The position numbers were made by a program, and so were the translations under genes. Source: Phycisphaerae bacterium RAS2 (GTDB taxonomy: Bacteria > Planctomycetota > Phycisphaerae > UBA1845 > UTPLA1). From it: DNA of 64,000 bases. Positions 1 to 64,000 of this stretch are shown one piece after another (positions within the stretch are counted from its first letter, which is position 1; each line of letters opens with the position of its first letter). The stretch is taken from the NCBI GenBank assembly GCA_007753915.1, contig CP036352.1, positions 4,217,306 through 4,281,305 on the forward strand. Direction: 5' to 3'. The notes beneath the pieces are model-generated. The model did not search any database. It saw only the letters and a program-made list of their open reading frames with translations, and was not told the origin of the DNA.

Positions 1-516
1 CTGATGCACGAGTTTGCCCACGTACAACGGCGCGATGCCCTGGCCTCGTTTGCCTGCTCCTTGATCCATCAACTTTATTGGTTTCACCCCGTCGCCTGGC
101 TCGCGCGGGCCCGCCTCGAAACGCTCCGCGAAATCTGCTGTGACCAGGCCGTCGTTTGCGCTTTACAAGATCGCGACGGCAGCTACCGTCGAACGCTGCT
201 GCGACTGGCGCGCTCGCTCGTGATGCCGCAGGCCGCGCCCGCGTCGCTGGCGTTTGTCCATCGACACAGCCAGATCTTGTCGCGGCTGCTGCATCTTCAG
301 CGGCCTCTTCCCAATCGCCCCCGCGTCGTTAACGCGTCGGCGACGGCCCTGCTCGCCGTGCTGCTGCTCTGCTGCGTTCCGCGCGTCGCCCCGCCAAGCC
401 GACCGGCTGAATCGGCCTCCGCGATGAGGTGGGACGACCTGCCCGGTTGTTTTCAACTTCGATATGCCGTGATGCGCGCGATGGCCGAACAATCGGCCCG
501 GGCGCAGTCCGATTGA
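1..516 (+). CDS. BlaR1/MecR1-like M56 family membrane metallopeptidase, C-terminal part
   Basis: The 5' end lies outside the window and the frame is open from base 1. The visible part starts at the zinc-binding helix HEFAH (bases 7-21). It continues with the family pattern of a downstream histidine and a CCDQAVV segment, in which an acidic residue follows the helix as in M56 peptidases. A hydrophobic segment near visible residues 110-130 (ASATALLAVLLLCC) is a probable transmembrane helix, and a short tail follows. In this family the protein is a membrane sensor-protease, often paired with a BlaI-type repressor. The upstream neighbour is not visible, so that pairing is inference. Partial gene. 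Confidence 0.8.
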   Translation: MMHEFAHVQRRDALASFACSLIHQLYWFHPVAWLARARLETLREICCDQAVVCALQDRDGSYRRTLLRLARSLVMPQAAPASLAFVHRHSQILSRLLHLQRPLPNRPRVVNASATALLAVLLLCCVPRVAPPSRPAESASAMRWDDLPGCFQLRYAVMRAMAEQSARAQSD

Positions 517-572
517 CCGCGCGACGCATGCCGTGTTCGCGCCGAAAACACTTCATCAAAGGGAGAACGTCC

Positions 573-1208
573 ATGCTGACTCGACGATTGATCGCCTTGA
601 CCGCCGTGCTGACTCTCGCCGCGCCGCTGGCCGGCTGGGCGTACTATCAGCAGGAAAAAGACAAGCCATCCGAATCGCCGGAGCAACCCTCGGCCGCACA
701 GATGGCCGAGATGATGGCCAAGGCCGCGAAGTTCACACAGCCGAGCGATCATCACAAAGTGCTTGAGCGCTTCATCGGCAAGTGGACGCATGAATCGCGC
801 ATGTTCATGGGCGGCCAGGCGACGCCCCCGGAAAAGGGATCGGCCGAGAGCAAGTGGATGATGGATGGCCGATGGATGCAGTCGCAGACCAAGGGCACGA
901 TGATGGGCATGCCGATGCAGGGCTTCCTGGTCATGGGCTATGACAACTTCAAGATGAGCTACGTCGGCACGTTCATCTCATCGATTGACACCGCCATGCT
1001 GCGCTTCGAAGGCGACCTGGACCCCAGCGGAAACGTACTCATTCTTTATGGCACGCTCGACGAGTACCTGACCGGCGAACACGACAAGATGGTCAAGTAT
1101 GTCTGGCGGTTCGAGGGCGATGACAAGATCATTTTCGAGATTCGCGACCTGCCGATCGGCGAGAAGAACACGAAAGTCATGGAGATCGTCTCGACGCGCG
1201 TGAAGTGA
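573..1208 (+). CDS. DUF1579 family secreted protein
   Basis: A 211-residue protein with an N-terminal signal peptide (positively charged MLTRR, then a hydrophobic stretch ending near GWA). The core contains a KWTHESRMFMGG segment, a Met-rich MMGMPMQGF stretch and the YDNFKMSYVGTF segment that I associate with DUF1579, a family of unknown function. The ATG at 573 is chosen because an AAAGGGAG ribosome binding site precedes it and the signal peptide begins there; the frame is open further upstream but looks non-coding. The stop lies 38 bases before the next gene, so the pair may be cotranscribed. Confidence 0.75.
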   Translation: MLTRRLIALTAVLTLAAPLAGWAYYQQEKDKPSESPEQPSAAQMAEMMAKAAKFTQPSDHHKVLERFIGKWTHESRMFMGGQATPPEKGSAESKWMMDGRWMQSQTKGTMMGMPMQGFLVMGYDNFKMSYVGTFISSIDTAMLRFEGDLDPSGNVLILYGTLDEYLTGEHDKMVKYVWRFEGDDKIIFEIRDLPIGEKNTKVMEIVSTRVK

Positions 1209-1246
1209 GGCTTACCCAGGCTTCCATCTCTTCGGGAGACATCGCC

Positions 1247-1705
1247 ATGGCCCAATTCAGCGTTCGCCGAACCATTGCCGCGCCGATTGAAGCGGTCTTC
1301 GCGCAGGCTGCTGACTTCGCCAATGCGCCCAAACACGTCAGAGGCATCAAGCGCGTTGAAATGCTCACCGACGGGCCGGTGCGGGTCGGCACGCGCTTTC
1401 GGGAGACGCGCGTCATGTTCGGCAAGGAGGCCACCGAGGAGATGGAAGTCGTCGCGCTCACCCCGCCGCACGGCTACGTCCTGGGGAGCGAGACCTGCGG
1501 CTGCCGCTATCGCTGCGAGATTCGTCTGACCCCAGCGGCGAACGGCACCGACGTGGTCATGAACTTTGACGCGCAGCCGCTGACCTTCTTCGCGAAGATC
1601 ATGTGCAAGCTGATGGGATTCATGATGAAGTCGGTGTCCAAGGCGTGCGAGCAGGACCTGGAAGACCTGAAAGCGGCGGTCGAATCCCGCCGGGCCGCGA
1701 CCTGA
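1247..1705 (+). CDS. SRPBCC (START-like) family protein
   Basis: A 152-residue protein of the SRPBCC hydrophobic-ligand-binding fold. It starts with the typical FSVRRTIAAPIEAVF strand-helix opening, has a central beta region with GTRFRETR, and ends with a long C-terminal helix (KACEQDLEDLKAAVESR). Family members include polyketide cyclases and dehydratases, lipid binders and co-chaperones; nothing here shows which. The start at 1247 has a GGGAG ribosome binding site about 8 bases upstream. A longer reading from 1205 would overlap the preceding gene and lacks such a site. Confidence 0.75.
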   Translation: MAQFSVRRTIAAPIEAVFAQAADFANAPKHVRGIKRVEMLTDGPVRVGTRFRETRVMFGKEATEEMEVVALTPPHGYVLGSETCGCRYRCEIRLTPAANGTDVVMNFDAQPLTFFAKIMCKLMGFMMKSVSKACEQDLEDLKAAVESRRAAT

Positions 1706-1813
1706 CGCGATCCGATCACAGCGGCGTACGCCACGACCCCCGCGCGGAGAAACCGTTGGTTCCCGCCATCGCGTGATTGACTCGACCATGCATCATGAAC
1801 ACTGCAAGAGGGC

Positions 1814-4690
1814 CTAGCCCGCGGTTGCTGCAGGTTTCTTTTTTGCCGGAGCGGCGTTGTCCGCCGGCGCGCCTTTGAGCGACTCGGGCGTGACGACGAA
1901 TCGAATCATCCGCTCGTCGGTCATGTATTTCGCGGCGGTCGTCTGAAGGTCCTTCGCGGTGAAGGTTTCGAAGACGCGGGGCAGATCACGCAGCTCGTCC
2001 AGCTCGTGCTTGCGATAGATCATGTCGCCGAGCTGGTTGTGCCACCATGACGGCTCTTTCATGGTCGTTTCCAGCCGGGTCGCTGTCTGCTTCTTCGCGG
2101 TCGCCAGTTCCTCGGGCGTCGGTCCGTCCTTCGCGAAGGCGCGCATCATCTCGATGACGGTGTCGGCGAGCTTCGCACCGTTTTGCGGATCGGTCGGCGC
2201 GATGGCGATGATCATGCCCGTGTCGGGAATGACCTGCGCCGCCTGGCTGCTGCACCCGATGCTATAGACCAGTTGCTCCTCCTCGCGAATGCGCTTCACC
2301 ATTCGGTCGGAGAGAATCCGCGACACCAGTTGCAGCTTGCGCCGGTCGGCCACGTTCGCATCGTCGCAACCGAGGAAGCCGCCCAGCGCCGTCGCCTTGG
2401 GGGTCACGCTCTCAAACACCGCGTCGGCCTTGTACGGACCGCTGCCGCGTTCGATCTTCCGCAGCTTATCGAGGCAGTCGAAGCCCGCCGACCGCTGCGG
2501 CAGCGCGCCGAGGTACTTCGCGCACAGCGCCAACGCCGCGTCGGCCTGAATCTCGCCCACGACGGCCACCTCCATCGGCCTTGTCGCCACGATGCGCTGG
2601 AACCACTTCAGGCCGGTATCGGGCTTCATCTTTTCCACCTGCTCAGCGGTCAGCGGCGTGAATCGCACGTCGGCCCCGTACACCGTCCGGGCCATCAGCT
2701 TCGTCATGTGACCCTGGGGCGTTTTCTCCATCTGTTCGATCTGTCGCAGGCGCGACATGTACCAGTTGTCGTACGCCGCCTGCTCCAGCTTCGCGTCGGT
2801 GAGAAGTGCATACGCCAATTGAAAACCGGTCTCCAAGTCCGCCGGCGAGCCGGTGATCGAAATCGTCAATGTGTCCGAACCGACCCCGCCGCGCACGTTG
2901 ACGTTCTTGCCTGTCAGGATGTCGGTGATTTGCGTCGACGACAGACGGCTTGTCGCCGGCCGATTCAGGATGATGCTCGCCACTTCGCTCGCGCCGCGGT
3001 TCTCATCGGTCTCTTCGATCGAGCCGCCGGGCATCGTCAGGCTCACCAGCACCGAGTCCTTCTTGTAGTCCATGAACCGGTGATGAACGATCACACCGTT
3101 GGAGAGCTTGGCCGTCGTGATTTCCAGTTGAGCGTCGACGCGCTTTTCCGCCACGTCCCCGCCGGCCGGCAGCTTCGACAGCAGTTGTTCATTGCCCGCC
3201 GACTTCGTGGGCGGCTCGACCTTGCGCGACCACGCCTCGGCCGCCGCCGCGAGCACGTCCTTCTCGCTCGGCAGCGCTTCGCCGTCCTTGGGCTCCGGCA
3301 TCATCAGGCTGTAGCTGTAATTCGGCGTCTTGTAATTCTCCGAAAACACCATTTGCACTTCATCAACTGACACATCCTTCAGAATCCGCTCGAGCAATTC
3401 CAGATTCTGCGCCGCCGAGAGGATCGGCTCGTCCTGGCCCACCGCGCTGCTGAATCGGTTCACCAGTGCCGAAGCGCTCAACGTTTTCTCGGTCTGCACC
3501 GCGCGCCGGGCATTGGCGAGCAATTCCTTCTGCGCCAATTCAAGCTCGCCCTTCGTGAAGCCGTGTTCGCAGGCCCGATGAATTTCAACAATCACCTGTT
3601 CCAGCATGGCGTTCCAGTCGGCCGGCTCGCCCATGGCCAGCGCGCGCGGCGTGATCGCATCGTGCTCCATGCTGCCCACGCTGACCCCGGCCCCACGGAA
3701 CTTGGCCGTGCCCGCGTTGACCATCTCGCGCAGCCGACGGCTGACGATCCAAGTGCCCATGTTCTCAATCTCGTTGAAGCGAAAATCGGCAAACGTCGTC
3801 ATCGGTTTGCGGCCGGGGCGAATGCACAGCATCTGCACCTGGGCCATCACCTGCTCCGGATCGCTCAAGACGATCGCGCGCGGCTTGTCCGGCGGGTTCT
3901 TCCCCGGTTCGATGCCCGTCTTGCCCGGCTTTCGCGCCGGTCCGCGCGGCGCGAGTTCACCCAGATGCTTCCTGGCGGCCTTCTCGATGTCGGACGGTTC
4001 AATGTCGCCGACGACGATCAGGGTCAGGTTCTCGGGGCGGTACCAGGTGTTCCAATAGTCGTCGAACTCGGCCTTGGGGAAAGCGGCGATCTGCGACTCA
4101 TCACCGATGACATCGTGCCGCGACACCTTCATGTCGGGAAACATCAGGCGGCGCCATTGCTTCTGCAGCCGCTCCTGGGCACTCTTGCGGGCGCGCGACT
4201 CCTCGAGAATGACCTTGCGCTCTTTGTCGATCTCGTCGGCATTGAGCAGCAACCCGCCGGCGTAGTCGGCGAAGATCGTCAGGGCATCGGCGACCGTCTC
4301 CGGCTTGTTGTCCGGCATGTTGAGCTTGTAGACCGTCTCGTGTTGATTGGTGTGCGCGTTGGTGTCGGCGCCGAACTGCATGCCGAGCTTGTTCAGGTGC
4401 GGCACGAGCGTCCCCGGCGGATAGTGCTTCGAGCCGTTGAAGGCGAGGTGTTCCAGAAAGTGCGCCAGGCCGTTCTGCTGGTCGGTCTCGTTCAGCGCGC
4501 CGGTCTTGACGTGCAGGTAAAGCGTGACGCGCCCGGGCGGGTTCTGATTCTTGCGAACGATGTACTTCACGCCGTTGTCGAGCTTGCCGTAGGTGTTGTT
4601 CGGGTCGCGCGGCAACTGCTCGGCCGATGCGACCGCGGGCAACCAGACACCCACCGCCAGAAATGCAACGAATAATCGCCGAATCAACAT
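1814..4690 (-). CDS. Secreted M16 family zinc metalloprotease (pitrilysin/insulinase type)
   Basis: A 958-residue two-module M16 peptidase. A signal peptide occupies about residues 1-23 (MLIRRLF ... VASA). The inverted zinc motif HFLEH is at 77-81, and the third ligand is probably E157 in EIDKERKVILEE, the expected distance of about 76 residues away. The first half therefore carries the catalytic module. The second half (about residues 520-940) repeats the M16 fold without the zinc motif, as is normal for the family. Secretion suggests degradation of peptides outside the cytoplasm. The ATG at 4690 is preceded by AGGAG; a longer frame to 4813 would add about 40 implausible residues before the signal peptide. 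Confidence 0.9.
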   Translation of the reverse strand: MLIRRLFVAFLAVGVWLPAVASAEQLPRDPNNTYGKLDNGVKYIVRKNQNPPGRVTLYLHVKTGALNETDQQNGLAHFLEHLAFNGSKHYPPGTLVPHLNKLGMQFGADTNAHTNQHETVYKLNMPDNKPETVADALTIFADYAGGLLLNADEIDKERKVILEESRARKSAQERLQKQWRRLMFPDMKVSRHDVIGDESQIAAFPKAEFDDYWNTWYRPENLTLIVVGDIEPSDIEKAARKHLGELAPRGPARKPGKTGIEPGKNPPDKPRAIVLSDPEQVMAQVQMLCIRPGRKPMTTFADFRFNEIENMGTWIVSRRLREMVNAGTAKFRGAGVSVGSMEHDAITPRALAMGEPADWNAMLEQVIVEIHRACEHGFTKGELELAQKELLANARRAVQTEKTLSASALVNRFSSAVGQDEPILSAAQNLELLERILKDVSVDEVQMVFSENYKTPNYSYSLMMPEPKDGEALPSEKDVLAAAAEAWSRKVEPPTKSAGNEQLLSKLPAGGDVAEKRVDAQLEITTAKLSNGVIVHHRFMDYKKDSVLVSLTMPGGSIEETDENRGASEVASIILNRPATSRLSSTQITDILTGKNVNVRGGVGSDTLTISITGSPADLETGFQLAYALLTDAKLEQAAYDNWYMSRLRQIEQMEKTPQGHMTKLMARTVYGADVRFTPLTAEQVEKMKPDTGLKWFQRIVATRPMEVAVVGEIQADAALALCAKYLGALPQRSAGFDCLDKLRKIERGSGPYKADAVFESVTPKATALGGFLGCDDANVADRRKLQLVSRILSDRMVKRIREEEQLVYSIGCSSQAAQVIPDTGMIIAIAPTDPQNGAKLADTVIEMMRAFAKDGPTPEELATAKKQTATRLETTMKEPSWWHNQLGDMIYRKHELDELRDLPRVFETFTAKDLQTTAAKYMTDERMIRFVVTPESLKGAPADNAAPAKKKPAATAG

Positions 4691-4823
4691 GGTACGCTCC
4701 TGGGTTCGAGAGATCGGTCCAATCGGCCGCCCGCCACAGCCGCGGAGGATTGTATCACGGAGACAGGTTGGCACGAAGGCATCGAGGGATAGGGTCCATC
4801 GAACATGGCTCACGGCTGGGAAC

Positions 4824-4847
4824 GGTGCGTCGAGGACGCACCCTACG
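4824..4847 (-). repeat. REP-like hairpin, GTAGGGTG family
   Basis: Read on the minus strand, the sequence is CGTAGGGTGCGTC, then CTC, then GACGCACC. It forms an 8-bp perfect stem (4824-4831 with 4835-4842) with a 3-base loop, next to the conserved GTAGGG lead. It lies 9 bases beyond the stop of the ABC permease. The element at 48631-48694 has the same lead and architecture. Confidence 0.6.
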
Positions 4848-4855
4848 GTTGATTG

Positions 4856-6001
4856 TCAATCCAACTGCTTTCGGAACCGCGCGACGCTGACCGCAAAAAT
4901 GACCGCGCAGCACGCGACCAATCCGGCGATCGACGACAGCAAATCCGTCGCATACGCCGCGCGGGTGATGACGCCGCGCAGAATCTCGATGAAATACGTG
5001 ACCGGCAGCACAAAGCCGGCGAGATACAGCGGCAGCGGCATCTCCTGCCGGGGAAACATGAACCCCGACAGCAGCACCGACGGCAGCATGACCAGAAACG
5101 ACAGTTGCATCGCCTGCAACTGCGTGCGAGCAATCGTCGAGATCATCAGCCCCAGACTCAAGGCCGTGACGATGAACAGGCTCGACAGCGCGAGCAACAG
5201 CCACAGACTCCCGTTGATCGGCACGCCGAACAGCGTCGTCATCAGCACCAGCACGATGAGCAGCTCGCCGAACGCCATCACGGCGTAGGGCACGAGTTTG
5301 CCGAAGAGCAGGCCCAGCCGGCCGACCGGCGTCACGAACAGCTGCTCAAGCGTGCCGTGTTCGCGCTCCTTGACGATGGAGAAACTCGTGAGGAAGACAA
5401 GCACGAGCTGCAGGATGATGGCGATCAGCCCGGGCACGAAAAAGTGCGAGCTTTCCAGGTCGGGGTTGAACAGCATGCGCGGGCGGGCCTCGATCGGCAG
5501 GGCGACGCGGCCTTTCTCGTCGCGCGCGGGGCCGACCTGCAACGATTCGCCGACGAGCCGCGCCCGGCCCAGCGCAAGCTGCCCGACGATCAGGTTTGCG
5601 GCGTTCATGGCGGTCGTGGCGACCTGCGAATCGCTGCCGTCGATCAGGAATTGAACGTGCGCCTGTTCGGCGCGCAGAAGGCGGGCAGCGTAATCCGCGG
5701 GGATGATGACCACCGCTTTGGCGCTTCCGCCGGCCAGCGCGTGCCGCCATGCCTCGCCGCTGGTCACTCGCTGGGCCACGCGAAACGTGCGCGAGGCCTC
5801 CAGCGCCTCCACGAGCCGGCGGCTGTCCTGCGAGCCGTCGAGGTCGTGTACCACGAGCGGAATGTTCTCAATGGTTGTCTCGATCGCGTAGCCGAAGATC
5901 GTCAGTTGGAGCGCGGGCACGATGAACGTGAAGAAGATGGTCGAGCGGTCGCGCCGGATGTGCGCGAACTCCTTGGACAGGATGGCGCGAAAGCCCCTCA
6001 T
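4856..6001 (-). CDS. ABC-2 type transporter permease (YbhS/YbhR-like)
   Basis: A 381-residue membrane protein. It has an N-terminal transmembrane helix (FFTFIVPALQLTIFGYAI), a large extracytoplasmic domain to about residue 185, then five hydrophobic segments to the C-terminus. The segment VKEREHGTLEQLFVTPV is the conserved cytoplasmic loop of ABC-2 permeases. It is the last gene of an operon with an ATPase and an HlyD-like periplasmic adaptor; its start overlaps the ATPase stop by 4 bases (ATGA). Together they resemble YbhGFSR-type tripartite drug or lipid exporters. The substrate cannot be read from sequence. Only one permease is present, where the E. coli system has two. Confidence 0.88.
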   Translation of the reverse strand: MRGFRAILSKEFAHIRRDRSTIFFTFIVPALQLTIFGYAIETTIENIPLVVHDLDGSQDSRRLVEALEASRTFRVAQRVTSGEAWRHALAGGSAKAVVIIPADYAARLLRAEQAHVQFLIDGSDSQVATTAMNAANLIVGQLALGRARLVGESLQVGPARDEKGRVALPIEARPRMLFNPDLESSHFFVPGLIAIILQLVLVFLTSFSIVKEREHGTLEQLFVTPVGRLGLLFGKLVPYAVMAFGELLIVLVLMTTLFGVPINGSLWLLLALSSLFIVTALSLGLMISTIARTQLQAMQLSFLVMLPSVLLSGFMFPRQEMPLPLYLAGFVLPVTYFIEILRGVITRAAYATDLLSSIAGLVACCAVIFAVSVARFRKQLD

Positions 6002-6948
6002 GCCGCCCCCTTCGTCTCTCGCGCACGGCTCAAGGTGACGAAAACATCCTCCAGCGTGGCGCCGGTCGGCACGATCGTCGCGTCGGACTCATCGGGGGCG
6101 AGCTGCTTCAACAAGTCACCTGGCGCGATCATCGACTCCGCCAGGACATGCAGCATGTCGCCGAACATCGTCGCGTCATGCACCGGCGCCAGCCTGCGCG
6201 TCGCTGCCAGCGCCTCGGTCGGCCGACGGCACTGCACGAGGTACCGCGTCGTGCCGGGCGGCGTCACATCGGGGAGCGCCTTCAGTTCCGCGGGCCGTCC
6301 CAGCGCGATCAGCCGCGACGCGAGAACATACCCAACGCGCGTGCAGCGCTCCGCTTCGTCCATGTAGTGCGTCGTCACGAACATCGTCACGCCGCGGTGG
6401 GACAACTCAAACAACAAGTCCCACAACTCGCGCCGGGCGACCGGGTCGATCCCTGCGGTCGGCTCGTCGAGGAACAGCAGCTCCGGCTCGTGGATCATCG
6501 CGCACGCAAGCCCCAACCGCTGCTTCCACCCGCCCGACAACTGCCCCGCGAGCCGGTGCACGTACGGCCCCAATCCCGTCAGGTCGATCACGGCCTGTTC
6601 GCGCGCTCGCATGCGATCTCCCGTCAGGCCATAGATACCGCCGTAGAATTCCAGGTTTTCCTTCACGGAGAGGTCGGCATAGAGACTGAACTTCTGCGAC
6701 ATGTAGCCGATGCGCGGTTTGACGTCCTCCGGGTGTTTGCCAATATCAATTCCCAGCACGGAGCCGCTGCCGGCGCTGGGCCGCAGCACGCCGCACAACA
6801 TGCGGATGAGCGTGGACTTGCCCGCGCCGTTCGGCCCCAGCAGCCCGAACACGTCCGCCCGATCGACCGTCAGGCTCAACTCGCGCACGGCATAAAACGC
6901 GCCGAAACAGCGAGACAGACCGTCGGTGCGAATCACCGGATCGCTCAT
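5998..6948 (-). CDS. ABC transporter ATP-binding protein (YbhF-like)
   Basis: A 316-residue ABC ATPase. Walker A is GPNGAGKST at residues 38-46, the Q-loop is in YMSQKFS, the signature is LSGGWKQ at 137-143 and Walker B is LLFLDEP at 157-163. The H-loop is VTTHYMDEAERC. The C-terminal 90 residues form the accessory domain typical of ABC-2 drug-export ATPases. It overlaps both neighbours by 4 bases, so translation is probably coupled. It energises the adjacent permease. E. coli YbhF carries two ATPase modules; this protein has one. Confidence 0.92.
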   Translation of the reverse strand: MSDPVIRTDGLSRCFGAFYAVRELSLTVDRADVFGLLGPNGAGKSTLIRMLCGVLRPSAGSGSVLGIDIGKHPEDVKPRIGYMSQKFSLYADLSVKENLEFYGGIYGLTGDRMRAREQAVIDLTGLGPYVHRLAGQLSGGWKQRLGLACAMIHEPELLFLDEPTAGIDPVARRELWDLLFELSHRGVTMFVTTHYMDEAERCTRVGYVLASRLIALGRPAELKALPDVTPPGTTRYLVQCRRPTEALAATRRLAPVHDATMFGDMLHVLAESMIAPGDLLKQLAPDESDATIVPTGATLEDVFVTLSRARETKGAA

Positions 6949-8084
6949 GGCCGCGCCGCCTCGGCCAGCAGCACGTCGGCCGACATGCCCACGCGCAGGT
7001 GCTCGCCGCCTTTCTCAATCGCCACCTTGATGCGAAAGGCCTGCTTGCTGCGCTCCTCGGGCGTCTGCACGTTGCGCGGCGTGAACTCGCCCTCGCGCGA
7101 AATGAACACAACGCGCCCCATCACGTCGCCCCCGCCCGGCGACGTCACCCGCACCGGTACGCGATCACCCAGCGCGATCTCACCCAGCCGGCCCTCCGGC
7201 ACATACGCCCGCACCCAGAGCTTCGACAGGTCCAGCAGCGCGATGCTCGGCTGATTCGGCGACACCAGCTCTCCCGGCTGCAGGTCAAACGCCTCCACCA
7301 CGCACTGACACGGCGATGACACGACCAGCTCCGCCAGTTGCTTTTCAATCGCGTGAACACGCGCCGCCGCGGCCTCCTCCTGCGCCGCGGCCTGCGCGAC
7401 ATCTTCCGCCCGACTGCCCGCCTCCAGCAGCTTCAACTGTTCCGCCGCCTCCGCCAGCGCCGCTTTCGTCCGCGCGATGTCTTCCTTTCGCGAACCCTCC
7501 TCCAGCAGCGACAACTGCTGCTGCGCCGCCGCAAGCTCCCCTTGCGCCGCCTTCAACATGCGAACGGCCTCGTCGTATTCGCGCGGAGCAGCCACCTGCT
7601 GCTGCTCGACCAGTCGCGTCAGCCGTACGTGCTCTTTCTCGGCGAAGTCGAACGACGCACGGGCGATGTTCACCTGCTCGCGCGCCGCTTCGATGTCCTG
7701 CTTGCGCGGTCCAGCCTCCAGCTTCGACAGTTCCGCCGCCCATTGGTCGCGCTTGGCGCGCGCCTGCTCGATCTCTTCCGGCCGGAATCCCTTCTTCAGC
7801 CGCTCGTGCTCCGCCTGCGCCGCCTCCCGCGCCGATTGCGCCTCGGCCAGCCGCTCGCGAAGATCGAACGGGTCAATGGTGTAAAGCGACTCGCCCGGCG
7901 CGACCGACTGCCCCTCGATCGCCTTCACCTCCGCCACGCGACCCCCCACCCGCGAGCCGACGCGAATCTCGTCGGCCTCCACGAAACCTGATACGACGAG
8001 CGGCGGCACGCGGCTCTGTTGCCAGACGAGGAAGCCGATCAAGCCGGCGGCGGCAAGAATGAGCACGATCAGGATGGGACGCAT
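6945..8084 (-). CDS. HlyD/YbhG-like membrane fusion protein
   Basis: A 379-residue periplasmic adaptor. An N-terminal membrane anchor (LIVLILAAAGLIGFLVW) is followed by a lipoyl-like half (VEADEIRVGSRVGGRV), a long coiled coil rich in Ala, Glu, Gln and Arg (about residues 85-240) with repeated EAG(S/P)RxxD units, the second lipoyl half and a beta-barrel (RAYVPEGRLGEIALG). The start at 8084 is preceded by GGGAGGG; the frame stays open to 8567 but that part is antisense to the next gene. First gene of the exporter operon; it would link the inner-membrane pump to an outer-membrane channel not encoded here. Confidence 0.9.
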   Translation of the reverse strand: MRPILIVLILAAAGLIGFLVWQQSRVPPLVVSGFVEADEIRVGSRVGGRVAEVKAIEGQSVAPGESLYTIDPFDLRERLAEAQSAREAAQAEHERLKKGFRPEEIEQARAKRDQWAAELSKLEAGPRKQDIEAAREQVNIARASFDFAEKEHVRLTRLVEQQQVAAPREYDEAVRMLKAAQGELAAAQQQLSLLEEGSRKEDIARTKAALAEAAEQLKLLEAGSRAEDVAQAAAQEEAAAARVHAIEKQLAELVVSSPCQCVVEAFDLQPGELVSPNQPSIALLDLSKLWVRAYVPEGRLGEIALGDRVPVRVTSPGGGDVMGRVVFISREGEFTPRNVQTPEERSKQAFRIKVAIEKGGEHLRVGMSADVLLAEAARP

Positions 8085-8367
8085 AAGACCCTCCCAATTG
8101 GCAGGTTGCAGCGAACGCTCCTGCGACTGGCGTATGGTCGTTCCGGAGGCGTCGTGAATCAATACAACGCAATTGGGATTACTCCCTCTCCCGTGATTGG
8201 CGGGGCTTTCGGCCTCGTTGCTCGTCACGATGAACCATCGGAAACCCTGACCCCCGCAAGGTTCCTCGTCGCAGGCCGTTGAAATATCCGGCATTGGTGA
8301 TGCAATACGCTTCGTGCCCGCCGCCCTTCCGCGGCGAATGTTCAACTTGCTTACAAGGGATCGCTCG

Positions 8368-9252
8368 ATGACCACAGCATTTGCCTCGGTTTGCAGCACG
8401 TTCGCCCGTAACAAGTCGGCCCGCCTCGCCGCGCTGGGTCTCGCCCTGCTGCTTCCCCTCGGTTGCAGCATGGGCTCCGTTGTCTGGGTTGAAAACACCG
8501 AAGACATGCAGATCGACGCAGCGGGCCTCAAGAAGCTCGCGGTCAAGACGCATAACGGTTCGGTCAACTACAGCGGCGGCGCGGGTGGCGAGGGCAGCGC
8601 GGGCACGATTCAGGTGAAGGTCACCAAGAAAGCAGGCGGGCTGACCCAGGCCGACGCCGAGGAGGCACTGGCGAACCTCGAAGTGTTCAACGAGGCGGAC
8701 GGCGCCGACGGGCGCGTGATCAATCACCGCTGGAAGGGAATCCGCAAGTCAAACTGGAACGCCCAGGTCAGTTACGAGATCAACGGGCCGGACAATCTGG
8801 CGCTCAACGTTGACTCGCACAACGGCGCGACCACCGTTCGCGGACTAAAGTCCGATCTGCGCGTCACCTGCCACAACGGGCGGATCGACACCGAATCCAC
8901 CGGCCCGTCGGCGCACGTCGAGTCGCACAATGGCGCGATCAACGTCGTCTATCAAGGCCCGAGCATTCACGCGACGACCCACAACGGACAGGTCACGGCC
9001 GACCTCTCGCGCTGCGCGGCGATCGGCGGCGAAATCGGTACCCACAACGGGCAAGTCGTCGTCCGCGTCGGCGATCAGACCAGCGCCAACCTCGCCTGTC
9101 AGACCCACAACGGCAGCGTCTCCGTGGATATCGCCGCCGGCTGGAAGGTCTCGCACGCGTCGCGCACGCGACTTGCCGGAGTACTCGGCAACGGCGGCCA
9201 ACCGCTCAACGTCACGACGCACAACGGGCAGGTGAGGATTCAGGCGAACTAG
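8368..9252 (+). CDS. Lipoprotein with an HNG-repeat beta-helix (DUF4097-like)
   Basis: A 294-residue protein with a lipoprotein signal (ALLLPLGC, Cys33) and then a repetitive beta structure. The tripeptide His-Asn-Gly occurs eight times, at residues 62, 151, 169, 187, 205, 226, 247 and 285. Spacing is exactly 18 residues over four copies and 21 over the next two. Each copy fits a (T/S/C)HNG(Q/S/A/R)(V/I) turn followed by a short strand. This resembles the beta-strand repeats of DUF4097-type putative adhesins, but the invariant histidine is unusual to my knowledge. The start at 8368 follows AAGGGA with a 7-base gap. Its stop overlaps the convergent gene's stop at CTAG. Confidence 0.75.
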   Translation: MTTAFASVCSTFARNKSARLAALGLALLLPLGCSMGSVVWVENTEDMQIDAAGLKKLAVKTHNGSVNYSGGAGGEGSAGTIQVKVTKKAGGLTQADAEEALANLEVFNEADGADGRVINHRWKGIRKSNWNAQVSYEINGPDNLALNVDSHNGATTVRGLKSDLRVTCHNGRIDTESTGPSAHVESHNGAINVVYQGPSIHATTHNGQVTADLSRCAAIGGEIGTHNGQVVVRVGDQTSANLACQTHNGSVSVDIAAGWKVSHASRTRLAGVLGNGGQPLNVTTHNGQVRIQAN

Positions 9253-10469
9253 CGCGCCCCCGGCGCGTCGGCCTCGCCGCTCTCCTGGCTCACCCAAGTC
9301 AGGTGATAGTCCTTGTCCTCGATCTCGTGCGCGACTTTTGTCAACTTAAGCTGCTTGTACGTGTCGCACATCACCGCCAGTTCGCTCGTGCGATCGTGCC
9401 CGACGGATTTCTCATACGTCCCCGGGTGCGGGCCGTGCGGGATGCCGCCGGGATGCAGACTGATCGAGCCGCTGTCGATGCCGCGTCGGCTGGTAAAATT
9501 GCCCGCGACATAAAACAGAATCTCGTCCATGTGAACGCTCGCGTGGCCGTAGGGGCATGGGATCGCCTTCGCCCCGTCGCGGTCGAAATAGTCCACCTTG
9601 CGCGGCACGAACGAGCAGATGATGAACTCGTTGCCTGCAAACGTGATGTGAATCGTTGGCGGCAGGTGAATCGTCGATGTCTTCGGCTGATAGTCGCGGA
9701 TGTTGAACGTGAACGGATACACCGCGCCATCCCAGCCGACCACGTCGATCGGAAAATGCTTGAACAGGTGGACCGTCAGAACGTCGTCGCGCTTCACCAC
9801 CATCTTGAACGGCGCGGCCCCGTGGCGTTTCGCGTCATAAGTCAGCAGCGACTCGGGCGCGCGAAAATCCCGCGCGGAGAACGGCGCGTACATCGTGATC
9901 TGCCCGGCGCGGTTGCGATATTCCTTCGGGATGTCGATGTGCCCACGGCCCTCGAACACAAAAAACTCGGGATTCGCGCCGTCCCACTGGATGCGATAGG
10001 GCGTCGAACGCGGGATGTGAATGTAATCCCCCTCGCGGAACGACAGTACGCCGAAAAGCGTCTCAAATCGGCCCGACCCTTTATAGGCAAAATACATCTC
10101 ATCGCCGTCGCCGTTGGAAAACAGCCGCGCGCCGGCCGCCGTCGGCTTCACCATGCTCATGTGCACGTCGCTGTTGAACAGCAGCACGCGCCGGGCGTCC
10201 AGAAAATCGCCGGAGAGCTTCAAGTCCTGCGTGCGAATGTGCCGCCGGTGCAGCGGCTGCTCGGCCAATTGCTCAAACGGGCAGAATCCGGGGATCGCCA
10301 GCTTCTCCACCGCGTTTTCGTCCGTCGGCGGCGTGCGGTAATAAAGTATCGAAAACGGCCCCTCGAACCCCTCGCGCGTGTGGCAGTGCTCCATCAACAG
10401 CTTGCCGTCCTCGTAGAACGTCGTGTGCGGCTTGATCGGCACTTTGCCCATTCGCATGTAATTGATCAT
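9249..10469 (-). CDS. hmgA: Homogentisate 1,2-dioxygenase-like protein
   Basis: A 406-residue cupin enzyme. It resembles the compact bacterial branch of homogentisate dioxygenase, which opens the ring of homogentisate to maleylacetoacetate in tyrosine and phenylalanine breakdown. Visible iron-site candidates are the His and Glu of HASVHMDEILFYV and the His of GGIPHGPHPGTYE. The N-terminal cupin half contains YFAYKGSGRFETLFG and the GDYIHIPRSTPY turn. No other pathway gene (maleylacetoacetate isomerase, fumarylacetoacetase) is adjacent, so the role rests on family resemblance. The stop codons of this gene and the convergent lipoprotein gene share the palindrome CTAG. Confidence 0.8.
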   Translation of the reverse strand: MINYMRMGKVPIKPHTTFYEDGKLLMEHCHTREGFEGPFSILYYRTPPTDENAVEKLAIPGFCPFEQLAEQPLHRRHIRTQDLKLSGDFLDARRVLLFNSDVHMSMVKPTAAGARLFSNGDGDEMYFAYKGSGRFETLFGVLSFREGDYIHIPRSTPYRIQWDGANPEFFVFEGRGHIDIPKEYRNRAGQITMYAPFSARDFRAPESLLTYDAKRHGAAPFKMVVKRDDVLTVHLFKHFPIDVVGWDGAVYPFTFNIRDYQPKTSTIHLPPTIHITFAGNEFIICSFVPRKVDYFDRDGAKAIPCPYGHASVHMDEILFYVAGNFTSRRGIDSGSISLHPGGIPHGPHPGTYEKSVGHDRTSELAVMCDTYKQLKLTKVAHEIEDKDYHLTWVSQESGEADAPGAR

Positions 10470-10516
10470 CGATGCGTCTCCTGAAGCGATGGCGTGACAC
10501 CGATATTATAACCGTC

Positions 10517-11659
10517 ATGATCGAAGGCACACCCGATGATTCCGTCCACGGCGCCAAAGGCGATTCGCCCTCCAATCAGTCCGCGCTCGCGCCCCCCACC
10601 CGTCCCGCTCAATCGCTCGGACGCAGGCTCGCCATGGCAACCGCCTGCCTCGTCGCGTTTCTGATCATCGCCGATGTCGCCCTGCGGTTCATTTCACTCG
10701 GACCGCGCGCGTTCGACCCGCCGCGCTTCGAGCCAAACGGCGTGCCGTTCACGCGCCTGCCCGATGGCCCGTTGATCTATCAGCCAGCAGCCCGATTCTT
10801 CAGTCGATACGATCCCGCGGGCGACGCGCGTGGCTACTTCGGCCCCGATGGCCGCCTTGAATACGAGATCAACTCGCTCGGCCTGCGCGGTCCGCTGCCG
10901 CCGATTGAAAAGGCTGCGAACGTCTATCGCGTCGTCTGCCTCGGCGATTCGTTCACCTTCGGCGAAGGCGTGAAGGTGGCCGACACCTGGCCGCGACAGT
11001 TGGAGCGGTTGCTAACGGCTCGCATGCCCGGGCGACGGGTGGAGGTGATCAACGCCGGCGTTCAGGCGTATGACACGAAGGATGCCGCGGCGCTGTACCT
11101 GCTCAAGCTCGCGGCCTACAAGCCCGACGCGGTAATTCTGGGCTTTTGTCTCAATGACGCGACGGACTCGGCCGAGACGATTCGCCAGAACGAGGCAACA
11201 AGAAAGCGCTTTGAACTGTCGCCGTTGGCTCGCGTGTCGCGCATCGCGGAGATGGTTGAGCGGCGATCGGCGGCCGACCGGTTGCAGCGAGATTTCTTCG
11301 ACACGACGCGCCGCGGGTTTGATTCGCCCAAGTGGCAGCAGTGCCGCGACGTGCTCGCGGGGATGTCGCAGGTGGCGAAGGAAGACGGGTTTCGATTCGC
11401 CGTCGCGATTTTCCCGATCTTCTGGTCGCTGGATGAAAATTATCCCTTCGCCGACATCCACCCGCGCGTCGCCGACGCCTGTCGCACCGCCGGCTGCGAG
11501 TGCATCGATCTGTTGCCGGTTTTCCGCAGCGACTCCTCCGCGCACGGTCGCTCGGCGGAAGCCTACTGGGTCCATCCGACCGATCAGCATCCCAACGAAA
11601 TCGCCTGCCGAATCACGGCGGAGCGGCTGGCGAATGCCCTCGCGCCGGGCCACCCGTAG
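10517..11659 (+). CDS. Membrane-anchored SGNH/GDSL hydrolase
   Basis: A 380-residue protein with one N-terminal transmembrane helix (about residues 38-60) and an SGNH hydrolase domain. Block I is CLGDSFTFGEG with the nucleophile candidate Ser145. Block III is probably GFCLNDATD, where the Asn gives the oxyanion hole. Block V is the Asp and His of HPTDQHPN near the C-terminus. Such proteins are esterases or acyltransferases, often acting on cell-surface polysaccharide. The start at 10517 is the first ATG giving a sensible topology. It is divergent from hmgA across a short spacer that contains TATTAT. Confidence 0.8.
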   Translation: MIEGTPDDSVHGAKGDSPSNQSALAPPTRPAQSLGRRLAMATACLVAFLIIADVALRFISLGPRAFDPPRFEPNGVPFTRLPDGPLIYQPAARFFSRYDPAGDARGYFGPDGRLEYEINSLGLRGPLPPIEKAANVYRVVCLGDSFTFGEGVKVADTWPRQLERLLTARMPGRRVEVINAGVQAYDTKDAAALYLLKLAAYKPDAVILGFCLNDATDSAETIRQNEATRKRFELSPLARVSRIAEMVERRSAADRLQRDFFDTTRRGFDSPKWQQCRDVLAGMSQVAKEDGFRFAVAIFPIFWSLDENYPFADIHPRVADACRTAGCECIDLLPVFRSDSSAHGRSAEAYWVHPTDQHPNEIACRITAERLANALAPGHP

Positions 11660-11718
11660 CCTCGTCGTGTCGCGGCACACCATGCCGGATCGCTCGCCAA
11701 AGACGTCCCATCAGCGAG

Positions 11719-13017
11719 TTAGCCCGGCTGGAGGACCGCGAGCGGCCGGGACGCTCGACCGTTTGTCGGCGTCAGCCTGATGTCAAACTTCTCCTGGAGC
11801 ATTTTGAATACATTTGGCGATATGAACGCGGGCGGATTCGGCCCAAGCGTGATGCCCTTGATCCCCAGCGAGAGAAGCGTCAACAGCACGGCCACCGCCT
11901 TCTGCTCGAACCAACTAATCACCAGCGTGAGCGGCAGGTCGTTGACGCCGCAGTTGAACGCTTTGGCCAGCGCGCCGGCCACCGCGATCGCTCCGTATGC
12001 GTCATTGCATTGACCCATGTCCATCAGCCGCGGAAACCCGAGGTGCGTGCCGTAGTCGTACTCACGGATGCGATACTTTCCGCAACCCAGCGTCAGAATG
12101 AAGGAGTCCGCCGGGGTATTCTGCGCGTAGTCGCTGAAATAATTCCGCCCCGGTTCCGCGCCATCGCATCCGCCGATGACGTAGAAACGGCTGATCTTCC
12201 CGGCCTTCACCGCGTCGACGATTGTCGCAGCGTTGTCCAGCAATACGCTTCGATGAAACCCGACCGTCGTCCTTTTCACGCACGCATCGGGCAGCGGCGC
12301 GCACCGCCGGGCCAGTGCAATGACCGGAGAGAAGTCGCTTCCCTTGAGGCGATGCCCGCCCGGTACGGCGACACAACGAACCGTGAACACCCGCCCCGCA
12401 TAGCTTGGCGGCGGGATGAGAATGCAATTGGTCGTGGCCACGATCGGGCCGGTGAATTGCTCAAACTGACGCCGTTGATCCTGCCACGCCGTGCCATAGT
12501 GGCCGCCCATGTTGGGGTGCTGCGCCAGCTTGGGATACATGTGAGCGGGAAGCATCTCACCGTGCGTGTAGACTTTGACATCGGTGCCTTCCACCTGTCG
12601 AAGCAGATCCCAAAGGTCAACCAGATCGTGCCCCGTGATCAGAATGCCCTGCCCGGCGCGCGTGCCTTCATACACCTCATGAGGCTGGGGCTTGCCGAAG
12701 GCCTCGACATGTCCGTGGTCGAGCATTTCCATGACCCGCAGGTTCACTCGCCCCAATTCCATGGCCATCTCGAATAGGGCGGTCAGGTCGAAGTTGACGT
12801 TCGTCATCGTCGCGAAAAGCGCTTCTTCGATGAACGCGGACACGTCCGGGTCGGTCTTTCCTAGCCGACGAGCGTGGTTGGCATAAGCCGCCATTCCCTT
12901 CAGACCATACAGAATCAACTCCTGAACAGACTGCACGTCCTCGTCTTTGCCGCAGACGCCGACGTGATCAACACAGCCCGTTCTACGAAACGATTGCTCG
13001 CATTGGTTGCAGAACAT
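11719..13017 (-). CDS. hcp: Hybrid cluster protein (hydroxylamine reductase family), short class
   Basis: A 432-residue hybrid cluster protein. The N-terminal cluster motif is C3-x2-C6-x8-C15-x6-C22. All expected hybrid-cluster ligands are seen: H130, E154, C198, C284, C312, C337, E371 and K373. From my memory of the Desulfovibrio protein the matching ligands are H244, E268, C312, C405, C434, C459, E494 and K496, so a block of about 114 residues is missing between the N-terminal cluster and H130. That loss is the hallmark of class III Hcp. Family roles are nitric oxide or hydroxylamine reduction under nitrosative stress. The start at 13017 has an AAAGGGAG ribosome binding site. Confidence 0.9.
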   Translation of the reverse strand: MFCNQCEQSFRRTGCVDHVGVCGKDEDVQSVQELILYGLKGMAAYANHARRLGKTDPDVSAFIEEALFATMTNVNFDLTALFEMAMELGRVNLRVMEMLDHGHVEAFGKPQPHEVYEGTRAGQGILITGHDLVDLWDLLRQVEGTDVKVYTHGEMLPAHMYPKLAQHPNMGGHYGTAWQDQRRQFEQFTGPIVATTNCILIPPPSYAGRVFTVRCVAVPGGHRLKGSDFSPVIALARRCAPLPDACVKRTTVGFHRSVLLDNAATIVDAVKAGKISRFYVIGGCDGAEPGRNYFSDYAQNTPADSFILTLGCGKYRIREYDYGTHLGFPRLMDMGQCNDAYGAIAVAGALAKAFNCGVNDLPLTLVISWFEQKAVAVLLTLLSLGIKGITLGPNPPAFISPNVFKMLQEKFDIRLTPTNGRASRPLAVLQPG

Positions 13018-13214
13018 CGTGAAGTTCTCCCTTTCCAGTCCTTCATGCCGGGTGAGCTCGGGCACACCCGATGAAGCAAGACCGCCATTCGCCAAGCAAA
13101 CGCCGTGCTTGGGCAAACAGGATCATCTGATCCAACCCGGTGAAATGAGCTGCAATCGCTCGCCGAGAATGAACTTAGGGCAGGAAAATCAAATTCACAT
13201 CTCATCACGCTTGA

Positions 13215-13228
13215 GTGTTGAATTACAC
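13215..13228. promoter_or_regulatory. Weak dyad upstream of hcp
   Basis: GTGT and ACAC half-sites flank six bases (TGAATT), in the 278-base spacer between hcp and trpC. It could be part of an operator for the stress-regulated hcp, but four-base arms are weak. It does not match the TTGAT-N4-ATCAA pattern of FNR sites. Otherwise I see no clear element in this spacer. Confidence 0.2.
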
Positions 13229-13295
13229 AACCGAGTGAGGGTTTTCGCGCTGCCGTGACACAGGCTGCATTCTCGATTGCTCGCGTACCCTGCTC

Positions 13296-14093
13296 TCACC
13301 GCCCCATCAACTCGCGCACCTTCGCTCCCGGGTCGCTCGCACGGAGAAACGTCTCACCGATCAGCACCGCGCACGCACCGGCCGCCGCCATGGCCTGCAC
13401 GTCCTCGCGCGATTTCAATCCGCTCTCGGCAACAAACGGCGTGCCTCGGGGCAGCGTCGCGGCGATGCGCTGCGCGATACGCACGTCCGTCCGTTGCGCG
13501 TGAAGATCGCGATTGTTGATCCCCAGCAAGGTCCGCCGCGCCGGCGAGATCACCGGCAACACGGCCGCCGCCTGCGCCGCGGTGTGCGTCTCAATCAGCG
13601 ACGCCATGCCGAGCGACGCCGCCAATGCGCCGAATTCGTCGATCTGCGCCGCTGTCAGAATCTCCGTGATGAGCAGAATCGCATCCGCCCCGGCCGCGCG
13701 CGCCTCGTACACCTGGTACGCATCGATCGTGAAGTCCTTTCGCAGCACGGGCAGCACGCAACCCGACCGTGCCGCCGCCAGATCGGCAAGGCTCCCCTGG
13801 AAGTACGTTCGATCTGTGAGCACGCTCAACGCCGCCGCGCCGGCCGATTCGTACTCGCGCGCGAGATCCGCTGGACGAAAATCTTCCCGCAACAGGCCCG
13901 CCGACGGCGACGCCTTCTTGATCTCCGCGATGAGCCGAATCGCCTCGCCCGCCGTGACGGCCGAGTAGAAATCTCTCGGCGGCGGCGCGACCGCGCAGCG
14001 CGCCCGCAGCGCTTCGAGCGATTCGGCGCGGCGCGCGGCATCGACTTCGCCCCGCTTGGTCTCGACAATGGCTTGCAATATAGTGCCGCTCAT
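13296..14093 (-). CDS. trpC: Indole-3-glycerol phosphate synthase
   Basis: A 265-residue TIM barrel that converts carboxyphenylaminodeoxyribulose phosphate to indole-3-glycerol phosphate in tryptophan synthesis. Hallmarks are IAEIKKASPS (residues 55-64), the catalytic LRKDF, SLIETHT, GINNRDL and the phosphate-binding AESGL and GETF loops. Length matches the family. The ATG at 14093 follows GGGTGAG; a GTG three codons upstream (14102) is an alternative. No other trp gene adjoins it, so the pathway is dispersed, at least here. Confidence 0.95.
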   Translation of the reverse strand: MSGTILQAIVETKRGEVDAARRAESLEALRARCAVAPPPRDFYSAVTAGEAIRLIAEIKKASPSAGLLREDFRPADLAREYESAGAAALSVLTDRTYFQGSLADLAAARSGCVLPVLRKDFTIDAYQVYEARAAGADAILLITEILTAAQIDEFGALAASLGMASLIETHTAAQAAAVLPVISPARRTLLGINNRDLHAQRTDVRIAQRIAATLPRGTPFVAESGLKSREDVQAMAAAGACAVLIGETFLRASDPGAKVRELMGR

Positions 14094-14165
14094 GTCGCTC
14101 ACCCGTGAACGCGTCGCGCCGGGCGACGTCGTTCAACCCGATTCGCCGCGGGAATCATATCCGCC

Positions 14166-15080
14166 ATGCCGCCGCTGCCGCGACTGCTCGAATACGCCGA
14201 TGCTGCGCTGCTCATCGGCTGCTCACTCTTCAGCCTCGGCGTGATCGCGCGCCTCGCAACGAGGCGGCGTGTTCGCGACGCCCTGCGCCTCCCCCCGCCA
14301 TCCGGTCCGATCGGCGCCACCGGCTCGCTCGATGCCTTTGACGTGGCTGCCGCGTTCATCGCCATGTACGTCCTGCCATCGCTTGCAAACTCGCTCCTCG
14401 GGCTTGTCATGCCCGGCGAGGAGTCAGCCGCCGCGACGACAAGCCGGCTGGCGGGAGCACCCGCACTACCGACCCTGCGGGTGGCGCTCGCCGCCATGCT
14501 GGGACAAATGGCGACACTCGTCGTTTTCACTCTCATTGCGGCGCGGCGAATCCCGACCGGCCTGGCCGGCTGGGGCCTTGACTTGCGACGGTTGCCGCGC
14601 GATCTGTGGCGCGGGCTGGTAGGCTTTCTCGGCATCTGGCCATGGTGCTTCGGATTGTTTTACGCCAGCGTCCAATTGATCACGCGGTTCTGGCCGGGCC
14701 ATGTCATCGAGGAACACACAACCATCGCCTTGTTGATGCAACCCGATACGTCGCCGCTGCTGCGCGCGATCGTTTTTTTCAACGCGCTGATCCTGGCGGC
14801 CGCCGTGGAGGAGTGCCTCTTTCGCGGCATGCTTCAGCCGTTGATTGCGCAAGCCACCCAGAGTACATGGACCGGGGTCGTGCTGGCCGGCGTGGTCTTC
14901 GGCGCGTTTCATTTGCCGCTCTATCAGACCTTTGCGCCGCTGGTGCTGCTTGGGGTCGCGATGGGCTATGCCCGTGCCAAGACCGGCTCGCTCCTGCTGG
15001 CGATCTGCCTGCACATGATCTTCAACGCCAAGACGCTCGTCTGGCTGGCGCTTGGCGCAGGGAGCGCGCCCGCTTCCTGA
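14166..15080 (+). CDS. CPBP family intramembrane metalloprotease
   Basis: A 304-residue polytopic membrane protein. The CPBP (Abi) motifs are present: EECLFRG at residues 215-221, the FGAFHLP segment with its His, and HMIFNA near the C-terminus, giving the Glu-Glu, Arg, His and His/Asn residues of the active site. Six to eight hydrophobic helices surround them. Family members include CAAX-processing Rce1 homologues and bacteriocin self-immunity proteins; the substrate here is unknown. It is divergent from trpC and followed 26 bases later by a membrane gene in the same direction. Confidence 0.88.
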   Translation: MPPLPRLLEYADAALLIGCSLFSLGVIARLATRRRVRDALRLPPPSGPIGATGSLDAFDVAAAFIAMYVLPSLANSLLGLVMPGEESAAATTSRLAGAPALPTLRVALAAMLGQMATLVVFTLIAARRIPTGLAGWGLDLRRLPRDLWRGLVGFLGIWPWCFGLFYASVQLITRFWPGHVIEEHTTIALLMQPDTSPLLRAIVFFNALILAAAVEECLFRGMLQPLIAQATQSTWTGVVLAGVVFGAFHLPLYQTFAPLVLLGVAMGYARAKTGSLLLAICLHMIFNAKTLVWLALGAGSAPAS

Positions 15081-15106
15081 CGCGACGCTCGGATTGACGG
15101 TCTACT

Positions 15107-16768
15107 ATGATGCACGCCATGACCGCGAAGCAGCCTCATGCACCGCAACCAGCGAGCCGCCCATGCCGCTTTCCGGGCTGGCTCGAAATGCTCGCCGCTG
15201 CACTCTTCGGCGCGGCAGCCATGTTGTTCATTCAATCGGCGACGCCCTATGTCTCGGGCAACGATTCCTTTTACCACCTCGCCATGGCGCGCATGCTGCC
15301 GCATGAGGGATTCATCAAGACCTTTCCGTGGCTTCACTGGACGCTCTTCCGCGACGAGTTTGTGAGTCATCACCACGGGTTTCACATGCTGCTCTCGCCG
15401 CTGGTGCATTGGTCCGACCGCATCACCGGCGAGGCGTTCTTCGGCGGCAAGGCCGCAGCCCTGCTCGCGATGGGTGCCGCCGCGGGAATGCTTGTGCATA
15501 TTTTGCGGCGGTTGCGCGTGCGTCACCGCTGGTTCTGGGTGTTGGCGCTGGCCTGTCTACCGTGGCATTTCTGGCTGCGGCATTCGTTCATCCGCGCGCC
15601 GCTGGTCGGCCTGCCGCTGATGATGGCCGCCCTGCCGCTGGTATTGCGACGGCGATATAAATTACTCGCCCTCCTCGGGTTCGTGTTTGTTCACGTCTAC
15701 GGCGGCGCGGTCGTGTTCCTGCTCATACCACTCGCCGCGGCGGGGGCCGAGTTTGCCGCGGGTCACCCGTGGCGCACCGTCCTGGCAGCACCCATCGCGT
15801 CGTCGATCGGCATTCTGTTCGGCCTCGTGCTTCATCCGTACTTCCCCGCCAACTTTCGCTTCCTGTACACGCAGTTGTTTGAAACGGGACTGGGCGCGCC
15901 GAGCGAGTCCGGCATCGAGTGGAAGCCGTACAGCGCGATGTTTTTCCTTGGCATGTCGTGGCCGCTGCTAGCCGCCCTGACCCTCTGCTCGGCGGCACGG
16001 ATCGCACGGCGCACACGCATCACGCGCGGCGAGATGATCCTGCTTCTGACCAACCTTGCCTTCTTCGCGTTGACCTGCAAGTCGCGTCGCTTCATCGAAT
16101 ACTGGCCCGTGTTTTGCGTTCTTCATGCGGCCTATCTGTTCGATCGCGCGACGCGCGGGCCAGCACCACTCACCGCTCGACTGGCGAAGTTCGGGCGCGC
16201 GAAGAAACTGGCTTGTTGTGTGTTGATTGCAGCGGGGGCGGTGGTCGGCGGCTATGCGAACCTGCTTCAGGCATTGCGCGAGGCCCGCCCCGGTGCAAAT
16301 GTACACGCCCTGCACCGAGCCATGGAATATCTCAAGAAGAACTCGCCCGCCAACAGCCTCGTTCTCACTGACGACTGGGACATCTTCCCCTACTGCTTCT
16401 ATTACAACCAGCACAATGTCTTTGCCGTCGGCCTCGACCCCGTTTTTACCAGCAGACCCTACCCGGCGCTGTGGGCGCGCTATCGCGCGATCACTCGCGG
16501 CAAGACGCCCACGTCCCTCCCCGCCGATGTCGCCGGAACGGCAAACGCCGGCAGCTCAACCATTGCGGTCGATGACATCGCAACCGAGTTTGGCGCGAAG
16601 TACGTCATGGTTTGCAGCGACCATCCCGCACTGGGCGCGAAGCTCGATGAACGGCCCGACCTCTTCACATGCGTTTACATCCTGCGAAACAACAATTCTC
16701 CAAGAAAGGACGCTGCGGTCCGCATCTATCAAGTCGGCCCGACCGCAACCACCAGTCCTTCCCAATGA
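15107..16768 (+). CDS. Polytopic membrane protein of GT-C glycosyltransferase type
   Basis: A 553-residue protein. About eleven hydrophobic helices cover residues 20-400, and a soluble C-terminal domain covers about 410-553. The first loop carries SGNDSFYHLAMARMLPHEG, which resembles the acidic catalytic loop of GT-C enzymes such as STT3/PglB. The C-terminal half has a TDDWDIFPYCFYYN stretch. I infer a lipid-linked sugar transferase or oligosaccharyl-transferase-like function, without proof. A second protein of similar build is at 52978. The ATG at 15119 is an alternative start. Confidence 0.6.
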   Translation: MMHAMTAKQPHAPQPASRPCRFPGWLEMLAAALFGAAAMLFIQSATPYVSGNDSFYHLAMARMLPHEGFIKTFPWLHWTLFRDEFVSHHHGFHMLLSPLVHWSDRITGEAFFGGKAAALLAMGAAAGMLVHILRRLRVRHRWFWVLALACLPWHFWLRHSFIRAPLVGLPLMMAALPLVLRRRYKLLALLGFVFVHVYGGAVVFLLIPLAAAGAEFAAGHPWRTVLAAPIASSIGILFGLVLHPYFPANFRFLYTQLFETGLGAPSESGIEWKPYSAMFFLGMSWPLLAALTLCSAARIARRTRITRGEMILLLTNLAFFALTCKSRRFIEYWPVFCVLHAAYLFDRATRGPAPLTARLAKFGRAKKLACCVLIAAGAVVGGYANLLQALREARPGANVHALHRAMEYLKKNSPANSLVLTDDWDIFPYCFYYNQHNVFAVGLDPVFTSRPYPALWARYRAITRGKTPTSLPADVAGTANAGSSTIAVDDIATEFGAKYVMVCSDHPALGAKLDERPDLFTCVYILRNNNSPRKDAAVRIYQVGPTATTSPSQ

Positions 16769-16795
16769 AGCCATTTCGGCGCTGCGAACCCCCTT

Positions 16796-16810
16796 TGGCA
16801 CGCAGCTTGC
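16796..16810 (+). promoter_or_regulatory. Sigma-54 (RpoN) promoter, -24/-12
   Basis: TGGCACGCAGCTTGC matches the sigma-54 consensus TGGCACG-N4-TTGC at every conserved position with correct spacing. It lies in the 255-base spacer upstream of the histidine kinase at 17024, in the same direction. Transcription would start near 16821. The second gene of that cluster encodes a sigma-54 activator, which suggests autoregulation. Confidence 0.75.
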
Positions 16811-17023
16811 GTAAGTCTGGGGGTTGAAACGGCGGTGAAGATTGCCTTAATCAGTCCGCGACAAGGACTTACAGCAATCATCCGCTCGAAATTCGAAGGC
16901 GCGCATCGGTTACAATGGGCGGTATCTGTGCGTCCACACACAATTCGCCGTGACTTCAGGCACGATTGCGGCGAGTGCGGTTGTCGGTCACCTCGCTGAC
17001 AACCTCATAGCAGGATTTCGAGC

Positions 17024-18385
17024 ATGCGGCGATTGCATTTGTTCCAGTCGATTCTGCTGCCGGTCGGCTTGGCGGCAGCGGTTGTGGCGCTGTCGCTGGT
17101 TATGCACCGGCGGACCTTCTCCAGCGTGACGCGATTGATGGAGACCGCCGGTCGACTGGAGGAGACGCAGCGGTGGTTTCAGCGCGCCGAGCAATGCGTG
17201 CTGGAACTGATCGCACCGGCCAATGCGGTCTTCGCGGACTGGGATGTTGCGACGCAGCGCGATCGGCTGCGTCTCGCACGGATTCGCCTGGACGAGGCGA
17301 TCGCGCAGGGCCGGTCGTACGGGTTGAACGTGACCCGGCTGACGCGCCTGATGGAAGAAATGGCGGCGCGGGCGGAGGAAGTGTTTGAGAACGTCGCGCG
17401 CATGCACGAGGCCGGCGCGGACAACGGCGCGCGGGCCGAGGCCCTGATCGCGGCGTCGCGAGCGATGGCGCGGGCGGACGAGAAGCAGATGAGCGCGGTG
17501 CGCGAGCTGGGCCTGCTGACGGAGCGCGTGCGAGCCGAGCAGCGCAACATTCTGGAGGAGCACGAAGTGAGCCTGCAAGCGCGTCTGACGATGGAGCGAT
17601 ACGTCGTCACGCTTCTGGTGCTGCTGGCGCTGGGCATGGCGTGGTTCGGCTGGCGGTTGCGCCAGACCGATCTCGCGCTGGCCGAGCAGCGCCGTGCGAC
17701 GGAGGCGGCGCAGCGCGAGCGCCTGGCGGCGATCGGCGAATTGTGTTCGAGCGTGGCGCACGGCATTCGCAATCCGCTGGCCGCGATGCGCAGCTCGACG
17801 CAGTTGACCCTCGACCTCGGCAAACTCGACGACGCATCGCGCGCACGACTGCAGGACGTGTTGACCGAAGGCACGCGACTAGGCGACCGGGTGACCGGCC
17901 TCCTGAAAATGGCCCGCGCCGGCAGCGGGGCGTTTGAAGACGTTTGCCTTCAGGACATCGTCGTCGGCGCCGTCTCGGGGCTGGGCCCGGAGCTGACGCG
18001 GCTGGGGCTGAAACTCGAACGCGACCTGTCGCCGACGCCGATTTCCGTGCGCGGTGACCGGCATCAACTGGAGCAGCTCGTCGTGGAGCTTGTGTCCAAT
18101 GCCATGGAGCATTCGCCGCCGGGCGAGTCGATCCTCATCGCCTGCCGGAGACCCGGGGCGAACGGCCTGGCCGTGCTGACCGTGGACGATGCCGGCCCGG
18201 GCGTGCCCGACGCGGTCCAGTCGCAGGTGTTTCAGTTGTTCTTCACGACGAAGGAGCACGGGACGGGCATCGGATTGGCCACGGTCAAGGGAATCGCACG
18301 CCTTCACAAGGGCGATGTCACGCTGGCGCGTTCGTCGCGCGGCGGAGCGCGATTCGAAGTGACGCTGCCGACCACGAGTACATGA
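17024..18385 (+). CDS. NtrB-type membrane sensor histidine kinase
   Basis: A 453-residue kinase. Transmembrane helices lie at about residues 7-27 and 192-211 and enclose a helical sensor region. The phosphoacceptor is H246 in SSVAHGIRNPLAAM, the NtrB-like HisKA form. The ATPase domain shows the N box (ELVSNAMEHS), G1 (DDAGPGVP), the F box (VFQLFFTTK) and G2 (GTGIGLA). It is followed 74 bases later by an NtrC-type regulator, its likely partner, and preceded by the sigma-54 promoter at 16796. The signal sensed is unknown. Confidence 0.93.
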   Translation: MRRLHLFQSILLPVGLAAAVVALSLVMHRRTFSSVTRLMETAGRLEETQRWFQRAEQCVLELIAPANAVFADWDVATQRDRLRLARIRLDEAIAQGRSYGLNVTRLTRLMEEMAARAEEVFENVARMHEAGADNGARAEALIAASRAMARADEKQMSAVRELGLLTERVRAEQRNILEEHEVSLQARLTMERYVVTLLVLLALGMAWFGWRLRQTDLALAEQRRATEAAQRERLAAIGELCSSVAHGIRNPLAAMRSSTQLTLDLGKLDDASRARLQDVLTEGTRLGDRVTGLLKMARAGSGAFEDVCLQDIVVGAVSGLGPELTRLGLKLERDLSPTPISVRGDRHQLEQLVVELVSNAMEHSPPGESILIACRRPGANGLAVLTVDDAGPGVPDAVQSQVFQLFFTTKEHGTGIGLATVKGIARLHKGDVTLARSSRGGARFEVTLPTTST

Positions 18386-18459
18386 GCAAGGCGAACCATG
18401 CCGGCACTGCAAGGAAGCCGGCACATTGACGAAAGAATGCGAGTCGAAGGAGCAGGATC

Positions 18460-19875
18460 ATGCCGAGAGTGTTAGTCGTGGAAGACGAACGCGTCCTCGC
18501 CAAAAATTTCTGCGAGAAGCTGGCGTCGCACGAGTTTGAATCTGCCGCCGTCCACAGCGGGCGCGACGCCCTGACGGCCCTGGGCCGCTTCTCGCCGGAT
18601 GTCGTGCTGCTCGACCTGCGGCTGCCTGACATGGACGGCCAGACCGTGCTGCAGAAGATCAAGGCCGAGTCGCCGACCTGCGCGGTGATCGTCGTCACGG
18701 CGCACGGCAATGAGCGCATCGCCGTGGACGCGATCAAGAACGGCGCGGAAGAGTATCTGACAAAGCCGGTGGATCTCGATGAGCTGATGCTGGTGGTTGC
18801 GCGGTCCGCCGAGCATCAGCAGGTGCGGGATAATTTGCATTTCCTACGGCATCGCGAGGAACAAGCCAGCGGATTGGACAGCATCCTTGGCGCCTCGGAT
18901 TCGACGCGAAACTTGAAGGAGACGATCCAGCGACTGACGCGCACCGACGTGCTGAATCTTCCCGATCCGCCGACCGTGCTCATCACCGGTGAGACCGGCA
19001 CCGGCAAGGACCTTGTCGCGCGGGCCATTCACTACCACGGTCCGCGAAAAGGCCGCCCCTTCATCCACGTGAACTGCACGGCCTTGCCCGCGACGCTTTT
19101 TGAATCCGAGTTGTTTGGCCATGTCCGTGGCGCGTTCACCAACGCGGCGCAGGCCAAGCGCGGCCTGTTTGAAGTCGCACACGGAGGAACCATCTTCCTC
19201 GACGAAATTGGACACCTCGAAGCCGACGTGCAGGCAAAGCTGCTCCTGGCGCTGGAAAGGCGGGAAATCCGACCGGTCGGCGGCACCGATCCCCGGTCGA
19301 TCAACGTCCACGTGATCGCGGCGACGAATCGGCCCTTGCGAGCTGCTGTCGATTCCGGCGAGTTCCGAAGCGACCTGTACCATCGGTTGCGGGTCGTTGA
19401 AATCCACGTTGAACCGTTGCGAAACCGCCTGGATGACATCGAATCGCTGGCGGGGCATTTTCTGGGTGCCCATTGCCGCCGGTTCGGTTTGAAGGCAAAA
19501 AGCCTGTCCCGCGACGCAATGGCCGTGTTGAAACGTTATAATTGGCCTGGGAACGTGCGTGAGTTGAGTCACCTCATTGAGAGCACGGTCCTGCAGGTCG
19601 ACGGGCAGCAGATCGAGCCGGGCGACCTCAATCTCGCGGGCGGTAGTGCCATGGCATCGGACGTGCAAATCGAAATGACGGGGGGCCGCGCGATCTCCCT
19701 GGATTTCGCCAAAGGTGAGCCGAAACTCGAAGACGTCGAACAGGCGATCCTGACTGCGGCGTTTGAATACACGGGTCGAAATCTAAGTCGCGCGGCGCGC
19801 ATCCTGGGCATCACCCGCGAAGCGCTGCGTTATCGTTTGAATCGGTTTGCCGAAGCAGGAAAGAGCGAGAGTTAG
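18460..19875 (+). CDS. Sigma-54-dependent NtrC-family response regulator
   Basis: A 471-residue regulator. The receiver domain has phosphoacceptor D52 (VLLDLRLPDMDG) and the switch Lys in TKPVD. The AAA+ domain has Walker A GETGTGKD at 177-184, Walker B GGTIFLDEIG at 242-251 and the sigma-54 contact loop at 224-229. That loop reads GAFTNA where GAFTGA is canonical. A Fis-type helix-turn-helix closes the protein (LSRAARILGITREALRYRL). It is the likely partner of the kinase upstream. The TTA-G-stop is followed one base later by the next ATG region, so the dockerin gene is probably cotranslated. Confidence 0.93.
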   Translation: MPRVLVVEDERVLAKNFCEKLASHEFESAAVHSGRDALTALGRFSPDVVLLDLRLPDMDGQTVLQKIKAESPTCAVIVVTAHGNERIAVDAIKNGAEEYLTKPVDLDELMLVVARSAEHQQVRDNLHFLRHREEQASGLDSILGASDSTRNLKETIQRLTRTDVLNLPDPPTVLITGETGTGKDLVARAIHYHGPRKGRPFIHVNCTALPATLFESELFGHVRGAFTNAAQAKRGLFEVAHGGTIFLDEIGHLEADVQAKLLLALERREIRPVGGTDPRSINVHVIAATNRPLRAAVDSGEFRSDLYHRLRVVEIHVEPLRNRLDDIESLAGHFLGAHCRRFGLKAKSLSRDAMAVLKRYNWPGNVRELSHLIESTVLQVDGQQIEPGDLNLAGGSAMASDVQIEMTGGRAISLDFAKGEPKLEDVEQAILTAAFEYTGRNLSRAARILGITREALRYRLNRFAEAGKSES

Positions 19876-19876
19876 C

Positions 19877-21487
19877 ATGCGTTTGGGCCGACCGGGATCG
19901 GGGTGGACCGGGTCGCTGCGTTGGGTCGCACGATCAGGGGTCGTGGCCGCGTGGGCAGCGTGCGTGATTGCATGCGCCGGCCCGGTTGAATCCGCCCGCG
20001 CACAATACAAGACCCTCTACGACCCGGTAGACGCGCGCATCCGCCGGACCGATCCGGGAGGCATCGGCGTGCTCAACGAGGCCGTGCATCGGATGCCTGA
20101 TCTCACGATGCTCCGCTGGGGCCGCTTCGCGCCCAGCGCGCCGGCACAGAGCTGCTTCGCGGGATCGTGGAGTACGCTTGGTACATTCGTCCGGATCGAT
20201 CTCGAATTTGCCGGCCTGATGAATCCACCCGGGCCGCTTTGGTTTGACGACGTGAACCCCGAGTATGACCCGTTCCGCTACGGACCGAATCCCGTATGCG
20301 GCTGGATCGAGTTCGATCTCGATGCCAACGAGAACACCGGCGGAGAGACCGACGTGCCGCGCTATCGGTATCTCGGAAACGTCGCCCGTTTCGGTGGCGT
20401 CCCCAGTGAACCGCGCTTCAGAGGGCGCGCTGCGCTGAATGGTCCCGCATTCGATGGCTACGTCCCCTCGCCGCCTCACTTTGAACGGAGCGGTGAGGAA
20501 TTCCATATTGTTTTGCGGGGCGAATCGATCGATTCCATCGCGGTCCAGGTCGAGGCAACGGGCGGCTTTCCGCAGGTATTTGAGGCGGGCGAGACCTGGA
20601 TTCTGACCGGCGACTTCTTCCATCGGGCGCACGGATTCGAAGACTTCGCCTTTCAATGCGTAACGAATCCGGGCAGTTACATGCCTACGGTGCAACTGCG
20701 GTTCAGCCATTCCGTTGCGTCGAATCGCACGCTCGTGACGCTTGTCTATCCGCTGACCAACGCCGCGAGTGCGTCGCTCCTGGGCGCGGGCGTCCCCGTG
20801 GAGCCGGCGGACGGCTGTGCAAACAACCAGAATTCGATTCAGGAAGCGCTGGTCGATCTGCAATTCAGCGCCCAGAACGCCGACCCGTGGTCCCAACAGG
20901 ACCCGCGCTTCGTGCTCATGGCCGGCTGGGCGTCGGCCGACGTCGGCGCCGCGCTCAATCCGATGCAATGGCGCACCTGCGCGCTGGTCGGCGCGTGTTA
21001 CGTCGATCAAATTCCCGGCGCGCGATACGCATGGACTGATGTCTATCCCAATCCCCATCCCGGCGATTTCAACGGCGACGGCTGCACGGATCAGGCCGAT
21101 GCGATGTCGCAACTTGCCTACATCGCCGCGCACGACGGCCAATTCGGTTACGACAACGACGGGAACGGCTCAAACAATTCGCTCCAGGTACCGGAGTTCA
21201 GCCGGTTGTTTGACGTCCATGATCTCAACTACGACGGCCTCGTGAACTGGGTGGACTACGTTCACCCCGGCGACCTCAACGGCGACTCCATCGTCGACAT
21301 TGAGGACGTCGAAGAATTCGTCATCCGGCTCCTAGGGCCCGGCGGCCCGCCAGGAAACACCGAGGGCGACCTCATTGTCATCGCAAAGCTGGACCTCAAT
21401 TGCGACGGCGTCGTAAACGGTGCCGACATCCAGAGTTTCATCCGACTGCTGATCATCACGCCAACCAACAAGGCCATCTCCCAGTAG
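19877..21487 (+). CDS. Secreted protein with C-terminal dockerin-like EF-hand repeats
   Basis: A 536-residue protein that begins one base after the regulator's stop. The N-terminus is a signal peptide (AAWAACVIACAGPVESARA). Residues 20-395 have no domain I recognise. The C-terminal 140 residues hold three calcium-binding dockerin-type segments: PGDFNGDGCTDQADAM, PGDLNGDSIVDIEDVEEF and LDLNCDGVVNGADIQSF. Planctomycetes encode many such proteins; whether they bind cohesins is unknown. Its position behind a two-component pair suggests that the export or surface display of this protein is regulated by that pair. Confidence 0.8.
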   Translation: MRLGRPGSGWTGSLRWVARSGVVAAWAACVIACAGPVESARAQYKTLYDPVDARIRRTDPGGIGVLNEAVHRMPDLTMLRWGRFAPSAPAQSCFAGSWSTLGTFVRIDLEFAGLMNPPGPLWFDDVNPEYDPFRYGPNPVCGWIEFDLDANENTGGETDVPRYRYLGNVARFGGVPSEPRFRGRAALNGPAFDGYVPSPPHFERSGEEFHIVLRGESIDSIAVQVEATGGFPQVFEAGETWILTGDFFHRAHGFEDFAFQCVTNPGSYMPTVQLRFSHSVASNRTLVTLVYPLTNAASASLLGAGVPVEPADGCANNQNSIQEALVDLQFSAQNADPWSQQDPRFVLMAGWASADVGAALNPMQWRTCALVGACYVDQIPGARYAWTDVYPNPHPGDFNGDGCTDQADAMSQLAYIAAHDGQFGYDNDGNGSNNSLQVPEFSRLFDVHDLNYDGLVNWVDYVHPGDLNGDSIVDIEDVEEFVIRLLGPGGPPGNTEGDLIVIAKLDLNCDGVVNGADIQSFIRLLIITPTNKAISQ

Positions 21488-21700
21488 GGCAGCCGCGGCC
21501 GAATCGCCCCCGCCAAGGCCACTCCCGGATACCCTCACAAAGTAACCCTGGGGGGCTGGTTGTGCGTCTTCCCTTCGCACGGTCGTTGTGCTACACTGCA
21601 CACGTCCGAAGAATCAATGGGGCATCTCGCCCCATGCACGACCGGATCGTCACCGTCGGCTCGCACCCACGGCGACTGCGGTCTGCCGGGTGACCCTGGC

Positions 21701-22474
21701 ATGTGTCCGCGTAAACGCCATCCCAGACATCGGCGCGCCTTCACACTGATCGAAGTGTTGGTGGCGATCAGCATCCTTTCCATCCTGTTCGCCATTCTCG
21801 TCCCGGCGCTGAACTCCGGGCGCGATGCCGCGCGCAGCCTCAAGTGCCGCGCGCAGTATCGCGACGTCGCTTTTTCGTTCGTGGATTTCGTCAGTCGCTC
21901 ATCCCATCACGGTGACGGCGAGCAATGGGGTGATTCGATCATCAAGATCGAAGACTTCCAGGAATCAATTTATCGCGTCCACGAATTCTGGGATGGCCCG
22001 CCGACCACCGAGCGCGTCGCCTATCAACCCGGCAAGCAGCCGCTGATGTGTCCGGCGGGGGCGGATCTGCTCGACCGCCGAGCCGAGACGCCTTGCAGTT
22101 CCGGCGCCGTCGGCCCGGCTCCCAACATCAGTTCGGGCTTCAACAAGCGGCTGGATTCCAAGACGCGGTTCGTCGGCGGAAACCCATTCCCCCAGAAAGT
22201 CTATCTCAATGAAAAAGTTCTGATGTATCCCGACGCGCCACTCGTGCTCGATGTGGACGGAAAGAAGGCCGTCGCCAACGGAGTGCTCCCGTACTACGTC
22301 GCGCCGCCGCTCCCCAACGACGGCCCGCCCGATATTTACTCCAACGGGTTAAGCTGGATTCCCTCGTTCCGCCATCGCGGCCAAGTCAACGTGGCCTTCA
22401 TCGGCGGACACGTCCTCTCCAGCCGCTCGCCGCTCACCGAACCTTGGTGGCGGTGGAGCTATCAGCCGGATTAG
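21701..22474 (+). CDS. Type II secretion/prepilin-like protein (planctomycete family)
   Basis: A 257-residue protein starting with a prepilin leader. RRAFTLIEVLVAISILSIL gives the G/A-FTLIE-type cleavage site and the hydrophobic assembly helix. The C-terminal FRHRGQVNVAFIGGHV resembles the H-x-G-N-F-x-D-G-H-V block of DUF1559-type planctomycete prepilin proteins. The ATG at 21701 puts the leader at the N-terminus after GGGTGA; a longer frame to 21560 lacks support. It follows the dockerin gene after 213 bases in the same direction. Confidence 0.82.
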   Translation: MCPRKRHPRHRRAFTLIEVLVAISILSILFAILVPALNSGRDAARSLKCRAQYRDVAFSFVDFVSRSSHHGDGEQWGDSIIKIEDFQESIYRVHEFWDGPPTTERVAYQPGKQPLMCPAGADLLDRRAETPCSSGAVGPAPNISSGFNKRLDSKTRFVGGNPFPQKVYLNEKVLMYPDAPLVLDVDGKKAVANGVLPYYVAPPLPNDGPPDIYSNGLSWIPSFRHRGQVNVAFIGGHVLSSRSPLTEPWWRWSYQPD

Positions 22475-22532
22475 TCGTTACAGGAGCCTTGGGCCCAATT
22501 CGCATTCGGCGCACAGCAGGTCGAGCCGTAGC

Positions 22533-22871
22533 TCACAGTGTCTTTCCGCGGTAGCGAATCACCTCGACCGGCTCAAGCGTCACAAGTCCTTCACCCACCA
22601 CTTCGTCAATGAACGGTATCAACTGGTCGATCTTCTCACGCCCGTCGACGATCTCCACGACAATCGGCAGGTCTTCCGACAGCCGAAGAATCTTCGCGGT
22701 GTGCAGGCGGCTGTTTGCGCCGAATCCCATCATGCCGCGCAGCGCCGTTGCACCGGCCAGATGAAGCTCGCGCGCCTTGAGCACGATCGCCTCGTACAGC
22801 GGCCGCCCCTGCCACGCATCCGACTCGCCGACGAACACCCGCAGCAACCAGCCTTGTTCGGGAATCTTCAT
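22533..22871 (-). CDS. DUF190 family protein linked to CrcB
   Basis: A 112-residue protein of the DUF190 (UPF0166) family. It has the RVFVGESDAWQGRPLYEAIV opening, GATALRGMMGFG and the VEIVDGREKI segment. The fold is ferredoxin-like (GlnB-like). In many genomes it is encoded beside the fluoride channel gene, as here, where the two genes are 3 bases apart. The biochemical role is unknown; a regulatory or auxiliary role in fluoride export is inference from context. Confidence 0.88.
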   Translation of the reverse strand: MKIPEQGWLLRVFVGESDAWQGRPLYEAIVLKARELHLAGATALRGMMGFGANSRLHTAKILRLSEDLPIVVEIVDGREKIDQLIPFIDEVVGEGLVTLEPVEVIRYRGKTL

Positions 22872-22874
22872 GGT

Positions 22875-23261
22875 TCAGGCTCCCAGGCAGAATTGCGCGC
22901 CGCGATACCCGGCCCAAACAGCAATCAGGCAACCAAAGACACTAAGCAGGACATTCATCGCGGCACGGGCGAACTGCCCGCTGTTGAGCAGGGCGAATGT
23001 CTCCCAGCCGAATGTCGAAAATGTCGTGTAACCACCGAGTACGCCGACCAGAAGCGCCAGGCGGTACTCCTCGCGCATCAACGAACGGCTCGCCAGCGCC
23101 GCGGAAAGAAACCCGATCGCCAGACAACCCGTGACGTTTACGAGCAACGTGCCGATCGGGAAGCCCGCCTGCGGATTCAGGCGCTGCGCGAATCCGGCGA
23201 ACGCATACCGCGCGACACCGCCCAGGCCGGATCCGATGAAAATCAATCCGAGCTTGTACAC
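22875..23261 (-). CDS. crcB: Fluoride-specific ion channel CrcB/Fluc
   Basis: A 128-residue four-helix membrane protein that exports fluoride as a dual-topology dimer. Conserved features are GGVARY (R18, Y19), GTLLVNVTG (N42) and GGYTTFSTF (76-84) with the Phe-box phenylalanines and the central sodium site. The start is GTG at 23261; no ATG is available at the N-terminus. First gene of a pair with DUF190. I found no recognisable fluoride riboswitch in the 126 bases upstream. Confidence 0.93.
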   Translation of the reverse strand: MYKLGLIFIGSGLGGVARYAFAGFAQRLNPQAGFPIGTLLVNVTGCLAIGFLSAALASRSLMREEYRLALLVGVLGGYTTFSTFGWETFALLNSGQFARAAMNVLLSVFGCLIAVWAGYRGAQFCLGA

Positions 23262-23387
23262 ACAAGAAATGATATCGCGCAGCGGCGCGACATGCCGCTT
23301 TCCGTCAATAAGTGAAATCTGCGTAGCGATCCAGGCTCCGGCCTCGAGATCGAAGACGCGCCATGGCGAGCGATCGGGTCACCGGCG

Positions 23388-24152
23388 TCAGGGAATGATG
23401 CCGAGGTCGGTCTCGAAAACTTCTTCGGAGACGAGTTCCGTCGCGGCGGCTGTGCGGCCCGGGGCAATCAATCGCTTCAATCCCGCGAGCGAGAAGTAGC
23501 GGCCGGGACAGGCGGTCTTGTTGGTGACGCCGCCGTGGGTGTAGACCTTCGATGTCGGCACACCGGTTTTGTCGCACAGGAAACTGACCAGCCGCCCCAG
23601 TGCTTCCATCTGCTTCGGCGTCGGAGGCCGCGCATCAAGATTTCCAATGAGGCAGATACCGATGCCGTGATCGTTGTAAAAGTTATTATCCGTCTTGCAA
23701 TGCGCGCCGTGCTTCTGCTGGGCCCATCTCGCGCCAACGTAGACCACGCCATCCCCGTAGCCGATGCCGTTGCCGATCACGAAGTGGTAGCCCAGCTCGT
23801 CCCACCCGCGGCCCTTCATGTGCCAGTTTCGCATTCCCTCGGGCGTGGATTTGTCATTCGCCGAGTGATGAACGACGACGCACTTCCAGCGATTGGAGAT
23901 TCCGCCGGGCGGCATCCAACCCGGCTTCGCCCCACCCCGCGCGATCGGCGGCGCGACGCGCGGCTGCTCCCGCGGCGGCAACGGGCGAGACTCCGCCGGC
24001 CGCTGGCCGAGATACGGATCCACCTGCGAGATGGTCGATTTCTCCGGCATGCAGCCGCTTAACACGGCGGTCGTTCCGGCCAACGCCGCCACAGAGACAA
24101 GACCGAATCGTCGGCCGCGAGCCTCGCAGCCATTCTTATACAACCGTCGCAC
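23388..24152 (-). CDS. N-acetylmuramoyl-L-alanine amidase (Amidase_2/PGRP), lipoprotein
   Basis: A 254-residue lipoprotein. The signal ends at the lipobox TAVLSGC (Cys34). A proline-rich linker (residues 40-80) leads to the Amidase_2 domain. Zinc-ligand candidates are the His pair in VVVHHSAN, the His in THGGVTNK and the Cys in KTACPGRYF. GYHFVIGNGIGYGDG and HGIGICLIGN are family hallmarks. It should cleave the bond between MurNAc and the peptide stem in the periplasm. It stands alone on the minus strand, downstream of the rdgB terminator. Confidence 0.9.
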   Translation of the reverse strand: MRRLYKNGCEARGRRFGLVSVAALAGTTAVLSGCMPEKSTISQVDPYLGQRPAESRPLPPREQPRVAPPIARGGAKPGWMPPGGISNRWKCVVVHHSANDKSTPEGMRNWHMKGRGWDELGYHFVIGNGIGYGDGVVYVGARWAQQKHGAHCKTDNNFYNDHGIGICLIGNLDARPPTPKQMEALGRLVSFLCDKTGVPTSKVYTHGGVTNKTACPGRYFSLAGLKRLIAPGRTAAATELVSEEVFETDLGIIP

Positions 24153-24291
24153 GTTGAACCCTCTCCCGATTCAGGCCTCGGCGCCCGCAGGCTCGGCCGA
24201 CCACGATTCCCATGACGCAACAGCCTATCATCGACCGGCGACCCGGCTCAAGTAAGAAATGGTCCTCCGCAGCCAACCCGTCTCGCCTATA

Positions 24292-24320
24292 AAACCCGCC
24301 TGAATCGACATACGCGGGTC
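24292..24320 (-). terminator. Probable rho-independent terminator of rdgB
   Basis: On the minus strand ACCCGC (24315-24320) pairs with GCGGGT (24295-24300) across a 14-base loop. TTTT follows. It lies 14 bases after the rdgB stop. The stem is short, so strength is uncertain. Confidence 0.45.
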
Positions 24321-24333
24321 GCAGGCGGCCGGT

Positions 24334-25023
24334 TCATTCGATGCGCGATTGCCACGCAGCGGTTGGCAGCGTTGCCAGCTTTTCGCACATCCGTCGAAGC
24401 GCCACGCCCCGGTGACTGATCACATTCTTTTCATCGGCCGATAGCTGGGCGACGGTTTGGCCGTGTGTCGGGAGAAAAAAGTACGGGTCATATCCAAAAC
24501 CGCCCGCGCCCATCGGCCCGGTCACGATCAACCCCTCGAGCGATCCTTCCGCGGTGGCCAGTACGCGATCGCCATCGGCCAGCACCAGCACGCAGCGATA
24601 TCGCGCCGTCCGACGGTCCGGCGGGAAAGCTGCTATTTCCGAAATCAGCCTGGCGTTGTTGGCCGCGTCGCGCTCCGCTCGAGGCCGATCCGCGAACCGT
24701 TCGTCAAAATAGGCAGACGCCACACCCGGCGCGCCCCCCAACGCATCCACCTCTAGCCCGCTGTCATCCGCGAGCGCCGGCATCCCCATCGCGCGCGAGT
24801 AGTACACCGCCTTGAGCGTCGCGTTCTCATGGAACGTGCTGCCGGTCTCCTCCGGCTCCTGCGGCACGGGTGCGAGCGATTCCAGGCCGACCCACTCGAC
24901 GTTCGCGGCAATCGAGGCGACACCCCCTGGCTCCGGATCAACGCGCCGGGTCGCCGCGCCGCTCAAGACAGCCTTCATCTCACGCAGCTTGGAGGGATTG
25001 CCCGTCGCGATGAGAATCTTCAT
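24334..25023 (-). CDS. rdgB: XTP/dITP pyrophosphatase (RdgB/HAM1)
   Basis: A 229-residue nucleotide-sanitising enzyme that hydrolyses dITP, ITP and XTP to the monophosphates. Hallmarks are ATGNPSKLREMK at the N-terminus, FHENATLKA, ADDSGLEVDALGGAPGV, GFGYDPYFF and the C-terminal SHRGVALRRM. It overlaps the upstream lipoprotein gene by 4 bases (ATGA) and closes the rph operon, an rph-rdgB grouping that is common in bacteria. Confidence 0.95.
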   Translation of the reverse strand: MKILIATGNPSKLREMKAVLSGAATRRVDPEPGGVASIAANVEWVGLESLAPVPQEPEETGSTFHENATLKAVYYSRAMGMPALADDSGLEVDALGGAPGVASAYFDERFADRPRAERDAANNARLISEIAAFPPDRRTARYRCVLVLADGDRVLATAEGSLEGLIVTGPMGAGGFGYDPYFFLPTHGQTVAQLSADEKNVISHRGVALRRMCEKLATLPTAAWQSRIE

Positions 25024-25946
25024 TCAAACTCCGGAATCACCGACGTCGGCTTGCGATCACGCAGGGCCTTGGCCTTGCCCGGTTGCGGAATCTCCACGAG
25101 GAACGACCAGTTTGGAATCCGCTCGCGTTTGCCGCTCGACGGATCAGCCGTAATTCGATGCGTGATGTGCCCGTTTTCGAGGTTGTAGCGGAACTCCTCC
25201 TGCAACTGGAGATCCTTGACCGACTTGCTGTAGGCCATGCGCCCGTCCGGCTCCGTCACAAACGCGTCGTCCCCGAACGAACCAACGCAAATCGACGTCT
25301 GCGGCTTTTCCGGATCGTGATAGTAATAGGCCTCGTAGCCGCGGCTGCGAAGGTCCTTCACCCATTCAATCGCCGCATCCTGGTAGTCTCGCAGCGTCGG
25401 CGTGGCGTAGGTCACGCCCACATGCAGCGTGTAGGTGCCCCGTGCCCGCTCCAGGTTCCAGTCCGGCGGGCCGACCTTTTCACCGGGCTTCGCGATCGGC
25501 CGCGCCTGGAAGAAAATGTATTGCCCGTCGAGCGACAACTGTCGAATGAACTCCACATCGCGCTTGATGGCGTCGTTCAATACGACTCGCAGCTCGTCGT
25601 TCGACTTGTCGTGCTTCAGCGCGTACTCGCCGTAAAACACGCGGCTGCCGCCGGCGCTGTGCTCCACCCGCACCCGCTCCCCGCGCAGGTTCGGCGCGCG
25701 GCGCAGCGCATCGGCCGCCGTCTCGGCCGTCTCACGATGGCGCTCGCCGAGGTACTCGTTGCACTCGATCGTCCACTTCTCGGTGTCGCCCGACAGCCCG
25801 CCGAACAACGGCTGGTCCGACGGCTTGAACATCTCGTCCCATTTCGCCTTGTCCTGCTCGCTGCACGCGCCGAGCGCGATCATCGATATGAGCATTCCCC
25901 CGCCGACCCAGACAGGCCGCCAACCGCAACCAATCATTCTTGTCAT
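25020..25946 (-). CDS. Lipoprotein with two SPOR-like modules
   Basis: A 308-residue protein with the lipobox IALGAC (Cys28). I do not recognise a named family. Two stretches look like SPOR beta-alpha-beta-alpha-beta repeats: about residues 58-108 ([10 protein letters not shown] ... VFYGEYA) and 172-227 ([10 protein letters not shown] ... [10 protein letters not shown] ... CVGSFGDDA). SPOR domains bind denuded septal glycan; that role is inference here. It overlaps rph and rdgB by 4 bases on either side, so all three are translated from one message. Confidence 0.6.
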
Positions 25947-26668
25947 CGCTTCGCCTTCGACAGGGACTTCTGTTGAATCGCCAGCAGTGCCCGTACGCCG
26001 CGCTCTCCCATCGATACCAGCTTGTTCATCTGCAAACGGGTAAACGTTCCCGCTTCAGCCGCCCCCTGCATCTCCACAAATCGCCCGCGCCCCGTCATCA
26101 CCACATTGAAGTCCACTTCCGCGTCCTTGTCTTCCGCGTAACAAAGGTCGAGCAGCACATCCCCGCCGACCAACCCCACGCTCACGGCCGCCACGCGATC
26201 CGTCAACGGACTGCTCTTCAACTTCCCCGAACGGCGAAGCTTCGACACGGCGTCGGCCAGCGCCACGTACGCGCCTGTGATCGCCGCCGTCCGCGTCCCG
26301 CCGTCGGCCTGCAACACGTCGCAGTCCAGCCAGATCGTCCGCTCACCCAGCTTCTTCAAGTCCACCACCGCGCGCATCGCCCGGCCGATCAGGCGCTGAA
26401 TCTCCTGCGTGCGGCCGTCTATCTTGCCCGAGCGGCTGCGCGCCTTGCGATCCGGCGTGCTGCCCGGAAGCATCTCGTATTCAGCCGTCACCCAGCCGAC
26501 GCCGCGACCCTTGCGCCACTCCGGCACCGCCTCATCGACCGACGCCGTACACAACACCTGCGTGTCGCCGAACGCGATCCACACCGACCCGGCCGCGGCG
26601 CGCGTGAAGTTCCGCCGGATCTTCACCGGCCGAAGCTCGCTCGCTTTGCGCCCGTCAATTCGTTTCAT
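25943..26668 (-). CDS. rph: Ribonuclease PH
   Basis: A 241-residue phosphorolytic exoribonuclease that trims tRNA 3' ends. Hallmarks are [60 protein letters not shown] and [17 protein letters not shown]. The start at 26668 is preceded by GAGGAG and matches family N-termini; the open frame to 26827 is an unsupported extension. First gene of the rph, SPOR-like lipoprotein, rdgB operon. Confidence 0.96.
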
Positions 26669-26714
26669 GGGCTCCTCATTCTCCCGCCGTCGCGTCCATC
26701 GCCTTCTAAAGAGC

Positions 26715-26732
26715 CGACCGCGCATGCGGTCG
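26715..26732. repeat. Perfect hairpin in the spacer between tsaE and rph
   Basis: CGACCGC and GCGGTCG form a 7-bp stem with a GCAT loop in the 162-base spacer. A second, smaller dyad (CGATTG/CAATCG) follows at 26766-26783. Neither is followed by a T tract, so both are hairpins of unknown role; they could end the thiL-tsaE transcript. Confidence 0.35.
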
Positions 26733-26830
26733 AACGGCCCGATCGAGATGCCTCGACTCTTGGCTCGATTGTTTGCGCAATCGGCTCCTTGCGACCACGC
26801 ACGAGCTTGTCGGGCGGCGCGGATCAATCT

Positions 26831-27337
26831 CTACGACTTATCCACCGCCGCGCGCCATTGGTCAAGCCCGGCCGCCGCGAGCCGCGACGCAAGCCGCGCA
26901 TCTTCTGACTCCAGGCGCAACCGCCTTGTCGATTCACCGGTCGCCTCAATCGTCAGCCACCCGCAACCAGGCGGCATCACCTCGCGCACCCGGTCGGCCC
27001 ATTCCACCAGCACGACCGCGCCGCCCTCGCACAACTCATCAAACCCCACCGCCGCCAGTTCCGCCCCGCTTCGCAATCGGTACGCGTCGATGTGGTGCAC
27101 GACGCAGCGGCCGCGGTATTCGTTTATCAAGACAAACGTCGGACTCGTCACCGCCCGATCATCGGCTACGCCCAGCCCCCGCGCCAGCCCCTTCGCCAGA
27201 TGCGTCTTGCCGGCCCCCAGCTCCCCAACCAGCGCCAGCACATCGCCTTCCTGCATCGCGCCGCCGATCGCCAGACCGATGGCCAGCGTTTCCGCGACGC
27301 TTCGCGAGCAAAGCTCAATCGCCCACGCCGAGCTCAT
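26831..27337 (-). CDS. tsaE: tRNA threonylcarbamoyladenosine biosynthesis ATPase TsaE
   Basis: A 168-residue P-loop ATPase required with TsaB, TsaC and TsaD for t6A37 in tRNA. Walker A is GELGAGKT (38-45). TSPTFVLINEY, HHIDAYRL and VEWADRV are conserved. Its start overlaps the thiL stop by 4 bases, so the two are cotranscribed. No other t6A gene is in the window. Confidence 0.95.
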   Translation of the reverse strand: MSSAWAIELCSRSVAETLAIGLAIGGAMQEGDVLALVGELGAGKTHLAKGLARGLGVADDRAVTSPTFVLINEYRGRCVVHHIDAYRLRSGAELAAVGFDELCEGGAVVLVEWADRVREVMPPGCGWLTIEATGESTRRLRLESEDARLASRLAAAGLDQWRAAVDKS

Positions 27338-28305
27338 GCCGAACCGCCCGTCTCACGAAAATGCCGCCATCCGCGCAGCTCAACCCGTTCCCGGCCGCCG
27401 TCCATCCGCTTCAACCAGACACCCGATTCGGAGATCGCCGAGCCGATCCGCCAAAGATCGCACGAAATGCCTTCGCTCCGACACGCCATCACCCGGTCCG
27501 ACGCAAACTCCGGTACCGCAAAGAACAACTCAAAGTCCTCACCGTCATCCAGCAAGTGCGACGTCAATGATCGGCCGTCCTCCTTCTCCCGTAACACATC
27601 CCGATGCAGCGCCCGGATCGCCCCTTCATCCAGTTCCACCCCGCAATCGCTCGCTGTCGCCATTCGCGCCGCGTCCACCGAAAGCCCGTCGCTCAAATCC
27701 ATCATCGCGTGCAGGTCCGGCCCCAGTGCCAACGTTAAGGCCCGCGCCTCGCGCACGCGCGGCGTGAACGTCAAGTGATGTTCCCAGATTGATCCGCCCA
27801 GCCGACCCGTCACAAACAACGCATCGCCCGGCCGCATCCCGCTTCGATGCACCGGCCCGCTTGATCCTTCCCACGGCTCCGCCAGAATCGTCACATCCAC
27901 CACCAGCGGCTTGTCCCAACTGTTCGTGTCACCCCCAATGATGCGGCAGTCAAACTCCGCCGCGAGCGACTCCGCCCCGGCAAACAACTCCTGCGCCTGC
28001 TCCATCGTCCAGTGCGCCGGCAACGCCACGCTCACCAGCGCCCAGCGCGGCCGCACCGCCATGGCGGCGCAATCCGACAGGTTCACCGCCATCGCCTTGC
28101 GCCCCATTTGTCGCGGCGTGTGCACGGCGCTGTCGAAATCCACGCCGTCCATCACCATGTCGCAGGCCACGAGCACCCCGGCCGCCCCCACGCGAACCTG
28201 CGCCATGTCGTCGCCGGGACCAAGCACCAGGCCTGTACGCGCTCCCGATGCCTGCCCGGTGCGCGATCGAATCCATGCGATCAACTCATCTTCGCCCTTC
28301 GCCAT
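27334..28305 (-). CDS. thiL: Thiamine-monophosphate kinase
   Basis: A 323-residue AIR-synthase-like kinase making thiamine diphosphate from the monophosphate. Hallmarks are the opening KGEDELIAWIRS, GPGDDMAQV, VACDMVMDGVDF, KAMAVNLSDCAAM, GGDTNSWDKPLV and MMDLSDGLSVDAAR. It overlaps tsaE by 4 bases. It is divergent from ispD across 113 bases. Confidence 0.93.
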   Translation of the reverse strand: MAKGEDELIAWIRSRTGQASGARTGLVLGPGDDMAQVRVGAAGVLVACDMVMDGVDFDSAVHTPRQMGRKAMAVNLSDCAAMAVRPRWALVSVALPAHWTMEQAQELFAGAESLAAEFDCRIIGGDTNSWDKPLVVDVTILAEPWEGSSGPVHRSGMRPGDALFVTGRLGGSIWEHHLTFTPRVREARALTLALGPDLHAMMDLSDGLSVDAARMATASDCGVELDEGAIRALHRDVLREKEDGRSLTSHLLDDGEDFELFFAVPEFASDRVMACRSEGISCDLWRIGSAISESGVWLKRMDGGRERVELRGWRHFRETGGSA

Positions 28306-28418
28306 GTCCTCATTGTATCCCCGTCGTCCGGTTGCAGCGCTTGGCCGCCCGACCGCGCAGGCCGACCTCTCGTAGTTCGGCTACGATTCAGTATGATTCG
28401 CCCACGGGAGCTTCGCGC

Positions 28419-29162
28419 ATGGCCAAAATGAGCGTCCTCGTTCTCGCCGCCGGCAGCGGCAAGCGCTTCGGCGGCAACGAAAGCAAGATCTTCGCCCGCC
28501 TTGATAATCAACCGCTTTTCATCCGCGCGCTGCAACTCTTCGTCAATCGCGAAGACGTCGCCCAGACGATCCTCGTCGTCTCGCCGCGCGACTTCGACCA
28601 GATGAAATCCAAGTACGGCGCGAACCTCGGGTTCATGGGCGTCCAACTGGTCGCTGGGGGGGACGAGCGATTTCACTCCGTTGCCAACGGCCTGGCCGCT
28701 GTCAACGACGACGCCGAGTACGTCGCCGTGCACGATGCCGCGCGTGTGTGCGTCGCCGCGGAATGGATCGATGCGATCTTTGACGCGGCGCAGAAATCCG
28801 GCGCGGCCGCCCCGGTCATCGCCGTGACGTCCACGCTCAAGCGTGTCAAACCCGATCACACCATCGGCGAGACTGTCCCGCGCGACGGGCTGCACATGAG
28901 CCAGACGCCGCAGATCTTCCGGCGCGACATCCTGACCAAAGCATACGAATGGCTGAAAACACGCGCGGCCGATCTGCCTCCGGTCACCGACGACGCGCAG
29001 CTCGTCACCGAGTCCGGCGGCGTCGTATCGGCCGTCGAGGGCGACGCGCGAAACATCAAGATCACGACGCGCGGCGACCTGGTGCTCGCCGGCGCGGTGC
29101 TCAAGGCCCTGCCGCAACGGCCTGTGTCCCGCCGCGGCGCGTTCGAAGAGGCACAATGGTAG
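28419..29162 (+). CDS. ispD: 2-C-methyl-D-erythritol 4-phosphate cytidylyltransferase
   Basis: A 247-residue nucleotidyltransferase of the MEP isoprenoid pathway. Hallmarks are VLAAGSGKRFGGNESK (the P-loop-like CTP site, with ESK where PKQ is usual), VAVHDAARVCV, ETVPRDGLHMSQTPQIF and VTDDAQLVTESGGVV. The start at 28419 follows CGGGAG; the frame open to 28248 overlaps thiL and is not supported. A short gap separates it from the cytochrome-like gene downstream. A related sugar-phosphate cytidylyltransferase is the main alternative. Confidence 0.88.
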   Translation: MAKMSVLVLAAGSGKRFGGNESKIFARLDNQPLFIRALQLFVNREDVAQTILVVSPRDFDQMKSKYGANLGFMGVQLVAGGDERFHSVANGLAAVNDDAEYVAVHDAARVCVAAEWIDAIFDAAQKSGAAAPVIAVTSTLKRVKPDHTIGETVPRDGLHMSQTPQIFRRDILTKAYEWLKTRAADLPPVTDDAQLVTESGGVVSAVEGDARNIKITTRGDLVLAGAVLKALPQRPVSRRGAFEEAQW

Positions 29163-29194
29163 CGGCTCAAGAAAACTACACGGAGGTTGCTTCG

Positions 29195-29734
29195 ATGACC
29201 CGATTGCTCACATTCGTCCGCCGGTTCCGTTCAATGCTCATGCTCGCGCTGGTCGCGCTCATCGCGCTCGGGGCGACCGTCGCCTGCAACCAACCCGCCG
29301 GCTCCGCCGCGAAACTCGCCGATGGCGACGACGGTCACGGCCTGCACACCGTGCAGAATCAGCGGCTCGCCGACATCATGAATGAATTGAAGGCCCTGGA
29401 TTTTGAAGGCCTGGCGCAGCGCGCGTCATCCGGCGGATCGGACGCGCGACTCATCTCCGCCGCCCGGCACGCGGCCGATCTCGCAACCGATGCCCGGCTC
29501 ATGCCGCACTTGTTCAAGTCCGAGACGTTCACCAGTGAGCATCGCCGCGTCTTCGATCACCTCGCCGGCCGGTTGCAGATTCAGTGTCTGGAGCTGCGCG
29601 ACGCCGCCTCGGCCAACAACGCCCCGGCCACCCGCGCCAAGCTCGAACAGGTCATCCGTACCTGCAACGAGTGCCACGCGTCGTTCCGCGGGCCGAGCAT
29701 GGCCTGGGTCAGCGACGACGACGTGCCGTATTGA
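29195..29734 (+). CDS. c-type cytochrome-like lipoprotein
   Basis: A 179-residue lipoprotein (lipobox GATVAC, Cys31) with one heme c site, CNECH at residues 157-161, close to the C-terminus. The helical region before it and the C-terminal heme site fit the cytochrome c-prime / c556-like four-helix type. A methionine ligand is not obvious. It would be a periplasmic, membrane-anchored heme protein. A strong GGAGG precedes the start. It follows ispD by 32 bases but has no functional link to it that I can see. Confidence 0.7.
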   Translation: MTRLLTFVRRFRSMLMLALVALIALGATVACNQPAGSAAKLADGDDGHGLHTVQNQRLADIMNELKALDFEGLAQRASSGGSDARLISAARHAADLATDARLMPHLFKSETFTSEHRRVFDHLAGRLQIQCLELRDAASANNAPATRAKLEQVIRTCNECHASFRGPSMAWVSDDDVPY

Positions 29735-29746
29735 TGTCAGCCTGAT

Positions 29747-30391
29747 TCAGCCCCCGGCCGCCGGCAGCGGCGATGACGCGATCTCGATCAGTCCGTCGAG
29801 CATGCGCTCCCAATCGCCCAGCGTCTGATCCATCTCATACCGAAGAATGTCCCCCAGCAGCACCGTGTCGCGCGACTCGATCGCCGTCTTGATCCCCAGC
29901 AGCGTCTTGGCCAGATCGCGAAGCCATTGCGACACCGCGCGGCCCTCGATCGCCACGCCGCTCACGTCCAGCGACAGCAGCCCGCACGCTCGCACCACGG
30001 CTTCGTGCACCCGCGCCCACACCCCACAGCAATCCGCCAGCTCGCGCATCGCCTCCGCCGTGTCGCCGCTCGACAAGTGCGAAGCCGCAGTCGCCACCGT
30101 CGCGTAGGTCTCTGTCAGCGCACCGCGCGTCACACTCAACGCATCGGCCACCAGCGCGCCAGGGCTCCCCGTCAACACGTCGAGCCGACCCACCGCCGCG
30201 CAGGGCATCCCCAGCACCTGCTCCAGCCGATCCATCGACACGTCCTGCTCATCGCAGCGCAGCCCAAGCACCATCCGACCCGTGCCCGCGATCCCCGCGC
30301 GCACCCGATCCACCACCGCCGACACCGTCGCATCCTGCCCGAGTGCGTCGCCCGTCAGCGGCTCGTTGTCTACAAAAATAGCCATTCGCAT
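29747..30391 (-). CDS. Hypothetical protein, mostly helical
   Basis: A 214-residue protein I do not recognise. The N-terminal 45 residues look like a small beta-rich segment (MAIFVDNEPLTGD), followed by long amphipathic helices. There is no signal peptide or membrane segment. It lies 20 bases after the acidic tail-anchored gene and is probably cotranscribed with it. The frame extends to 30496, but the start at 30391 follows a GGGGGA tract; 30385 is also possible. It ends close to, and convergent with, the cytochrome-like gene. Confidence 0.5.
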   Translation of the reverse strand: MRMAIFVDNEPLTGDALGQDATVSAVVDRVRAGIAGTGRMVLGLRCDEQDVSMDRLEQVLGMPCAAVGRLDVLTGSPGALVADALSVTRGALTETYATVATAASHLSSGDTAEAMRELADCCGVWARVHEAVVRACGLLSLDVSGVAIEGRAVSQWLRDLAKTLLGIKTAIESRDTVLLGDILRYEMDQTLGDWERMLDGLIEIASSPLPAAGG

Positions 30392-30411
30392 GCATCCCCC
30401 GGCCTGCGCCG

Positions 30412-31266
30412 CTACGCCAGCACCGACCGCAGCAGCCAGATCCCCACCATGCCGCACGCCGCCGTCACGCAGGCCGTCGTCAGCATCACTTCCCACTTGA
30501 ACGGGTCGGCCCGTCGCGCCGCCGCGCCGCCGAACAGCTCCCGCGGCTTCCAGGTCAGCCGAGAAGGAATCAGCTTCCCTTCACCGATCCGCCCCGGCGC
30601 GGTGTTCACCTTCGCCGCCGCGCAGACCGCGCCCGCCGCGATCGCCGGCTCCGGCGCGGCCGTCCAGGCAGCCGAGCGCGGCGGCTCACCCGCGATGGAG
30701 ATATCAATCCCCGCGCTGTGTCCGTCGCAGTGCGAGCTTACCAACTCCAGCAGACCGGCGGACTCCTCATGCCCGTGCGGCTCGCTGGATTCCGCCATCA
30801 CTGACAATTCAGCCGCCGCCGATTCCGCGTCAGCAACGAACGACTCATTCAATGCATACGCTGACAGGTCTTCTTCCTGTGACGCTTCCTCTGCTTCGAG
30901 TTCGTCTTCCACGCCCATCATCCCGGCAGGCTCATATTCCTCTTCATCCTCATCATCGATGTTGCCGTGTTCGTCTTCATCCGCCTCCGGCATTTCGCCC
31001 GCGAAGGTCGTGTCATCATCGTGCATCTCCTGCTCGACGGATTCGACCTGCGCATCCGACGGCGACTCGGCGGCCGGTTCACAATCCTCATCATCGCCGT
31101 GGACGAGCGTCAGGCGCGGGCCGGCTTCCGGCTCGGCCGACGCCAGGGCCCCGGTTGGAGAAAGGTCCTCCTCAAGCAGGGCATCCAGATCCGCGAACAG
31201 CGGCCGCTGCGCATCGCCGGAGATGTCGTTACTTGTCGTCATCGTTGGAGTCTTCGCCTCGTTCAT
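30412..31266 (-). CDS. Hypothetical acidic protein with a C-terminal membrane anchor
   Basis: A 284-residue protein. The N-terminal 170 residues are strongly acidic and low in complexity, with runs such as DEDEEEYE. An Ala-rich linker follows, then a segment with KLIPSRLTWKPRELFGG. One transmembrane helix lies at the extreme C-terminus (VMLTTACVTAACGMVGIWLL). It has a tail-anchored topology with a cytoplasmic acidic domain. The ATG at 31266 is chosen because GGAGG precedes it; a GTG at 31275 overlaps that site. Function unknown. The protein at 33898 has a comparable build. Confidence 0.55.
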   Translation of the reverse strand: MNEAKTPTMTTSNDISGDAQRPLFADLDALLEEDLSPTGALASAEPEAGPRLTLVHGDDEDCEPAAESPSDAQVESVEQEMHDDDTTFAGEMPEADEDEHGNIDDEDEEEYEPAGMMGVEDELEAEEASQEEDLSAYALNESFVADAESAAAELSVMAESSEPHGHEESAGLLELVSSHCDGHSAGIDISIAGEPPRSAAWTAAPEPAIAAGAVCAAAKVNTAPGRIGEGKLIPSRLTWKPRELFGGAAARRADPFKWEVMLTTACVTAACGMVGIWLLRSVLA

Positions 31267-31490
31267 GTCGCGCACCTCCGCGTCGGCGGAATCCGCCGAT
31301 TCGACGCTTCGCCGATACAGTGTTATCGGCCTGATTCCGCCGCCGGCTTGATCGGCTCCCCGCCTTAACCCTCGACGCGGTGGAGCCTTATTGGCGACCC
31401 GATTGACTGCCCTTTGCGCCTAGTCCAGCCGCCACACGACACAAGCCACATCTTGAACGGCCGCCAACCGCCATTTACAGTCGGCCGCCC

Positions 31491-32807
31491 ATGATTCCCA
31501 CGGTCGGCATCGGCATTCTGGGTTGCGGTGCGGTCGGCACGCAGGTCGCGCGAATCCTTCTTACCGAGGGCGACGAGCTGGCCCGGCGGTGCGGCGTTCA
31601 ATTCCAGCTGCGCCATGTCGTCGTTCGCAACCTTGCGGCCCCGCGCGACGTGGCCCTGTCGCCCGGTGTCCTGTCGAACGACCCCCGCCGAATCGTCGCC
31701 GACCCGCAGACCCATGTCGTGATCGAATTGGCCGGCGGGGCGACCCTCGCGCGCGAATTCATCCTCGCTGCGCTCGCGGCCGGCAAGCATGTCGTGACCG
31801 CCAACAAGGCCCTGCTGGCCCTGCACGGCCGCGAGATCTTCGCCGCGGCCCGCGCCGCGCGAACGTGCGTCGCGTTCGAGGCAGCCGTCGCGGGCGGCAT
31901 CCCGCTGATCGAGTCGGTCCGGCGCGGGCTGGCCGCCAATCGAATTGCTACGATTGTAGGAATCCTCAACGGCACGAGCAACTTCATCCTCACGCGCATG
32001 CTGGAGAACAACGCCAGCTACGCACACGCGCTCGCCGAGGCCCAGCGACTGGGCTACGCCGAGGCCGACCCGACGCTGGACGTGGAAGGCATCGACGCCG
32101 CGCACAAGCTCACGATCCTCGCGAGCCTCGGCATGCGCTGCGCCGTCGAGTTCGGGCGCGTCGCCACGCGCGGCATCTCCGGAATCCAACTTGGCGATCT
32201 CACCGCCGCCGACGAACTCGGCTACGCCTGCAAACTGCTGGCCATCGCCCGGCAGGACGCAACCGGGCTGGACCTCTCCGTGCAACCAGCCTTTGTCCCG
32301 AAGGCGCATCCGCTCGCTGCCGTCCACGGACCCTTTAACGCCGTCAGCCTCTACGGTCATCACGTCGGCCACACGTTTTACTTCGGGCGCGGCGCAGGCG
32401 GCGAGCCGACGGCCAGCGCCGTCATCGCCGACCTCATCGACGTCGCCCTCGGCAACGCCGCGCGCACGGCCGAGCGACTCGCCGTGTTGCCCGACGTATG
32501 CCCGCCGCCGGCCTATCGCCCGCCGGGCGAGAGCATCTCGCCTTTCTACATTCGTCTCGGATTGGCCGATCAGCCCGGCGGCATCGGGCGCATCGCCACC
32601 GCGCTGGGCGAAGAAGCCATCAGCATCGCCACGATCGTGCAGCATGAGCCGCCGCAGGCACGAGCCGCCGCAGCCGTCCCTGTGATCGTGACGACCCACC
32701 CTGCCCGCGAACGCGCCGTCCGCGACGCCCTGGAAAAAATCGCCCGGCTTGATCTCGTCCTCGAACGCCCGATCTCGATTCGCATCCTCGATGATCTGAC
32801 AGCGTAA
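31491..32807 (+). CDS. hom: Homoserine dehydrogenase
   Basis: A 438-residue enzyme reducing aspartate semialdehyde to homoserine in threonine and methionine synthesis. Hallmarks are the Rossmann motif GILGCGAVG, HVVTANKALLA, FEAAVAGGIPLIE, GILNGTSNFILTRM and the YAEADPTLDVEGIDAAHKL segment. A C-terminal ACT domain (about residues 355-435) suggests threonine feedback control. No aspartokinase is fused or adjacent. Confidence 0.95.
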   Translation: MIPTVGIGILGCGAVGTQVARILLTEGDELARRCGVQFQLRHVVVRNLAAPRDVALSPGVLSNDPRRIVADPQTHVVIELAGGATLAREFILAALAAGKHVVTANKALLALHGREIFAAARAARTCVAFEAAVAGGIPLIESVRRGLAANRIATIVGILNGTSNFILTRMLENNASYAHALAEAQRLGYAEADPTLDVEGIDAAHKLTILASLGMRCAVEFGRVATRGISGIQLGDLTAADELGYACKLLAIARQDATGLDLSVQPAFVPKAHPLAAVHGPFNAVSLYGHHVGHTFYFGRGAGGEPTASAVIADLIDVALGNAARTAERLAVLPDVCPPPAYRPPGESISPFYIRLGLADQPGGIGRIATALGEEAISIATIVQHEPPQARAAAAVPVIVTTHPARERAVRDALEKIARLDLVLERPISIRILDDLTA

Positions 32808-32819
32808 TACGCAATCGGA

Positions 32820-32850
32820 GAGCGGATACCGCCGGAAAGCCGATCCGCTC
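32820..32850. repeat. Hairpin downstream of hom
   Basis: GAGCGGAT (32820-32827) and ATCCGCTC (32843-32850) form a perfect 8-bp stem with a 15-base loop, 13 bases after the hom stop. No T tract follows. A second small hairpin, CGGGA-AGCTTC-TCCCG, lies at 32915-32930. They may end the hom transcript. Confidence 0.4.
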
Positions 32851-33020
32851 GCGTCAGCATGCGTCGAGCGCAGTCATGTTCCGGATCGTTGCTGGCTCAA
32901 GGAGTCCACTCAAACGGGAAGCTTCTCCCGGCGCTCCCTGACGGTCGCGGCTCGGATAGACCCCGCAAACCGGCGACAGCGATTCTTCCTACTTAATTCT
33001 ACATTCAGCATTATTTCACA

Positions 33021-33055
33021 ATTCGCAATTCGCTCTTCGCTATTCGCAATTCATT
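33021..33055. repeat. Tandem heptamer array, ATTCGCA type
   Basis: Five consecutive 7-mers are seen: ATTCGCA, ATTCGCT, CTTCGCT, ATTCGCA and ATTCATT. Upstream bases 33000-33020 are AT-rich and partly similar. The array lies between convergent hom and rsmE and overlaps the last codons and stop of rsmE. The local AT content contrasts with the GC-rich surroundings. Confidence 0.65.
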
Positions 33056-33765
33056 ACTCCCCACACCGCCGCCGCCGCGACCGCCGCCGTCTCCACGCGC
33101 AGGATCGTCCCGCCCAGCGACACCGCTAGCGCGCCCGACCGCTTCAGCAGCGCGACTTCGTCCGGCGAGAATCCGCCTTCGGGCCCGACCCAGATCGACG
33201 CACTCCGCGACGCCGCATCGCCCGCCGCGCACTCGTCAATCGCTTGCGCCAACGTTCGAGTCGCTCCGGGCGAGCCAAACCACGCCGGCCCTCCGCTCGC
33301 GAACGCCTCCAGCGCCGCCAACAGCGCCATCGGCTCGCGGATCGTCATGCTTCGCGATTGCCCGCTCTGCTTGGCTGCCTCGTCCGCCTTGCGCCGCCAT
33401 CGCGCCAACTTGCCCGCGCCGGGTGAGACCTGACCTCGATCACAAAGCAGCGGGACCACTTGCGCGACGCCCAACTCCGCGCACTTCTCCACCAGCCAGT
33501 CCGCCCGCTCGCCCTTGGGAATTGCCGTCGCGATGATTAATACGCGCGTCGATGATTCGGCCTCGCGATGCAGCACCTCCGCAACAAGCGATTCACCGCT
33601 CACGCCCGTGATCCGCGCCGTCGCCCGAAGACCCCGGCCGTCAAACAAGGTGATCTCATCGCCAACCGACAGCCGCAGCACATGCAGCGCGTGATGCGCC
33701 TCGTCGCCTCGAAGCGTCAACCGATCGCCGCTCAAGTCGTCCGCTTTGAATGCGCGCCGTCGCAT
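33040..33765 (-). CDS. rsmE: 16S rRNA (uracil1498-N3)-methyltransferase
   Basis: A 241-residue SPOUT methyltransferase modifying 16S rRNA U1498. Hallmarks are DEAHHALHVLRLSVGDEI, an ATAIPKGERADWLVEKCAELGV core, QSGQSR and the SAM-binding knot IWVGPEGGFSPDE with SLGGTILRVETA. The start at 33765 (MRRRAF) resembles family N-termini; 33798 is an in-frame alternative. The last four residues are encoded inside the heptamer array. Confidence 0.93.
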   Translation of the reverse strand: MRRRAFKADDLSGDRLTLRGDEAHHALHVLRLSVGDEITLFDGRGLRATARITGVSGESLVAEVLHREAESSTRVLIIATAIPKGERADWLVEKCAELGVAQVVPLLCDRGQVSPGAGKLARWRRKADEAAKQSGQSRSMTIREPMALLAALEAFASGGPAWFGSPGATRTLAQAIDECAAGDAASRSASIWVGPEGGFSPDEVALLKRSGALAVSLGGTILRVETAAVAAAAVWGVMNCE

Positions 33766-33897
33766 GCCGACATGTTCCTGCCATGGGCACGCCTTCACAA
33801 GCGCGCCCCCGACGAGATACTCGCTTCAAGCGCCCTTCGGCGAACGGCCGATAAATGAGCACGCGAGCCGAGTATTCCGCGCGCCGAGATTCGCACC

Positions 33898-34707
33898 ATG
33901 CCCGAGCCAAACCCGACGCCGCCACCCGACGACCTGCCGATCCTGGTAGGTCCTGCGGACGTCGATCAACTTCTTGAAACGGCCGAAGCGCTCGCAGACG
34001 AAATCGCCGCAGCCGTCGGTCTGGCCGGCTCGCGCTCACAAAAGACGGAGACAATCGCCCCTCCGGCGCCCGCCCCGGTGTCGACTACCCCGGTTGAAGG
34101 GCACACGATCATTGAAGAAGCGCCGCAGGCGCCGGTCGAAAGAGAGCGCGCGGAAAAGATCCCAGACCCGGCGCCAATCGAGCCAATCGCTCCTGCCGAG
34201 GCCATAGCAGCGCAGCCCGTTACACCATTACCTGAAGTTGATTCGCCACCGCCGTCTCCTGCGGATGTGCCACAGCCGGTCGAATCGCCGATTGCAGCCG
34301 ATTCTCCACCGCAGGCCATCGCGGAATCGATTGAACCGCAACCCGAACAAGTCGCGGTGGAGCCACCCACGCCGGCTGTGCAGCCCGAAGCTGCGCCGCC
34401 CGTACCTTCCGCAGAAGACGTTGTCGCAGGCGATGCGCCGCCGAAGGCGTCGATCATCCGCCGAATCCTCCAGCGGTTCATGCGCGGAGTGCGCGCCGTT
34501 GCCCTCGCGCCGATTCTCGCGCTCGCCGCGCTCGCCTGGCTCATCGACCGCCCGTTTGCGAAGACCTCCGCGCGGGCGAAGAACTACGTCGGCGCGATCG
34601 CGCTCGCCACGGCGATCACCGCCGCGCTCTCCTTCATCCTGCCCGATTTGTTGAAAGACGATCCCTTCGCCGGGGAGTCGGCCTCGAGCGAGTCAGCGCC
34701 CCCCTGA
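33898..34707 (+). CDS. Hypothetical proline/glutamate-rich protein with C-terminal hydrophobic region
   Basis: A 269-residue protein of no family I recognise. The first 45 residues form a short helix-rich domain (DVDQLLETAEALADEIAAAV). Residues 50-190 are a disordered Pro, Glu and Ala repeat-like stretch. The C-terminal 80 residues carry two hydrophobic segments (VALAPILALAALAWLID and AIALATAITAALSFIL) with a basic flank (IIRRILQRFMRG). A membrane-anchored protein with a long cytoplasmic linker is likely. Function unknown. Confidence 0.5.
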   Translation: MPEPNPTPPPDDLPILVGPADVDQLLETAEALADEIAAAVGLAGSRSQKTETIAPPAPAPVSTTPVEGHTIIEEAPQAPVERERAEKIPDPAPIEPIAPAEAIAAQPVTPLPEVDSPPPSPADVPQPVESPIAADSPPQAIAESIEPQPEQVAVEPPTPAVQPEAAPPVPSAEDVVAGDAPPKASIIRRILQRFMRGVRAVALAPILALAALAWLIDRPFAKTSARAKNYVGAIALATAITAALSFILPDLLKDDPFAGESASSESAPP

Positions 34708-34842
34708 TTGCAGCGGCGCAACGGCCGCGCAAACGCAATTCGCGCAGGGAGCCAACTTCGCGACACGCTTATTAATACAAAACGAAAGAAATGGTCTGCC
34801 GTTTGGCGGGGAGCGACGCGGTGCGTCGGCAACTCGTGATGG

Positions 34843-35733
34843 TTACATCCCGTACGTCGTCGGCTCGAAATCGCGGTCAGCCAGGCCCGTGTGCAGCCGG
34901 ATGTTGCGATACTCGTACTTGCCGAGCAGGTTCTCCGGCCGCCGATCGGTGTGCGAATAGCAATACACCGCGACCGGCACGCGCAGCTCTTTGTCGATCA
35001 TGATCTCCGCGACGCGATCGGGATAAACGCCGTTTTCGGCCTTGTACGGCAGCGTGCGGCGCACCACCCAGACCGGGCGGCCGTCAAAATGGCTCTCGCC
35101 GAGAAACTCCAGCTTCAACTCACCGCGATCGCGCGCGATCTCGCAATAGCGGATCAACAGGTCCATCGCCCGCTTGAAGCCGAACTCATCGAGGAACCGC
35201 CGCGAGGACTTTTTCGCCATCCGTCCGCGGATCGGCTGCTTCACACTCTTGACGAAGAGCTGCGCGATCTTGCCGGGCTGCGCCACGGCCTGCTCGCGCT
35301 CCTCGACGTTGTCGGCGTCTTCGTCGATCCAGCGGCCCTTCACATAAATCACGCGCTCGGCAAGACCCGGATTGCGCAGCCAGTGCATCATGACGCTGTA
35401 CGGCTCGGCGCGAAACTTGACGTCGATCTCCTGCTCCTCACTCATGCCCGAGGGGAGCAACTCCTGCTTGACCATCACGCATTGATAGTCGCGCACATCG
35501 CGCTCGTGCCGCGCCCGCGCCTGGATCAGCGCCGCCAGCGGGTCATTGCGAATCAGCTTCTCAAAGGGATCCACTTCCGTCCGCTCGGCGGCCAGAACAA
35601 CCGGCGAGTGCTGCCGCACGACGACTTCGTTCACATCGCTCCGCTGAAACTCCGCGTACAACATGCCGGCCAACGCCAGACCAAACACAAAGGTCAGCTT
35701 CAAATTCGGCGACGGCCGTGATTCAGCGGGCAT
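34843..35733 (-). CDS. DUF1571 family protein
   Basis: A 296-residue protein with an N-terminal signal anchor (LTFVFGLALAGMLYAEF). The body matches my recollection of DUF1571: VRDYQCVMVKQELLPSGM, KFRAEPYSVMMHWL and the following GRWIDEDADN region. This planctomycete-enriched family has no known function; its fold may resemble that of outer-membrane lipoprotein carriers. It stands alone. Confidence 0.72.
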   Translation of the reverse strand: MPAESRPSPNLKLTFVFGLALAGMLYAEFQRSDVNEVVVRQHSPVVLAAERTEVDPFEKLIRNDPLAALIQARARHERDVRDYQCVMVKQELLPSGMSEEQEIDVKFRAEPYSVMMHWLRNPGLAERVIYVKGRWIDEDADNVEEREQAVAQPGKIAQLFVKSVKQPIRGRMAKKSSRRFLDEFGFKRAMDLLIRYCEIARDRGELKLEFLGESHFDGRPVWVVRRTLPYKAENGVYPDRVAEIMIDKELRVPVAVYCYSHTDRRPENLLGKYEYRNIRLHTGLADRDFEPTTYGM

Positions 35734-36135
35734 AGACGATTCCTTGGCTAGCAGGCCGTGCCGGGTCTCAACAACAAGGGCACGACCACCGATGCGGCCG
35801 CGGGCGCAAACTCACCCGCACGACCTGCACTAACTATTCATCGGTGCGGACGTTGCGTAGCCTTAGTCCCTTTCTCATACCAGCCGCGCAGTGGTTGGTG
35901 CATCGTTATGTGCAATCAACACTTACGCGACATATTGGAGCGGACCCCGCGCCATGGCAGGAGAGTCGATACTCGGAGGACGAGCAACGGCTCCGCCGCT
36001 TCAACACCATTCAAATCTTAACTCCCGAAAACACCTCGGTCAAACGCCCCACACAAACAATTGGGCCGGGCGACAATCCTTATAACTCAATTTCACACAT
36101 AGGGTTGCGGCGACTCGTTACCCAGTCCCGGGCCA
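35734..36135. other. Intergenic region without a recognisable gene
   Basis: 402 bases between the start of the DUF1571 gene and the stop of nadD. Short open frames exist on the plus strand (for example 35758-36021), but their composition is not gene-like and none has a ribosome binding site. I see no tRNA, known RNA motif or terminator. It should contain the DUF1571 promoter. Confidence 0.5.
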
Positions 36136-36750
36136 TCACCGGTACAGCCCTGTTGCATCGATATAGGACCGCACCGGTTCCGGCACAAGATTGCGGATCG
36201 ACTTCCCCGTCCGCACCCGGTCTCGAATCTCTGTCGCGCTGATACCAATCGCGGGAGTAATCACACAATCCCGCAACAATTTCACAGCCGATTCCTCGCC
36301 TGCCCACTTCGCCAACTCGGCCTTCGGCGGCGGCGACCACCCGGGGCGAACCACCGTCACGATTCGCGCCTGTTGCACCAGCTCGGCTGCGCGGTGCCAG
36401 GTGTGCAACTCGGGTAACGTGTCCGCGCCGATCAGCCAGCACAGCTCGCGGGCCCCATGGGTCCCCAGCCGCTGAATCTCGGCAATCGTATCAATCGTGT
36501 AGCTCGGGCCGCTTCGATGGAACTCTACGTCGCAGACTTCAAAAAGTTCGTCGCCGTCCACCGCACGACGCGCCATTTCCAACCGATGCGCGCCATCCGT
36601 CATCGGCGCTCCGCGTTTGTGCGGCGGAACGGCCGACGGGATCAAGACAACGCGCTCAAGGCCCAGTTGCTCCGCGCATGACCGCGCGGAAATCAAATGA
36701 CCGAAGTGGATCGGATCGAAACTGCCGCCCAGCAATCCCACGCCGGCCAT
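36136..36750 (-). CDS. nadD: Nicotinate-nucleotide adenylyltransferase
   Basis: A 204-residue NAD biosynthesis enzyme. Hallmarks are LLGGSFDPIHFGHLISA (nucleotidyl-transferase GxFxPxHxGH), VPPHKRG, LCWLIGADTLPELHTWH and the C-terminal ISATEIRDRVRTGKSIRNLVP (SSTxxR type). An AAGGGA ribosome binding site precedes the start. It is followed in the genome by nothing co-directional within 400 bases. Confidence 0.95.
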   Translation of the reverse strand: MAGVGLLGGSFDPIHFGHLISARSCAEQLGLERVVLIPSAVPPHKRGAPMTDGAHRLEMARRAVDGDELFEVCDVEFHRSGPSYTIDTIAEIQRLGTHGARELCWLIGADTLPELHTWHRAAELVQQARIVTVVRPGWSPPPKAELAKWAGEESAVKLLRDCVITPAIGISATEIRDRVRTGKSIRNLVPEPVRSYIDATGLYR

Positions 36751-36811
36751 GCTCGATCCCTTGACACGACGCCCGATGCGAATGAACCCCTCCAGGCAAA
36801 CCCGCCATGCA

Positions 36812-37591
36812 CTACTCTTTTGGCTTCGTCGCGCCGGCCCCCGAGCAGTCCACGTCGATGGACAGGCCCGACACTTCGATGGACGCCGACACCGACTGAC
36901 CCTTGCCCCCGGTCACATCGCTGCGGCCGACCAGCACTAGGTAATACCCGCGGTCCGGCTCCAGTGTGACATCAAACGCCACGTCGTGCGCACGCGAGGA
37001 TCGGCTCCCGCCCGTGGTCGCCGTGTCAGAGAGCAGGTTCTCGTCTCGCAGCACCGCACCGAACGAATCCTTCACCACAAATCGCAGTTGATTCGCAGCC
37101 GATGCCGGCAAGGCGTCCGCGTTCGATTCCGAGCCGCCCGAATCTCCGCCTGATCCGGACGACGCGGCCGTCGCGCCCGACACCTGCCCCGACTCGGTGA
37201 CTTTCAGACGCAGCTTGACCAAAGCCGCGACCCGCCGACTCGTCGCGTTGTCAAACGTGTAACCCAGTTGAAACTCGCCCCAGGCGCTGCCGTCGGTCTT
37301 TGATTCGGCTCGGCACACCGCGCCGTCCGTGCCGACTTGCCCCGACGCACCCTGCCCGCCGCCAACCTGGCCCGATGGAAACGATCGAAAGTTGAACGCC
37401 TCCTTCGAGGGAATTGAAATCGCGCCGCCCGAAAGCACCGGCTCACCCAGGTCCGGCCGCTCACTCGCCGGGCGTCGAAAGTCCATGTTCATCTGCCCGC
37501 CGCCGCCGCAACCGGCCACGGAGAACAGAATAATCCCGGTCCACGCAAGACCTCCCCGGGTGAACCCCTTTGCCGTGCATCGAATGTCCAT
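36812..37591 (-). CDS. Hypothetical lipoprotein
   Basis: A 259-residue protein with a lipobox (LFSVAGC). After it comes a glycine-rich linker, then a beta-rich domain (residues 85-250) with a Ser/Gly-rich insertion (SSGSGGDSGGSES). The C-terminus has an RGYYLVLVGRSDVTGG stretch. No family recognised. The ATG at 37591 is used; a GTG two codons upstream is possible. It lies 61 bases upstream of nadD. Confidence 0.55.
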   Translation of the reverse strand: MDIRCTAKGFTRGGLAWTGIILFSVAGCGGGGQMNMDFRRPASERPDLGEPVLSGGAISIPSKEAFNFRSFPSGQVGGGQGASGQVGTDGAVCRAESKTDGSAWGEFQLGYTFDNATSRRVAALVKLRLKVTESGQVSGATAASSGSGGDSGGSESNADALPASAANQLRFVVKDSFGAVLRDENLLSDTATTGGSRSSRAHDVAFDVTLEPDRGYYLVLVGRSDVTGGKGQSVSASIEVSGLSIDVDCSGAGATKPKE

Positions 37592-37770
37592 GCACACAAC
37601 TTACGACCCTGCCGTCGGCCTGTAAAGTCGGGCCAAATACTCGCAATAAGAACGGGTGGACCCTCGTTAAGGCGCTACGATTAGGCGATCGGTCGCGGGG
37701 GGTCATACAACAGTCTTGACCCTTGGTCCGCTCCGGCACGCCGACCCTTCCCTGAATGGAGGCGCTTCTG

Positions 37771-38973
37771 ATGGCCGCTTCGCGCAACGCGCCGCGTCAA
37801 TTCCATCCGATTCACGTCCTTCTCTGCCTGGTCGCTTCTGCTGCCTGGCTCGCCGCGCTGCCGAGTCGTGCGGCCGATTGTTCCGTCACGACCGTGAATC
37901 GGACGCCACTCAACGATCTAGGCGCCGGGCTTTACCTCGGCCAATTCCAGGGCGGTCTCTATCCCAACGGCATGAATGCCCTGCCGACGGCGCACGGCGA
38001 TCTCGGCGCCGCGCGCGCTGCCGGCATTCGCCCGCTCAATCTGGTGGGGCAACCCAGCCCATCCGGCCGAGTCGTACTTGTCTCCGTAGGAATGTCCAAC
38101 ACGTCGCAGGAATTCACGCGCTTCATTCCATTGGCGAACGGAAGTCCAGATGTCAACCACACGACACTCGCCATCGTCAATGGCGCTCAGGGCGGGCAGG
38201 ACGCGGCGGATTGGGAACAACCGACGATGGCCACGTATGACACCCTTCAGGCGCGCCTTCAGCAGGCCGGATTGAGCGAGGCCCAGGTGCAGGCCGTCTG
38301 GCTGAAGCAGGCCAACGCCGGCCCGGCCAGTGCCTTGCCGGCGGCCAATTCCGACGCCTACTCCCTCCTGACGAAACTGGGAAACATCGTTCGAGCCATT
38401 CGAGTGCGCTACCCGAATATTCGCGTTGTGTTCCTGTCGAGCCGGATCTATGCAGGGTACGCGTCGACGACGCTCAACCCCGAACCCTATTCCTATGAGT
38501 ACGGCTTCTCGGTGAAGTGGTTGATTGAGGCGCAGGCAACTCAAATGGCGGGCGGGGGGATCGACCCGCGCGCCGGCGACCTGGATGCGAACTCCGCCGC
38601 GCCGTGGCTTGCGTGGGGGCCCTACCTCTGGGCCGACGGCCTGACGCCTCGAAGCGACGGTCTCATCTGGCAGTGCAGCGACCTGAATGCCGACGGTACC
38701 CACCCCAGTACGGTCGGCGCAGACAAAGTTGCCGGACGATTGCTGAACCACCTGCTCGCGTCGCCGTTCTCGCGCGGCTGGTTCGGAATCGTCGGGCTTG
38801 CTGACATCGACCGCGACGGCGACGCCGACAGCATGGACGACAGCCACTTCGTTTCCATCCTGTTGAGCGGAAACCCCACCCCCGACCAACTCGCAGCCTG
38901 CGACCTGAACGGCGACGGCCGAGCCGATGGCGCGGACCTTCGTCATTTCCTCCGTGCACGCGTTAACCCCTGA
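37771..38973 (+). CDS. Secreted SGNH-hydrolase-like protein with C-terminal dockerin-like repeats
   Basis: A 400-residue protein. The signal peptide ends near PSRAAD. The catalytic-type domain begins VLVSVGMSNTSQEF, where GMSN matches the GxSN block I of sialate-acetylesterase-like SGNH enzymes. NGAQGGQDAADW is a probable block II/III, and DLNADGTHPS gives the Asp/His of block V. Two EF-hand segments close it: DIDRDGDADSMDD and CDLNGDGRADGADL. The start at 37771 has GGAGG eight bases upstream. It should be an extracellular esterase; the substrate is unknown. Confidence 0.72.
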   Translation: MAASRNAPRQFHPIHVLLCLVASAAWLAALPSRAADCSVTTVNRTPLNDLGAGLYLGQFQGGLYPNGMNALPTAHGDLGAARAAGIRPLNLVGQPSPSGRVVLVSVGMSNTSQEFTRFIPLANGSPDVNHTTLAIVNGAQGGQDAADWEQPTMATYDTLQARLQQAGLSEAQVQAVWLKQANAGPASALPAANSDAYSLLTKLGNIVRAIRVRYPNIRVVFLSSRIYAGYASTTLNPEPYSYEYGFSVKWLIEAQATQMAGGGIDPRAGDLDANSAAPWLAWGPYLWADGLTPRSDGLIWQCSDLNADGTHPSTVGADKVAGRLLNHLLASPFSRGWFGIVGLADIDRDGDADSMDDSHFVSILLSGNPTPDQLAACDLNGDGRADGADLRHFLRARVNP

Positions 38974-39146
38974 CCGGGCCGCACGTAATCTTCCTTGTGC
39001 CTCGCGTGCTTGCCCCTTCGGGCCGTTCCTCGGACAATACCGCAATCCCCTTGGCATGCTGTCGCCCGACTCGATGCCACGGGGTATTTGCTTTTGAGCC
39101 GCCCGGCAAACCGGCGGGCCGCTTCGGGCGTATCAGGACGACGAAC

Positions 39147-40733
39147 ATGAACCCAGGCAAACACGGCATCGATCAACACGGCCTAGCCCCGACGCGGGCC
39201 GTCAATTGGAATCTATCGGTCCCCGAGCTGGTCGAGCGGGCACTGGTCCGCGGCGAAGGGCAACTCAACGACACGGGCGCCCTGTGCTGCCTCACCGGCA
39301 AGCGCACCGGCCGCTCGCCCAACGACAAGTTCATTGTTCAGGACGACCACACCGCCAAGACGGTGGACTGGGGCAAGGTCAATCGACCGATCACCCCGGA
39401 GGTTTTCGAGAAGCTGCTCAAGAAGACCATCGCCCACCTGAACGATCAGGAATTGTTCGTCACCGACGCCTGGGCCGGCGCCGACGAACAGTACGGCATG
39501 CCGATTCGCCTCGTCGGCACGAAAGCGTGGCACTCGCTGTTTGCGCGGCAACTCTTCCGTCGCTCGACGCAGAAGCAGATGGAGAGCGCCAAACCGGAGT
39601 ACGTGATTCTCTCCGCGCCCGACCTGCACGCCGACCCAGGCAAGGACGGCACGAACAGTGAAGCCTTCATCTGTGCCGATTTCACCCGCAGGATCATTCT
39701 CGTCGCCGGGACGCATTACGCCGGCGAAAACAAGAAATCCATCTTCACCGTGCTCAATCACACGTTGCCCGATCGCGGCGTCTTCCCGATGCACTGCTCG
39801 GCCAACGTCGGACCCAACGGCGATGTCGCTCTGTTCTTCGGACTGTCCGGCACCGGCAAGACCACCCTTAGCGCCGACCCGCAGCGACGCCTCATCGGCG
39901 ATGACGAGCACGGCTGGTCGGACCGCGGCGTGTTCAACTTCGAAGGCGGCTGCTACGCCAAGTGCATCCGTCTTTCGCCCGAGCGCGAGCCGCAGATCTA
40001 CAACGCCCTGCGATTCGGTGCCGTGCTCGAAAACGTCGTGATCGACCCCGCCACGCGCGCCGTCGATTTCGACAGCGACCGGTACACCGAAAACACCCGC
40101 GCCGCCTACCCCATCGACTTCATCGACAACGCCATCCCCGAAGGCCGCGCCGACGCACACCCGCGCGCGATCGTCTTCCTCACCTGCGATGCGTTCGGTG
40201 TCATGCCGCCGATCAGCCGCCTCTCGCCCGAACAGGCGATGTATCACTTCCTGTCGGGTTACACGGCCAAGCTGGCCGGCACCGAGGCGGGCGTCGGTTC
40301 GGAACCGCAGGCGGCGTTCTCCACCTGCTTTGGCGCCCCGTTCATGACCCGCAACCCGATGGTGTACGCCAACCTGCTGGCCGACCGGATGAAGAAGCAC
40401 GATGCCCAGTGTTTTCTCATTAACACGGGCTGGGGCGGCGGGCCGTTCGGCGTCGGCAAGCGGATCGACCTCGCGTCAACGCGGGCGATGGTCCACGCGG
40501 CCCTCGGCGGAAAATTGAAAGAAGTCGAAACCGTGACCGATCCGGTCTTCGGCCTGCACATCCCCACGCGCGTGCCCGAGGTCGAGGCCGACATCCTCCT
40601 GCCGCGCAAGACATGGAAAGACGCCGCCGCCTACGACGCGAAAGCGAAACACCTCGCGGGATTGTTCAAAGAGAACTTCACGAAATTCACCGCCGCCACA
40701 GCCGAAGTCAAAGCCGCAGGCCCGCGGGGGTGA
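39147..40733 (+). CDS. pckA: Phosphoenolpyruvate carboxykinase (ATP)
   Basis: A 528-residue gluconeogenic enzyme converting oxaloacetate and ATP to phosphoenolpyruvate. Hallmarks are TGRSPNDKF, the P-loop GLSGTGKTT at 232-240, GDDEHGW at 251-257 and the FEGGCYAKCI segment. Length is normal. The start at 39147 matches the family N-terminus; a longer frame to 38997 is unsupported. A strong terminator follows 12 bases after the stop. Confidence 0.96.
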   Translation: MNPGKHGIDQHGLAPTRAVNWNLSVPELVERALVRGEGQLNDTGALCCLTGKRTGRSPNDKFIVQDDHTAKTVDWGKVNRPITPEVFEKLLKKTIAHLNDQELFVTDAWAGADEQYGMPIRLVGTKAWHSLFARQLFRRSTQKQMESAKPEYVILSAPDLHADPGKDGTNSEAFICADFTRRIILVAGTHYAGENKKSIFTVLNHTLPDRGVFPMHCSANVGPNGDVALFFGLSGTGKTTLSADPQRRLIGDDEHGWSDRGVFNFEGGCYAKCIRLSPEREPQIYNALRFGAVLENVVIDPATRAVDFDSDRYTENTRAAYPIDFIDNAIPEGRADAHPRAIVFLTCDAFGVMPPISRLSPEQAMYHFLSGYTAKLAGTEAGVGSEPQAAFSTCFGAPFMTRNPMVYANLLADRMKKHDAQCFLINTGWGGGPFGVGKRIDLASTRAMVHAALGGKLKEVETVTDPVFGLHIPTRVPEVEADILLPRKTWKDAAAYDAKAKHLAGLFKENFTKFTAATAEVKAAGPRG

Positions 40734-40745
40734 CACGGAAATGCC

Positions 40746-40778
40746 AAAGCCCCGGTCAAGCTTGACCGGGGCTTTTTT
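40746..40778 (+). terminator. Rho-independent terminator of pckA
   Basis: Arms 40746-40760 and 40761-40775 form a perfect 30-base palindrome. Each arm starts with AAAGCCCCGG, the centre is CAAGCTTG, and the second arm runs into a six-T tract (40773-40778). It lies between pckA and the convergent M50 gene, and may act in both directions. Confidence 0.9.
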
Positions 40779-40813
40779 GCGCGCCGTCATATTTCGCTTG
40801 CTTGAGCGATTGC

Positions 40814-41758
40814 TTACATTGCATCTGTTTCACTCGATGCAACCCCCGCTGCCACCACCCACGCTCCCATCGGGTGCATCGCCCCGCACGTCGGGCAGGT
40901 TGTCCGCACGTGCAGCACGCCGCAATGCGGGCACCAGCCGCGCTGATGGAACGTGTCGAACAATCCGCCGCAATCGCACCGCCAGAACGCGCCGGCCGGT
41001 GGATGCTGCCGGCAGCCGGGGCAGGCGAACGCCGCATGGCGCGGAGAAGTCGCCAGCGCCTTCAGGGCCTGCGCATAGCGCAGCCCCTGCATCGAGCGCG
41101 ACGCGCCCATGAACGCCAGCAGGATCAACCACACGTTCCCAAAGTACAGCGCCGCACCGATGATCGCCGCAGCACCGACGAGGCCGAGGCTGGACGCGAT
41201 CGCGAGGCTGCGATACTCCCCCACGAAGAACCACAACACCGCCTGAAGAATCTGCCCGCCGTCGAGCGGGTAGATCGGCATCAGGTTGAATACGAGCAGC
41301 ACGATGTTCATGAACACGACGCTGTCCAGCCACCGCTCGGCGTCGCCGCCTGTGGCGGTCAACCAACCCGGCATCGTGTACAGCGCCGCCACCGAAATCG
41401 GAAGCAGGAACACATTCACCAGCGGCCCCGCGACGATGCTCCACAGAATCGCCCCCGGCCGCCGCGGCGGCGTTACATACGCGACGCCGCCAAACGGCCA
41501 CAGCAGAATCCGCTCGGCCCGGCCGCCGACCGACCGGCAGGCCAGCGAATGGCCGAACTCATGCATCAGCACGATCGCGAAAAGCGAAAGGTACTCAATA
41601 ACGCCCCAGATCGGCGACTGATATTGACTGATGGGCCGCTGGACGAGAATGACGGCGATGAGCAGCCACGTCCAATGGAGAAAAACGTCTATTCCAGCGA
41701 AACGAAAGAGCCGAATCGCCCCCGGAAACCCGCCCCGCGCCGATGAAGAAGATGACAT
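40814..41758 (-). CDS. M50 (site-2 protease) family protease with C-terminal zinc ribbons
   Basis: A 314-residue membrane protease. HEFGH at 66-70 supplies the zinc-binding helix. NLMPIYPLDGGQ around residue 166 gives the third ligand (Asp166). At least four further hydrophobic segments are seen. The last 70 residues form a cytoplasmic zinc-ribbon module with Cys pairs at 246/249, 261/263, 276/279 and 288/291. Family members cleave transmembrane substrates, often anti-sigma factors. It ends 36 bases from the pckA terminator and sits beside the PEGA protein and the sigma/phosphatase genes, so a regulatory role is possible but inferred. Confidence 0.88.
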   Translation of the reverse strand: MSSSSSARGGFPGAIRLFRFAGIDVFLHWTWLLIAVILVQRPISQYQSPIWGVIEYLSLFAIVLMHEFGHSLACRSVGGRAERILLWPFGGVAYVTPPRRPGAILWSIVAGPLVNVFLLPISVAALYTMPGWLTATGGDAERWLDSVVFMNIVLLVFNLMPIYPLDGGQILQAVLWFFVGEYRSLAIASSLGLVGAAAIIGAALYFGNVWLILLAFMGASRSMQGLRYAQALKALATSPRHAAFACPGCRQHPPAGAFWRCDCGGLFDTFHQRGWCPHCGVLHVRTTCPTCGAMHPMGAWVVAAGVASSETDAM

Positions 41759-41806
41759 GACCGCATGATAGCGGGGTTCCGACGCGGCGGCTTATTTCTG
41801 ATCGGC

Positions 41807-43693
41807 TTAGTCTTCGCCCCGCCCGCCCGACGCAATCGCCGGCAGCGCGTCGCGCCCGAGGACGGTATACGTCCCGCGCTGATTCGCCGCCCACGAGGCC
41901 AGCCAGTGACCGTCGCCCGACTCGGTCGTCGTCACGAGGTGCACCGCCACATTCTTGCCCGCGATCGACTCGGCGAACGCCGTCAGGGCCGCGCGATTCA
42001 CCGCGCCGCCGACAAACAGCCACACCGAACCCGGCTCGACCGCCATCGCCGCGTTGAGCGCGTCGGTCAGCCGCGCCGCCTTGACCGGGCGCACCGCACG
42101 CACCATGTCGTACGCGCGAATCTTCTGCCCGCTTGTCGCGCTGGTCGCCGCGCCGTCGGCCGGCCAGCGGTCCACCCCTTCGTCCGTCGCGGCGAACACC
42201 GCGAACTGCTGATCGCCCCCCAGCCGGTGAATCTGCTCGGACAGCTGATCCAGTAGCGTCACATACTCGGCACTCGTCCCGGTTCGCGGCGACAGCACAA
42301 ACGCCACGCGCTCCCCGCGAAAGGCCATCGGCACCACCAGCGCGTCGCTGCTCGATCGCGCCGGAACGGTGAAATCCGCCCCGCCGAAATGGGCCGTTCC
42401 CCGCGCCGCCTCCACCCGCACCAGTTTGCCCGCCTGCGACGCCTCAAACTTCACCAGCGCCGGCGACGGCCCGACTTCCTTCCCGTCCACCTTCACCACA
42501 CCGCCCGGCGGCTGCGTCTCGACCCGCACTTCGATCATCGCCGGCTTCAGCGAAAAGCGCGATGCCACCTGCCGCGTCGGCCCCATCGCCGCCAGCGAAA
42601 CCTTCCGTTCCTGCGGTTCGAAACCGTCCAGTGTCGCTGACACCGTCACCGCGTCGTCTGTCTTCGTGACGGGAATCGACAACGGCGCGACGCCTGCGAT
42701 CTTGCCGCCCACGCGAATCGTCGCCCCGGGCGGATCGCTCTCCACCAGCAGCGTCGGCGAGGCCGGCTGCAATTCCAAATTCAGATCGAGCCGGCCGCCG
42801 GCCTCCGGCGCGGCGATCTCGCGCACCAGGTCGGCATAGCCCGCGCGCTTCACCAGCAGCGTTGCTTTCTCATCCGGCAGGCTCGTGAGCGTCACAGGCG
42901 TGACACCTCGCAGCGTGCCGTTGATCCAGACCTCGGCCTTCGGCGGCTCGGTTCGAATCGCCAGTTCAAACGGCATCGGCACCAGCTCAATCGTCGCGTC
43001 GTCGATCCCGCTCAACACCGACACCGGCCGCCGAATCGGATAGAACCCGTCGGCCGACACCTCCAGCCACTTCTCCGCTGCTTCGCGCCCGCCAACGGCC
43101 ACGCGAAATCGCCCCTGGTCGTCGAGCGGCTCCAGCGCCTGGCCGTCCACCATGACAGTCGCCGTCGACGGCTTCACCGAAAGCGTCAGCGCCAGGTCTC
43201 GCGCCGGCTCGACCAGCACCGCCGTGCCCGCCTGCCGGCTGTTCGCCAGCCAATACGTAATAAATACGCCTGTAAGAATCAAACCGGTGCCGACGCCGAT
43301 GGCCAGGTCGCGCCGCCGCCGTGACGGGCGCGCACCGACTCCACGACCCGGCTCCGACGACTCGACAAATGTCACACCGCCGCGCCGCCGGGGAGCGGCT
43401 GCATCAATCGTGCCCGAAAGCAAGTCCTCCGCCGCGCGCTCACGCCGCGGAGCCGCGCCCCCGACTTGCGACGCTGCCGGCTTGTTCGGTTGCGCCGCCG
43501 AGGCACCGCGGAATCCGCTCGCAGACGAATACAATCGTTGCGCGCCCTGCTTGGGCGTCGGTGGAGCGGTCGGCCCCTTGTACGCCGCCGCCTCGACGCG
43601 ACGGCATCCCGCGCACACGCCCTCGATGATCGAGATCGCGTCATCTGTCTCCAGGTCCCGGCCGCATCGTTCGCAAGTCAGTGGATTGACCAT
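41807..43693 (-). CDS. Membrane protein with zinc ribbon and PEGA repeats
   Basis: A 628-residue protein. The N-terminal zinc ribbon has C7, C10, C27 and C30. A disordered basic linker leads to one transmembrane helix (IGVGTGLILTGVFITYWLA, about residues 130-150). Several PEGA-type beta repeats follow, recognised by phrases such as EPPKAEVWINGTLRGVTP and DPPGATIRVGGKIAGVAP. The C-terminal 200 residues look like a von Willebrand factor A-like domain (RVAFVLSPRTGTS, GSVWLFVGGAVN) without a clear MIDAS. PEGA domains usually lie outside the cytoplasm. Function unknown. The genes for the M50 protease and this protein are in tandem, 48 bases apart. Confidence 0.68.
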   Translation of the reverse strand: MVNPLTCERCGRDLETDDAISIIEGVCAGCRRVEAAAYKGPTAPPTPKQGAQRLYSSASGFRGASAAQPNKPAASQVGGAAPRRERAAEDLLSGTIDAAAPRRRGGVTFVESSEPGRGVGARPSRRRRDLAIGVGTGLILTGVFITYWLANSRQAGTAVLVEPARDLALTLSVKPSTATVMVDGQALEPLDDQGRFRVAVGGREAAEKWLEVSADGFYPIRRPVSVLSGIDDATIELVPMPFELAIRTEPPKAEVWINGTLRGVTPVTLTSLPDEKATLLVKRAGYADLVREIAAPEAGGRLDLNLELQPASPTLLVESDPPGATIRVGGKIAGVAPLSIPVTKTDDAVTVSATLDGFEPQERKVSLAAMGPTRQVASRFSLKPAMIEVRVETQPPGGVVKVDGKEVGPSPALVKFEASQAGKLVRVEAARGTAHFGGADFTVPARSSSDALVVPMAFRGERVAFVLSPRTGTSAEYVTLLDQLSEQIHRLGGDQQFAVFAATDEGVDRWPADGAATSATSGQKIRAYDMVRAVRPVKAARLTDALNAAMAVEPGSVWLFVGGAVNRAALTAFAESIAGKNVAVHLVTTTESGDGHWLASWAANQRGTYTVLGRDALPAIASGGRGED

Positions 43694-43784
43694 GGCTTAT
43701 TCGTTCATGCCCTTCCGCTCAAAAGCGGCGCGCGGATTCGCTCCGCACTGCCGACGGCGTCTCCGAATTGAATCGGCCAATCGC

Positions 43785-43828
43785 GTCCCATAACTACAGC
43801 ACGGCCCATACATTACGACTTATGGGAC
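43785..43828. promoter_or_regulatory. Nine-base inverted repeat between divergent genes
   Basis: GTCCCATAA (43785-43793) and TTATGGGAC (43820-43828) are perfect inverted repeats separated by 26 bases. They lie in the 278-base spacer between the PEGA gene (start 43693) and the phosphatase gene (start 43972). It could be a paired operator or a hairpin; no match to a known site. Confidence 0.4.
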
Positions 43829-43971
43829 CACTCCGCAATCGCCTAATGAGATTTCCGGCCGACTTGTTGCCGCTGGATGACGGCCCGCAGCCCGAATCGC
43901 GCGATTAGAATGCACGTCGCCGGGAGTCGTTCGCAACCGCCGAGATGACTTGAATCGCCGACCACGCACCC

Positions 43972-45597
43972 ATGAACCCGACCGTTCAAATCTCATATCG
44001 CGACGGCAGGCGCCAGGCCATTCCCCTCGCCGGGACGGAGGCCATCATCGGGCGCGACGCCTCCTGCGATGTCACACTGGATGATTCCATCACGTCCCGC
44101 CGGCACGCCCGGCTTTATCGCGACCCGGCCGGGGCCTACTGGATTCAGGACCTCCGCAGCAAGAACGGCACCATCGTCAATCAGCGCGCCATCACCACAC
44201 CGGTCCGATTGCACGAGGGCGATCAAATCGAGATCGGTGACTGCACACTGTGCCTCGCGCCGTTGTCGCGCGCGGCGGCCGGCCCGGTGCTCGTGAACGA
44301 CCCCAACCTCGAAACCACGCTGGGGGCCGCGAGCACCTGGGGCGCGCAGCAGCAACTTGAACTCTCGCAGAAGCGCCTGCAAACGCTTTACGACCTCAAC
44401 ACGCGCCTGACCGGGCGCTTCGACCGGAACGATCTGCTGGGCGAGGTACTCGATATCTGTATCGAGGCGTTTCGATTTGAGCGGGCCGGAGTCGCAGTTT
44501 GGCGCGGAGCGCCGCATCCGCCGGAATGGATCGTCATGCGCGACGCGCGAGGCGGCCCGCCCGGAGAGTTCCGCATCAGCCGCTCACTCGTGGACGACGC
44601 CCTGCACAATGCCCGACGCGGCATTCGTGACGCGGCCGATGCCGCCGTCGATCCCACCGCCAGCATGGTCTCCAACAACATCCGCTCGGCCATGTGCGTG
44701 CCGATGGAATATCACCAGACCGTTCACGGCGTTCTCTACGGCGACCGTGTCACGTCGACCGGTGGTTACACGCGCGAGGACATCGACTACTTCGCCGCGC
44801 TGGGCCGGCTCGGGGCCATGGGCCTTGCCAATGCCCAACTGGTCGAGGAGATGAAAGCTCGCCAGCAGGTCGAGCTGCAACTCCAGTGGGCGAGGCAGAT
44901 TCAGACAAATCTCTTTCCTGCGGAGCCGCTCGCCAGGGACGCCCTGACCATCGATGCCCTCAACGATCCCGGGCAGAAAGTCTCCGGCGATTATTACGAC
45001 TACTTCCCGCGGCCTGACGGCCTCATCGCTGTCGTTGTCGCCGATGTCTGCGGCAAGGGCGCCCCCGCCGCCCTGCTCATGGCCAACTTTCAGGCGGCCG
45101 TCCACGTGACGCTTGCCCAGGAGTCCGATCTGCTTCGAGCCGCCGAGCTGCTCAACCGGCTCGTCTGCCGAAACGTGAAGGACTCGCGCTTCATCACCGG
45201 CATCGTCGGCCTGCTGAACCCGGCCCAGCGCACGTTCACCTACGTCAACGCAGGGCACCCGCCGCCCGTCGTGTGGCATGGCAGCGGTTCGGCCGCGCCA
45301 CACAAGGAGGCCGACTCGGCGCTGCCCTTCGGCATTGAGCCGGATTTCCCCTACGCGCTCAACGTTGTGCAGGTCGGCCGCCCCGGTTCGCTTTTTATGT
45401 ATACAGATGGCGCGCCGGACGCCGAAGACCCGCGCGGCGACAAGTTCGGAGATGACCGCCTACTCGAAACCATCGCGGCGGCCGCCTCGCTGCCCCCCGG
45501 CGAAATGCTCGCGCGCACCCGCCGCGCCATCAGCCAGTTCACACGCAATCACCCGCTGGTGGATGACATCACTCTGCTGGCAGCAAGATTGGAATGA
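43972..45597 (+). CDS. FHA-GAF-PP2C serine phosphatase (RsbU/SpoIIE-like)
   Basis: A 541-residue signalling protein. The FHA domain (about residues 20-95) has IIGRDASCDVTLDD, TSRRHARL and LRSKNGTIVN for phosphothreonine binding. A GAF domain (about residues 130-285) follows. The PP2C domain (about residues 310-541) has VSGDYYDYF, VVVADVCGKGAPAALLMAN, NAGHPPPVV, TDGAPDA and HPLVDDITLL; the conserved metal-binding aspartates are all seen. Family members dephosphorylate anti-sigma-factor antagonists or similar partners. It is convergent with the large sigma factor gene. Confidence 0.92.
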   Translation: MNPTVQISYRDGRRQAIPLAGTEAIIGRDASCDVTLDDSITSRRHARLYRDPAGAYWIQDLRSKNGTIVNQRAITTPVRLHEGDQIEIGDCTLCLAPLSRAAAGPVLVNDPNLETTLGAASTWGAQQQLELSQKRLQTLYDLNTRLTGRFDRNDLLGEVLDICIEAFRFERAGVAVWRGAPHPPEWIVMRDARGGPPGEFRISRSLVDDALHNARRGIRDAADAAVDPTASMVSNNIRSAMCVPMEYHQTVHGVLYGDRVTSTGGYTREDIDYFAALGRLGAMGLANAQLVEEMKARQQVELQLQWARQIQTNLFPAEPLARDALTIDALNDPGQKVSGDYYDYFPRPDGLIAVVVADVCGKGAPAALLMANFQAAVHVTLAQESDLLRAAELLNRLVCRNVKDSRFITGIVGLLNPAQRTFTYVNAGHPPPVVWHGSGSAAPHKEADSALPFGIEPDFPYALNVVQVGRPGSLFMYTDGAPDAEDPRGDKFGDDRLLETIAAAASLPPGEMLARTRRAISQFTRNHPLVDDITLLAARLE

Positions 45598-45610
45598 AAG
45601 AGAAGACGCG

Positions 45611-45690
45611 AGATTTGAGCTTTGAGCTCTTTGATTAGAGACTATTAAAGATTTGAGATTTGAGATTAAAGGTTTGAGGTTTGAGATTTC
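45611..45690. repeat. Degenerate heptamer array, AGATTTG type
   Basis: Seven copies of TTTGAG/TTTGAT-like units appear in about 80 bases, mostly with 7-base period: AGATTTG and AGCTTTG, then after a gap AGATTTG, AGATTTG, AGGTTTG and AGGTTTG. It lies between the convergent phosphatase and sigma-factor genes. The region is AT-rich in a GC-rich context. Confidence 0.6.
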
Positions 45691-45713
45691 AGCTTACCGC
45701 TGCGGACTTCAAA

Positions 45714-47414
45714 TCAACCCGCCAGAAGCTCCGCCCCGCGTTCGCCGAGCACACCGCGCAGCTTCGCGAAGGCCTTCAGCTCGATCTGCCGCACGCGCTC
45801 CTTGCTCAAGCCCATTTCGCGGCCGATCTCCTCGAGCGTGCGACCGCCCGCCGCACCACCCAGGCCGAAGTGATTCACAACGATCTCGCGCTCGCGATCA
45901 TCCAGCGAACGCAGGCACCGCGACACGGCCGACCGCACATCGACGTCGGCAGGCTCGAATTCGCTCGCCTCGACGGCCCGATCGTCCCGCGTGGCGGAGA
46001 GCATCTCCTCGTGGCCGGTCTGGAATCGCCCGCTGTGCGAAAGCTCGTCGGGGATTGACCGGGCATAGCCCCGCATGATCGCCCACGAGCCGTAGGTGCT
46101 GAACCGGAACCCCCGCGCGTAATCAAACTTCTCCACGGCGCGCATGAGTGCCAGATTCCCGTCGCTGACCAGCTCAAAGAGCGTCGCGCCGGGATGCGAA
46201 TACAGATGCTTCTTGGCAATGCTGACTACCAGGCGCAGGTTTGCGCGAATGATACGGTTCTTCAGCTCGCTCGCCGCGTGCGATTCGGCATCCAGCGCCG
46301 CGAGCAACGTCGTGACCCGCCGGAAGTTCGCCGCCGTCACCGTGCCCATCGCCGTGGCCGCCTGCCGCGCGCGCTCCGCGCGATGCTGGTGGTAATTCAT
46401 CCGGCGGAATAGCAGCCGCTCCTCGTCGCGACCCAGCAGCGGCGTGCGATACAGTTCCTTCAGATACGCCGGCAGTTCGGCGGGGATGCGAAGCTCGGCT
46501 TCGTCCGACGTGTCCGGCTCGATCGCCTCGGCCAGAATCTCGCGCTCGGCCGCCGGTGCGTCGAAACTCTCGTTGTACACGTAATCAATCGGCGACTCGC
46601 GCAACGCATCGACCCGCGCCTGCGCGATCAACCGGCGAATCTCCGCCTCGCTGCGATCAAACCGCACTGCCAGGCTGCGAACATCTTCACCGGCCTCCAG
46701 CGCCTCCAGCACGACCGCGGCCTCGCTGATCGTCTGCGCCTGCTCCCGCCCGTCGAACAGCGACTCATCGGGATTCTGCTTGTCCCACCGGCGCAGGGTG
46801 TAGCGGATCGTCTCAATCGCGCGGCCGGTCTCTTCGGCCAGCATCTGCGTCACGATGTGCAGCGAGCACTTTTGCGTCGCAACCAACTCGCGCGCCCGGG
46901 CCACGATGTGGTCGCGCTCGTCGGCGCGCATCAACTGAAACGTCGCGCCGCGGCGCACCAGGTCGCCATGCCGCGCCACGAATCGCTGCACCGCCCGACC
47001 ATCGAACGCCAGCCGGGCGCGCTCGCCCATCTGATACCAGAACCCGCACAGACCGCGCTTCCGCCAGCGGCTGATGGTCTTGGTCGAAACGCGCAGCCGC
47101 TGCGCGAGGGCGTCGCTGTCATAAAGCGGGCCGACCGCCGCCTCGCTCGGCAGCGGATTGCTCTCGGTCAGGAGATCCATCAACTCGATGAGATCGCTTA
47201 CCAGATCGCGACCGCCCAGAACGCTATCCGGGCCGCGCCGCGGGCGATAGCCGGTGATATGGAAGCAGACCAGCGCGTACGGGTAATCCGTATCGGGATC
47301 AATGAGATCGATGAGGTGCGCAATGCCTTCGAGCTGTCGTGGGCGCAACCGGGCCGGCGAAAGCAGCAACTCTCTGCCGAGCTGACCAACTTCAGGATGG
47401 GAGAATCGCGCCAT
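45714..47414 (-). CDS. Sigma-70 family sigma factor with three N-terminal helix-turn-helix segments
   Basis: A 566-residue protein. The first 315 residues do not belong to classical sigma factors. They contain a MerR-like helix-turn-helix (98-125, ALAQRLRVSTKTISRWRKRG), and two further probable ones at about 183-210 (LHIVTQMLAEETG) and 228-268 (DVRSLAVRFDRSEAEIRRLI). Sigma region 1.2 is about 315-340, region 2 about 386-455 (NLRLVVSIAKKHL ... FSTYGSWAIMRGYARSIP) and region 4 about 503-556 (GRTLEEIGREMGLSKERVRQ). Region 3 is shortened. It should direct polymerase to a promoter subset; the extra domains may sense or bind DNA. Confidence 0.82.
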   Translation of the reverse strand: MARFSHPEVGQLGRELLLSPARLRPRQLEGIAHLIDLIDPDTDYPYALVCFHITGYRPRRGPDSVLGGRDLVSDLIELMDLLTESNPLPSEAAVGPLYDSDALAQRLRVSTKTISRWRKRGLCGFWYQMGERARLAFDGRAVQRFVARHGDLVRRGATFQLMRADERDHIVARARELVATQKCSLHIVTQMLAEETGRAIETIRYTLRRWDKQNPDESLFDGREQAQTISEAAVVLEALEAGEDVRSLAVRFDRSEAEIRRLIAQARVDALRESPIDYVYNESFDAPAAEREILAEAIEPDTSDEAELRIPAELPAYLKELYRTPLLGRDEERLLFRRMNYHQHRAERARQAATAMGTVTAANFRRVTTLLAALDAESHAASELKNRIIRANLRLVVSIAKKHLYSHPGATLFELVSDGNLALMRAVEKFDYARGFRFSTYGSWAIMRGYARSIPDELSHSGRFQTGHEEMLSATRDDRAVEASEFEPADVDVRSAVSRCLRSLDDREREIVVNHFGLGGAAGGRTLEEIGREMGLSKERVRQIELKAFAKLRGVLGERGAELLAG

Positions 47415-47774
47415 GGCGTCTTACTTCCCGAGAGCGAGGCTGGCTCACAACGCTGCGAGGCAAACGGCAGGCTACGAAGCGCCGGCTTCCGACCGCGCCG
47501 TGGAGGGTTGGCGCGCGGCCTGATCGGCTGATACTTCCACACATAATTATCGCCCGTCCCAGCCGGAAAGTCAATCCAACCGGGCCGGAAAAATCATCCG
47601 CCCAAATGCGCAACATCCAAGCGCAAAGCCCTTTATACGTTTTCGACTCACTCGGCGGTCGCCCCCTGCTCCCGGACCGCCACTACGCCTTCAGGGTTGC
47701 ATCGCGCCCCGCCCCGGAATCCGGGTCGATATGTAAAAGCCCGACCTTCACGGTGGGAAAAGCAGGAGCGAACC
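47415..47774. other. Intergenic region without a recognisable gene
   Basis: 360 bases between the divergent sigma factor and methyltransferase genes. It should hold both promoters. I see short GC-rich dyads but no motif I can name, and no open frame with gene-like composition. Confidence 0.4.
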
Positions 47775-48626
47775 ATGAGCCCGCAGCAGATTGCCGAATA
47801 CCTCAAACAAAGCCGGTCCATCCGCGGGTGGTTCTGGCCTGCGGCGGCCTACCTGTTCGGTCTGATCGAGGATCATCAGCATCGATCGGGGGTGGCCGGC
47901 GACTTTTTCGAAATCGGGGCCTTCCACGGCAAGAGCACGCTTCTATTAGCTCATATGGCGCGAAACCGGGGCCAGACTTTGGGCGTGTGCGATCTCTTCG
48001 GGGCCGATGACGAAGCCCATGCCCTGGCCGGCGGCGGTTTCTATCCGACCTTCCATTCGAATCTTTCCGACGCGTTCGACTCGCTGGATTTTCTTCGCGT
48101 CTTCATCAAGCCGTCGAACAGGCTGACCCCCACAGACACCACCTTGGATTGCCGGTTCTTTCACATCGACGGCGATCACGAGGCTGAATCCGTCGCGAGC
48201 GATCTGGCGGTCGCCGCGAGCGCGGTGAACGAACGCGGCGTGGTGATCGTGGACGACATTTACAATTTCGCGTGGCCCGGCGTGGCGGAAGGGTTCTTTC
48301 GGTTCATGACGAATCAACCTGGCGAGCTCTCGCCGATCGCGATGGGGTTCAACAAGCTGGTGCTTTGTCGGCCGGCGGCGCGGGCGTTGTACGAATCGCT
48401 CTTTGATGACGCGGCCGCTCCGTGGCGGTTTGTTCCGCGCGGGCCGACGAGCCTGAAGACGCTGGACTTGTGCGGCTGGAAGACTCGCGTCTTTCATGTG
48501 CCCAGTTACCGCAGTCCCGATCCGCTGCGCACAACCCTGACGATGCTCTACCAGCACGCGCCGCGGTTGAGCGATCGCGTTTCGCGCCTGGTGCGCTACC
48601 ACGCCCGCGCCGGGGCCGCATCCTAG
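47775..48626 (+). CDS. Class I SAM methyltransferase (Methyltransf_24-like)
   Basis: A 283-residue protein. FFEIGAFHGKSTLLLA is the SAM-binding glycine motif and CRFFHIDGDHEAESV is motif II/III. VVIVDDIYNFAWPGV is a further conserved acidic segment of this fold. The start at 47775 has AGGAG upstream. Relatives act on sugar or small-molecule substrates; no substrate can be assigned. It is convergent with another methyltransferase gene and separated from it by a REP-like doublet. Confidence 0.75.
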   Translation: MSPQQIAEYLKQSRSIRGWFWPAAAYLFGLIEDHQHRSGVAGDFFEIGAFHGKSTLLLAHMARNRGQTLGVCDLFGADDEAHALAGGGFYPTFHSNLSDAFDSLDFLRVFIKPSNRLTPTDTTLDCRFFHIDGDHEAESVASDLAVAASAVNERGVVIVDDIYNFAWPGVAEGFFRFMTNQPGELSPIAMGFNKLVLCRPAARALYESLFDDAAAPWRFVPRGPTSLKTLDLCGWKTRVFHVPSYRSPDPLRTTLTMLYQHAPRLSDRVSRLVRYHARAGAAS

Positions 48627-48630
48627 CCCC

Positions 48631-48694
48631 GTAGGGTGGGCACCGCCCACCAAGATCACCGATCCGAAAGAAAAGCGGGCCACACCCACCCTAC
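48631..48694. repeat. REP-like doublet, GTAGGGTG family
   Basis: The element is bounded by inverted copies GTAGGGTGGG (48631-48640) and CCCACCCTAC (48685-48694). The left copy continues into a small hairpin (GGTGGGC, ACC, GCCCACC). The TAG of the right copy, read on the minus strand, is the stop codon of the following methyltransferase gene (48691-48693). The related single hairpin is at 4824-4847. Confidence 0.65.
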
Positions 48695-49368
48695 ACGGAA
48701 AAAATACAAAGGCTCTTGTCGTCGCACGAGATGAGCCGCAGGTTGAACCGGTCGGCGATCCACGCCATCGTGCGCGGCGAATAAAAACAGACATGCGTCG
48801 GGTCGCGCGCGTACCACCAACCGGTCACGGCGGCGGAGCCGGGGTGAAACAACGTTGACACAATCAGGTGGCCTCCGGCCCGAACGCTTTTCACGGTCTC
48901 CGCGACATCGGCGATTCCGCCGCAGAAATGTTCAAAGGTCTCGACGGCGAACACGGCGTCGAACGGCTGCGACCGATCCGCATCCGGCGCGAAGAACGGG
49001 TCATAACCCCTCGCCTCGCATCCGCGACGGCGCAGCAACTCAATGAGCACCGGCCGGTCGCCCGGGCCGCAGCCGAAGTCCAGCACACGTCGCGGCGGCG
49101 CAGCGCGGCCCGCGCCGACGCCCGGCAGCGCCTCCCATGCCGCGATCATCGCCTCGAATCGCCGGACGTATTCGGTGTTGTCAAGCGTGTTCTGATGATT
49201 CAGGTACCGCTCGCGCTGGGCCGCGGCTGAAGGGTGACACGTTCGCGGCACCCACAACAATTCACAGACCGGGCAGGCGTGCATCGGCCGCCCGAAGACC
49301 ACCCCCAAATGCCTTCCTTGCGCGCCGCACATCGGGCAGAACTCGCGATCTACGTTTGTCTCTTTCAC
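48691..49368 (-). CDS. Class I SAM methyltransferase with N-terminal zinc finger
   Basis: A 225-residue protein. The N-terminal zinc-binding module uses C11, C14, C32 and C35 (CPMC ... CPVC). The SAM motif is VLDFGCGPGDRP, with YDPFF and DAVFAVETFEHF as later conserved segments. Proteins of this build are often encoded in polysaccharide-modification clusters. The start is GTG with GGGA upstream. Its stop codon falls in a REP-like repeat, so the C-terminus may be defined by that insertion. Confidence 0.75.
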   Translation of the reverse strand: MKETNVDREFCPMCGAQGRHLGVVFGRPMHACPVCELLWVPRTCHPSAAAQRERYLNHQNTLDNTEYVRRFEAMIAAWEALPGVGAGRAAPPRRVLDFGCGPGDRPVLIELLRRRGCEARGYDPFFAPDADRSQPFDAVFAVETFEHFCGGIADVAETVKSVRAGGHLIVSTLFHPGSAAVTGWWYARDPTHVCFYSPRTMAWIADRFNLRLISCDDKSLCIFSV

Positions 49369-49563
49369 GCCAATTCCCGCCCCTGCCGCCGACTCAAACG
49401 ACCCCCGAAACCCCGTTGCTCGATTTCGCCGAAATTCTTGTGAGTTGTCTTACTCTCTCCCGGCAACATTCGCACCGGGTTCGCATTACAACGGAACCCG
49501 ATGATTCCGGGCAGCATCTGGTCGGTTCAAATATAAGCGCCCGTCTTACCGGACGTTACCAAT

Positions 49564-49579
49564 CAACAATATTTTGATG
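49564..49579 (+). promoter_or_regulatory. NrdR box 1 upstream of nrdJ
   Basis: CAACAATATTTTGATG shows the ACAATAT-N-TTG core of NrdR sites. It starts exactly 32 bases upstream of box 2, the three-helical-turn spacing known for tandem NrdR boxes. This copy has a weaker right arm than box 2. Confidence 0.6.
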
Positions 49580-49595
49580 AAGAAATGATTGACCC

Positions 49596-49611
49596 CTACA
49601 ATATGTTGTGG
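49596..49611 (+). promoter_or_regulatory. NrdR box 2 upstream of nrdJ
   Basis: CTACAATATGTTGTGG has an inverted ACAA/TTGT pair around TATG. I recall a NrdR consensus close to ACACAATATATTGTGT, and 12 of 16 bases agree. NrdR is the ATP/dATP-sensing repressor of ribonucleotide reductase genes; no nrdR gene is in this window. Confidence 0.65.
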
Positions 49612-49865
49612 TACGTTCCCGTCCCGCCCTCAAGTGGGCATCATGGACCTTCCGAAATAGTCCGAGTGCCCCCGAGCGGGCAGCTCCCGGAGTTGAGGCT
49701 TCAAAATGCCCTCATGCTTCGCTGGCGTTGTGTCGTGCCCGGCCGGTCGATCTGATCGGTCGGGATTCCCGCGGACCCGGGCGGGTGGGCGTCGTGTCCC
49801 CGGGCGAATCGTCGTCTATCTCTGAACATTGTTTTCAACGGCCCTTTTTTTGCATTGGTGCGCTC

Positions 49866-52541
49866 ATGCTGCCTGCTTCGATGGAACGAACTGTCCGACG
49901 CGACACGGAAGTCGCCCCCACGCGCTACGGCGCCTTCGGCCTGACGAAGAACGCGCTCACTGTTCTGGAGGCGCGCTATCTTGAAAAGGACGAATCCGGC
50001 AAGTGCACCGAAACCCCCGACGACCTCTTCGATCGGGTCGCCAGGACCATGGCTGACATCGAGGCCCGCTACGGCGGCGACGCAAAGACCTGCAGCGAGT
50101 GGAAGACCCGCTTCATGTCGCTGATGACCAGCCGCCGATTCATGCCCAACAGCCCGACACTGATGAACGCCGGTCGCTCCATGGGCATGTTGAGCGCCTG
50201 CTTTGTTCTGCCGGTGCCCGATTCGATCGACGGCATCTTTGACTCGATCAAGCACACGGCGCTGATTCAAAAGGCCGGCGGCGGCACGGGTTTCGCCTTC
50301 GACGAGCTGCGGCCGACCGGGGACTACATCAAGTCGAGCGGCGGCACGACCAGCGGCCCGATCTCCTTCTGGCGCGCTTTCAGCGAGGCGACCAACGCGA
50401 TCCAGCAGGGCGCGTTCCGCCGTGGCGCCAACATGGGCATGATGTACATCCATCATCCCGACATCCTCAAGTTCCTGCACGCCAAGCAGGACCTGGGCCA
50501 GTTTACCAATTACAACATCTCGGTGAAGGTCACCGACGAATGGATGGACGCGTTCCTCAAGAACGCCGACACGCCGCACGTCGTTCGCAACCCGCGCACA
50601 AAGCAGGAGTACGTCCTGCCGCGAAACCTCGCCATCGGCGAATACACGATCAAAGACCTCGTCCCGGTCGCGGACTACGACGGCAAGGCTGCGGTTTACA
50701 CGCGGCGCGAAATCTGGGACATCATTGTCCGCCACGCCTGGCAGACCGGCGAGCCGGGCGTCGTCTTCATCGACCGCATCAACGAGGCCAACCCGACGCC
50801 GCACGTCGGCCGCATCGAGGCGACCAACCCCTGCGGCGAGCAGCCGCTGCTGCCGTACGAGGCTTGCAACCTGGGCAGCATCAACCTCGGACTGTTTGTC
50901 GTGGACGAGGGCACGGCGGCGGCGCGCGTCGACTGGGACGGTCTCCGTGAGACGATTCACGATTCGGTGCGCTTCCTCGACAACGTGATCGACGCGAACA
51001 ATTACCCGCTGGAACAGATCCACGACGCCTGCATGGGCAATCGCAAGATCGGCCTGGGCGTGATGGGCTTCGCCGATGCGCTGTACAAGCTGGGCGTGGC
51101 TTACAACTCCGAAGACGGCGTGGCGTGGGGCGAGCGATTCATGAAGTTCGTGAACGACGAGTCGCACAACTATTCGGAGAAACTGGCCCGCGAGCGCGGC
51201 AGCTTCCCGAACTGGCCTGACAGCACGTGGGACAAGAACGCCCACCGCCCGATGCGCAACAGTTGTGCCACGACGGTGGCGCCGACGGGCACGATCAGCA
51301 TCATCGCCGACTGCTCGGGCGGCGTGGAGCCGATGTTCAGCCTCGCCTTCTTCCGCAACGTGCTGAAGGGGCAGGTGCAGGGTAAGGCGCCGATGGTCGA
51401 GACGAACGAGACGTTTGAGCGCGTCGCGCGACAGCGCGGATTCTATAGCGAGGGACTGATGGAACAGATCGCCACGGAGGGCACCCTCGCCCATTTAGAC
51501 GGCATCCCCGAGGACGTGAAGCGCGTCTTCGTCTGTGCCCATGACATCGAGCCGCACTGGCACATCCGGATGCAGGCGGCGTTTCAGAAGCACTGCGATT
51601 CGTCGATCAGCAAGACGATCAACTTCTCGCACGACGCCGACGCGGACGACGTCGATCGCATCTACCGCATGGCGTACGAACTGGATTGCAAGGGCGTCAC
51701 CGTCTATCGCGACGGTTGTCGCTCCAGCCAGCCGATGGCCCTGAAGGACTCCGAGAAGAAGCACAAGGAAATGACCGCCGGCAAGGCGAACGGAAACGGC
51801 AACGGAAACGGGCACTCGGACCACCACGACGAACTGGATGAGAACGCGCCGGCCGCCGAGGTGCTGCCGACCGAACTTCCGCGAATCACCACGGCGACGA
51901 ATCTGTTCGGCGAGCGGATCACCGAAGTGAAGAAGCCCGTGACGCCGCCGCTGAACCCGAAGGAGCCGCCGGCCATCACCAGCGGCATTCGCATCCGCCA
52001 GCAGACGCCGTTCGGCAACATGCACATTCAGATTACGGTCGATCCGATCGAGCAGCGCGAGCTGGAAGTCTTCGCGCAGCTCGGCAAGGGCGGCGATCTC
52101 GCGACCAGCGACCTCGAAGCCATCTGCCGCATGATCAGCTTGTGGCTGCGGGCCGGCGGCACGCTGAACCACGTCATCAAGCAACTGTCGGGCATCGGCT
52201 CATCGCTGCAGATCGCCACGCGACACGGTCGCATCATGTCGCTGCCCGACGGCCTGGCCCAGGCGCTCAAGCGATACATTCGCGCGAAGGAGCGGCACGG
52301 TCTGAAGGCGATTCTCATCGGCGATGTCGATCCGGCGGAGATCGAGAGCGAGCCGGCCGTCGCGGTGCCGCCCGTCGGCGACACGACGCTGACCGGCGCC
52401 AACCGTCTCGCCGAGCCGGAGGCCAGGCCGCTGCGACCCGATCGCAACCTCTTCGGCGTGAAGTGTCCGGAATGCGGCAGCCGGCTCGACATGGGCGAGG
52501 GCTGCACGAAATGCCACGGATGTGGTTATTCGCAGTGTTGA
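49866..52541 (+). CDS. nrdJ: Vitamin B12-dependent (class II) ribonucleoside-diphosphate reductase
   Basis: An 891-residue enzyme reducing ribonucleotides with an adenosylcobalamin-derived radical. C112 (SACFVLPV) and C334 (EACNLGSINL) are the redox pair; C323 and E325 in NPCGEQ are the thiyl radical and catalytic acid positions. APTGTIS is the phosphate-binding motif. A Gly/Asn-rich linker leads to a C-terminal domain ending in a Cys4 zinc-ribbon-like tail (CPECG ... CTKCHGCGYSQC). The start at 49866 (or 49881) lacks a clear ribosome binding site. Tandem NrdR boxes upstream indicate dNTP-dependent repression. Size and motifs fit class II; no nrdD or nrdAB is visible. Confidence 0.95.
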   Translation: MLPASMERTVRRDTEVAPTRYGAFGLTKNALTVLEARYLEKDESGKCTETPDDLFDRVARTMADIEARYGGDAKTCSEWKTRFMSLMTSRRFMPNSPTLMNAGRSMGMLSACFVLPVPDSIDGIFDSIKHTALIQKAGGGTGFAFDELRPTGDYIKSSGGTTSGPISFWRAFSEATNAIQQGAFRRGANMGMMYIHHPDILKFLHAKQDLGQFTNYNISVKVTDEWMDAFLKNADTPHVVRNPRTKQEYVLPRNLAIGEYTIKDLVPVADYDGKAAVYTRREIWDIIVRHAWQTGEPGVVFIDRINEANPTPHVGRIEATNPCGEQPLLPYEACNLGSINLGLFVVDEGTAAARVDWDGLRETIHDSVRFLDNVIDANNYPLEQIHDACMGNRKIGLGVMGFADALYKLGVAYNSEDGVAWGERFMKFVNDESHNYSEKLARERGSFPNWPDSTWDKNAHRPMRNSCATTVAPTGTISIIADCSGGVEPMFSLAFFRNVLKGQVQGKAPMVETNETFERVARQRGFYSEGLMEQIATEGTLAHLDGIPEDVKRVFVCAHDIEPHWHIRMQAAFQKHCDSSISKTINFSHDADADDVDRIYRMAYELDCKGVTVYRDGCRSSQPMALKDSEKKHKEMTAGKANGNGNGNGHSDHHDELDENAPAAEVLPTELPRITTATNLFGERITEVKKPVTPPLNPKEPPAITSGIRIRQQTPFGNMHIQITVDPIEQRELEVFAQLGKGGDLATSDLEAICRMISLWLRAGGTLNHVIKQLSGIGSSLQIATRHGRIMSLPDGLAQALKRYIRAKERHGLKAILIGDVDPAEIESEPAVAVPPVGDTTLTGANRLAEPEARPLRPDRNLFGVKCPECGSRLDMGEGCTKCHGCGYSQC

Positions 52542-52753
52542 TCGGCCGCGAGTTGAATGGCCGAGCCGCGATCCTTGACGTCGCTTTACGATGTCAAGGG
52601 CAATCGTCAGGGAGCGGGTTCATTCGGATACGCTTTGTTAGCGAGGTGAGTTTTTTCAGGAACAGGGGGGTTGTAAATCGCAAGGATGCGAAAGCCTGCC
52701 TTTCGTGACCTGTCAATCAGGAGTCGATTGAAGCACGGCTTCTTTCCCCTCCG

Positions 52754-52803
52754 GAAAGCGCCGCGGTTTCCCAAGTGGACCGCGACGCTTTCTTTGTTTT
52801 TAC
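52754..52803 (+). terminator. Rho-independent terminator
   Basis: GAAAGCG (52754-52760) pairs with CGCTTTC (52786-52792), and CGCGGT (52762-52767) with ACCGCG (52779-52784), with one mismatch between the two stem parts. TTTCTTTGTTTTT follows. It lies 213 bases after nrdJ in the same direction. Confidence 0.7.
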
Positions 52804-52816
52804 GCCACGCGCGAAC

Positions 52817-52840
52817 GCCCCGGCCAGGCCCGACCGGGGC
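52817..52840. repeat. Degenerate copy of the CAAGCTTG-core palindrome
   Basis: GCCCCGG and CCGGGGC flank a modified centre. Over 24 bases it agrees with the core of the pckA terminator at 20 positions, but it has no T tract. See also 40746 and 58083. Confidence 0.45.
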
Positions 52841-52977
52841 CTGATTGCCCAACGCCCTCCTCTGCATCACGGCGAAGCGCCTCACCGATGGCAGCGTGCT
52901 TTGCGTCAACTGGGCCGACACGGCCCGGCTCTGAATGAAGCTGCAACGGCGGCGACTCATCCAATTGTTCGATTATC

Positions 52978-54999
52978 ATGCGGCGCATGAAACCGTGTGC
53001 GACGGAATCTGCCACGCCACCCGAACGGCGAACCAGTGGCGCGGCCATCCTCGCGCTGCTCGCCATCCTCGCGCTGGGCCTGTGGATCGAAGTCCGACGC
53101 ATTCCGGCCGTGTACGACGCGCAGCGCGTGCTGCCGGGCGACCCGGACGACATCATGCGCCTGTATCGCGTGCGGCAGATCGTCGGCGGCGCGCGGTCAT
53201 TCATCCGCCACGAGCCGCGAGTCAATTATCCGAGCGGAATCGAACTGCATTGGACCGCGCCGGCCGATTACTTGCTCGCCATCCCCACGGTCCTGCTCAA
53301 GCCGCTGATCCGGCATCCCGACCCGGTCGCCCTGGTGATGGTGTGGATCTCGCCGGCGATGGGCATCGCGTACCTCGTCTTGATGTTCGCGCTGGTCCGC
53401 GCGCTGGCGGCAAACAGCGCGGCGGCCGGCCTTCTTGCGGCGCTCGCGACCGCGGTCAGCCCGGCATTTCACCGCGCGTTTCAACTTGGTCACGCCGACC
53501 ACCAGTGCGCCTTGGAGTTGCTGGCCTTGCTCTCCGTCTATTTGTTGTTCGTGCGGCGCAGGGCCGCAGCGGCCGGTGCGGCGATCGGGCTAACGATCTG
53601 GATCGCGCCGCAGGCGATGGCCGCGTGGCTGGCGATCTTCGCGGGCCTGCTGGTCGACACCGCGCGCCGCCGCGCGTTCTCCTCCGCGGCGCTGGCGGTC
53701 GTCCTGTTGGGTTACCTCGTCGAGAACGCGCCGAATCACCTGGCGCGCCTGCATGTTGACAAGGTCAGCCTATTTCATGTCGCCCTCTTCGCGCTCGCGT
53801 GGCTCGCGCCGTCTACTTTGCGATCTACCTCCGCAACACCTTCACATGAACACCCGATTGAGCCTGGCCCGACCCGCGACGCATCCGCCGACACGTTGCT
53901 GTCCCGTTTTCTCTTCGCGGCCCTCGCCTTCGGGCTTGCCGCCTTGTTTGCCTGGTCGCCGAATCGCCTGTTCGAATTCGTGTCCCGCCCGGAGTTCTTC
54001 CGCTGGTCCGATGCGATCATTGAGTTGCAGCCGCTCATCCTCCACGCCGGCGGCGAATGGTCGTTCGCCAACCTTCACCGCCTGCTCGGCTTCGCGCCTT
54101 ATGCCCTGCCGTGCGCACTGATCTTCTTCCTCCGAGCGCGACACATCGACGTCGCCGCGCGCATCGCCCTCGCCCTGCTCGCCGTGGGTTTCGTCGCACT
54201 CTCCATCCTTCAGCGCCGCTGGATCGATCACGTCAACGTCGGCCTCGTCCCCGTCATCGTCCTCGGCGCAATCGAAGCCGTGCGACGGCTGACCCCGCCG
54301 CGATGGATCGCGCCGGCCACAGCAGCTCTTGCGGCAATCGTATTCTTTCCTTCCGCCCGCGGTGTTCTGACGGCGCCCTTTGCTGCGCCGCATCCGCATT
54401 TGCTTCGCACCGGCGCCGTCGCCGATCACATTCGTCGCTTCGAGGCCACGCAGCCTGCCGCCGGTGATCGCCGCGCCATCCTCGCCGAGGAGGGCGAAGG
54501 CCCGATGCTGCTGGACCGAACCGGTCTGCCCGTCGTCGCCGCGCCCTATCACCGTGCCCTGGACGGCATCATCGAAGCCGCGCGATTCTTCTCGGAGACC
54601 GATCCGGCCACCGCGCGCAAGCAACTCGACCGCCTCGGCGTGCGATACGTCGTCGTGCCGCTGCGACCCAGTGAGCAGCTTCTGAACATGGAGCACATCG
54701 CATACGGCGAGCCGCGTTCCTTCGACCCGCCCGACCGCCGATTCGACGCCGAAGGGAACATCGCGCAGACGCTGCACTTCCGCCCGCGTGTTGCACGGAC
54801 CATGGCTTATCGACTCGCCATGCTCGATCCGCCGCCAGAACTGGGTGTGCGCCTGCTCGCGCGAACCCGCGAAGGCGCCCCAACCCCCGACGGCTTGTCG
54901 GGACTCCTCTACGTCGTGGAGAATACGCTAGCCGCCGCTCAACCCGCGACCGCGCCGAGCAGCGGCCCCGGCGACGTACCAATCCGGATTCGCCCATGA
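52978..54999 (+). CDS. Large polytopic membrane protein of GT-C glycosyltransferase type
   Basis: A 673-residue protein. About twelve hydrophobic helices lie between residues 20 and 490, and a soluble domain covers the C-terminal 180 residues. The first loop contains VLPGDPDDIMRLYRVRQI, an acidic DD-type loop as in STT3/PglB-like oligosaccharyl transferases and other GT-C enzymes. NYPSGIELHWTAP is a second conserved-looking segment. It probably uses a lipid-linked sugar donor; this is inference. Its stop overlaps the ligA start by 4 bases (ATGA), although the functions look unrelated. Compare the protein at 15107. Confidence 0.62.
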   Translation: MRRMKPCATESATPPERRTSGAAILALLAILALGLWIEVRRIPAVYDAQRVLPGDPDDIMRLYRVRQIVGGARSFIRHEPRVNYPSGIELHWTAPADYLLAIPTVLLKPLIRHPDPVALVMVWISPAMGIAYLVLMFALVRALAANSAAAGLLAALATAVSPAFHRAFQLGHADHQCALELLALLSVYLLFVRRRAAAAGAAIGLTIWIAPQAMAAWLAIFAGLLVDTARRRAFSSAALAVVLLGYLVENAPNHLARLHVDKVSLFHVALFALAWLAPSTLRSTSATPSHEHPIEPGPTRDASADTLLSRFLFAALAFGLAALFAWSPNRLFEFVSRPEFFRWSDAIIELQPLILHAGGEWSFANLHRLLGFAPYALPCALIFFLRARHIDVAARIALALLAVGFVALSILQRRWIDHVNVGLVPVIVLGAIEAVRRLTPPRWIAPATAALAAIVFFPSARGVLTAPFAAPHPHLLRTGAVADHIRRFEATQPAAGDRRAILAEEGEGPMLLDRTGLPVVAAPYHRALDGIIEAARFFSETDPATARKQLDRLGVRYVVVPLRPSEQLLNMEHIAYGEPRSFDPPDRRFDAEGNIAQTLHFRPRVARTMAYRLAMLDPPPELGVRLLARTREGAPTPDGLSGLLYVVENTLAAAQPATAPSSGPGDVPIRIRP

Positions 55000-57245
55000 C
55001 GCCCGCGCAGGAAATCGCGAAGCTCCGCGACGAGATCAACGAACACGATTACCTGTATTACACCGCCGCTGCGCCGCGCATCAGCGACCGGGAGTATGAC
55101 AAGCTGTTCGCGCGGTTGAAGGAGCTAGAGGCCGCGCACCCGAATCTCGTCACGCCCGACTCGCCGACCCAGCGCGTCGGGGAGAAACTGCTCGCCGGGT
55201 TCAAGCACGTCACGCACGCCGTGCCGATGCTCTCGATCGACAACACCTACAACGAAGCGGAGCTGCGCGATTTTGACGGGCGCGTGTCGCGCGGCCTGGA
55301 CGGTGCGAAGTACGAATATCTCGTGGACCCCAAGATTGACGGCGTCTCTGCCACGCTGCGATACGAAGACGGTGCGCTGGTGCTGGCTGCCACGCGCGGC
55401 GACGGTAAATCCGGCGACGACATCACGGCGAACGTGAAGACCATCCGCGCGATTCCGCTGCGGCTACGGGGCAAAGGCTGGCCCCGCGTGCTGGAGGTGC
55501 GCGGCGAGGTCTATTGGCCGCGCAAAGCGTTCGACGCGTTCAACGCGCAGCGCATGAAGGAAGGCGAGGAGCCGTTCGCCAACCCACGCAACGCGACGAC
55601 CGGCGCGCTCAAGTCGCTCGATCCGCGCGAGACCGCCTCGCGTGGCCTTGCCTTCATTGCGCACGGGTTCGGCGAGATTGGCGGCGCGGAGTTTGACCGA
55701 GCCAGCGAGTTGTTCGCCGCGGTGAAAAAGTGGGGTTTGCCGGTCAGCCCGCATCAGACGCTTTGCAAGTCCATCGACGAAGTCGTGCGATTTGTGAACG
55801 ACTGGGAAACGCGCCGCCACAAACTCGAGTACGAGACCGACGGATTGGTGATCAAGATCGACCGGCTCGATCAGCGCGACGCACTCGGGGCGACCAGCCG
55901 CTTTCCCCGCTGGTGCATCGCGTACAAGTACGCCGCCGAGCAGGCCGAGAGCAAGCTGCTGAATGTCGATTTTCAGGTCGGCAAACTCGGCACGATCACG
56001 CCGCGGGCCGTCATGGAGCCGGTGCAACTTTCGGGCACGACCGTCCGCCATGCCAGCCTGCACAACTTCGACCAGGTCGCCCGGCTCGGCGCGGACCACG
56101 GCGGTCTGCACGTGGGCGATACCGTGCTGGTTGAGAAAGCCGGCGAGATCATCCCGCAGGTGATTCGCATCACAAAGCCCGGCAAGCCACGCGGCAGGCT
56201 CGTCGAGCCGCCGAACAAGTGCCCCGTCTGCAACGGCGACATCGAGAAGGACGAGGGCGGCGTTTACATCCGATGCATCAATCCGTCGTGCGACGCGCAG
56301 ATCAAGGAGCGGCTGAAGTTCTTCTGCGGCCGCGACCAGATGGACATCGAAGGCGTCGGCGAGGCGCTGGTCGAGCAACTCGTCGATCAGGACTGGGTGC
56401 ATTCCTACGCCGATCTGTACAAGATTGCGAACGAAGAGGCCGAGCGGCCGGGCAAATGGCGTGACAAACTCGCGGCGCTGACCTTCGAGCAGGAGCGTCG
56501 CACCGAAGAAGGTATAAAGAAGCAGACGGTGCAACTCGGAGAGAAGCGTGCAGACAAACTGCTTGAAGGCATTGAGCGCAGCAAGAAACAACCGCTTGCC
56601 CGCGTGCTTGCCGCACTCAACATCCGCCACGTCGGCAGCTCGACAGCCGAACTCCTCGCCGAACACTTCGGCAGCATGGATGCCCTCGCCGAAGCGGCGA
56701 CAACAACTCTCTCTCCCTCCAAGGGAGAGGGTCGGGGTGAGGGTCCGACGCCGAAACGCGCCAAGCGATCCTCCCAGCGCACCACCGCCCCATCGCTTTT
56801 CGGCGCAGACACCGACGACGATTCGCAAACCGCTCCGCCCGTCAAGTCGAAACCGCCCGCCGACCCCCTGCAGGAGATCGAGGGCATCGGCCCGGAAGTC
56901 GCCTCGACCATCCGGCACTTCTTCACCAGCGACGCCGGCCGCAAAACGTGGCAGGCCCTGCGCGACGCCGGGGCGAACATGACACAGCCGCGCCGCGCGA
57001 AGAGCGCCCACCAGCCACTCGCCGGCAAGACGCTTGTCGTCACCGGCACGCTGGAAGGCTACTCGCGCAGCGAGATTGAGAAGCTTATCAAAGACCTGGG
57101 CGGCAAAGTCGCGTCAAGCGTCAGCAAGAAGACGGATTACCTCGTCTGCGGCGAAGACGCGGGAAGCAAGCTGGACAAGGCGAAGGAACTGGGGGTCGAG
57201 GTACTGTCGGAATCCGATTTTAGGAAACGAGTCAGCACAGATTAA
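54996..57245 (+). CDS. ligA: NAD-dependent DNA ligase with an unusual insertion
   Basis: A 749-residue ligase sealing nicks in DNA. Residues 1-68 form the Ia domain. The adenylation lysine is K113 (DPKIDG). YETDGLVIKIDR is motif IV. The Cys4 zinc finger is CPVC ... CINPSC. A helix-hairpin-helix region and a C-terminal BRCT domain (LAGKTLVVTGTLEGYSR) follow. Length exceeds the usual ~670 residues. Residues 569-628 between helix-hairpin-helix units are low-complexity; the part 572-583 (LSPSKGEGRGEG) is encoded by a palindromic repeat. The start overlaps the upstream gene by 4 bases. Confidence 0.95.
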   Translation: MTPAQEIAKLRDEINEHDYLYYTAAAPRISDREYDKLFARLKELEAAHPNLVTPDSPTQRVGEKLLAGFKHVTHAVPMLSIDNTYNEAELRDFDGRVSRGLDGAKYEYLVDPKIDGVSATLRYEDGALVLAATRGDGKSGDDITANVKTIRAIPLRLRGKGWPRVLEVRGEVYWPRKAFDAFNAQRMKEGEEPFANPRNATTGALKSLDPRETASRGLAFIAHGFGEIGGAEFDRASELFAAVKKWGLPVSPHQTLCKSIDEVVRFVNDWETRRHKLEYETDGLVIKIDRLDQRDALGATSRFPRWCIAYKYAAEQAESKLLNVDFQVGKLGTITPRAVMEPVQLSGTTVRHASLHNFDQVARLGADHGGLHVGDTVLVEKAGEIIPQVIRITKPGKPRGRLVEPPNKCPVCNGDIEKDEGGVYIRCINPSCDAQIKERLKFFCGRDQMDIEGVGEALVEQLVDQDWVHSYADLYKIANEEAERPGKWRDKLAALTFEQERRTEEGIKKQTVQLGEKRADKLLEGIERSKKQPLARVLAALNIRHVGSSTAELLAEHFGSMDALAEAATTTLSPSKGEGRGEGPTPKRAKRSSQRTTAPSLFGADTDDDSQTAPPVKSKPPADPLQEIEGIGPEVASTIRHFFTSDAGRKTWQALRDAGANMTQPRRAKSAHQPLAGKTLVVTGTLEGYSRSEIEKLIKDLGGKVASSVSKKTDYLVCGEDAGSKLDKAKELGVEVLSESDFRKRVSTD
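56709..56744. repeat. REP-like palindromic element inside ligA
   Basis: CTCTCCCT (56711-56718) and AGGGAGAG (56722-56729) form a hairpin with a 3-base loop, followed by GGTCGGGGTGAGGGT. This resembles a short palindromic repeat family seen across many bacterial genomes. In the ligA frame it encodes LSPSKGEGRGEG. Confidence 0.7.
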
Positions 57246-57380
57246 AGCCCGCGCACACCGTTCTCGAGCATTCCCGGAATCGAGCTACCGCGCACACTGA
57301 AAGCGCCCCCCATCCTTCCCGTTTGTCTCCTTGTGGTGCAGTCAGTTCGAATCGTCTGGTTCATTCTGGAGACTTGATCC

Positions 57381-58067
57381 GTGCAATCACTTCTTGCGTT
57401 GCGGCGATTGAGATTTGCCTTCTTAGCGGCGGTTATTTCGTTGCCGGCCATCGGCTGCGGGCCGCGCCTCGACCTGAACGAGGGACAGGTCTCGACCCTC
57501 ACCATTTATCAGCGAGAGTGCCGCAAGGTGCCCGCTTCGAACGGAACCCTGACTCTCTCACTGGGCGACATCAGCGGTTCGCGCGTTCTCGTCACGCTCG
57601 CCGATCAGCGCGGCAAGCCGATCTTCGACCGGAAGGAGATGCGCGAAGGCGATCGACGCGTCATCGAACTGGATAAGAGGAAATATGTCGTCTGGCTGGA
57701 CCGACTGGTGAACCTTTTTGCGGGTCGCGACTACGCGCAATTCTCCTTCATGCGCGAGGACCAATGGCAGCCGGTGGCGATTCAGCGAATCATCGCGAGG
57801 ATCGAAGCCAGCGAGGACGTGTTCATCCGAAACGGGCAGGAATGCAGCGGCAAGGCCCTGGCGGTGCATATTCGCCAGAAACTCGCTTTCAAGGAGGGGG
57901 CAGATGTGACATTCGACCAGTTTGTCAAAGAAATCGCGAGCAAGTCTCTCACGACAGGCGAAGCCTATCGCGTCAAGACATCCGGCGGCAGAATGGTGAA
58001 GCTGGCGACTTGGTTGGGATGGGAATCGGAGAAAGAAACAACGACATCCGCGCCGGCTGACAGATAA
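57381..58067 (+). CDS. Lipoprotein with a DUF5329-like domain
   Basis: A 228-residue protein. The signal ends at the lipobox LPAIGC. The C-terminal half has SEDVFIRNGQECSGKALAVH, IRQKLAFKEGADVTFDQF and SKSLTTGEAYRVKTSGG, which match what I recall of DUF5329. The N-terminal half (residues 30-110) is beta-rich and unassigned. The start is GTG at 57381 after CTGGAGA. A terminator follows 15 bases after the stop. Confidence 0.65.
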   Translation: MQSLLALRRLRFAFLAAVISLPAIGCGPRLDLNEGQVSTLTIYQRECRKVPASNGTLTLSLGDISGSRVLVTLADQRGKPIFDRKEMREGDRRVIELDKRKYVVWLDRLVNLFAGRDYAQFSFMREDQWQPVAIQRIIARIEASEDVFIRNGQECSGKALAVHIRQKLAFKEGADVTFDQFVKEIASKSLTTGEAYRVKTSGGRMVKLATWLGWESEKETTTSAPADR

Positions 58068-58082
58068 TATGTCGCGCAAACA

Positions 58083-58112
58083 AAAGCCCGCGCCAAGCTT
58101 GGCACGGGCTTT
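58083..58112 (+). terminator. Terminator hairpin, CAAGCTTG-core palindrome
   Basis: Arms 58083-58097 and 58098-58112 start with AAAGCCCG and end GGGCTTT around a CCAAGCTTGG centre, with one mismatch (58091/58104). Only three T bases follow the stem, so termination strength is uncertain. The layout matches the pckA terminator. Confidence 0.6.
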
Positions 58113-58182
58113 ATGGAATGCACATACACCGCGCGACATACCGGATCGTGCGACAAACCAAATCGCGCGATCAATCAGAGAA

Positions 58183-58488
58183 TCACTTCACCTCAACATA
58201 CCGCGCCACGCTCTTCAGATCCCCGATCACATCCGTCGTCGCCAGGATCTTGCACGTGTCGCCGGTCTTCGGCTGGATCAGTCGCGGCGCCTTCGGCCGA
58301 ACCTCCCACAGACGCCCGCCGCGGCGGCGCTCGTCCAGACCATCGGCCAGCAGCTTCTTTCGCTTGCGGCGAAGCGGTTTATTCGCCGCGTCCTTCGCGA
58401 ACAGGCGCGACAGCGTCTTGGCCGCCTTCTCGCTGACGATGCTTCGCTTCACTTTCACACTGACCATGCTGCCGGGCGTGATGTCCAT
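58183..58488 (-). CDS. Hypothetical small basic protein
   Basis: A 101-residue protein with no family I recognise. It has a short N-terminal beta stretch (ITPGSMVSVKVKRSIV), a highly basic middle (KPLRRKRKKLL) and a C-terminal segment with KTGDTCKILATTDVIGDLK. The basic region could bind nucleic acid. The ATG at 58488 follows GGAG with 8 bases spacing; a TTG at 58506 is less likely. No membrane segment. It is co-directional with dedA upstream, 84 bases away. Confidence 0.55.
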   Translation of the reverse strand: MDITPGSMVSVKVKRSIVSEKAAKTLSRLFAKDAANKPLRRKRKKLLADGLDERRRGGRLWEVRPKAPRLIQPKTGDTCKILATTDVIGDLKSVARYVEVK

Positions 58489-58572
58489 CGGGTCCGTCTC
58501 CTTCAAAACCGGCCAAAAAGCCGAGCCGCGTATTGTACCCCCTCCCTCGTGGGCGTCAACGCCGGGGACGGC

Positions 58573-59319
58573 CTAAAGAATGTGGGTCGGCTCGGTTCGG
58601 CCAGCGGCGGATGAAGCGGGATGCACGGCCGGCGGGCCGGAGCCTTGCGGCGGGACCAATGGCGCGGAGGCGATCTTTCCTACCTCACCAGCTTCGCCTG
58701 CGACCGGCTCCGGCGCACCATTTCGTTTGCGCAGATTGTGGAAGTATTCCCAAAGGCCCCAGGCGATCAGCGCCACCACCAGCAGCCCAACGATGCAATA
58801 CGTCGCCGTGCGGGCGCTGCCGAGAATCTGCTCGATGTGACCGCTGAAACGCCAGCCGGCCCAGACCCAGACCGGCACCGAAATCAGCGCCGCAAATCCA
58901 TCGATCAGGAAGAACTTCCAGAACGGCACGCCGAAGACGCCGGCGGAAATAAACATCGCCGAACGCAGTCCCGGCATGAACCGCGCCGCGAACAGAATCT
59001 TCGACCCGTGGGCCGCGTACTTCTGCCTCGCCTTCTCCAGTAGCCACGGTTTCGCGAACCGCTTCACCCATTTGTGTTCGACGATGTGCACGCCGTACTT
59101 GCGGCCGAGGCGGAACATCAGCGAGTCGCCGACCATCACGCCCGCCAGCCCGGTCAGCATCATCAGGTACAGATTCGCCTTGCCGGTGTGCACCAGCCAG
59201 CCGGCCGCCACAAGCGGGATATCCTCGGGCAGCGGGATTCCCAGCCCGGCCGCCAGCAGCACGACGAACAGGCCGACGTAGCTGAATTTAGCCAAAAGTG
59301 TAAAAAATACCGAGTCCAC
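58573..59319 (-). CDS. DedA family membrane protein
   Basis: A 248-residue protein of the DedA/SNARE-associated family, thought to be lipid scramblases or transporters (undecaprenyl phosphate recycling in some members). Hallmarks are the acidic GIPLPEDIPLVAAGWL loop, GDSLMFRLGRKYG and the FAARFMPGLRSAMFISAG motif with its Arg/Pro/Gly residues. Five or six hydrophobic helices are visible. The last 45 residues are Pro/Ala-rich and low in complexity. The start is GTG with GGGAG upstream. Last gene of the parB operon. Confidence 0.88.
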   Translation of the reverse strand: MDSVFFTLLAKFSYVGLFVVLLAAGLGIPLPEDIPLVAAGWLVHTGKANLYLMMLTGLAGVMVGDSLMFRLGRKYGVHIVEHKWVKRFAKPWLLEKARQKYAAHGSKILFAARFMPGLRSAMFISAGVFGVPFWKFFLIDGFAALISVPVWVWAGWRFSGHIEQILGSARTATYCIVGLLVVALIAWGLWEYFHNLRKRNGAPEPVAGEAGEVGKIASAPLVPPQGSGPPAVHPASSAAGRTEPTHIL

Positions 59320-59334
59320 CCGCCGCTCCCGCGC

Positions 59335-60213
59335 TCACTCGCCCGCGCTGTCCGGCCCCCGCGCCTCACCCGCGAGATTGGCCTGACCGCCCTCGCCCGC
59401 ACCCTGCGCCGCCGGCGCGCTCGCGGGCATGATCGGCTCCGGCATCGCCATCGCCCGGGCGACCGCCTCGCGCACCCCTGCATCGGCATCCTCACCGAGC
59501 AGCTTCAACCACGACTCCCGATACGGCCCCCCCACCTCGTTCACGTACTTCACGAGCCATCGACGGCGATCCGTCGTCATCGACTCCAGTCGCTTTTCAA
59601 TCTCCACGCGTCCCGCCGCCCCTAACCGAAACAGCCCCGCGCACGCCGAATCCACCCCTGCGGGCACCGTCTCTCCCGAAGCCGAGCCCGCGACACACTG
59701 GCCCAGCAACTCCGCGGCACGCTCGGCCGGCTGCACTTTCGCCAGCGCGTCGACCGCCGCCCCCGCCACGACCTCGCGCCGATCGCCCCGCAACTCAAAC
59801 AACGCCGTTTCAATCTCGCGCCGATCCACAAACGCCTCACACAGCCGAATCACCGCGCAAAGCTGATCCTCCGATCGCGACGCCCGCAAAGCCCGGCGAA
59901 TCTCCGGCAGAACGAATTCCGCCACCTTCGGCTTCTCGTGCAGCTGCGCCGCCCGATCGGCCAGCTCCGCGTCGGTGCGATTCTCCAGCGACGTGATGAA
60001 TCCCTGCACGCGCGCGCGAATCTCGCGCCGCTCCTGAATCCGGAACCAGAGAAACGCCGCCGAGCCGACGATCGAAACCGTCAGCACGCAGGCCGACACG
60101 GCGACCAGGACACGCCCCCAGAAGCCCGCGACGTGTTCGGGCGGCTCCGCGGGCAGCCCCCCGCCTGTCGGCGCGCCGAGTTTAGCTGTTTGACTATATA
60201 TTGCGTCGCTCAT
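59335..60213 (-). CDS. Hypothetical membrane-anchored protein with HEAT-like helices
   Basis: A 292-residue protein with one transmembrane helix near the N-terminus (VLVAVSACVLTVSIVGSAAFLWF). About 220 helical residues with HEAT/armadillo-like periodicity follow, for example REVVAGAAVDALAKVQPAERAAELL and DADAGVREAVARAMA. The C-terminus is disordered and Ala/Gly-rich. It lies 13 bases after parB and 15 before dedA, so the three are one operon. A role linking the partition system to the membrane is only a guess. Confidence 0.55.
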   Translation of the reverse strand: MSDAIYSQTAKLGAPTGGGLPAEPPEHVAGFWGRVLVAVSACVLTVSIVGSAAFLWFRIQERREIRARVQGFITSLENRTDAELADRAAQLHEKPKVAEFVLPEIRRALRASRSEDQLCAVIRLCEAFVDRREIETALFELRGDRREVVAGAAVDALAKVQPAERAAELLGQCVAGSASGETVPAGVDSACAGLFRLGAAGRVEIEKRLESMTTDRRRWLVKYVNEVGGPYRESWLKLLGEDADAGVREAVARAMAMPEPIMPASAPAAQGAGEGGQANLAGEARGPDSAGE

Positions 60214-60226
60214 GCTTGCGTTGTTC

Positions 60227-61183
60227 TCACGCCGGCTCGTTCGACAAGCCCAGTCGCTGCGTGATGCGCTCGAAGTCGTCCAGACTGTAGTACTCTATCA
60301 CCAGCCTGCCCGTGTGCCGACGCCGGCCCTCGCGCACTTCCACGCGCGTGCCCAGCGCCTCGGTCAGGCGCCGCGCCGCATCCGCCGCCGCGGGCCGAAC
60401 CGACTCCGGCTCCTTCCGGCCCCCCTGCTTCGCCGCATCGACCAGCCGTCGAACCTCCGTCTCGACGCGGCGCACCGACCATCCCTCCTTCGCGGCCCGT
60501 TCGGCCAGCTCGACCTGCCTTCGCGGGTCAGACAACCCCAGGAGTGCGCGGGCGTGGCCCATATTTAGACTGTTGTCTTCAATTCGCTCCAGGACCGCCG
60601 GCGCCAGCGACAGCAGCCGAAGGTAATTGGTCACCGTCGCCCGGTCCTCCCCCATTTTTTCAGCAATTTGTTCGTGGGTCAGCCCGTTGCGATCCGCCAG
60701 GGCTTTGTACGCCCGTGCCCGTTCGACCGCGCCGAGATCGGCCCGCTGGATGTTCTCAATCAACGCCAACTCGAGCATCTCGGCGTCGCCGACCGCTCGA
60801 ATCACCGCGGGCATTTCCTTCAGACCGGCTTTTCGTGCCGCGCGAAGCCGACGCTCCCCTGCCACCAGCTCGAAACCTGATCCGCTTCGGCGAACAACGA
60901 TGGGCTGCAACGCGCCACGATCCTTCAATGACCTTGAGAGGCCCTCAATGGCCGCCTCGTCGAAGACCTTTCGTGGCTGCGACGGGTTGGTGCGAATCGA
61001 CTCCACGGGCACCATTTGCAACTGTTGGGCCGGCCTTGTGGCTAGAATTGGTGCCCCAGCCCCCGCCTTCTGTTCGGCTTGGGAATCGATTCCAACTGGC
61101 GATGGCGGGATGTTCTCGCGCTGAATGTCGGTCGAAATGAGTGACGACAGGCCCCTGCCGAGCCTTTTTGGTTGAGCGGACAT
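60227..61183 (-). CDS. parB: Chromosome partitioning protein ParB
   Basis: A 318-residue DNA-binding CTPase that loads onto parS and spreads. KRLGRGLSSLI near residues 6-16 is the N-terminal ParA-interaction motif. The CTP-binding box is GERRLRAA at 109-116, and ENIQR at 143-147 is box III. The helix-turn-helix is LTHEQIAEKMGEDRATVTNYLRLL. A C-terminal dimer domain follows. No parA is adjacent, although the ParA-contact motif is intact. It heads a minus-strand operon. Two parS sites lie 100-160 bases upstream of the start. Confidence 0.95.
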   Translation of the reverse strand: MSAQPKRLGRGLSSLISTDIQRENIPPSPVGIDSQAEQKAGAGAPILATRPAQQLQMVPVESIRTNPSQPRKVFDEAAIEGLSRSLKDRGALQPIVVRRSGSGFELVAGERRLRAARKAGLKEMPAVIRAVGDAEMLELALIENIQRADLGAVERARAYKALADRNGLTHEQIAEKMGEDRATVTNYLRLLSLAPAVLERIEDNSLNMGHARALLGLSDPRRQVELAERAAKEGWSVRRVETEVRRLVDAAKQGGRKEPESVRPAAADAARRLTEALGTRVEVREGRRRHTGRLVIEYYSLDDFERITQRLGLSNEPA

Positions 61184-61280
61184 GAGTGGATTCGCCTCCT
61201 TGCGCGAGAATTGATCGCTGTTGTGGGTGCGGCTGAACTTGGGAGAATCCTAGTGCATCAGCCCAACTGACGCAATCACA

Positions 61281-61296
61281 TGTTCCACGTGGAACG
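61281..61296. promoter_or_regulatory. parS site (variant)
   Basis: TGTTCCACGTGGAACG contains the perfect 14-base palindrome GTTCCACGTGGAAC. It matches the CACGTG-centred parS consensus (TGTTTCACGTGAAACA) with three differences. It lies 49 bases before the second site. Confidence 0.7.
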
Positions 61297-61329
61297 CTGG
61301 ACGCGACAGACCCAGGCAGCTGGCTGCAA

Positions 61330-61345
61330 TGTTCCACGTGAAACA
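61330..61345. promoter_or_regulatory. parS site
   Basis: TGTTCCACGTGAAACA matches the parS consensus with one difference, at a position that varies in known sites. It lies upstream of parB and indicates an origin-proximal position on the chromosome, since parS sites usually cluster near the origin. Confidence 0.88.
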
Positions 61346-61456
61346 TAATTCGGATATTCACTGTCGCCTTCTTGGTGCGGAGCGGCCGCCAGTAGTGCCG
61401 ATAACCAATTGAGACCATAGTCATCCGTTGCGGTATCAAATGGCTGGAGCCGGCCC

Positions 61457-61711
61457 ATGCGAAATCGATATCCCCTTCTCGCGCTCACCGCATCTTTATT
61501 GATTGCAACAGCTTGCAACGATCCAGCCTCTCAAAGGCGAATCAATCGCCGCTGGGAATCCGTTGGGGCCACCATCGCCGGCATGGAGAAACGCGAGCGG
61601 CAATCGCCGCAGCGGATCCGGGAGGCGGGGGAGACCCTGACCCACTGGCTCGACCAGGAAAGCGAGCGGTTCAACGAGCGCGTTAAAATCATCGGCGACT
61701 ACGCCTGGTAG
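61457..61711 (+). CDS. Small lipoprotein, hypothetical
   Basis: An 84-residue protein with a lipobox (LIATAC) and a short amphipathic helix rich in Glu and Arg (WESVGATIAGMEKRERQSPQ). No family recognised. TGGAG precedes the ATG. It is divergent from parB across the parS region. Confidence 0.6.
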   Translation: MRNRYPLLALTASLLIATACNDPASQRRINRRWESVGATIAGMEKRERQSPQRIREAGETLTHWLDQESERFNERVKIIGDYAW

Positions 61712-61783
61712 GGCGGCGGGGCGGCGGGGCGATCGGCTCGCGGCGCGCCGCACACAGACAATTGACTATTCTTTGGGGCGGCC

Positions 61784-62098
61784 ATGATTCAATGCGAGCA
61801 ATGCGAGTATTTCAGCCGCGGGCCGGGCGGCGAGGTTCGTTTCGCGTGCGATCCCTTCAGCACGATCAAGGAGCCGGAATGTTTACAGAAGTGGCAATTG
61901 CTGCGATTGGCCGAGCTGTCGCGCAAGGCCGACCGGATGGTGGGGGCCTACGAGGCGACGCTGGAAATGTATCGCCGCTTCGAGCCATTGCAGGAGAAGA
62001 TGTTTCGCCACATGGAGCGAGAGATCGACGACGCAGAGGAATCCGATTCGTGGAAATACGAGGACGACGACGAGGCGGATGACGCGGAGCGGCGGTAG
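61784..62098 (+). CDS. Hypothetical cysteine-containing protein
   Basis: A 104-residue protein. Cysteines at residues 4, 7, 22 and 33 (CEQC ... FACDPF ... PECLQ) could bind zinc or an Fe-S cluster. The second half is a charged helix ending in an acidic tail (YEDDDEADDAE). No named family recognised. It follows the small lipoprotein gene by 72 bases in the same direction. Confidence 0.6.
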   Translation: MIQCEQCEYFSRGPGGEVRFACDPFSTIKEPECLQKWQLLRLAELSRKADRMVGAYEATLEMYRRFEPLQEKMFRHMEREIDDAEESDSWKYEDDDEADDAERR

Positions 62099-62126
62099 GG
62101 GGCAAGAATTCTAATTCGTCTCCGAG

Positions 62127-62191
62127 CCGGGCCAGGCATGGCCCGGAATGCGCGCTTGCGGCCAGCTCATTCCGCCGCATGACTGCGGCGG
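62127..62191. repeat. Two hairpins between convergent genes
   Basis: CCGGGCC/GGCCCGG (62127-62133 with 62140-62146, loop of 6) and CCGCCGCA/TGCGGCGG (62172-62179 with 62184-62191, loop TGAC). Both are perfect. They lie between the convergent small gene and the E1 gene and may separate their transcripts; neither has a T tract. Confidence 0.45.
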
Positions 62192-62210
62192 CTCGGACAG
62201 ATGGCGCGGG

Positions 62211-64000
<1,790 letters not shown>

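Follow-up and report, generated by a model that had tools for sequence, protein, structure and literature searches.

A triplex-motif palindrome read in frame in the DNA ligase of a planctomycete and in other genes of its genus

LigA, the NAD-dependent DNA ligase encoded in the genome studied here, carries in its helix-hairpin-helix region an in-frame 36-nt palindrome which, by layout and sequence, is a member of the G/C-rich intrastrand triplex motif TM_ECO, with a triplex that is putative. We consider it probable (about 0.83) that this is a non-autonomous palindrome which inserts, and that the copies surviving within genes are those which stay in frame, encode a hydrophilic, disordered peptide and lie in a tolerant loop. 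What is directly shown is the element itself, its copies, the genes that contain it in frame, the empty sites and the predicted disorder of the encoded segment.

The window, i.e., the whole stretch of DNA that was analysed, comprises 64,000 nucleotides (positions 4,217,306-4,281,305 of the only contig, which is 4.32 Mb long) of the genome labelled G000; G001 is the sole same-genus genome found.

Results

The extra segment of LigA

54996-57245, + strand: ligA, NAD-dependent DNA ligase, 749 aa, uninterrupted (open reading frame list and Pfam domains)
56703-56861, + strand: lineage-specific insert of 53 residues, LigA 570-622, helix-hairpin-helix region (LigA alignments, PDB alignment, AlphaFold)
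56709-56744, + strand: palindromic triplex motif (TM) of 36 nt, spanning 12 codons, peptide LSPSKGEGRGEG (repeat search, copy alignment, Table 1 of PMC4666352)
56709-56717, + strand: 5' hairpin arm (pyrimidine) of the TM, with 8 Watson-Crick pairs and one T-G pair with the 3' arm
56723-56731, + strand: 3' hairpin arm (purine) of the TM (sequence and fold)
56735-56743, + strand: putative third strand GGGTGAGGG (triplex scheme of PMC4666352)
56745-56861, + strand: the other 39 insert residues, PTPKRAKRSS...SKPPA, encoded by DNA that is single-copy in G000 (DNA search)

Pfam assigned NAD-ligase adenylation, OB, zinc, HhH and BRCT domains to LigA, and this gene was the single LigA match in G000 at E <= 0.001. 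Matches were found in 58 of 61 genomes, those outside an alignment of 29 relatives being judged from match coordinates. Residues 570-622 are missing from 28 of the 29 aligned relatives and present only in G001; in a second alignment, for which 40 of 57 loci were used and partial or duplicated loci were left out, they are missing from all 40 named relatives. The segment is thus specific to the lineage and not phylum-wide, and the roughly 60 extra residues described in the first-pass annotation are real, with a size of 53. The planctomycete host that it had named agrees with the relatives, as 55 of the 57 loci of named relatives matching LigA bear planctomycete names, mostly of MAGs; this count includes Aeoliella, which we take to be a planctomycete. 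The longer ligA loops of two further genomes (G031 and G046), fetched as candidates for the same element, hold unrelated sequence there.

Direct PDB relatives exist for LigA, and in the PDB alignment the insert site maps between residues 542 and 544 of E. coli LigA (2owo). An AlphaFold2 model built on a 41-sequence alignment (mean pLDDT 83.4, pTM 0.51) has pLDDT <50 at residues 573-618, flanked by helices 561-569 and 633-644, and elsewhere in just three stretches of 3-4 residues each. The palindrome had been proposed as the core of the insert; it is present, at codons 572-583, and contributes 12 of the 53 residues, the remainder being low-complexity-like and single-copy. A DNA search of six genomes returned no second copy of this remainder, all matches beyond ligA having E of at least 0.01. 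The region 56740-56870 is 87% identical to G001 ligA. The part at 56745-56861 includes the motif APSLFG, kept in G001, which presumably has a faint likeness to the beta-clamp binding pentapeptide. LigA of G001 (L027) is a mosaic, with residues 1-485 90% identical to G000 and a second match, 438-743, at 57%, and carries an additional diverged helix-hairpin-helix copy; a comparable partial duplication, without the insert, occurs in LigA of G015 (L038).

The palindrome as a triplex motif

The palindrome in ligA, noticed earlier as REP-like and in frame in the helix-hairpin-helix region, is laid out as CTCTCTCCC-TCCAA-GGGAGAGGG-TCG-GGGTGAGGG-T, with its first base on a codon boundary. With the third strand antiparallel on the purine arm, all nine triads are of the purine type (7 G.GC, 1 T.AT and 1 A.AT). 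Alignment of 15 G000 copies, the 16th, in cinA, being interrupted and left out, gave the consensus CCCTCTCCCTTCnAGGGAGAGGGCCGGGGTGAGGGT, which contains neither a GTAG nor a CGTC tag.

At <=3 mismatches, the half-motif GGGAGAGGGTYRGGGTGAGGG occurs once in the 64-kb window versus 0 in 100 dinucleotide shuffles, and 16 times in the whole G000 genome versus 0 for the reversed pattern; these copies lie inside and outside genes, and the palindrome is therefore not unique to ligA. The DNA hairpin of the ligA copy folds moderately better than shuffles (z -1.78), so the evidence against chance is repetition rather than folding energy; RNA folding around it was unremarkable (z -1.23).

Distribution of the motif

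In addition to the 16 TM copies of G000 found with the half-motif, there are 76 in G001 at E <= 1e-5, with 150 first-look candidates scored per genome. A covariance-model survey of 61 genomes (103 first-look candidates scored per genome; E <= 1e-6) found the motif, in a patchy distribution, in 18 of them, i.e., in G000 and 17 of 60 relatives, with 72 copies in G001, 61 in G006, 41 in G014 and none in 43 genomes. Nearly all listed G001 copies were fetched, leaving out at least those at 1,555,379 and 1,773,631, and the 46 loci yielded 52 scripted events, or 50 distinct ones after one tandem array was merged. Inverted two-unit copies make up 32 of these 50 events, whereas all 16 G000 copies are single units (inverted two-unit, 0/16). 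Tandem TM arrays were seen outside recognised genes at L116 1195-1766 (G001 2,465,775-2,466,369) and L144, one array having a period of about 92 bp.

In-frame copies and empty sites

Seven of the 16 G000 copies lie in frame in genes, namely ligA, gatB, miaA, cinA, hutI and two membrane-protein genes (L006 and L007). For the other nine, a codon model shows no frame crossing the copy; three are placed between opposite-strand frames and six have unclear flanks. Since the codon model overlooks cases shown by homology (miaA in G000; ligA, argH, the L143 gene, miaA and hutI in G001), in-gene counts merge codon model and homology. G001 has the motif in the same seven genes, with a decayed copy in hutI and an extra second unit in miaA. 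In GatB, MiaA, CinA, HutI and the two membrane proteins, the insert is present in G000 and G001 and absent in G013.

Four further genes contain the motif in G001, i.e., hutU, preA, a Rieske-type gene and argH, and G000 has an empty site for all four. These G001-only inserts are in whole codons: 27 aa in HutU, about 15 in PreA, where the insert sits in a linker of variable length, 56 in the Rieske-type protein and 51 in ArgH. The Rieske-type copy is an inverted two-unit one, and the argH copy also has two units. The HutU loop has been used in two genera, as the loop that holds the motif in G001 hutU holds it in hutU of G007 too, there in the form of two tandem units. Beside the TM in the G001 hutU insert (L127) lies another palindrome-like stretch, CACAGGCATCTCGCCTGTG, read within KQDCGTGISPVN. 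Outside the genus, a further in-frame copy was found in wecB of G003, with weaker cases in G014 (L288) and G009 (L320). HutU (the G007 copy), WecB, HutI, MiaA, GatB, CinA and PreA pass their NCBIfam cut-offs, and ArgH is narrowly below its own (272.0 vs 279.5 bits). Among loci read in two relatives rich in the motif, one of 20 is in frame in a gene in G014 and 0 of 20 in G006; survival within genes is therefore not general and appears as a trait of some lineages.

Reading-frame bias

Four of the six frames of the TM consensus are free of stops. The frame encoding SPxxGEGRGEG is used by 11 of 13 single-unit in-gene insertions (P = 1.1e-5 vs equal use of the four stop-free frames), the dimers in the Rieske-type gene and argH being left out of the count. 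Two of the 13 events came first from the codon model, namely L288, with no NCBIfam match, and L320, with NCBIfam matches on both sides of the TM that are below cut-off. The two events in other frames are hutI, which reads PSPQPFPLEGEG, and L320, whose frame is closed in the consensus and open in that copy. The peptide of the favoured frame is the most hydrophilic (GRAVY -1.22 vs -1.16, -0.69 and +0.19 in the other stop-free frames). The simplest cause of the bias is survival of a peptide forming a harmless loop, an orientation preference being indistinguishable from it with 13 cases.

Search for a transposase of the motif

Y1_Tnp matches numbered 57 (8 in G000 and 49 in seven relatives), and 38 of these loci (8 from G000, 4 from G001 and 26 of the other 45) were scanned for the TM in the surrounding 3 kb. 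In none of the 38 was the motif found on both sides of the gene, and a RAYT as the TM transposase was rejected on this count. Three had one TM core on one side, at about 0.3 kb in G010, about 0.7 kb (weak) in G003 and about 0.6 kb in G001, where a 92-aa Y1_Tnp fragment lies near the TM inside the L272 gene. The RAYT-like gene of G010 (L153 1214; 95.8 bits) represents the nearest clear pairing among those scanned. L017 of G000, which has other palindromes on both sides, also has a degenerate pair of TM units about 170 bp upstream. Each of the RAYT-like genes L021, L023 and L017 of G000 is flanked on both sides by inverted palindromes of its own, which belong to different families.

It is a real possibility, although with less than an even chance, that the motif is nevertheless a RAYT-mobilised REPIN like the other palindromes found here, the RAYT having been lost or being located elsewhere. 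The inverted two-unit copies that dominate G001 have the REPIN layout, other palindrome families, the GAGCCGCGACCG and E1 families of G000 among them, flank RAYT-like genes (L021, L020 and L163), and the G010 gene has the motif on one side. This origin is opposed by the scan itself, by the untagged consensus and by the single units of G000.

Substitution rates in shared copies

In the five shared main-frame TM copies compared between G000 and G001, third positions changed at 3 of 60 sites versus 178 of 731 in flanking codons (Fisher P = 1.8e-4), whereas first and second positions did not differ (9/120 vs 95/1462; P = 0.70). This count leaves out the split copy in cinA and that in hutI, whose frame is a different one. 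Reduced change at third positions is unexpected for a neutral passenger and is counted against the view that the motif is simply inserted and tolerated. It is suggestive of constraint at the DNA level or of gene conversion, as judged from the sequences; the five copies were selected in G000 by nearness to consensus, which lowers divergence, and the tail probability with a half branch (rate halved) is 0.004-0.018.

On such an account, the triplex or hairpin would be kept, or the motif would be overwritten repeatedly by gene conversion, so that a coding copy serves two roles. The retention of all nine third-strand triads in the ligA copy fits this, as do the third positions; against it, the hutI copy changes freely (dS 0.69), third-strand bases have been lost in the G001 copies of gatB and L272, and the choice of copies and the half-branch result weaken the rate contrast. 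We regard it as unlikely.

Constraint on the LigA insert

Domestication would mean that LigA owes a new function to the whole insert, i.e., the palindrome peptide with the 39 unique residues, perhaps as a linker on which a partner protein docks, and that selection acting on the peptide maintains it. The insert is kept in both genomes of the genus, and the 100-column stretch containing it has 87 identical residues in G001 LigA although the neighbouring helix-hairpin-helix and BRCT parts are far more diverged. The 40 codons 3' of the palindrome have dN 0.10 and dS 0.29, but a ratio near 0.35 over a short stretch indicates weak constraint, and the palindrome part itself has 2 nonsynonymous and 0 synonymous changes between the two genomes. 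Together with the predicted disorder and the occurrence of the same peptide in unrelated enzymes, this makes a gained function quite improbable, and the term "domesticated" in the first-pass annotation, understood in that sense, is unsupported.

Convergence, in which a low-complexity linker would have drifted into an E. coli-like sequence, accords with the character of the rest of the insert and can be dismissed, being contradicted by the copy count (16 in the genome vs 0 in the control) and opposed by the presence of this element in ten further genes, for four of which the sister species has the empty site, and by the 33 of 36 bases that equal E. coli TM copy 12 in our own comparison with Table 1 of Holder et al. 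(2015; PMC4666352).

Other palindrome families

62211-63926, - strand: part of a dehydrogenase E1 gene (Transket_pyr, Transketolase_C, E1_dh; Pfam), whose frame continues past the window
62411-62441, - strand: second palindrome family (CAACGAGCCGCGGGCTTCAGCCCGCGCGGCC), a copy read in frame that forms the 31-nt core of an insert near the E1 C-terminus
32932-32953, - strand: third palindrome family (GAGCCGCGACCGTCAGGGAGCG), a copy located in the gap that separates the long ORFs 31491-32807 and 33040-33798

The E1 gene, which had been paired with ligA, has its own in-frame palindrome, common to G001 and belonging to a different family from the ligA TM; the two cases are therefore not one element, and two palindrome families entered two genes of one window in frame. 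The E1 insert is present in G001 and absent in nine other family genomes aligned. At E <= 0.1, a search with the 151-bp insert region matched 45 sites of G000, the query among them, 60 of G001 and 5 of G013 (40 first-look candidates scored per genome), most matches being restricted to the palindrome core or part of it. Inverted copies of this family lie on both sides of L020 in G000 and of L163 in G001, each of which is a Y1_Tnp (RAYT-like) gene. The GAGCCGCGACCGTCAGGGAGCG family has 82 genome copies at <=2 mismatches versus 1 in the reversed control.

Several families may share one gene. In cinA of G000, but not of G001, a GAGCCGCGACCG family member accompanies the shared TM, and the TM loop is split at GG^GAG by a fourth palindrome (TCGC...GACTCGCCGTGGCGAG), which also splits a GAGCCGCGACCG copy at L013. 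In gatB of G000, a GAGCCGCGACCG copy adjoins the TM, with a matching peptide in GatB of G001. All these piled-up in-gene cases (cinA and gatB) stay in frame. The fourth palindrome thus enters GG^GAG inside two palindromes of different families (L011 and L013), which suggests a sequence- or structure-specific target. In a different planctomycete MAG, the ligA match is closely followed on its downstream side by an inverted GACTCGCCGTGGCGAG palindrome pair (L193 3537-3641).

Discussion

According to the reading that we prefer, a 36-nt non-autonomous element of the TM type would have landed, in the ancestor of the genus, in a helix-hairpin-helix loop of LigA just past the helix ending at residue 569. 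The frame would have been kept (36 nt equal 12 codons, with no stop), in the stop-free frame with the most hydrophilic peptide, and the loop would tolerate the insert as a disordered linker. The same process would account for the copies in ten further genes of this pair of sister species. The copies probably move by a transposase acting in trans, and purifying selection on the host protein, rather than a benefit from the peptide, would set which of them survive. In addition to the low change at third positions, it is counted against this account that no mobility was observed, that no transposase is tied to the motif, that the palindrome supplies so few of the insert residues, and that the copies of G014 and G006 are mostly outside genes.

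A broader proposal, which we put forward tentatively and consider somewhat unlikely as a whole, is that the TM, the RAYT-linked E1, the GAGCCGCGACCG and the GG^GAG-inserting families are jointly a source of new protein loops. They would accumulate at shared positions where essential enzymes tolerate insertions (at least two families in cinA and gatB; a single hutU loop in both genera), no frame but the hydrophilic one would survive, and the in-gene copies would be under sequence-level constraint or gene conversion, i.e., dual-use DNA.

For named housekeeping enzymes, the sister species supply corresponding alleles with and without the insert; together with a strong frame bias, the repeated use of a single loop and the essential ligase among the hosts, this makes the question of tolerated versus used inserts directly testable. 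A triplex-forming DNA motif that has been described as intergenic in E. coli is now tied to protein evolution, and the TM is a well-supported example of repeat DNA that has become protein sequence.

Comparison with known systems

The TM itself and in-frame palindromes, i.e., Rickettsia RPEs and GTAG/CGTC REPs, are already known. In the literature searched, largely without subscription papers, we did not find a TM that serves as coding insert, sister alleles with and without the element, frame bias, nesting or reuse of the hutU loop, nor the peptide GEGRGEG.

REPINs with RAYT transposases were reportedly described by Bertels and Rainey in 2011. They share with the TM a short, non-autonomous palindrome in many copies, the inverted two-unit form being seen for the TM in G001 and in none of the G000 copies; they differ from it in the RAYT-like gene flanked on both sides, found for the TM in 0 of the 38 genes scanned.

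Rickettsia palindromic elements are said to have been reported by Ogata in 2002 and by Claverie and Ogata in 2003. The TM is shorter than RPE-1, and its planctomycete host, unlike Rickettsia, is not obligate intracellular as far as known. The likeness to these elements that had been proposed is borne out by arrangement, as the same TM lies in frame in several unrelated genes and between genes, and RPEs are likewise palindromic repeats inside and outside genes, in frame in unrelated proteins, according to Di Nocera et al. (2013; PMC3733652). Intragenic GTAG/CGTC REPs of several species are in frame, occur as singles and dimers, many of them in replication and repair genes, have the DNA ligase of Opitutus terrae (PVC superphylum) among their hosts, and were proposed by the authors to form loops or linkers (Di Nocera et al., 2013). 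They represent other sequence families, which are tagged, whereas the TM consensus has neither tag (PMC3733652).

The palindrome matches TM_ECO, a motif known from many bacteria, of which E. coli MG1655 is reported to have 23 copies, all intergenic (Holder et al., 2015; PMC4666352). TM_ECO and the ligA TM share a 34-37 nt layout (arms, short loop, 3-nt loop and third strand), the second loop TCG of the latter is that of E. coli copy 12 and as in the type B entries, and inverted pairs occur in both (PMC4666352). In contrast to the intergenic position reported for TM_ECO in E. coli MG1655, 7 of the 16 copies in G000 are read in frame within genes (PMC4666352).
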